Below are positions 1 to 32,596 of a DNA stretch of 32,596 bases, in pieces. Source of the stretch: an uncultured Rhodothermaceae bacterium. GTDB lineage: Bacteria; Bacteroidota; Rhodothermia; Rhodothermales; Salinibacteraceae. Under the pieces are notes generated by a model that was given only the letters and a program-made list of their open reading frames with translations, was not told where the DNA came from and made no database searches. The DNA lies in contig CAJXLX010000030.1 in assembly GCA_913056335.1 (NCBI GenBank), positions 1-32,596 on the forward strand. Direction: 5' to 3'. The position numbers and the translations under genes are program-made. Within the stretch, counting starts at the first letter, position 1; every line of letters starts with the position of its first letter.

Positions 1-69
1 CATCAACGCCCACTCTACCGGCTGGAGCCGCGACGCCGTATAGCGCGCGCTCCGCTTTTTCATGCGCTC

Positions 70-100
70 AGGGGATGCCACTGCGGCATCCCCTTGCGTT
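70..100 (+). terminator. Hairpin, possible terminator of a gene entering from the left edge
   Basis: Perfect inverted repeat aggggatgcc-actgc-ggcatcccct followed by tgcgtt; weak T-tract. An open frame ending in TAG at about 43 precedes it. Confidence 0.45.
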
Positions 101-227
101 ATTGCCTTACCTGCTGGCATTGTCTTACAGCATTATTTACGGGGCTGCCCCAACGCGGCTCGCATACACGCCCCCCCCGTTCTTCTACACCTCCGTTTTA
201 TTCTTCTCGTCGCTTCCACGTTTACCC

Positions 228-2924
228 ATGTATTGGCTACAGGCCGCCTTTATTCGGGGTGTGCTGCTTGGTCTTGTTGGACTCATCGTTCCCTTCTCTA
301 CGGCTACCGGCACGACCGCGCTCGGCCCGCCGACCCCGACGCCCGACACATCAGACGCCGCCCCGCCCGCTCGTTCTGCGGTCGACAGCCTCGACCACGC
401 CCCGGCCGCGTTTTCGGTGAACCGGACGCTGCAGGGCGCTTTCCCTGGCGTCTACGTTACGCAGACCAACGGCAATCCCGCCGGTGGGATGTCCGTGCGG
501 ATGCGTGGCCCCAGCACGATTCTCGGAGGCACCAGCCCGCTCTACGTGCTGGACGGCATTCCCATTAGCAATGCCTCGCGCGAACTCATTGACCTGGGCG
601 GCGGCACGCAGAACCGCCTTGTCGACCTGGCGCTGCACGACGTGGAACGCATCGAAATCATGAAAGGACCTGCCGCGCAGGCCCACTACGGCGCCCGCGC
701 CAGCAACGGGGTCGTACAGATCGTCACCAAGCAGGGCACGTCTGGCCCGCCCCGCGTCGCGTTCTCAACGCGCGTGCAGACCGAAGCGGTGCGCAACACG
801 CTGGATGTGAACAGGGCCCAGAACGCACAGGGGCAGGTTCTGGATAACTTCGGCAATCCGCTTCCCGAGGGCGCACGCCGCTGGGACTGGCAGGACTTCA
901 TCTACGACCGGGCCTATGGCACCGAGCAGGCGCTCTCGGTATCGGGCGGATTCGGCGACACGCGCTACCGCGCCTCGGGCTCCCACCTTACCAATCAGGG
1001 CATCGTGGAGGGCAACCACTTCCGCCGCATCAACGGACGCCTACGCCTCGACCAGACGCTCAACGACTGGGCCTCGCTTACCGGCAGCGCCACCTACGCA
1101 CGCAGCACCACGCAAGACATCCCCAATGGCGGACTCAACCAGTCATATGGCGCCTTGACCGGGTTCATCTCCGGTCCAAACACCTTCGACCCGCGCCCCA
1201 ACGAAGACGGCACATTTCCTGAGGGCGGCTTCCGGCTCAATCCGCTGGAAGTGATCGAGCGTTTCGACTTCGATCAGCAAACCAACCGGTTTATCGGAAG
1301 TGCCGCGCTGAACCTGCGCCCGACCGAACGCCTGACCGTCGACTACGTCCTGGGACTGGATACGTATGAGCAGGAGGCAACGGCGATCATCCCACCGGGC
1401 GTCTGGGGCGGCCAGACGTGGACAAGAGACCTTCAGCAATCCGAACGCAATAGAACCTATGAGCAGCAGCACGTAAGCAGCCGGCTGAATGTGCGCTACC
1501 GCACCGCCCTTTCGCCCACATTGCAGTCCACGACGCACGTCGGAGGCAGCCTGCACCACGAAACCGGCACGACCGAGGAAGAGGAGATTCAGGGGATGCC
1601 CGGAGATCGGCTGTTTTCCACCGCGGCCGACAGGTTCGAAACCGAGTACGATGTGTACAGCGGATTCGTGCAGGAGACGCTCACCTGGAAGGACCGCCTC
1701 GTGCTTACCGGAGCCGGGCGCGTTGCGGCGTATCCCTCGTTCGACGACAGCGGGCTCGCGTTCTATCCGAGCGCGCGTCTTGCGTACACGCTTTCAGAAG
1801 ATCCCTTCTGGGGCGATACCGGGCTCAATCGCCTCTTTCCACACTTTACGCTGCGGGGAGCGGTTGGCGTTGCCGGCGGCCCCGCGGATGCCACGCCGTT
1901 CTACCGAAGCCAGTTTACAGGCGTGTCGCCCGAGCGCACCCGTGAGATCGAGATCGGCGCAAACACGCACTTGCTCAGCGAGCGCGTGGCCGTAAACGCC
2001 ACGTACTACAGACAGCGCACCAGCGACCTGCTGGTGAACGGGGGGCTGGAGTCGGCCCCGGAAACGAGCATCGGCTTTTCTAACTTCTTGTCGAATGCAG
2101 GCACACTTACCAACCGCGGCATCGAGCTGTCGGTGCAGGCGCAGATCGTGGATCGAGCGCGTACGAGCTGGACCTCTACCCTCAACGTCAGTCGCAACCG
2201 CAACGAGGTGAGCGGACTGCCCAATGATATGACCATTTTCCCCAACGCGCTCAATCTTTCGAGCGCCATAAACGGAGAGGCGCTGGGCGTCTTCTTTGGC
2301 AGTACGTTTCGCCGTGATGCCCAGGGCAATGTGATCGACTTCGCCGGAAATGTTCTGGTCGAAGACAACGGCGTCTGGCGGCTCCGCGACCCGTCGGCCC
2401 CGGAAACGGAAGGGCGCGGCATCCCGATGCCCGATACGCCAGCCGTCATCGGCGACCCCAATCCCGACGTTGTGGCGTCGTGGATCAACGAGGTGGGCAT
2501 CCGCAATTTCGACCTGCGCATGCAGTGGGATGCCGCGGTGGGCCATGACGTCTTCAACTACTCACGCAGTTTAGGCACGTGGTTTGCGAGTGGAACCTCC
2601 ACCATCTACGAGCAGGAGCTGGAAGGCACGGTGCCGACGGGATATTCGCAACGGGCGTCCATTATAGATGAACACTGGGTCGAAGACGGCTCATTTTTGA
2701 AGCTGCGCGAAGTCAGTGCTGCGTACACCATGCGTCCGGCCGCCGCGCGCATCGAACGCGTGCGCCTGCGCTTCACCGCCCGCAATGTGCTCTCCATCGA
2801 CAGCTACACCGGGTACGACCCCGAAATAAACACGGGTGGACAACGCACTGGCGTTCGTGGCCTGGATCTGGCTACGGTCCCCGTGCCGCGCACGTTTTCG
2901 CTTGGGCTGACCGCTGTGTTTTAA
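228..2924 (+). CDS. SusC/RagA-type TonB-dependent outer membrane receptor
   Basis: Plug-domain motifs LQGAFPGVYVTQTNGNPAGGMSVRMRGPSTILGGTSPLYVLDGIPI...VERIEIMKGPAAQAHYGARASNGVVQIVTKQG and a C-terminal beta-barrel ending in aromatic F. Start moved from 75 to the internal ATG at 228 because the upstream extension overlaps the terminator-like hairpin. Confidence 0.9.
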   Translation: MYWLQAAFIRGVLLGLVGLIVPFSTATGTTALGPPTPTPDTSDAAPPARSAVDSLDHAPAAFSVNRTLQGAFPGVYVTQTNGNPAGGMSVRMRGPSTILGGTSPLYVLDGIPISNASRELIDLGGGTQNRLVDLALHDVERIEIMKGPAAQAHYGARASNGVVQIVTKQGTSGPPRVAFSTRVQTEAVRNTLDVNRAQNAQGQVLDNFGNPLPEGARRWDWQDFIYDRAYGTEQALSVSGGFGDTRYRASGSHLTNQGIVEGNHFRRINGRLRLDQTLNDWASLTGSATYARSTTQDIPNGGLNQSYGALTGFISGPNTFDPRPNEDGTFPEGGFRLNPLEVIERFDFDQQTNRFIGSAALNLRPTERLTVDYVLGLDTYEQEATAIIPPGVWGGQTWTRDLQQSERNRTYEQQHVSSRLNVRYRTALSPTLQSTTHVGGSLHHETGTTEEEEIQGMPGDRLFSTAADRFETEYDVYSGFVQETLTWKDRLVLTGAGRVAAYPSFDDSGLAFYPSARLAYTLSEDPFWGDTGLNRLFPHFTLRGAVGVAGGPADATPFYRSQFTGVSPERTREIEIGANTHLLSERVAVNATYYRQRTSDLLVNGGLESAPETSIGFSNFLSNAGTLTNRGIELSVQAQIVDRARTSWTSTLNVSRNRNEVSGLPNDMTIFPNALNLSSAINGEALGVFFGSTFRRDAQGNVIDFAGNVLVEDNGVWRLRDPSAPETEGRGIPMPDTPAVIGDPNPDVVASWINEVGIRNFDLRMQWDAAVGHDVFNYSRSLGTWFASGTSTIYEQELEGTVPTGYSQRASIIDEHWVEDGSFLKLREVSAAYTMRPAAARIERVRLRFTARNVLSIDSYTGYDPEINTGGQRTGVRGLDLATVPVPRTFSLGLTAVF

Positions 2925-2985
2925 TATGTTTTGGGGATGCGAAGGCACTGCTCATCATGTGCCATACAATCGCCCCGTCGGCTTT

Positions 2986-3029
2986 GCCGGAGACGTCCGC
3001 GCCAGGCGGCGTTCCCAGTCTCCGGCTAC
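2986..3029. repeat. 44-bp hairpin-forming repeat, copy 1
   Basis: gccggagacgtccgcgccaggcggcgttcccagtctccggctac; outer arms gccggagac/gtctccggc are perfect reverse complements. 42/44 identical to 3590-3633. Confidence 0.85.
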
Positions 3030-3034
3030 GGGGA

Positions 3035-3373
3035 CTATGATGAACGCGACGCGCGCTCTTCTTGCACGCGCTTGGCAATCACGAAGGTTTTAAGCACGTC
3101 GTTGATTCGGCTCTGATACCCGTCTCCCTCGCGCTTGAAGTACACGATGATATCTTCATCAAGTCGAATCGTGATACGCTTCTTGTCCGAAGAAGGTACC
3201 ACCGATTGCGCAACCTGAAACCAGTCTTCATCCAGCGCATGCGCATCGGGATCAGCATCTATACCTTGCTGGATCTCCGCATCCGTTTTCGACTGAAGAG
3301 CCTTCCAGTCGGTCTGGCTTTGCATCTCCTTCAGGTCGTCATCGGATGCTTTTGTAGTAGAGTTCTCGTTCAT
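3035..3373 (-). CDS. brnA: BrnA-family antitoxin (ribbon-helix-helix type)
   Basis: C-terminal KKRITIRLDEDIIVYFKREGDGYQSRINDVLKTFV is typical of BrnA/DUF4415. Start assigned to ATG of MNENSTTKASDDDLKEMQ (cat at 3371-3373), not the longer track ORF. Confidence 0.8.
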   Translation of the reverse strand: MNENSTTKASDDDLKEMQSQTDWKALQSKTDAEIQQGIDADPDAHALDEDWFQVAQSVVPSSDKKRITIRLDEDIIVYFKREGDGYQSRINDVLKTFVIAKRVQEERASRSS

Positions 3374-3530
3374 AGTCTCGTGCGCATCTTGCTGAAATAA
3401 TTCGATAACGGCCATCGCGTAATGTGTACACGACAACAGCAAGTGGTCCTGACCAGTGATCAGGAATGACTCGGGGAGGTTGCAGTTTACCGACCGCAAC
3501 CCAGCGCTCTTCGGTAGTGGATAGACGCTC
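3339..3530 (-). pseudogene. brnT: 5'-truncated BrnT-family toxin remnant
   Basis: Manual translation of the minus strand gives ERLSTTEERWVAVGKLQPPRVIPDHWSGPLAVVVYTLRDGRYRIISARCARDYERELYYKSIR*, like the C-terminal half of BrnT. The N-terminal half (FEWD..K...N..KHGV.F..A) is missing and there is no in-frame start. It overlaps the brnA start, as expected for a brnTA operon. Confidence 0.7.
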
Positions 3531-3563
3531 AGTGATAGCTCCCTTGATAAAAAACCGTTTCTG

Positions 3564-3587
3564 AGGCGAACGGTCCCCCGTTCGCCT
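3564..3587. repeat. Perfect inverted repeat, 10-bp arms
   Basis: aggcgaacgg-tccc-ccgttcgcct, immediately beside the second 44-bp repeat. Confidence 0.75.
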
Positions 3588-3589
3588 CC

Positions 3590-3633
3590 GCCGGAGACGT
3601 CCGCGCCAGGCGGCACTCCCAGTCTCCGGCTAC
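3590..3633. repeat. 44-bp hairpin-forming repeat, copy 2
   Basis: gccggagacgtccgcgccaggcggcactcccagtctccggctac, same orientation as 2986-3029. Confidence 0.85.
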
Positions 3634-3729
3634 TGGAACTGCGGGCATGGTGCGCCCTTCACCTCGCTGCGCTTCTCAGAATGGCAGAACGAAGGGCGTT
3701 GACGTTCCTCCTGCCCCACAGATTGCATG

Positions 3730-3763
3730 CACAAAAAGAACGCCGAACGGCGGACCGTTCGGC
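3730..3763 (-). terminator. Rho-independent terminator of the alcohol dehydrogenase gene
   Basis: Inverted repeat gccgaacgg-cgga-ccgttcggc; on the minus strand it is followed by gttctttttgtg. Confidence 0.65.
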
Positions 3764-3796
3764 TCAGGGGAATAGCGTTGTTGTACGAGGATGTTC

Positions 3797-4828
3797 TTAC
3801 GCGTCATGCTCAGGCACGAGCACGACCCGAAAGCGCGCCTCGTTGTTGATCATCCGGTCGTAGGCGTCGGCGGCCTCCGAGAGCGGGTACGTCTCAATCA
3901 TCGGAGCGACGTCGTTTAGCGCGCTGAAGTCGAGCGTATCCTCGGAGTCGTCGGCGGTGCCACTGGGCCAGCCCGCCACGGACTTGCGTCCCATGATCAG
4001 GTCGAGGGGCGAGACTTCGATGGGCTCGCCGGTCGCCGCCACCACGAGGAGCTGGCCGTCGCGCCCGAGCCCGCCTACGAGTTCGGAGATCGCCTTGCTG
4101 TTGGGGGCCGTCGCCAGAATCACATCCGCGCCTCCTAAGGCTTGCAGCGCTTCGGAAGGATCGTGTGCGGTCGTGTCGATGTAGTTGTTCGCACCAAGCC
4201 CGTACGCCAGCTCTTCCTTGTCGGTGCCGCGGGAGAGCGCCGTCACTTCGCATCCAAACTGACGCGCATACTGCACGGCCAGGTGCCCGAGTCCGCCAAT
4301 GCCCTGCACGGCCACATGATCGCCGGGCTGCAGATCGCCGTTACGAAGCGCATTGTACGTCGTGATACCTGCGCACAGCAGCGGCGCCGCATCGGTGTAG
4401 TCGAGCCCGTCGGGCATGCGGGCCACCGCTTCTTGCGGCGCGACCATGTATTCGGCGTAGCCGCCGTCATATGAGATGCCACAGATCTGTCCGTTTTCGC
4501 AATTCACAAAGTCGCCCGCGCGGCAGGCTTCGCACTCAAAGCAGTGGCCGCCGTGCCAGCCCACACCAACCGACTGCCCCACTGCCCACTGCGACACGTC
4601 ATCGCCCACCGCATCAACAACACCTGCAACTTCGTGCCCCGGCACACGCGGATATTCGATGCCGGGCATGGCGCCGTCTTTCACGAACGCGTCGCTGTGG
4701 CAGATGCCACACGCATGCACTTTCACGCGCACCTCGCTCGGCCCTGGTTCGGGAATGGGCTGATCAACGACTTCGAAATTGCCCCCGGCTTCGGGGACCT
4801 GTACAGCTTGCATTGTAGACATACACAC
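3797..4828 (-). CDS. Zinc-dependent alcohol dehydrogenase (MDR family)
   Basis: HACGICHSDAFVKDG, GHEVAGVV, four-Cys structural zinc motif (HCFECEACRAGDFVNC), GIGGLGHLAVQYA Rossmann motif. Confidence 0.93.
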   Translation of the reverse strand: MCMSTMQAVQVPEAGGNFEVVDQPIPEPGPSEVRVKVHACGICHSDAFVKDGAMPGIEYPRVPGHEVAGVVDAVGDDVSQWAVGQSVGVGWHGGHCFECEACRAGDFVNCENGQICGISYDGGYAEYMVAPQEAVARMPDGLDYTDAAPLLCAGITTYNALRNGDLQPGDHVAVQGIGGLGHLAVQYARQFGCEVTALSRGTDKEELAYGLGANNYIDTTAHDPSEALQALGGADVILATAPNSKAISELVGGLGRDGQLLVVAATGEPIEVSPLDLIMGRKSVAGWPSGTADDSEDTLDFSALNDVAPMIETYPLSEAADAYDRMINNEARFRVVLVPEHDA

Positions 4829-4958
4829 GTAAGACGGTTTGTGAGATATATTGCGTCAGGTTTGTGTAATCCTATGTCAAAACAAGCCGTTCCTTGTGCT
4901 GTCGACTTGTAGCGGGTCTGTTGGAAACGATTGTCTTATGGAGCGGCGCATATCGTAC

Positions 4959-6143
4959 TCATCCACAGGCTATTATGCCATTTTCGAGGAGGGCCGTGAT
5001 GGCCGTGTCGTCGTAGCCCAGCCGGTTGCGCAGCACGGCTCTGGTGTCGGCGGCGTATCGAGGGGGCGGCCGTAGGGCTGGCAATTCCGGCACGCTGCCG
5101 AAGGTCGTTTGGCGGAGCCCAGCGGGATGCGACGCATCATCTGTCTCCAGTGTCATAGCAGCAGCGTGCGGGTCGTTGAACACGGCAGGAAGCGTGCGTA
5201 CCGCTCCCGCAGGCACGCCGCGCTGGTGCAAGGCGGTCAACAGCGCATCTGCCGACTGCTCAGCCAGCCTGGGGCGTAGCACCGCATCGAGGGCCTCGCG
5301 GTGCTGTACGCGGACTGCGTTGGTCGCGAAGCGCTTCTCCTCAGCCCGTGCCGGACAGCCCAGTACGTCGCAGAGCGCCGCAAACTGGCGATCGGTGCCC
5401 ACAGCAAGCACGACCGGCGTATCTGCCGTTTCGTACGCGGTGCCGTAGGGCGCAATGTTCGGATGCGCCGAGCCCATCCGTTGCGGCACGTGGCCGGTGT
5501 TCAGGTAGTTGGTCGCCTGATTGGCGAGTCCGCTCACCGCCGCCTGCATGAGCGATACCGGTACATATGCGCCCTGGCCGGTTTGCGTACGGCGTAACAG
5601 TCCTACAAGCAGGGCTTCTTTCAGGTGGTGCGCGGCCAGCACATCCATGAGCGCCACCGGCATCTTGGTGGGCGGCCCGTCGGCAGATCCGTTCATGGCC
5701 ATGAACCCGCTCTCTGCCTGAATAACCGCATCGTAGCCAGGACGCGGATTATCCGGTCCGTATCCAGTGATGTGTCCATACAGCAAGGCCGGGTTGATGC
5801 GGCGCAACGTGTCGGCATCAGCCCCAAGTGCTGCGGCCTGCCCTGGACGGTAGTTCGCAATCACGATGTCGGCTTCCGTAACCAGCGTGTGCAGCACATC
5901 CTGTCCGCGTTCAGTACGCAAGTCGAGCGCTACGGACTGCTTGCCGTAGTTGCAGCAGCAGAAGTAGGCCGAGCGGTCATCAGAGAGCGTTTCATGGGGC
6001 AGGGTCCACCGCCGCGTAACGTCGCCGTCCGTACCCGGATTTTCGACTTTGATGACGGTGGCCCCCAGCTCGGCAAAGAACTGTCCCACGCTGGGCCCGG
6101 CCAGCACGCTTGCCAGCTCTAACACTGTACACGATTCGATCAT
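4959..6143 (-). CDS. CaiB/BaiF family CoA-transferase (class III)
   Basis: VLELASVLAGPSVGQFFAELGATVIKVENPGTDGDVTRRW, ALDLRTERGQDVL, DIVIANYRPGQAAALGAD, GYGPDNPRPGYDAVIQAESGFMAMNG. Confidence 0.92.
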   Translation of the reverse strand: MIESCTVLELASVLAGPSVGQFFAELGATVIKVENPGTDGDVTRRWTLPHETLSDDRSAYFCCCNYGKQSVALDLRTERGQDVLHTLVTEADIVIANYRPGQAAALGADADTLRRINPALLYGHITGYGPDNPRPGYDAVIQAESGFMAMNGSADGPPTKMPVALMDVLAAHHLKEALLVGLLRRTQTGQGAYVPVSLMQAAVSGLANQATNYLNTGHVPQRMGSAHPNIAPYGTAYETADTPVVLAVGTDRQFAALCDVLGCPARAEEKRFATNAVRVQHREALDAVLRPRLAEQSADALLTALHQRGVPAGAVRTLPAVFNDPHAAAMTLETDDASHPAGLRQTTFGSVPELPALRPPPRYAADTRAVLRNRLGYDDTAITALLENGIIACG

Positions 6144-6501
6144 AACAGCACAGCATAATCAAGAGGGATGCGGACGCGCGTCAACGGGTGCGGGGGCCAA
6201 CCCCGTTCCCGCCGAGCATGCATATCAACTTAGGGTAGGGCGCCTGCCTGTTGCATCCTCCTACTTCATTCACGTCACGCATCGGATGCGTCGGGGCGAG
6301 ACACGAAAAATGATCCATCGTTTTCCCACACTCCTTTCTGTCAAACTTCACCCTCCACCGCTTCCGGGCTCGAACCTTCTCCTCCTGCCAGGTTTACCAC
6401 ATCATGCCACTAAACTTGTAACAACAAGTGAGTAGTTCTCCAGCATGCTGGAGCGGGTTGGGCGCCGCACTTGACTGGCGGACTACCGAGGACTGCAGCC
6501 T

Positions 6502-7911
6502 ATGGATTTCTTCTCTCCCCTTGCATTCCTTTCGCCGGAACTGGCCAGCCGGATTCAGTTTGGGTGGACGATCTCCATCCACATTATCTTTGCCGCCACC
6601 TCGATTGGGCTGGCTCCTTTCCTGGTCTACTTTACCGTGCAGGAGTTTCGCACGCAACAGGCACGCTATCGCAAACTGCGCACGTTCTGGACCAAGCTCT
6701 TCGCCATCGGTTTTATCATGGGAACCGTGACGGGTATCCCGATGGGCTTTATGTTTGGTACAAACTTCGCGGTGTTTTCGGAGGTTGCCGGCGAGCTCAT
6801 TGGTGGACCGCTTTCCTTCGAAACCAAGATGGCGTTCTTCACCGAAGCGGTCTTTCTGGGCGTCATGCTGTTTGGTCATGACCGCGTTCCTGGCTGGTTC
6901 TACGTGTTCTCGTCTGTCATGGTGGCGTTTGGAGCGTGGCTGTCGGCATTCTGGATTATCGTTGTTAACGCCTGGATGCAGACGCCGCAGGGGTTCGAGC
7001 TCGTTGAAAAGGGCGGTCTTGAAGTGGCTCAACTCACCGATCCGGTTGCTGCTTTCCTCACCCCACGCATGCCGTGGATGTACGCCCACATGCAGATGGC
7101 CTCTGTGCTGTCTATAGCTCTTATCATTGCAGGTGTGTCAGCTTACTTCCTCTGGCGGAACCACCGCACTGCCGCGTGGCGCACAGCGTTTCGTGCATCG
7201 GTAATTGTCATCCTGGTCACTTCCGTTCTTCAAGTCGTACAGGGGGATATGTACGGTCGGCATGTGGGCGAGACCCAGCCTCACAAATTTGCAGCGATGG
7301 AAGCCCACTACGAAACCGGGTCTGCCGACCTGCATCTGATTGCATTCCCAACTGAGTTGGAAGCTTTCACAAATCCGCGGGCCGAAAATCTCTACGCTAT
7401 CAGCATTCCACATCTGGCCTCGTACCTGGCCAGCGGCGGCGATACCGACTACGAAATAACCGGACTTAACGACTTCCCCTACGAAGGTCCACCCGTGGCT
7501 ATGGTATTCTGGTCATTCCGCATCATGGTTGGGCTTGGCTTCTTATTCATCCTCCTCGGCGTGTGGGGTGGATACCGGCTCTGGCAAGGTCGGCTCTACG
7601 ACGACACCCGGTACCTGCACGCTATGATGCTGTCGGCTCCGCTTGGGTTCGTGGCGCTTCTTACCGGGTGGTACGTTACAGAGATCGGGCGGCAGCCGTG
7701 GCTCATCCAGGATGTGCTACGCACTGGCGAAGGCGTTTCCACGTCACTTACCTCGGCTCAGGCCACCTTCACACTGGCCGCTTTTGTCGTCGGCTACATT
7801 ATCCTATTCGGCATCTTCCTGTACACGTTTAAGCGTCTTGTGGACGCCGAACACAACGCCTCCTCGGATACTGAATCTGTCGAACAACCCTCGGTAGCTC
7901 ACCATGGATAG
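6502..7911 (+). CDS. cydA: Cytochrome bd-type ubiquinol oxidase subunit I
   Basis: LASRIQFGWTISIHIIFAATSIGLAPF N-terminus, GRQPW signature (TEIGRQPWLIQDVLRT); followed directly by cydB. Confidence 0.95.
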   Translation: MDFFSPLAFLSPELASRIQFGWTISIHIIFAATSIGLAPFLVYFTVQEFRTQQARYRKLRTFWTKLFAIGFIMGTVTGIPMGFMFGTNFAVFSEVAGELIGGPLSFETKMAFFTEAVFLGVMLFGHDRVPGWFYVFSSVMVAFGAWLSAFWIIVVNAWMQTPQGFELVEKGGLEVAQLTDPVAAFLTPRMPWMYAHMQMASVLSIALIIAGVSAYFLWRNHRTAAWRTAFRASVIVILVTSVLQVVQGDMYGRHVGETQPHKFAAMEAHYETGSADLHLIAFPTELEAFTNPRAENLYAISIPHLASYLASGGDTDYEITGLNDFPYEGPPVAMVFWSFRIMVGLGFLFILLGVWGGYRLWQGRLYDDTRYLHAMMLSAPLGFVALLTGWYVTEIGRQPWLIQDVLRTGEGVSTSLTSAQATFTLAAFVVGYIILFGIFLYTFKRLVDAEHNASSDTESVEQPSVAHHG

Positions 7912-8905
7912 CATTCTTTCAACGTCGGAATATCTGCTGCCTGCGCTCCCCGAGCTCTGGTTCAGTTTTGTAATGGTTGCCTTTGGAGGCTACCTACTGC
8001 TTGATGGGTTCGACTTTGGACTGGGTATGCTCTACCATACGGCTACGGCCAACGAGCGTGCTACACTACGAGCAGCTTTTGGGCCCGTCTGGAAGGCAAA
8101 CGAGGTCTGGCTTGTGCTTTTTGGAACTGTACTGTTCGCGGGCTTCCCACGCGTGTATGCGCAGCTTCTTAGCACCCATTACCTCCTCGTGTTTGCGCTC
8201 CTCTTTGCCCTGTCGATGCGCGGACTGGGCTCCAAACTTCGAGGCAATACAACCGACGCAAAATGGACTCCGTTCTGGGATCAGGCCTTCGTAGCAGGTA
8301 GTCTGTTTTCCCCGTTCCTCCTGGGTATGCTTGCTGGAAGCTGGGCTCTTGGTGCAGCATCGCCTCTTACGCCAGGCCCGATGGTCGTTGGACTTACCCT
8401 TGTTGTACTCTCACTGATGCTGGGGGCATCGTTTCTCGCTATTAAGACCGAGGGGGCCTTGCAACAGCGCATGGCCGTGCGGTCTCGCTGGGCCAGCGTC
8501 GGCTATCTGGGCATGCTGGTGCTCACCGCTGCTACGTTCTATCAATGGCATCCCGATACGCAGGCCACGTTGCTATCGCTTCCTACCGCATTTATCGTAC
8601 TCGGATCGGTCGTAGGGGGGGCTGCTGTGTATCGCTTTCAGCAGCAGCGCTTACATCACAGCGCACTTTTCGCAGCCGCCAGCATGTCCGCCCTGCTCAT
8701 CGGACTCGTTGCCTATCTGATGTATCCGTTCGTGTATCCAGCTGAGGCTCTCACTGTACGGGATGCTGTCGTATCCCCTTTACCGATGAACATCACGTTC
8801 GTGATGGCAGTGATATTTTTTCCTGTGATCCTGCTGTACTTTGGATTCCTGTACTCGGTCTTCAGCGGCCCGGCTCGTCCCGAAGATGAACATGCCTACA
8901 GCTAA
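7904..8905 (+). CDS. cydB: Cytochrome bd-type ubiquinol oxidase subunit II
   Basis: LLDGFDFGLGMLYHTATANERATLRAAFGPVWKANEVWLVLFGTVLFAGFPRVYA is a classic CydB N-terminus; overlaps the cydA end by 8 bp. Confidence 0.95.
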   Translation: MDSILSTSEYLLPALPELWFSFVMVAFGGYLLLDGFDFGLGMLYHTATANERATLRAAFGPVWKANEVWLVLFGTVLFAGFPRVYAQLLSTHYLLVFALLFALSMRGLGSKLRGNTTDAKWTPFWDQAFVAGSLFSPFLLGMLAGSWALGAASPLTPGPMVVGLTLVVLSLMLGASFLAIKTEGALQQRMAVRSRWASVGYLGMLVLTAATFYQWHPDTQATLLSLPTAFIVLGSVVGGAAVYRFQQQRLHHSALFAAASMSALLIGLVAYLMYPFVYPAEALTVRDAVVSPLPMNITFVMAVIFFPVILLYFGFLYSVFSGPARPEDEHAYS

Positions 8906-9063
8906 CAATATCTGAACCCAACTGCTTTTAGACACGTCTGCAGTCTCTAATTCCATTCGCATCTATTCACGTTACGTTTGCAAAATTACCGTGTCTACGG
9001 TGTGGAGGCCATATATGCAGTTCGGCTTACTGATCTATCTCTAAACATAAATCTATTGTTATC

Positions 9064-9519
9064 ATGGCACGTGGCGTAAACAAAGTCGTCTTGGTGGGTC
9101 GGCTGGGTCAAGATCCCGAACTCAAATACACCAACAGTGGCACTGCAGTGTGCACCTTCTCGGTAGCGACCAATGATTCGTACACCGACAGCAACGGCGA
9201 GCGCGTTGACACCACCGAGTGGCACAACATCGTGGTGTGGGGCCGACTGGCGGAGATCTGCGACGAGTATATCGACAAGGGCCAGCAAGTGTATCTGGAA
9301 GGCTCATTACAGACTCGCTCGTGGGAGGACCGCGACGGCAACAAAAAGTATCGCACCGAGGTAAAGGCACGCGAGGTCGTCTTTTTGGGCAACACGCGCT
9401 CAGACTCTCCAAGCACTACACCGCGCGAAGCCGTGCATGAGCCAGCGGATGTAGCGGCATACAGATCCTCTGAAAAGGCACCGGCTTCGGATGAACCCAA
9501 CGGCGCTCCACCGTTTTAA
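9064..9519 (+). CDS. ssb: Single-stranded DNA-binding protein, paralogue 1 (degenerate C-terminal tip)
   Basis: [37 protein letters not shown]...[24 protein letters not shown]-fold; ends DEPNGAPPF. Confidence 0.95.
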   Translation: MARGVNKVVLVGRLGQDPELKYTNSGTAVCTFSVATNDSYTDSNGERVDTTEWHNIVVWGRLAEICDEYIDKGQQVYLEGSLQTRSWEDRDGNKKYRTEVKAREVVFLGNTRSDSPSTTPREAVHEPADVAAYRSSEKAPASDEPNGAPPF

Positions 9520-9571
9520 CGAGATCAGACAGCACGTATCGTACCTGTATAACACAACGTAACCACCCACT

Positions 9572-10099
9572 ATGGCACGCGGCGTAAACAAGGTCATCTT
9601 GGTCGGACGACTGGGCCAAGATCCTGAACTCAACTACACCAACAGCGGCACAGCGGTGTGCAACATGCGCATGGCCACCGGCGACTCGTATACCAACCGC
9701 GAGGGCGAGCGCGTTGACACCACCGAGTGGCACGACGTGGTCGCCTGGGGCGGACTTGGCGAAACCTGCGGTGAGTATCTCGAAAAGGGCCGCCAAGTCT
9801 ACGTGGAAGGCTCACTCCAGACCCGCTCCTGGGAGGACCGCGATGGAAATAAGCGGTACAGCACCGAAGTGAAAGCCCGCGATGTCGTCTTTCTGAGTGG
9901 CGGCGACGGCGGCGGCCGACGCGGCAGTTCTGGTGGCAATAACAACCGCATGAACCAAGACAACGGCCCTGGCAACTTCGACCAGCGACGCCAACCGCGC
10001 AAGGGACAACAGCAGAGCAGCAGCCAGGGCGGAGGCGGCGGTGGCCAGAGTCAGCAGCAAGAAGACTCGTTCGAGCCCGACGACGATCTGCCGTTTTAA
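9572..10099 (+). CDS. ssb: Single-stranded DNA-binding protein, paralogue 2 (canonical SSB-Ct)
   Basis: [37 protein letters not shown]; Gly/Gln-rich linker; ends FEPDDDLPF. Confidence 0.96.
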
Positions 10100-10193
10100 A
10101 ATCGGTCCTGTCGATCGTGCAGTCGGATGCGAGGGAAGGCGCTTGCCCTACCGCCATCCTACGTGTCCCCTGCACCAATCGCTAATGCAGCAT

Positions 10194-10228
10194 GTGGGGA
10201 CGCCCGTCCGGGTTGTCCCCACTTTTTT
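10194..10228 (+). terminator. Rho-independent terminator downstream of ssb paralogue 2
   Basis: gtggggac...gtccccac stem followed by tttttt. Confidence 0.85.
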
Positions 10229-10393
10229 GTGGGAGACCGTTGCTCCAGGCGCGTCCCGCGCTGCTATCTTTCATAAATCTACGATTATTTCGAGTTTGTC
10301 GATTCTGAGTCGAAAATGTGGCGATCTTTCGACGCTTCATCTGGTACCGTTACATATACGTACCATATTCCGATGATTGTGGCCCCGTAGCTC

Positions 10394-11932
10394 ATGAGTA
10401 TTGCCCCCTACCTTTCGGACGACATCCGCTCGTCCGTCGACTTTGATTCGTTTCTTGACACGTTTCGCGACAAGCTGCGCACGGTCTTTCGGGAGCGCAG
10501 CGATGCCGATGCGGTAAGCCTCACACGGGGCCTGCCGCCGTACATGATGCGCGAAGTGCAGTCCGCCACCCCCCTCGCCACCTTCATTCCCGAAGAGTAC
10601 GGCGGTCGGGGCGGCCATGTGCATGAGTGCCAGGCCATTCTGGCCGCGGCCTCGTACGAGTCGCTCGCGCTCTCGCTTACCTATGGCATCAACGGCGCGC
10701 TCTTTTTGCAACCCGTTACGAAGTATGCCAACGAGGCCGTGAAAGGCCCGATCTTCGAGCGCTTCCTGAAAGACAAGAATATGGGCGGGCTCATGATTAC
10801 CGAGCCCGACTATGGCACCGATGCACTCAACATGCAAACGGCCTACACCGAAACGGAGCAGGGCTACCAGCTCAACGGCACCAAACACTGGGCTGGGCTT
10901 ACCGGATGGGCCGATTTCTGGCTCATCACCGCACGCCGCCAGTCGGAAAGCGGGCAGCTAAGCCGCGACATCGACTTCTTCATCGCCGACATGAACCAGG
11001 CGGAGCAGATGGTGGAGGTCGAGGAGATCTACCAGAACCTGGGGCTCTATCTCATTCCGTACGGCCGTAACAACATCGACCTGACGGTACCGCGCCAGCA
11101 TAAGCTGGAGCCGGAAAGCACGGGCATCAAGATGATGCTCGACACCCTGCACCGCAGCCGCATCGAGTTTCCCGGCATGGGCATGGGCTTCTTGAAGCGT
11201 ATCCTCGACGAATCCCTGGCCCACTGCAAAAGCCGCCATGTGGGCGGACGCTCGCTTTTCGAATACGACCAGGTGCGCAAACGGCTCTCTTGGATTCAGG
11301 CCGCCTTCACGGCATGCTCTGCAATGTGCCTGCACACCAGCGAAACCGCCGCTCTCGAAAACAACCTGGCCGGCGACAATCTGGGGCCAAACTCCACCAA
11401 GGCCGTAGTCACCGACCTGATGCAGGATGCGGCGCAATCCTTCCTGCAACTTTCCGGCGGACAAGGGTACCGCCTCGATCATCCCGCTGGGCGCGCCACC
11501 GTCGACAGCCGTCCGTTCCAGATCTTCGAGGGCTCGAACGATGTGCTCTACCAGCAGATCACCGAAACGGTGCTCAAGCACATGCGCCGCGCCAAGGTCA
11601 GCAATGTGGGCGCCTTCCTGCGCGACTTTGAGCCGACGCACCGCGCCGCCGATCGCTTCGACGGGGCCTTCGACTTCTCGGTCGAAGCATCGTCGCTCTC
11701 GCAGCGTAAAAGCGTAGAGCTGGGCCGCGCGCTGGGTCGCCTGGCGGTCATGGAGTACATCGTGGAGCTGGGCGATCGAGGCTTCCGCAGCGACCTCATC
11801 TCGAACGCCCTCCACGTGTTCACCCAAGAGGTGCAACGCCTGCTCTGCTCCTACCACACCACTCCCGAGCCGCTGCCCATCGAAGCCTACGACGATGCCG
11901 AGAGCAGCTGGCTCAACTTTGTTGATGCGTAG
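10394..11932 (+). CDS. Acyl-CoA dehydrogenase family protein
   Basis: GGLMITEPDYGTDALNMQTAYTETEQGYQLNGTKHWAGLTGWADFWLI and QLSGGQGYRLDHPAGRATVDSRPFQIFEGSNDVLYQQITETVLK. Confidence 0.9.
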   Translation: MSIAPYLSDDIRSSVDFDSFLDTFRDKLRTVFRERSDADAVSLTRGLPPYMMREVQSATPLATFIPEEYGGRGGHVHECQAILAAASYESLALSLTYGINGALFLQPVTKYANEAVKGPIFERFLKDKNMGGLMITEPDYGTDALNMQTAYTETEQGYQLNGTKHWAGLTGWADFWLITARRQSESGQLSRDIDFFIADMNQAEQMVEVEEIYQNLGLYLIPYGRNNIDLTVPRQHKLEPESTGIKMMLDTLHRSRIEFPGMGMGFLKRILDESLAHCKSRHVGGRSLFEYDQVRKRLSWIQAAFTACSAMCLHTSETAALENNLAGDNLGPNSTKAVVTDLMQDAAQSFLQLSGGQGYRLDHPAGRATVDSRPFQIFEGSNDVLYQQITETVLKHMRRAKVSNVGAFLRDFEPTHRAADRFDGAFDFSVEASSLSQRKSVELGRALGRLAVMEYIVELGDRGFRSDLISNALHVFTQEVQRLLCSYHTTPEPLPIEAYDDAESSWLNFVDA

Positions 11933-12035
11933 TGCATAGCGGGTTTGTTTGGGGATATACACAGGCGGGCGCTTGAATGCACGGCCCCTCGCATCCCCTA
12001 CAGTCCCACGCCTGCACCCACAATCCGCTTTTTCC

Positions 12036-12075
12036 GCGCCAGGCAGTTGCTCAGTAACGGGCGGCTGCCTGGCGC
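12036..12075. repeat. Long-arm inverted repeat upstream of purQ
   Basis: gcgccaggcag (12036-12046) and ctgcctggcgc (12065-12075), perfect 11-bp arms with an 18-nt loop. Confidence 0.7.
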
Positions 12076-12183
12076 ATATGCGTTGCCTCATACGCTTTTC
12101 ACGCTCGCAGGCTGCGCATCCGCCCTACCTGTTCGCTACGTTGATATACGCCCACTGCTCTTCCGCTTACGCCCTGCTTAGCC

Positions 12184-12900
12184 ATGGCCCGATTTGGCAT
12201 TGTTACCTTTCCCGGCTCAAACTGCGATCACGACGCGTATCACGCAGTAAAACATGTGCTTGGGGAAGACGCTACCTTTGTGTGGCATCAAGACACGGAT
12301 CTGAGCGCGCTGGATGTTGTTGTGCTGCCCGGTGGCTTTTCGTATGGCGACTACCTGCGCTCGGGGGCCATTGCCCGGTTCTCGCCCGTTATGGATGCGG
12401 TCGTCGACTTTGCAAACGCGGGTGGACTCGTACTGGGCGTGTGCAACGGGTTTCAGGTGCTGTGCGAGGCGGGGCTGCTGCCTGGTACGCTGACGCGCAA
12501 CAACTCCCTGCGCTTTGTCTGCAAGCCCACCGCTGTGCGCGTGGAGCGCATTGACACGCCGTTTACCGCGCAGTATGCGCCGGGGCAAGTGCTTTCGCTT
12601 CCGGTAGCGCACGGCGAAGGCCGATACGTGGCCGACGACGCCACCCTCGACGCGCTCGAAGCCAACAATCAGGTGCTGTTTCGCTACACTGATGCCGAGG
12701 GCCGCCCCACCGACGATGCCAACCCCAACGGCTCAATGCGTAACATTGCAGGCATCTGCAACGAAGCCCGCAACGTGCTCGGGCTCATGCCGCATCCCGA
12801 ACGACACGTCGAACTGCTCCTGGGCTCCGACGACGGACGCCCGCTCTTTGAATCGCTCCGTGCATCGGTCAACGACGCGGTGCCCACGTCTGCTGCGTAA
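12184..12900 (+). CDS. purQ: Phosphoribosylformylglycinamidine synthase subunit PurQ (class I glutamine amidotransferase)
   Basis: [53 protein letters not shown] nucleophile elbow, [11 protein letters not shown]. Confidence 0.96.
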
Positions 12901-12906
12901 TCTGCT

Positions 12907-13560
12907 ATGGTCGAGATGCCGTTCGAAGGTCCCATTTCGCTTGCTGATGTACCCGTCACCACAGCGCTGCTGCTTGCCAATGTGGTGGTGAGCTGGTATG
13001 TGCTGTATCGGAATCCCCGGCTGCTCGACCCGCTCTCCTTTCAGCCGTATCGCATCGCGAACCACGGCGAGTACTATCGCTTCTTAACGGCCGGCTTTGT
13101 GCATGGAAACGGCGCGCACTTGGCCGTCAATATGATCACGCTCTTCTTCTTTGGCCCCATACTGGAAGGGCTGTTGGGAGCATTTGGGTTTTTGGTGCTG
13201 TACGTGCTCTGCGAGATTCTGGCGCACGCGGTTACCTTCACCTATCATTACGACGATCCGCAGTATGCCGCAGTTGGCGCCTCGGGGGCAGTAAGCGGGG
13301 TCGTCTTTGGCTTCTGCCTCTTCTTTCCCCTGGAGATGCTCTATCTCTTCTTTATTTTGCCTATTCCTGCTGTGCTGTTTGCGGTGGGCTACGTAGTGGG
13401 ATCCATCTACGCCTCCAACCGAAACCAGCGCGCCGGGCAGCGCGGAGGCATTGCACACGAGGCACACATCGGTGGAGCCATTGCAGGGATCATTGTCACG
13501 ATTGCGCTCGACCCGCGTGCCCTCGACTCGTTCATCCAGACGATGTCTGCACTCCTGTAG
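12907..13560 (+). CDS. Rhomboid family intramembrane serine protease
   Basis: [18 protein letters not shown] (H..N), [14 protein letters not shown] (GxSG Ser motif), [11 protein letters not shown] catalytic His; multiple hydrophobic segments. Confidence 0.92.
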
Positions 13561-13571
13561 CCGATGCGTTC

Positions 13572-14270
13572 CTATGCCACACGGCGTAATAGGTCCGACC
13601 AGTCGGAGAAGGCGAACCCGTGCGCTACGGGCTTGTCCGGCGCGGTTCGCGGGGTGTACCAGGCCATCTTCCACCCTGCTTGCGCACTGCCCTGCACGTC
13701 GGAGGTGTACGAGTCGCCCACGTACAGAATCTCGTTGGGATCCACGCGGGCCTGCATAGTTGCGTGTGTGAACACAGCGGGATGCGGCTTGAGGTGGCCT
13801 ACGTCTTCGCAGATAATCACGGAGGCAGCGGCGTCCTGCAGCATCGGAAACTGATTCATTTTGCGCTGCTGCGTCTCGCTAAATCCATTGGTGAGGATGC
13901 CAACGCCGTATTGGTTCGCGATCTGGGTAAATGCCTGCTGTGCCCCCGGCATGTACTGCCAGTGTGCGCCGTAGCGCTGCAGGTACCGCGCGTGCACAGC
14001 AGACGCCTGTTCCGTGTCAGCGTCGAGTGCGTTGAGGAGGCGGTGGAAGCGCTGCTGCTTTACGGTGGCTTTGTCAATCGTGGCCTGGGCATAGGCCTGC
14101 CACAGCGGCTTGTTGATGTGATGGTACGTATCGTGCACGGTATCCAGATCGTGCCCCGCGAAGATCGTGGGGAAGTCGTTCATCACATCGCCCAGGGCAG
14201 CGCGCTCGGCGTGGCGGTGGTCGAGCAGGGTGTCGTCAAGATCGAAGTAAACAAAGCGGATGGGCGGCAT
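13572..14270 (-). CDS. HAD-superfamily hydrolase (YjjG-like nucleotidase/phosphatase)
   Basis: FVYFDLDDTLLDHRHAERAAL (motif I), GILTNGF (motif II), CEDVGHLKPHPAVFTHA (motif III), ILYVGDSYTSDVQGSAQAGW (motif IV). Confidence 0.93.
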   Translation of the reverse strand: MPPIRFVYFDLDDTLLDHRHAERAALGDVMNDFPTIFAGHDLDTVHDTYHHINKPLWQAYAQATIDKATVKQQRFHRLLNALDADTEQASAVHARYLQRYGAHWQYMPGAQQAFTQIANQYGVGILTNGFSETQQRKMNQFPMLQDAAASVIICEDVGHLKPHPAVFTHATMQARVDPNEILYVGDSYTSDVQGSAQAGWKMAWYTPRTAPDKPVAHGFAFSDWSDLLRRVA

Positions 14271-14438
14271 TCCGATGCGAACAAAGTGAAACAGACACGT
14301 GGATCATCAGCCGATGAAGCTGGGTGGGGTGGTGGACGAAGCGCGGCGCTTCGCTTTCCTCTACATCTCGAATGCATTGAGGCTCGTCATTAGACGCGAA
14401 CGGAGGCCTCTTGGCTACAGAACGGGATTCTGCACGGG

Positions 14439-15599
14439 CTACTGCAGGGCGGCTTCGAAGAGCGCGTACTCTTTGTCGCGGATGGCGCCGATGGATTCGA
14501 TGGCGTTTTTGAGGCGTTCGTTGGTGTCGAGCACCCAGCTGGTTTCGCAGGCGTCGTAGCCGTATTCGGGGCCGCGCTCCATCGTCTCCAGCACCATGAG
14601 GGCGTCGATGCCTTTGCCCTGGTAGGCTTTGCGGATGCCCATAAGCGGCATGCGTAACTCGCTGATGCCGTAGGTGGTGCGCATGAGAAGCGTCCACCAC
14701 CCGGTGGGAAAGAGACGCCCATCGTCAACATGGCGCAGCGCCTGGTTGATGTTGGGTAGCGAGAGCGCAAAGGCGACAGGCTCGCCCTCGTGCTCGACAA
14801 AGTAGATCAGGCGTGGGTCGTACACCTGCTTGAGGCTATCGACGAGTTGGGTGAACTCGGCCTCGCTCATGGGTACGTGTCCCCAGTTGTCGGACCAGGC
14901 TTCGTTGTAGATATCAAGCAGCGTGCGCGCTTCGTCGTAGAGGTTGTCGGGGTCGATGGTGCGAAGCGACAGGCCGGGCGTACGGCGCTTTACGATGTCA
15001 ACGCCGCGCCGCAGCCGGTCGTATTTGGCGTAGCGCTTGTGGGCGTAGTAGGCCCACATGGTCATTGAGCGCTCGAAGCCGTAGTCGGTGAGCAGGTCGG
15101 CGTAGTACGGCGGGTTGTAGGGCATGAGTACCGAGGGCTTCCGGTCGAAGCCGTCGACCAGGAGGCCCGAGACGTCGTTCAGGGACGGGTTGGTGGGGCC
15201 GCGCATCCGGATGCAGTCGCGAGCGCGCAGCCACGACTCGGCGGCGTCGAGTAGCGCCTTGGCGACTGCCGGGTCGTTCTCGGTCTCGAAGAAGCCGAAG
15301 AAGCCGGTATCATCGTCGTACTTCTGCAGATGCATCCCATTGATAATGGCGGCAATGCGCCCGCGCACCTGTCCGGTGTCATCTTCGGCAAGAAAGAGCT
15401 GCATCTCGCCGTGGTCGAAGAACGCGTTTTTGTCGGGGTTGAGGGTGGCATGCTCCTCGCGGCGCAACGGCGGCACCCAGTTCGGGTAGCGCTCAGGGTA
15501 GAACTGATACGGCCAGTCAACGAACGCGTCGCGATCGGCACGCGAGGTAACGGGACGAATCTGAATGGGAGCAGGGGCAGCCATAGGGCAGAGGGGCAA
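14439..15599 (-). CDS. GNAT-fold acyltransferase (~386 aa), adjacent to SPT-like gene
   Basis: IQIRPVTSRADRDAFVDWPYQFYPERYPNWVPPLRREEHATLNPDKNAFFDHGEMQLFLAEDDTGQVRGRIAAIING and a C-terminal IRKAYQGKGIDALMVLETMERG acyl-CoA-binding-like stretch. Confidence 0.8.
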   Translation of the reverse strand: MPLCPMAAPAPIQIRPVTSRADRDAFVDWPYQFYPERYPNWVPPLRREEHATLNPDKNAFFDHGEMQLFLAEDDTGQVRGRIAAIINGMHLQKYDDDTGFFGFFETENDPAVAKALLDAAESWLRARDCIRMRGPTNPSLNDVSGLLVDGFDRKPSVLMPYNPPYYADLLTDYGFERSMTMWAYYAHKRYAKYDRLRRGVDIVKRRTPGLSLRTIDPDNLYDEARTLLDIYNEAWSDNWGHVPMSEAEFTQLVDSLKQVYDPRLIYFVEHEGEPVAFALSLPNINQALRHVDDGRLFPTGWWTLLMRTTYGISELRMPLMGIRKAYQGKGIDALMVLETMERGPEYGYDACETSWVLDTNERLKNAIESIGAIRDKEYALFEAALQ

Positions 15600-15610
15600 G
15601 CATCAAACAC

Positions 15611-15647
15611 CGAGGCGCGACCCTGCAGGGAGCAGCGCCGCGCCTCG
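15611..15647 (-). terminator. Hairpin between SPT-like and GNAT genes (terminator or processing site)
   Basis: cgaggcgcg...cgcgcctcg perfect 9-bp arms in the 72-bp intergenic gap; only a weak T-run follows on the minus strand. Confidence 0.4.
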
Positions 15648-15671
15648 CTCAACATGAATCAACACAGGGGG

Positions 15672-16958
15672 TTAGTGGACGCCGTTCGAGCCAATCACGC
15701 CGTGGCGGGTGCCTACTTTGTAGAAGGCTTCCAGAATGCGGTCGAGGTCCTCATCGGTGTGCGTGGCCATGTAGGAGGTGCGCATGAGCGACTGGCCTTT
15801 GGGGACGGCGGGCGGCACGACCGCGTTTACGAACACGCCCTCTTCGAGCAGGTCGCGCCAGAAGCGGAAGCATGTTTCCATGTCGCCTACGACGACCGGG
15901 ATGATGGGCGTTTCGCTATCCCACACGTCGAACCCTTGCTCGCGGAAGCCCTCGCGCATGTAGTCGGAGACCTCCCAGAGGCGCTCCAGGCGCTCCGGCT
16001 CTTCTTCGAGAATGTCGAGGCACTTGAGCACGGTAGCCACATTAGCCGGCGGCATCGAGGCGCTGAAGATGTGCGGCGAGCTCTCGTGACGCAGGTACTC
16101 GATCACGTCTTCATCGCCTACGCAGAAGCCGCCCAGCGAGGAGAAGCTCTTCGAGAAGGTGCCGGTAATCAGGTCCACGTCTTGCAGGCGTCCGTAGGTC
16201 GAGGCCGAGCCCTGGCCCTTGGGCCCGATGACGCCAATGGCGTGCGCATCGTCGAGCATGAGCGCCGCGTTGTAGGTGCGGGCCAGCGAGATGAGACGCG
16301 GCACATCGGCAATTTCGCCGCTCATCGAGAACACGCCGTCGGTGGCAATGAGCTTGCCCTTGTCGGGGTGACGCTCATGCGCACGCTCCAGCATCTGCTC
16401 CAGGTGGTCAAGGTCGTTGTGCCGATAGCGACGTGTTTCGGCGTAGCTCATCTGCGTGCCTGCTACGATGCACGCATGGTTGTCCTTGTCGGAAAAGATC
16501 ATGTCGCCCTTTCCAGCAATCGCCTGCACGACCCCCAGGTTGGTCATGTATCCGGTAGAATACAGGATGCATGCCTCGGCCTCCATGAAATCAGCCAGCC
16601 GCTCTTCAAGCTGCAGGTGCAGGTCGAGCGTGCCGTTTAGGAAGCGACTGCCCGTACAGCCTGTGCCATAGGTCTTAATGGACTGTGCCGCCGCCTCTTG
16701 GACACGCGGGTCGGAGGTGAGGCCGAGGTAGTTGTTCGACCCCGCCATGACAACCTCCTCGCCGTTCATGATGGCACGGGCCCCATCGTTCCGCTCAATG
16801 GGGCGAAAGTACGGATACAGGTCGGCCTCTTTCGCCTTAGCATAATCACCATCCGGCTCAAAGAACTGATGGCACTTGTCAAACAGCGAAGGACGCGCCG
16901 CAGCATCGTTGGCGGTGTCGGTTGGGGCAGTTGGGGATGACGCAGAAGTATCTGACAT
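15672..16958 (-). CDS. PLP-dependent alpha-oxoamine synthase, serine palmitoyltransferase-like (SPT, cysteate acyltransferase or KBL family)
   Basis: VMAGSNNYLGLTSDPRVQEAA, YGTGCTGSRFLNGTLDLHLQLEERLADFM, DDAHAIGVIGPKGQG, TFSKSFSSLGGF (PLP lysine). Start taken at MSDTSASSPTAPTD (cat at 16956-16958). Confidence 0.9.
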   Translation of the reverse strand: MSDTSASSPTAPTDTANDAAARPSLFDKCHQFFEPDGDYAKAKEADLYPYFRPIERNDGARAIMNGEEVVMAGSNNYLGLTSDPRVQEAAAQSIKTYGTGCTGSRFLNGTLDLHLQLEERLADFMEAEACILYSTGYMTNLGVVQAIAGKGDMIFSDKDNHACIVAGTQMSYAETRRYRHNDLDHLEQMLERAHERHPDKGKLIATDGVFSMSGEIADVPRLISLARTYNAALMLDDAHAIGVIGPKGQGSASTYGRLQDVDLITGTFSKSFSSLGGFCVGDEDVIEYLRHESSPHIFSASMPPANVATVLKCLDILEEEPERLERLWEVSDYMREGFREQGFDVWDSETPIIPVVVGDMETCFRFWRDLLEEGVFVNAVVPPAVPKGQSLMRTSYMATHTDEDLDRILEAFYKVGTRHGVIGSNGVH

Positions 16959-17498
16959 ACAGTTGGTTGCAACGTGTGGCAATAGTGCGGCGAGCACGAG
17001 GCTCCGCTTCTCTTGTCTGTGTGCGTTTTTACGGCGATCGCACTCAGCGCGAAACGCTCGCATGACGCACAATGCGGCCGTGAAAAAGCGGGGGGTCAAG
17101 CCCCGCAGTTGTGGGGGTTCGCTCGGCGTACCGAGTACGTGTGGTATGTAGCCGCCCGCATTACACGGAAAGTAACAGCCGCTCGGTGTGGATGTCTTAG
17201 CGCATGTCCTGATGCACACTTCGCCTGTACACACAGACGCAATTTCTATGCGACAACAGGACTGTAGGTATTGGGCGCGCGGTACAAGGATTCGCTATTC
17301 GCCCCCTCATATACAACGTATACGGAAAATTGCAGACGAACGGCCTTCTTTTTCGCAGAAGCTATATAACGGACTCGAAATGTATTGTTCATTACAATGC
17401 CCGTCCGCCAGACGCCAGAAAGCCCTTTCATAACACATTTTGAAGCGGCTTTCATGATGATCCTGCGCGCCACGACCACGCGTTTCCCATCCAGCTGT

Positions 17499-18200
17499 CT
17501 ACCGGAACTGCCATGTAGCCCGCACCCCGGGAGTCTGCGTCGTGGGCATCAGTGTGGGCTGTATCCGCATGGCCAGATCATCGCCTACGTCGAACGTGAG
17601 TAGATGCGCGCTGACGTACGCATCGACGATGGTAAGCGCATAGAACACACCAGCACCAATGATCATGAGGTTGCGCTGGCGCTGAAATGTGTCGCGCTGC
17701 TGACGAATCAGATTGGCGGACGCGCCCTGCCCCAGTTCGCCGAGCGCTTCGTTGTACTGCGGCTCGTACTGTGCAAACCGATTGGGACCGCCGTTTTCTT
17801 CGGCTTCGTTCTGCCCCACCGCAAACTGATTCGCACGCCGGTAGAGCCGGTACCGGCTCTGATTGCGCACAGCGTTGTAGATGAAGCCGCCGATCCCGCC
17901 GTACACGAAGGGTAGCTTGATATACTGACGGTTGTAGACTTGCCCCCAGCCCGGCAGTGCCGCTGCCCGCCACAGCGCCCGGCGGGGGGTATGGTTTTCC
18001 GGATAGCCCTGCGCACGCAGCCGCTCGGTGCGCACGCTATCGGGCTGCGCATGGGCTGGGTGTGCGGTCATGCCAGCGGATATGCCCCCGGCAAGCACAA
18101 TCCCCAGCAGGGCTCCCAGAATCGTGCGCCAGCGGCCTGATGCAACAAGCATGGTGCGGATCACGGATTCAAAGATACACACACGCATCAGGGACCTCAC
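17499..18200 (-). CDS. DUF5683-type membrane protein
   Basis: RRALWRAAALPGWGQVYNRQYIKLPFVYGGIGGFIYNAVRNQSRYRLYRRA motif; signal/TM N-terminus; overlaps the parB stop by 4 bp. Confidence 0.8.
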   Translation of the reverse strand: MRSLMRVCIFESVIRTMLVASGRWRTILGALLGIVLAGGISAGMTAHPAHAQPDSVRTERLRAQGYPENHTPRRALWRAAALPGWGQVYNRQYIKLPFVYGGIGGFIYNAVRNQSRYRLYRRANQFAVGQNEAEENGGPNRFAQYEPQYNEALGELGQGASANLIRQQRDTFQRQRNLMIIGAGVFYALTIVDAYVSAHLLTFDVGDDLAMRIQPTLMPTTQTPGVRATWQFR

Positions 18201-19153
18201 GCATCCAAAATCTCAAGCAGGCGCTCCAGATCTTCCTCGGAGTAATAGGCAATTTCGATGCGGCCTTCGCCTTCTTTTTCCTTGTGGTGGATGTGCACCT
18301 GCGTGCTCAGGCGCGAGCGCAGCCGCTTTCGGTAGTCGTTAAGCTGTAGCTTTGTGCGGCTCGGGCCCTTATCCGCTTCCGCGTCGGGCTCGTCCGGCTC
18401 GTCGTCAGACTCCTCTGCGGCTTCTTGGGTGGCATGCCAGGCACGCGCACGGGCCTCTACGTCGCGCACCGACAAACTCTCTTCAATAATCTTGCTGAGC
18501 AGCTCTTCCTGCGCCTCCAGGTCGTCGATCGTGACGAGGGCGCGGGCATGGCCCATGGCTACCTCGCCGTCGCGCAGGGCGGCCTGCACCACTGGCGGCA
18601 GGCGCAACAGCCGCAGAAAGTTGGCCACCGACGCCCGGCTTTTTCCTACCTTTTCGGCGACCTCGGACTGCGTAAGCCCGACTTCGTCCATAAGCCGATG
18701 GTAGCCCAGCGCTACCTCAATGGGGTTCAGTTCCTCACGCTGCACGTTCTCCACCAGCGCCATCTCCAGCATCTGCTCCGAGTCCGCGCGGCGCACGAAC
18801 GAGGGCAGGTGCGTAAGACTGGTGCGGCGGGCCGCCCGCCAGCGGCGCTCGCCCGAAATAATCTCGAACTCGCCGTTACCGAGCGCCCGCACCGTAATCG
18901 GCTGAATGATGCCCATCTGTTCGATAGACGCCGCCAGCTCGTCGAGCGCGTCCTCGCTAAAGGACTGCCGCGGCTGGTAGCGATTGGGGCGGATTGCGTC
19001 GATGGCCACGTCGGCTACGCGCCCCACCATGCGCTCCTCGTCGCTGTCGAACTGGTAGAGTTGGCTCTGGCGCACGGTGCCGTCGCGCTCGCTGTCATCA
19101 TCACCGGGAAGGAGCGCGTTCAGTCCGCGTCCGAGTGCAGAGTTGTTAGCCAT
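18197..19153 (-). CDS. parB: Chromosome partitioning protein ParB
   Basis: NSALGRGLNALLPG, IDAIRPNRYQPRQSFSEDALDELAASIEQMGIIQPI, GERRWRAAR, ALVENVQREELNPIEVALGYHRLMDE, HTH LTQSEVAEKVGKSRASVANFLRLL. Confidence 0.96.
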   Translation of the reverse strand: MANNSALGRGLNALLPGDDDSERDGTVRQSQLYQFDSDEERMVGRVADVAIDAIRPNRYQPRQSFSEDALDELAASIEQMGIIQPITVRALGNGEFEIISGERRWRAARRTSLTHLPSFVRRADSEQMLEMALVENVQREELNPIEVALGYHRLMDEVGLTQSEVAEKVGKSRASVANFLRLLRLPPVVQAALRDGEVAMGHARALVTIDDLEAQEELLSKIIEESLSVRDVEARARAWHATQEAAEESDDEPDEPDAEADKGPSRTKLQLNDYRKRLRSRLSTQVHIHHKEKEGEGRIEIAYYSEEDLERLLEILDA

Positions 19154-19228
19154 AGCAAAGTGGGGTTAGACCGAGACGCGCCTCGTATCCACAAGACCGC
19201 GGGCGCATCCCAAGAAAACGAGTGCGGG

Positions 19229-20167
19229 TTACGAGTTGGAGAGCGAGAAGCCGTTAGCTGGGGTCGACGAACGACGGGGCGGCGCGGGCTCTTCCGAATC
19301 GGGCGTGGGGATGCCGTCCGACGCATCGCGAGCGCTCTCTGGAGCGGGCTCAGGATCGGTATCCGCGGTGGCAGTGCCATTGGACGACGCGGACGATGCG
19401 TCTTCTTCGTTAGCCTCTACAATCTCGCGGGCCAGCGCAATGTAGTTGCGCGCGCCCTTGCTCGACGCATCGTACAAAATGACGGGCTTGCCAAAGCTCG
19501 GCGCCTCCGAAAGCCGCACGTTGCGCTGCACAATCGTCTCGAACACCTGATCGCCAAAGTAGCGGCGTACCTCTTTGGCCACCTGATTCGACAGGCGGAG
19601 CCGCGTGTCGAACATCGTAAGAAGCACGCCCTCAATCTCCAGATCCGGATTCAGATGCTTGCGCACAATCTTGATGGTGTTCAGCAGCTGCCCGAGTCCC
19701 TCCAGCGCAAAATACTCGGCCTGCACCGGAATGAGCACCGAGTTAGCCGCCGTCAGCGAGTTCAACGTGAGCAGCCCCAGCGAGGGCGGGCAGTCAATCA
19801 CCACAAAGTCGTACATGCGGCGCAAGCGCGTGAGCACCTTCGACAGGATGCGCTCCCGCTCATCCACCTCAATCATCTCGATCTCGGCCCCGACCAGGTT
19901 GATGTGGCTCGGCATCAGATCCAAAAACGGAATGTCGGTCGTCACGACCACGTCCTCCGGATCGACCTGCCCAGTAAGCGCCTCGTAGATCGACGCGTTC
20001 AGGTCTTTCGGCGCCACGCCAATGCCCGAGGTGCAGTTGGCCTGCGGATCAATGTCGAGCAGCAGCGTCGAGTACTCGGTCGCCGCCAGCGACGCCGCCA
20101 GGTTAATCGCCGACGTGGTTTTGCCCACGCCGCCTTTCTGATTCGCAACCGCGATGACCTTTCCCAT
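19229..20167 (-). CDS. parA: Chromosome partitioning ATPase ParA/Soj
   Basis: [28 protein letters not shown] (deviant Walker A), [31 protein letters not shown]. Start moved to the internal ATG at 20167. Confidence 0.96.
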
Positions 20168-20599
20168 AGAAACCCGCTTTACTCGATGCAACTGCGTTGA
20201 GGTATACGTACATGTAACCTACAACACACCGCCCCGCAATGTCCACCGCCCCCTGCTCATTTTTCTCGAAAGGACCGTGGAGCCGCACACGCCACAGCCA
20301 CTTCCCCGCTCCCTCCTGCGTCCAACGGTCCTCCGTTGGATGTCTACCGGAAACGCTCCAGTGTTGAGGCCCCGAGTTGGGTGCAACGCATTTTCGGCTT
20401 TCAGGGGAAAGCGAAGCCTCGTGCCCCCGCCCCCTATTCGTTCCGGACCTCCGGCGGCCCCACGGCTCCGCCCCGGGATCACCCATGCGCGGGCGCAAGT
20501 TAAGGCTCCCGCCCTTTCGGGCATAGATCCGGGTTCAAACGGCCTTGCCGCTCTTGGTTTCTGCTGTTCTATCTTCACCACACTATCTACCGCTGTGCC

Positions 20600-22711
20600 A
20601 TGGCTCGCCGCATCACGCTCGACCCCACCGGCTCCGGCGCTTCGCCCGAGAACCTCACGGTCGATTACCGCGCCGAGCTGAACGACCAACAGTACGCTGC
20701 TGCCACCGCTGACCCCGGCGCGCTGCTCATTGTGGCAGGGGCAGGCACCGGCAAAACCCGTACGCTCGTGTACCGGCTCTCGTATCTGGTGGAAACCGGG
20801 CTCGACCCGCGCTCCATTGTGCTGCTCACCTTTACGCGTCGCGCGGCCCGCGACATGATGACGCGCGCCGCCTCGCTCCTCGACGGACGCTGCCAGCGTG
20901 TACAGGGCGGCACCTTTCACAGCTTCTGCATGCAGCTGCTGCGCCAACACGCCCCTGCGCTCAACCTCTCGCCCGACTTCACCATCCTCGACGCCTCCGA
21001 CGCTGCCGACGTGCTCTCTATGCTTCGCACTCGCGGCGGCTACCCCGACCGGGCCGACCGCTTCCCCAACAAGGGCACGCTGCAGTCCATGTTCTCCGAC
21101 ACCGTCAACCGCGACCGCGCGCTCTCGGAGGCCCTGCACGACCGCTACCCGCAGTTTACGCACCTGCACGATGACCTGCACGAGCTGCAAGACACCTACC
21201 GCGCGTACAAAGCCGAGCACCACATGCTCGACTTCGACGATCTCTTGCGCCGCACCCACGAGCTGCTGTCGCAGAACGACGCCGTCCGCCAGCAGGTGGC
21301 CACGCGCTGTCGCCATGTGCTTGTGGATGAGTACCAGGACACCAACGCGGTGCAGGCCGATCTCGTGCAGCAGTTTACTTCGGTGCATGGCAACGTGACT
21401 GCGGTGGGCGACGACGCGCAGAGCATCTACCGGTTTCGCGGGGCCGACTTCCGCAACATCTTTCGCTTCCCCAAACAATACGACAACGCCCGCGTGCTGA
21501 AGCTGGAGCAGAACTACCGCTCCACCCAGCCGATTCTGGATCTGGCGAACCACCTCACCGACCACGCCGACCGCTCGTACGACACAACGCTCTTCTCGGA
21601 CGCCGACACGGGCGACCTGCCTGCCATTGTACCTGCTGCCGATACCGCCATGGAGGCGCGTTTCGTTGGACAGATGGTCGCGCAACTCCGTGAGCAGGGC
21701 GTACCGCTTCGCGACCAGGCCGTGCTCTTTCGCAGCAGCCACAACAGCTACGATGTCGAGATTGAACTGGGCAAGCGCAACATCCCGTACGTCAAGTACG
21801 GCGGCACGAAGCTGAGCGAGGCCGCGCATATCAAAGACGTGCTGGCACACCTGCGTGTAGCCGAGAATCCCGACGACGCCGCAGCCTGGAATCGCATCTT
21901 GCAGCTGATTCATGGCATCGGCCCAAAAACCGCGCAGGATCTCATCGACTGGCTCACCAACGACGACCACAGCGCGTTTGTGGTCGACGAGCAGGGCCCG
22001 TTCGCCCAGCGCTACCTCGACACGCTCACCCAGCTGCTGAACACGCTCCGCAGTATCCGTCCTGATGAGCAGCCGCTTACCGAGCAGATGGAAGCGGTGC
22101 TCACCTACTATCGCCCGCTGTTCGAGGAGACGTATCCCGACGACTACCCCAAGCGCGAATCGGATCTGGAGCATCTTGCGCCGCTCGCAGCCCGTTACGA
22201 CAGCCGACAGCGCTTTCTCGCGGACCTCACCCTGGACCCGATTGAGCTTACGGCGCTCGACCAAGAAGGCACGACCGACGACGAAGCCCCGCTCGTCCTC
22301 TCCACCATCCACTCGGCGAAGGGGCTCGAATTCCACAGCGTGTTTCTCATCCACGCACTCGACGGCACGCTGCCCTCGCAGTATGCCCTCGACGAACCGG
22401 GCGGCCTCGACGAGGAATTGCGCCTGCTCTACGTCGCCGTCACGCGCGCTGAGGAGACCCTCTTCATCTCGTACCCCATGCTGCAGACGAGCCGGTACTA
22501 CGGCGATACGATGGCCTCGCGCAGCCGCTTTCTGGAGAACATTCCCGAGTCGATTCTGGAGCCGGTAGAGCTGGTCGAAGCGCCGCCCGAATCCGCCCCC
22601 AACGAACTGCCCGATACCGCAGAGCCAGAGGCGCTGCCTGCGCCCACCGACGACAGCACATCCGACCCCGAACCGGACCCACCGGAGCCCGACGACGGAT
22701 TGCCGTTTTAG
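20600..22711 (+). CDS. UvrD/PcrA/Rep-like SF1A DNA helicase with SSB-like C-terminal tip
   Basis: AGAGTGKTRTLVYRL, VDEYQDTNAVQ, AVGDDAQSIYRFRGAD, LEQNYRST, LSTIHSAKGLEFHSVFLIHALDGTLPS, LRLLYVAVTRAEETLFISYP; C-terminus DPEPDPPEPDDGLPF*. Confidence 0.95.
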   Translation: MARRITLDPTGSGASPENLTVDYRAELNDQQYAAATADPGALLIVAGAGTGKTRTLVYRLSYLVETGLDPRSIVLLTFTRRAARDMMTRAASLLDGRCQRVQGGTFHSFCMQLLRQHAPALNLSPDFTILDASDAADVLSMLRTRGGYPDRADRFPNKGTLQSMFSDTVNRDRALSEALHDRYPQFTHLHDDLHELQDTYRAYKAEHHMLDFDDLLRRTHELLSQNDAVRQQVATRCRHVLVDEYQDTNAVQADLVQQFTSVHGNVTAVGDDAQSIYRFRGADFRNIFRFPKQYDNARVLKLEQNYRSTQPILDLANHLTDHADRSYDTTLFSDADTGDLPAIVPAADTAMEARFVGQMVAQLREQGVPLRDQAVLFRSSHNSYDVEIELGKRNIPYVKYGGTKLSEAAHIKDVLAHLRVAENPDDAAAWNRILQLIHGIGPKTAQDLIDWLTNDDHSAFVVDEQGPFAQRYLDTLTQLLNTLRSIRPDEQPLTEQMEAVLTYYRPLFEETYPDDYPKRESDLEHLAPLAARYDSRQRFLADLTLDPIELTALDQEGTTDDEAPLVLSTIHSAKGLEFHSVFLIHALDGTLPSQYALDEPGGLDEELRLLYVAVTRAEETLFISYPMLQTSRYYGDTMASRSRFLENIPESILEPVELVEAPPESAPNELPDTAEPEALPAPTDDSTSDPEPDPPEPDDGLPF

Positions 22712-22749
22712 CACCTGCCTATCTCATCTACCATCTGCTCCGGTTTCCC

Positions 22750-23205
22750 ATGAACGCGACCTCAGCCCTTCGCATTGCTGCCATCTCGCGCGAGGAGCGT
22801 CCGCTGCTGCGCACGCTTAACAAGACGATCTTTGGGGATGCCGAGGTGATTCGCACCTTTAAGCGCGCCGACCTGATGATGCTGGTGGCGTGGCTGCGTG
22901 GTACGCCGGTTGGCTTTAAGGTAGGCTATCGGCTTCAGCCGCGTGTTTTCTACAGCGCAAAGGGCGGCGTCGTACCCGAAGCGCGGCGGCAGGGCATTGC
23001 GCGGGCGCTCCTGCACGCCATGCTGGAGCGAGTACAGACGAGCGGCTATCGGCGGTTTGTGTTCGACACGTTTCCGAACAAGCATCCCGGCATGACCATC
23101 CTGGCGCTGAACGAAGGGTTTCGGGTGATTCAGGCAGGCTACAATCCCGAGCACAGCGACTACCGCCTACGCTTTGCCCGTTCGTTTCCGCCCGGCGGCA
23201 AATGA
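22750..23205 (+). CDS. GNAT family N-acetyltransferase
   Basis: AKGGVVPEARRQGIARALLHAMLERVQTSGYRRFVFDTFPNKHPGMTILALNEGFRVI. Confidence 0.88.
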   Translation: MNATSALRIAAISREERPLLRTLNKTIFGDAEVIRTFKRADLMMLVAWLRGTPVGFKVGYRLQPRVFYSAKGGVVPEARRQGIARALLHAMLERVQTSGYRRFVFDTFPNKHPGMTILALNEGFRVIQAGYNPEHSDYRLRFARSFPPGGK

Positions 23206-23304
23206 CAACGCCAATAGGGCTGTTGATGCGACCCGCTGTAACCATCGTTCGCAGGGATACGTACGTGGGGTGCTGTTGCCTCTCGCATCAACCTGTACTG
23301 CCCT

Positions 23305-24552
23305 GTGCGTCGTTTTCTATTTGACCTGGTGGAAGGCCTTCGTATTGCCCTGAACGCCATCTGGGCCAACCGTCTGCGGGCGGTGCTCACCACGCTGGGT
23401 ATTGTGATTGGCATTGTGTCGGTCACCCTCATGGCCGCGCTCATTAATGGCGTAAACAACGAGTTCGAGGAAACCCTCTCTACGCTCGGCGCCGATGTGA
23501 TGTACGTGAGCAAGTTTCCGTGGGGCGCCAACGTGAATGTGGACTGGTGGGAGATGGCCAACCGTCCGGCGCTATCGCCTGAGCTTGTGAACACCATTCA
23601 GGAGCGCTCGGACTACGCTTCGTTCGTGGCCCCCATGACGAGCACGGGCCGCACGGTGTCGTATCGCAACCGCTCAGCCCGGGCCAGCGTGACGGGCTCC
23701 TCACCGCTGTACGGGCAGATTCGGGGCGTCGAGCTGTCGCAAGGGCGCTTCCTGACGCAGAGCGATGAGCGCGGCGCCCGCACGGTGTGCGTGGTGGGGG
23801 CCGCCATTGCCGATGAGCTGTTTCCGAGCGGGGCCGCCCTGGGCCAGCCGGTACGCATGGGCGCGGCCTCGTGTACCGTGGTCGGTGTTATTGAACGTGA
23901 AGGCGCCGGCCTCTTTGGCGGCGATGGGAGCCACGACAACACGGTTATCATCCCGTTCAGCACGTTCGAGCGCCTCTTTGGCATCAGCCGGTGGCGCAGC
24001 ATCACCATTATGGTGAAGGTGCCCGGCACCGAGCTTATGAATCCCGCCGAAGACGAGCTCACTGGCATCTTGCGCACCGCCCGTCAGCTGGACCCGACCG
24101 AGGCCGACAACTTCGAAATCAACCAGCAAGACCAGGTGCGGGCGTCGTTCTCTACGGTGCGTATCGCCATTTACGGCGTGGGCCTCTTTCTAACAGCGCT
24201 GGCGCTGGTGGTGGGCGGCATTGGCGTAATGAACATCATGTTTGTCTCCGTTAAGGAGCGCACCAAGGAGATTGGCATCCGCAAGGCCGTGGGGGCCAAG
24301 CGCTTCACCATCCTGCTGCAGTTTCTGATTGAGGCCATTATCGTGTGTCTGATTGGCGGACTCATTGGCATTGGCGTAACCGCGGGCCTTACCACGCTTA
24401 TTAGCAACACGCTGGGTATTGCGGCGCCGCTCTCGCCCCAAGTGGTTGCCATTGCCTTCGCCATCTGTGTAAGCGTGGGCGTACTCTTTGGCATTGCCCC
24501 CGCCTGGCAAGCCGCCCAGGCCCGCCCCATCGACGCCCTGCGCTACGAGTAG
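23305..24552 (+). CDS. ABC transporter permease (MacB/FtsX family), copy 1
   Basis: GTG start; WANRLRAVLTTLGIVIGIVSVTLMAALINGV; GGIGVMNIMFVSVKERTKEIGIRKAVGAKR; ends ARPIDALRYE. Confidence 0.94.
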   Translation: MRRFLFDLVEGLRIALNAIWANRLRAVLTTLGIVIGIVSVTLMAALINGVNNEFEETLSTLGADVMYVSKFPWGANVNVDWWEMANRPALSPELVNTIQERSDYASFVAPMTSTGRTVSYRNRSARASVTGSSPLYGQIRGVELSQGRFLTQSDERGARTVCVVGAAIADELFPSGAALGQPVRMGAASCTVVGVIEREGAGLFGGDGSHDNTVIIPFSTFERLFGISRWRSITIMVKVPGTELMNPAEDELTGILRTARQLDPTEADNFEINQQDQVRASFSTVRIAIYGVGLFLTALALVVGGIGVMNIMFVSVKERTKEIGIRKAVGAKRFTILLQFLIEAIIVCLIGGLIGIGVTAGLTTLISNTLGIAAPLSPQVVAIAFAICVSVGVLFGIAPAWQAAQARPIDALRYE

Positions 24553-24612
24553 CCCTGTCGCCTGCAGTTCCCTCGCCGTTCACGATCTGTTTCTTGAATC
24601 CCCCTGTTTGCC

Positions 24613-25842
24613 GTGAACCTGATTGAAGCGTTTTGGTCGGCCCTCCGCGCCCTGCGCGCTAACCTGACCCGCTCGGCCCTTACGCTGCTTGGCATGGTCA
24701 TTGGCGTGTTTGCCGTCATTGCGGCAGTGACGGCGGTCGATGTAATCGACACCTACTTTAAGGAGTCCATTCAGCAATACGGCACCAACACGTTCTCGGT
24801 GCAGCGGCACGGCGAGCAGTTTGTGGGGCCGCGGCGCGGACGCACGTATCGTCCACCCGTAACCTACAACCAGGTCGAGGGGCTGCGCGAGCGGGTAGGC
24901 GGCACCTACGACGTGAGCGTGCTTGAGCAGTTTGCCTGGCGCGAGCGGGCCCAGTCGCGCTTCGAAGAAACCGAAGCCGCTATCGAGCTGCACGGCACCG
25001 ACGCGTTCTTCCTCGACAACTACGGCTTCACGCTGGAGGCCGGGCGCCCCTTCACGGTGCAAGACGTACGCAACGGGCGGCCCGTCGCCATGCTGGGCGC
25101 TCCTGTCGCCGAAACGCTCTTCCCCAACGAAACGCCCATCGGCAAAACCGTGCGCATCGGGCGGGTCCGCCTGGAGGTGGTGGGCGTGCTCAAAGCCAAA
25201 GGCGGCTTCCTGGGGCTCGATCCCGACTCCCGCATCTACGCCCCTATCACGCATCTCCTGGCCACCTACGGCGACGGCGGGCGCGACATGAACAGTGTGA
25301 GCGTGCGTGTAGGAAACGAAACCCAGATGCAGGCTGCTCAAGATGCGGTCATCAGCCAGATGCGCGTCATCCGCCAGGTTGATGCCGGGGCCGAAAACAA
25401 CTTCGAAATCGAAACCAATGCCTCCGCCCGCAGCACCTTCGACACGTTCACCGCTACGCTCACCATCGCCGGCGCCGGCATCGGACTCATTGCACTCGTC
25501 ACCGCCGGCATCGGCATCATGAACATCATGCTGGTGTCTGTTACTGAGCGCACCCGCGAGATCGGGGTGCGCAAGTCCGTGGGTGCCAAAAAGCGCGACA
25601 TCCTGGGGCAGTTTCTGCTGGAGGCGGTCGTGCTCTGCCAGATCGGTGGGCTGCTTGGCATTGGCCTCGGTGGGGCCTTTGGCAACCTCGTGGCGGTCTA
25701 CTTCGACATCGGCATGTCCTTTCCGTGGGGATGGGCCGTGGGCGCGGTCATCGGCGTCACGCTCATCGCCGTTGCGTTTGGCGGATACCCGGCCTACAAA
25801 GCCGCTCGGTTGGATCCGATCGAGTCGTTGCGATACGAGTAG
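24613..25842 (+). CDS. ABC transporter permease (MacB/FtsX family), copy 2
   Basis: GTG start; LRANLTRSALTLLGMVIGVFAVIAAVTAV; AGIGIMNIMLVSVTERTREIGVRKSVGAKKRDIL; ends LDPIESLRYE. Confidence 0.94.
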   Translation: MNLIEAFWSALRALRANLTRSALTLLGMVIGVFAVIAAVTAVDVIDTYFKESIQQYGTNTFSVQRHGEQFVGPRRGRTYRPPVTYNQVEGLRERVGGTYDVSVLEQFAWRERAQSRFEETEAAIELHGTDAFFLDNYGFTLEAGRPFTVQDVRNGRPVAMLGAPVAETLFPNETPIGKTVRIGRVRLEVVGVLKAKGGFLGLDPDSRIYAPITHLLATYGDGGRDMNSVSVRVGNETQMQAAQDAVISQMRVIRQVDAGAENNFEIETNASARSTFDTFTATLTIAGAGIGLIALVTAGIGIMNIMLVSVTERTREIGVRKSVGAKKRDILGQFLLEAVVLCQIGGLLGIGLGGAFGNLVAVYFDIGMSFPWGWAVGAVIGVTLIAVAFGGYPAYKAARLDPIESLRYE

Positions 25843-26004
25843 GGCTGTTGCCAGACGTACAGCCGCGCGCCCGTCCGAATATCTGGCCTCGCAGGGCGAA
25901 TGGACCTGCCTGTGGCAACATCTTTGGCAGGGACGCGGCTCTCGACCTCTCAGTACGAGCGACGCACCACGCTGCGTCGCTACCGAACTGCTGTACCAGG
26001 GGCA

Positions 26005-26036
26005 AGACCTGTCAGGTTTCGAAACCTGACAGGTCT
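26005..26036. repeat. Perfect 32-bp palindrome
   Basis: agacctgtcaggtttc|gaaacctgacaggtct, no spacer and no mismatch. Confidence 0.95.
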
Positions 26037-26140
26037 GCAAACGCAGCTATTTGCCCAATCTCTGCTTGCGATTGCGCGATGCAAACAGGAACTTTGGGCC
26101 GACATTCCCACCCTCTTTTCTCTGCTGACTCCTGCCCTAA

Positions 26141-26833
26141 ATGTCCGACGCTTCCGCTGCCAAACAAGCCGCCGGTGCGGCCGCTGCCGATCTCGTCGAG
26201 TCGGGCATGTCGCTCGGCCTGGGCACCGGCTCCACCACCGCCTGTGCGCTGGAGGCGCTGGGCACGCGCATCCAGAACGACGGACTCGACATCGTCGGCG
26301 TGCCCACCTCGTTTGCCGCCGAGCGCCTGGCGAAGCAGCACGACATCCCCCTCACTACCCTCGACAACGTGCCGCGCCTTGACCTTGCCCTCGACGGCGC
26401 CGACGAAGTGGACCCGGAAGGCCGCCTTATCAAAGGACGCGGCGCAGCCCACACGCGCGAGAAGGTCGTGGCTCACGCCGCCGAGCGCTTTGTGGTGCTC
26501 ATCGACCCCTCGAAGCCGGTTGACGAACTCGGACACGCCTTCCCGCTGCCCATTGAGGTCGTGCCCATGGCGCTCGGACCCGTGCAGCGCCTCATTGAAC
26601 AGCTTGGCGGACGCCCGGAGCTGCGCATGGGCACTGCCAAAGACGGGCCGGTCATCACCGATCAGGGGCTGTGGGTCGTAGATGCCCACTTCAACGGCAT
26701 CACCGATCCCGAGGCGCTCAACCGCACCCTCAACGACGAGCCCGGCATCCTCGACCACGGCCTGTTCCTGAATCTGGCCACCGACATTCTGTGTGGCGAG
26801 GCGGACGGTAGCGTGACGCATGCTGTGGTGTAA
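26141..26833 (+). CDS. rpiA: Ribose-5-phosphate isomerase A
   Basis: SLGLGTGSTTACALEALG, GVPTSFAAERLAKQHDIPLTTLDNVPRLDLALDGADEVDPEGRLIKGRGAAHTREKVVA. Confidence 0.94.
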   Translation: MSDASAAKQAAGAAAADLVESGMSLGLGTGSTTACALEALGTRIQNDGLDIVGVPTSFAAERLAKQHDIPLTTLDNVPRLDLALDGADEVDPEGRLIKGRGAAHTREKVVAHAAERFVVLIDPSKPVDELGHAFPLPIEVVPMALGPVQRLIEQLGGRPELRMGTAKDGPVITDQGLWVVDAHFNGITDPEALNRTLNDEPGILDHGLFLNLATDILCGEADGSVTHAVV

Positions 26834-26912
26834 GCACGGGCTTCGCATCCAACAGGACCTATTGCTGCGTCACGCGTCAATCTTGAGGTAGCAACGTACT
26901 CCTCTCATACGC

Positions 26913-27049
26913 TGTCATCTTGAGCGTCGTCCGACGCATGTCGCTCCGACTCCTGTCGGAGGAAAGATCTCCCCCAAGTTTGGCAGGGCCTCTGTCCCGC
27001 CGTCTCTGCCAAGCGCCAAGGAGATGGTTCGACTGCGCTCACCATGACA
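26913..27049. repeat. MITE-like imperfect long inverted repeat
   Basis: Outer arms tgtcatcttgagcg / cgctcaccatgaca (12/14 complementary); next arms aagatctcc / ggagatggtt; inner nested inverted repeats tccgac-tcct-gtcgga and ttggcag...ctgccaa. Confidence 0.7.
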
Positions 27050-27118
27050 AGCTTCGTTGGGGAATGATTGCAGAGCAACCATCAAAATGAGGATTGACGG
27101 AGCACTATCTATTGGTGT

Positions 27119-28165
27119 CTACCAATCAGCATTCAGTTCAGCCCTCCGAATGGTTAACCTGCCAAAATCGGGGCCATAGTCGTCCTGTGTGAAATAGAAG
27201 GCATCCGTCACGCTCCCCAGCACCCCCGGCGTTTCAATGCCGTGAGCGAGTAGCGTCCCCTCACGATCGAATACATCAAGAAAGTACCTGGGGGCGTCAT
27301 CGCCCCTGTTTTTGTTTTCGTGCTGAACAAAGACATAGTTCTGATGGACGAAAAGATCGCGAATGATGGAGTGGGGCCGACTGAGCAGATCACGTCGGTC
27401 TGCCATAAAGGCTTCACGCGAATCGTACCGCTCTGATTCCGCCTCCAGGAACGCCGTAGACGGCGAATCTACGGGAAACGACACGACGTGCTCGCCCTCC
27501 AGTGTGTAGCTCTGCACCACCGGCTCTTGCACATTGGCCACATACACCGTATCTCCCGCCACATCGCCCTTCCAGGTTGCTGAAAACGGCGTCTCGTCTA
27601 TGGATGCCATACCCTGAAGGGGATTTCCCTCTGCATCATACACCCGCACCGCACAGATCGACGACTCACACGCATTGGGCCCAATGGTCACCATCCGAGA
27701 ACGCCCTCCGTGCTCCACCGGAAACAGATGTTCGGTCTGAACGGCCCCACGGCCCCACATGGCTACATGATTCAGTGCATCGTCGAACACCTGAATGCGC
27801 ATGTTGCCGCGTTCGTACACGAAGATCTCCTCGGCATCGAGACCCGGTTTCACTTCAAACGGCATCTGCACATCGCCCGGTCCCTGACCCAACTGTCCGG
27901 CTTCGGCCAGGCGTGTGCCATCGTGGTCGTAGAGGGCGATCTGGTGGCTCTGGTAATCGGCAAGATAGATGCGCTCCGCGGTAACGTGCGGGTTGATGAT
28001 CGCTGTTAGGGGGACCGTTTCATCGCCCTCCAGCACGGTCTCGTCTGTGATGGTGAAGGCATCGTCGAAGGCGATCGGGCCCCGATCCTCGTCCGACTGG
28101 CCATGTGCCGGTTGCACAGCGACTGCCACCACGAGAGCCAAAAGCGCCACGAGGGTACGATTCAT
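27119..28165 (-). CDS. Secreted 6-bladed beta-propeller protein
   Basis: Start at MNRTLVALLALVVAVAVQPAHGQ (signal peptide). Repeated blade-like motifs: IYLADYQSHQIALYDHDGTRLAEAGQLGQGPGDVQMPFEV, IFVYERGNMRIQVFDDALNHVAMWG, VYVANVQEPVVQSYTLEGEHVVSF. Confidence 0.8.
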   Translation of the reverse strand: MNRTLVALLALVVAVAVQPAHGQSDEDRGPIAFDDAFTITDETVLEGDETVPLTAIINPHVTAERIYLADYQSHQIALYDHDGTRLAEAGQLGQGPGDVQMPFEVKPGLDAEEIFVYERGNMRIQVFDDALNHVAMWGRGAVQTEHLFPVEHGGRSRMVTIGPNACESSICAVRVYDAEGNPLQGMASIDETPFSATWKGDVAGDTVYVANVQEPVVQSYTLEGEHVVSFPVDSPSTAFLEAESERYDSREAFMADRRDLLSRPHSIIRDLFVHQNYVFVQHENKNRGDDAPRYFLDVFDREGTLLAHGIETPGVLGSVTDAFYFTQDDYGPDFGRLTIRRAELNADW

Positions 28166-28544
28166 ATGCAGGGAATGGAGCATTATCGTGCTTGGGTATT
28201 CGATGAATGGGTTGGACTCATTAGGTAGGTTTTCAACCAGTGCAAGGCCTGCCACCCACGCTATATAGCGTAGCAGAAAGTCTGAAGCACGTGAAAGGAT
28301 ATACGGAATACAGTTCACTATGTCAGGATGCCATTGCAAGTAAAGTCCCCATGAGTCACCTGGATGGAGCCCGACAGCCGTATCTCTTAGGGTCAGGAAC
28401 AGATCCAGGATGACGCATGGGGGCGTGCAGCACTACATCGCACTAATCTACTTTTTTAGTAGCCACAATCATACTAGCATCACGATTGTGATTTTGTACC
28501 GTACGCGTTTATCTGCCGCATTGTTAGCTGTTATACTTGATACT

Positions 28545-28889
28545 TTACTGCTGGATAGGAAAATGCCACCCGCAAGGTTCACAGAGAAAATTATTGCCAC
28601 TTATATTTCTGAGACAGCAAACACTTCCTGTACCCTGTACTGTGCAACCTGCCGCTTTACAGCCACTTTGTAAACCTTTTTGAGAACACTGGTTCAAGAG
28701 TGTGCTTGCATTGAGAGCACTTTGACTGTCGATGAGTAATTTCGTCGCTCCCACTTCTAACAGGACTTGCTCCGTGTCAGTGCTATTCTCAACAATTGGC
28801 TCCGGATTATCTGGCTCCGGGTCACCCACTTCTGCCGTAAATCCAACGAGGAAAACAGCAGCTAAAAGTACTGCACATAGTGATCGCAT
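28545..28889 (-). CDS. Small secreted cysteine-rich protein (114 aa), unknown function
   Basis: Signal peptide MRSLCAVLLAAVFLVGFTAEV; C-terminal pattern C-x8-C-x4-C-x8-CC-x10-C-x2-C; same strand as and upstream of the beta-propeller gene. Confidence 0.65.
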   Translation of the reverse strand: MRSLCAVLLAAVFLVGFTAEVGDPEPDNPEPIVENSTDTEQVLLEVGATKLLIDSQSALNASTLLNQCSQKGLQSGCKAAGCTVQGTGSVCCLRNISGNNFLCEPCGWHFPIQQ

Positions 28890-29000
28890 AGCGTTGCGTT
28901 ATTTTTGATGAATGCTTTTAACGGACGCTTTTTAGAGAGAGAGACAGGAAACTATCAAGGTATATCACTCTGCCTATCGGTCATTCACAGAAGTTAAATA

Positions 29001-29037
29001 AATATAAAAAGAGACGCCCTCTTCCGAGAGCGCCTCT
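29001..29037 (-). terminator. Rho-independent terminator of the MFS gene
   Basis: On the minus strand: agaggcgctct-cggaag-agggcgtctct (two G-U wobbles) followed by tttttatattt. Confidence 0.8.
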
Positions 29038-29066
29038 GGAGTTGTTGAGATATGTGGACTACGTGT

Positions 29067-30539
29067 TTACGACGCCTGCCCGGCCGCAATGTCGGCGGCT
29101 TCGTGTTCTTGGGACATCTGTTCGAGCGTTTTGCCCATCGTTTCTTCGATGTACTGCTGCACGAAGACAAACGCAATCACGCCAAAGGCCGCATAGGTGC
29201 CGTATGCTATGCCCAGTCCCACACTGGCAAGCAGCACCGGGAAGGTCATGGTAATCGCAAAGTTCGAGAGCCACTGCACCAGTCCAGCCATCGCCAGCGC
29301 CGCGCCACGGAAGCGGTTCGGAAACATCTCGCCGAGCATCACCCACATGATGGGCCCCCACGAGAACGCAAAGAACGCAATGTAGGCGTTCGCTGCCAGC
29401 AGCGCGACCAGCCCGGCATCATCGCTGAGCTGCAGGCCTCCATCTGGGCCCAGCCCGCCTGTGCTGAAGACGTAAGCCATCACCCCGAGCGCGGCGGCCT
29501 GCCCCAGCGCGCCGATCAGCAGGAGCGGGCGGCGCCCCACTTTGTCGATGAGCGCAATCGCAATGAAGGTGAATCCGACATTTACCGAGCCGCTAATCAC
29601 GTTCTGCATGAGCGCGCTCGACTCGTCGAATCCAGCGGCCTGCCAGAGCGTGGCGCCGTAGTAAAAGATCACGTTGATGCCGGTAAACTGCTGCAAGGCG
29701 GCAAGCCCGAGTCCGACCCACACAATCGGATGCACGCGTCCGGTGTGCTCGCTAATAATGTCAGAGAGGCGCGGCTTGCGCGTGTCGAGCACAGTGTCTT
29801 TGATGTCGGCCACGGTCTGCCTGGCCTTCTCTTTGGCGTTGAGCAGCCGCTGAAGCACATCCTGCGCCTCGCCGTCGCGCCCTGCGGCCACCAGGTAGCG
29901 CGGCGACTCGGGGATAAAGAGCAGGCTAATCAGAAAGATGGATCCGGGGATGATCTCCACCCAGTACATCCAGCGCCACGCCGGAAAGTCAAGCCAGAAC
30001 AGGTCGGATGCGCTTCCAGCCGCACCCGCAATGAGGTAGTTGCTCAGGAACGCAATGAACAGCCCGACCACAATCATGAGCTGCTGCAACGTGGCCATGC
30101 GTCCGCGGATGTGGGCGGGCGAGATCTCGCTGATGTAGGCGGGCGCTAAGACGCTGGCGGCGCCCACCGCGACGCCACCGATAATCCGAAAGAAGACGAA
30201 CGGCGCCGAACTCCAGGCTACGCCCGAGCCCCATGCACTAAAGATAAACAGGCATGCAGTGGCGATCATCACCAGGCGACGGCCATACTTATCGGCCACC
30301 GTCCCCGCAAAGAACGCCCCCACCGCGCTTCCCAGTAGCATCGACGCCACGTTGAAGCCCGTGCCCACGGCATCGGAGTTAAACGCTTCTTGCAGCGCAT
30401 CAACCGTGCCGTTGATGACGCCGCTGTCGAATCCAAACAGAAAGCCGCCCAGGGCTGCCGCCATCGAAATCAGGATGACCATCAGGGTGTTGCCCTGGCC
30501 TTCTTCGGGCGCGGGGATCTCTAACTCGTTGTCTTGCAT
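29067..30539 (-). CDS. Sugar porter family MFS transporter (XylE/GLUT-like)
   Basis: GGFLFGFDSGVINGTVDAL, FFAGTVADKYGRRLVMI, PAYISEISPAHIRGRMATLQQLMIVVGLF, PESPRYLVAAGRDGEA, QQFTGINVIFYYG, DKVGRRPLL. Start at MQDNELEIP (cat at 30537-30539). Confidence 0.95.
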   Translation of the reverse strand: MQDNELEIPAPEEGQGNTLMVILISMAAALGGFLFGFDSGVINGTVDALQEAFNSDAVGTGFNVASMLLGSAVGAFFAGTVADKYGRRLVMIATACLFIFSAWGSGVAWSSAPFVFFRIIGGVAVGAASVLAPAYISEISPAHIRGRMATLQQLMIVVGLFIAFLSNYLIAGAAGSASDLFWLDFPAWRWMYWVEIIPGSIFLISLLFIPESPRYLVAAGRDGEAQDVLQRLLNAKEKARQTVADIKDTVLDTRKPRLSDIISEHTGRVHPIVWVGLGLAALQQFTGINVIFYYGATLWQAAGFDESSALMQNVISGSVNVGFTFIAIALIDKVGRRPLLLIGALGQAAALGVMAYVFSTGGLGPDGGLQLSDDAGLVALLAANAYIAFFAFSWGPIMWVMLGEMFPNRFRGAALAMAGLVQWLSNFAITMTFPVLLASVGLGIAYGTYAAFGVIAFVFVQQYIEETMGKTLEQMSQEHEAADIAAGQAS

Positions 30540-30593
30540 GGAGACAGGTCGGTCGGTGCGCGTGAATGAGCAGGAGCGTGCAATGTACAAATG

Positions 30594-32596
30594 CTACGGC
30601 AGGGATGCCACCTCGGCGTTTTGGACGCGCAGCGTGTGGGCAGCGTCGAGGGCCGCACCATCAACCTGAATGTGCAGTTGCTGCGTGTCGGCATTGTAGT
30701 GGAAGCCGTTGTTTTCGGCAACGGCCTGGGCCGAGTCGCGCTGCGGCAGGCTGGTGCCGTTGTGCATCACCGCCGTGGGAGCGCTGCTCAGGCGGTGCAC
30801 GGTGGGCGCAAGCGTGCGTGCGGCGGGCTGATCTTCGTACGTCCCGGTAGTCGCTTCTACGGTTACGTCGATCACCGGGGTGCCGTCTACCGTGTGCTGC
30901 GTCTGGTGCAGCGCCGTGGTGGCGTAGGCGCCGTTGTCGTAGGCCAGCGTGCTGCCGTCGTCTTCGTAGAGCGAAGCGCTATGGCGCGCATCAGGACCGG
31001 GGTAGACGTCCAGGTGCAGTTCGTCTTGGGGCTGTGCGCCGGTGTGAGGGGCCACCGGACGCATCGGGATGATGCTTCCGGCCCGCACAAACAGCGGCAT
31101 CTCGTCGAGCGGCGCGTCTACGGTGGCGGACTGTCCACCAGCGTACGCGTCTCCGCTCCAGTAATGAATCCACGTGCCTTGGGGCAGTTCAACGGTCTTT
31201 TCGCGCTGCCCTTCGGTCATGACGGGGGCGACGAGGAAGGCATCCCCAAAGAGATAGGCATCGTCATAATTCGCAAGCGCCGGGTTGTCCGCATCCGCAA
31301 AAAAGAGGGGACGCGTGAGCGGCATGCCAGTGGTGTGGTTTTCGTGCGCCAGGGTGTACAGATACGGCATGAGGCGGTAGCGCAGTTGCACGTAATCGCG
31401 CACGATGGATGTCGTTTCCTCGCTGAAGCGCGTGGGCTCGGTCGCCTGGTCGTCTACGCCGTGGGGGCGCATGGTGGGCGTGAAAGCGCCGTGTTGCAGC
31501 CAGCGCGTGTAGAGCTCGTCGGTGGTGGTACCGTTGGTGAATCCGCCCAGATCAGAGCTGTAGTAGGCCAGTCCCGACAGGCTCATGTTCAGCAGCATGG
31601 GCGGCTGCGACTGCAAGCCCGTGAAGCTACGCCCCACATCGCCCGACCACAGGAACGTGCTGTAGCGCTGGATGCCTGCGGACCCGGCGCGCGTCAGATT
31701 GACCAAGCGCTGGTTGGGGCGCCAGTCGCGGTAGCCGTCGAACAGCGTCTTGGCCCAGAGCAGGTTGTAGGCGTTGTGGACGGAGGCTACGCTGCCCTCG
31801 TAGTGCCGCATACTATCGGGATGTTCTTCGGGCTCGCCGAGATCGGTCCAGAGTCCGCCCATCTCTTCACCCATGAAGACGGGGTACTGCCCCCACCACC
31901 AGGCGCGGGCAGCGGGATTCGTGAGGTCAACCAACGCGGCCTGACAGCCTGCGTCGCTGCTGGCCACTGATTCGGTACACGACCACCAGTTGTCGATGAG
32001 GTACGTATCGCCGCTATCGTTCTGGGCGAAGTAGCCCGCCTGGTCGCCCTCCTCGAAGAGGCCCGATTCAGGGACGAGGAAGGGTTCGGTGATGGCAATG
32101 GTCTGCACGCCGTCGTTGCGCAGGTCGCGCATCATTTGAAAAGGCTCGGGGAAGCGCTCGCGGTTCCAGCGCAAATCGCCCATGTGCTCGAACCAGTAGA
32201 GGTCGAGAATAAGCCCGTCGATGGGGATATCGTTGGTGCGCAGTTCGTCGACAATGTCGCGAGCGTCGTCTTCGGTGCGGTAGCCGTACTTCGACTGGAT
32301 GTAGCCGAGCGCCCACTTTGGCGGCATGGGCTGGCGTCCGGTGAGCGCGGTGTACTGCTCTAATTGGGCCGGGACGTCGGGGCTTGCCATCAGGTAGTAG
32401 GTGAGAGCACCGCCTTCGACATCCACCGAAAATGTGTTCGGATTGGCAGCTCCGATGTCGAAGCGCGTGGGCCAGGTGGTATCCACGTACAGTCCGTATC
32501 CGCTACTGGTAACAGCCAGCGGCACGTTCACCTTCATCTGAGGCGGCGCCTCGTGGTAGCCGGACTGCTGCGTGTTGTAGAGGTCAACGGCCTTGC
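30594..32596 (-). CDS. Glycoside hydrolase family 31 (alpha-glucosidase/alpha-xylosidase-like), 5' end outside the window
   Basis: PPKWALGYIQSKYGYRTEDDARDIVDELRTNDIPIDGLILDLYWFEHMGDLRWN, GLWTDLGEPEEHP, FLWSGDVGRSFTGLQSQPPMLLNMSLSGLAYYSSDLGGF. Frame stays open past 32537 to the window edge. Confidence 0.93.
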   Translation of the reverse strand, partial: KAVDLYNTQQSGYHEAPPQMKVNVPLAVTSSGYGLYVDTTWPTRFDIGAANPNTFSVDVEGGALTYYLMASPDVPAQLEQYTALTGRQPMPPKWALGYIQSKYGYRTEDDARDIVDELRTNDIPIDGLILDLYWFEHMGDLRWNRERFPEPFQMMRDLRNDGVQTIAITEPFLVPESGLFEEGDQAGYFAQNDSGDTYLIDNWWSCTESVASSDAGCQAALVDLTNPAARAWWWGQYPVFMGEEMGGLWTDLGEPEEHPDSMRHYEGSVASVHNAYNLLWAKTLFDGYRDWRPNQRLVNLTRAGSAGIQRYSTFLWSGDVGRSFTGLQSQPPMLLNMSLSGLAYYSSDLGGFTNGTTTDELYTRWLQHGAFTPTMRPHGVDDQATEPTRFSEETTSIVRDYVQLRYRLMPYLYTLAHENHTTGMPLTRPLFFADADNPALANYDDAYLFGDAFLVAPVMTEGQREKTVELPQGTWIHYWSGDAYAGGQSATVDAPLDEMPLFVRAGSIIPMRPVAPHTGAQPQDELHLDVYPGPDARHSASLYEDDGSTLAYDNGAYATTALHQTQHTVDGTPVIDVTVEATTGTYEDQPAARTLAPTVHRLSSAPTAVMHNGTSLPQRDSAQAVAENNGFHYNADTQQLHIQVDGAALDAAHTLRVQNAEVASLP

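Follow-up and report, generated by a model that had tools for sequence, protein, structure and literature searches.

SSB is regarded as the organiser of genome maintenance in bacteria, recruiting about 20 proteins through one C-terminal tip. SSB tails also compete with DNA, and the tail is thought to act on the OB fold of its own SSB core. In the sites that bind the tip (SSB-Ct, DDDIPF or DDDLPF), the terminal Phe is buried, its carboxylate lies on a basic lip and the Asp residues lie on a basic ridge; loss of the Phe, or replacement of the Pro by Ser, greatly weakens binding (PMC10164576). When the SSB tail is grafted onto PriB, the fusion (PriB-SSBc) raises the stimulation of the PriA ATPase (PMC8509808), which proves that PriA can respond to an SSB tail placed on another protein. 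Escherichia coli Rep is brought to forks by its C-terminus, which tethers this helicase to DnaB (PMC10123100). In Deinococcus DdrB, on the other hand, a purported SSB-like motif in the tail proved unnecessary for radioresistance (PMC3834827).

The window analysed here, the whole stretch of 32,596 nucleotides, corresponds to contig C30 in a draft genome of 3.26 Mb whose completeness is about 86%. It encodes a helicase, P0001, with a C-terminus resembling that of SSB. P0001 resembles PriB-SSBc in that an SSB-type end stands on another protein, but PriB-SSBc is artificial and its carrier is an OB-fold protein. With Rep it shares a short C-terminal tail on what appears to be an accessory helicase; the peptide is different and the partner is probably different too. 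DdrB differs from P0001 in being a ssDNA-binding annealing protein. The helicase tip is a docking peptide of a known type on a novel carrier, and we found no earlier description of an SSB-Ct mimic on a helicase in the openly accessible literature.

RESULTS

A divergent superfamily 1 helicase with an SSB-like C-terminus

The positions of the helicase and SSB features are given in Table 1. P0001 scores above the cut-off for both helicase domains (E-values of 3e-69 for PF00580 and 1.1e-54 for PF13361), and the closest solved structures are those of PcrA (1pjr, the best match) and UvrD (2is1). The motor is therefore like that of the Rep/PcrA/UvrD proteins, and AlphaFold2, using 43 sequences, models it with confidence (pTM 0.80, core pLDDT mostly 80–96). 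Where P0001 differs is in its scores against the curated equivalogs, which are 420.9 bits for PcrA (TIGR01073, cut-off 911), 396.6 bits for UvrD (TIGR01075, cut-off 1144) and 377.9 bits for Rep (TIGR01074, cut-off 951). As all three are less than half of the cut-off, we place P0001 in a divergent subfamily. It also differs in having no Tudor-like C-terminal domain, the AlphaFold2 model containing no folded element past residue 664, and in ending in an SSB-like tip instead. A profile search gave no match to the OB fold PF00436 in P0001, which is not an SSB protein.

Table 1. Coordinates of the helicase and SSB features in the window
Feature	Position	Strand	Basis
SSB1, 151 aa, degenerate tip DEPNGAPPF	9064..9519	+	PF00436, E 4.7e-41
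SSB2, 175 aa, canonical tip FEPDDDLPF (tip codons 10070-10096)	9572..10099	+	PF00436, E 1e-37
UvrD/PcrA/Rep-like superfamily 1 helicase P0001, 703 aa	20600..22711	+	PF00580, PF13361
Acidic/proline-rich C-terminal tail, predicted disordered, residues 665-703	22592..22708	+	AlphaFold2 pLDDT; variable among orthologues
SSB-Ct-like terminal tip EPDDGLPF	22685..22708	+	ORF translation; kept in 44/69 in-order orthologues

The protein ends in ...TDDSTSDPEPDPPEPDDGLPF, of which the last eight residues are EPDDGLPF, and the stop codon TAG follows at 22709-22711. The original prediction held that this end nearly matches the end of SSB2 and that it stands on a probably disordered linker. Translation bears out the first point (EPDDGLPF against EPDDDLPF), and the structural model agrees with the second, since residues 665–703 have a pLDDT below 50 and are left undocked on the motor. 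The tip is thus predicted to terminate a flexible linker, just like the tip of SSB. Compared with SSB-Ct in general, the helicase tip has the same terminal Phe, penultimate Pro, hydrophobic residue at −3, acidic run and disordered linker, whilst the carrier is a superfamily 1 motor without an OB fold, position −4 is often G where SSB has D or E, and the linker is acidic and Pro-rich where that of SSB is Gly/Gln-rich. When the 3.26 Mb assembly was scanned for [DE]-x-[hydrophobic]-P-F-stop, five matches were obtained, and the only recognisable gene ends among them were those of SSB2 and the helicase.

Of 60 relatives that were searched, most have an orthologue of P0001, at 50–95% identity; in a small number the search matched only a paralogous PcrA-like helicase. 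By its sequence this paralogue (L137-L139) has the usual Tudor-like tail, and it bears no tip; the two helicases of the lineage thus appear to differ in their tethers. An origin of the P0001 gene in a mobile element is not supported, the gene lying beside parA/parB-type and metabolic genes, and an SSB gene being found 10–13 kb away both in the window and in several relatives. An antisense ORF of 831 aa (20219-22714) over the helicase gene probably arises from the high GC content.

Conservation of the tip on a variable tail

The C-termini of orthologues were compared across the 60 relatives and 40 more from the class. The original prediction hung on the tip being conserved in close orthologues, and in the window's own family it is present in 24 of 25. 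Over the whole order, an LPF end is found in 44 of 69 orthologues and in 22 of 36 genera, with the fuller pattern [DE]xLPF or [DE]LPF in 36 of the 69. The tip is missing from all 22 orthologues read in other orders of the class, and it was absent among about 75 complete distant relatives from other phyla; the idea that it is a general feature of UvrD-like helicases is accordingly rejected. Within the subset chosen for LPF, the invariance of L-P-F is true by definition, and the unbiased figures are 24/25 and 44/69 against 0/22.

The tail before the tip varies in length and sequence even among congeners, as seen by comparing DPEPDPPEPDDGLPF with SAPKSDLSEPEDGLPF in proteins that are 95% identical overall. 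Although the linker columns are unconserved, L-P-F is kept and D is present at −5 in 35 of the 44 tips. An acid is found somewhere at −6 to −4 in 39 tips, and 38 have at least two acids among the last eight residues; in family f9 LPF is present and the adjacent acids are absent. Most families of the order show the tip, each time on an otherwise unconserved tail. Three whole families (f3, f12 and f13) have no helicase tip. The SSBs of f3 retain theirs despite this loss (L179, L180, L185), and since the tip is gone from the helicase in f3, f12 and f13 while the SSB tip stays, the helicase tip is dispensable in those lineages. Mapped onto a tree of the helicase core (51 orthologues), presence and absence of the tip require seven changes of state. 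These changes are unpolarised, and the simplest story is one early gain followed by several losses. The helicase tip is thus real, conserved and lineage-specific.

SSB genes and the origin of the likeness

No third SSB was found in the assembly besides SSB1 and SSB2. The tandem ssb pair, with ends NGAPPF in SSB1 and DDDLPF in SSB2, is also present in the congener G001, and other genomes of the family have one to three SSBs. In 29 relatives, the SSB loci that were read have D[DE]LPF as their last residues. Because these genomes keep the tip on SSB, they should also contain pockets that accept it.

The original prediction also pointed to a close codon match between the helicase tip and that of SSB2. 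This carries no weight, as over 18 genomes the codon identity between helicase and SSB at shared residues was 29/72 within genomes and 577/1206 between genomes. With identity no higher within genomes than between them, nothing points to copying from one gene to the other, and a tip copied from ssb by recent gene conversion is rejected.

Other proteins with the tip

DNA patterns were used to look for further bearers in seven genomes, five being scanned for [DE]x[hydrophobic]PF-stop and five for [DE][hydrophobic]PF-stop, with three shared. One bearer found was a family-B DNA polymerase (PF00136; L200-L229 and L320-L325). About 29 of its 35 orthologues in the order end in DEVPF, DEIPF, DDVPF or TEVPF; the copy in the same genome as P0001 (L213, G000:C129:6637-8052) ends in TEVPF. 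Some members from other classes of the phylum have the tip too (DEDVPF in L333, EEVPF in L335). With an acidic [VI]PF tip on this polymerase as well, the sequences make the tip look like a portable C-terminal docking tag on proteins of DNA metabolism.

In several relatives the polymerase gene is split by large in-frame insertions, probably inteins. Two similar proteins of one genome (L326 and L301, both in G033) end in DDEVPF, and L326 is a primase-helicase by its domains (Toprim and AAA_25). Three further proteins have no Pfam or PHROG match: L310 (310 aa) ends in EPDTDLPF, L327 (343 aa) in EADEELPF, and L155 (134 aa, Cys-rich) in APDDDLPF.

Candidate partner pockets

On the ligand side, the helicase tip has what the known sites read, namely a terminal Phe with a free carboxylate, a penultimate Pro and a run of Asp. 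The original prediction went on to propose that the helicase mimics SSB and could compete for, or recruit, its binding partners. This part finds partial support: with a conserved tip on an unconserved tail, and one that fits the SSB-Ct rules, recruitment of SSB partners may soundly be inferred. The codon-level link to SSB that accompanied the proposal is not evidence of copying.

Which of the possible partners would be recruited can be narrowed by examining their pockets. The SSB-Ct site of PriA comprises Trp82, Tyr86, Lys370, Arg697 and Gln701 in Klebsiella (PMC5531588), the E. coli numbering being one higher (W83, Y87, K371, R698 and Q702). In the host PriA from four genomes, the three clearly alignable residues W, Y and K are conserved in all four, and Q in three; at R698 the alignment is ambiguous in three genomes and the residue is absent in the fourth. 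The RecG pocket (R467, R474 and R614) has fared differently in L346-L349, where R474 is replaced by F or G, R614 is replaced by T or A, and R467 is found in L349 only. The RecG of this lineage thus lacks the E. coli pocket arginines, though the SSBs of the lineage carry the canonical tip, and RecG as a partner by homology with E. coli is not supported. Since the PriA pocket is largely kept and the RecG pocket is not, the list of possible partners should be narrowed accordingly, and PriA is the best-supported candidate partner of the helicase tip.

Alternative readings of the tip

A live alternative is that the LPF end is a C-terminal degron, through which ClpXP or an adaptor would turn over the helicase, SSB and other LPF proteins together. 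In some Streptococcus mutans strains, LPF, the last three residues of SsbA, suffices for degradation by ClpXP and can be transferred to GFP (PMC5143411), and within the helicase tip, too, it is L-P-F that varies least, even where the acids are lost. However, recognition of LPF is strain-specific, and was unseen in E. coli, S. gordonii and S. sanguinis (PMC5143411). The acids would be superfluous for a tripeptide degron, yet they are kept at the frequencies given above (D at −5, and two or more in the last eight residues), and the polymerase tips end in VPF or IPF, not LPF. We therefore regard joint turnover as improbable.

The tip could instead act in cis or on SSB, blocking either the helicase's own path for ssDNA (auto-inhibition) or the OB fold of SSB. 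Such a role would suit an acidic tail tethered beside the motor, and a segment of the SSB tail does contact ssDNA sites (PMC8509808). Against it, AlphaFold2 leaves the tail undocked on the motor, which is weak evidence, and L-P-F-COOH is more constant than charge alone, pointing to a shaped pocket. This too seems unlikely to be what the tip is for.

It is quite doubtful that the tip is a degenerate β-clamp-binding motif (rule Q-phi-x-L-(x)-F; PMC11139829) placing the helicase on the sliding clamp. There is some resemblance, in that xLPF matches positions 4–6 of the hexameric QLxLxF and a DinB from a genome of this family carries QLALPF close to its C-terminus; furthermore, the clamp motif of E. 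coli Pol II lies in its C-terminal tail (PMC11139829), where the tipped family-B polymerases end. For this last reason the clamp reading is, by analogy, somewhat stronger for the polymerase than for the helicase. In the helicase, Q is found at −6 or −5 in none of the 44 tips and an aliphatic residue at −5 in one, so that the canonical motif is not present, whereas the DinB proteins of the lineage keep the canonical Q-L (QLELAF, QLEFDF, QLALPF) and loss of the Gln strongly weakens clamp binding (PMC11139829). In addition, the SSB of the same genome has a near-identical peptide. Judged by its residues, the helicase tip fits the SSB-Ct rules better than the β-clamp motif.

Finally, chance, or a relic, in which a low-complexity acidic tail happens to end in LPF, is a very remote prospect in spite of the shortness of the motif and the several families without it, and the conservation of the tip already largely refutes it, given 24 of 25 orthologues in the window's own family, recurrence in most families on free-running linkers and only seven changes of state among 51 orthologues.

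DISCUSSION

We think it probable, on balance, that the tip docks in SSB-Ct pockets, that of PriA first, and that in this way an accessory helicase is tethered to the factors of restart or repair. P0001 would be an accessory helicase of the Rep/PcrA type, in which a folded motor is followed by a disordered acidic linker of about 40 residues. The linker ends in [DE]-x-L-P-F-COOH, a short linear copy of the C-terminal tip of SSB. This motif probably docks in the SSB-Ct pocket of at least one SSB-interacting protein, and PriA is the candidate with the best support. Once docked, the helicase would be held by the factors of replication restart or repair at forks or gaps, bypassing SSB; alternatively, it may take over a partner delivered by SSB. 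The tip would then do the same job as the DnaB-binding C-terminus of E. coli Rep, by means of a different peptide. Whilst the tip, its conservation on a freely varying linker, its distribution in the lineage, the predicted disorder of the tail and the three conserved PriA residues are results of the analysis, we infer the binding of the tip, its partner and the role of the helicase at forks, and for the SSB-docking reading the case of DdrB serves, by analogy, as a warning.

A wider reading, which we put forward more tentatively and hold to be possible rather than probable, is that the SSB tip of this order is a docking code shared by SSB, the helicase, the family-B polymerase and occasional phage-type primase-helicases. 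The other bearers would compete with SSB for the pockets of PriA and other proteins, and this competition would control the hand-over of partners at the fork. If so, hand-over would be set by several tip bearers and not by SSB alone.

If the helicase tip does dock, its conserved presence on a helicase, and that of a like tip on a polymerase, would imply that SSB-Ct pockets are read by further proteins as well as by SSB, with SSB-independent recruitment and competition for the pockets as consequences. The lineage would also provide a natural test of what SSB-Ct pockets discriminate. The tip could, in addition, explain how non-proteobacterial accessory helicases, which are without the Rep–DnaB tail, gain access to forks.
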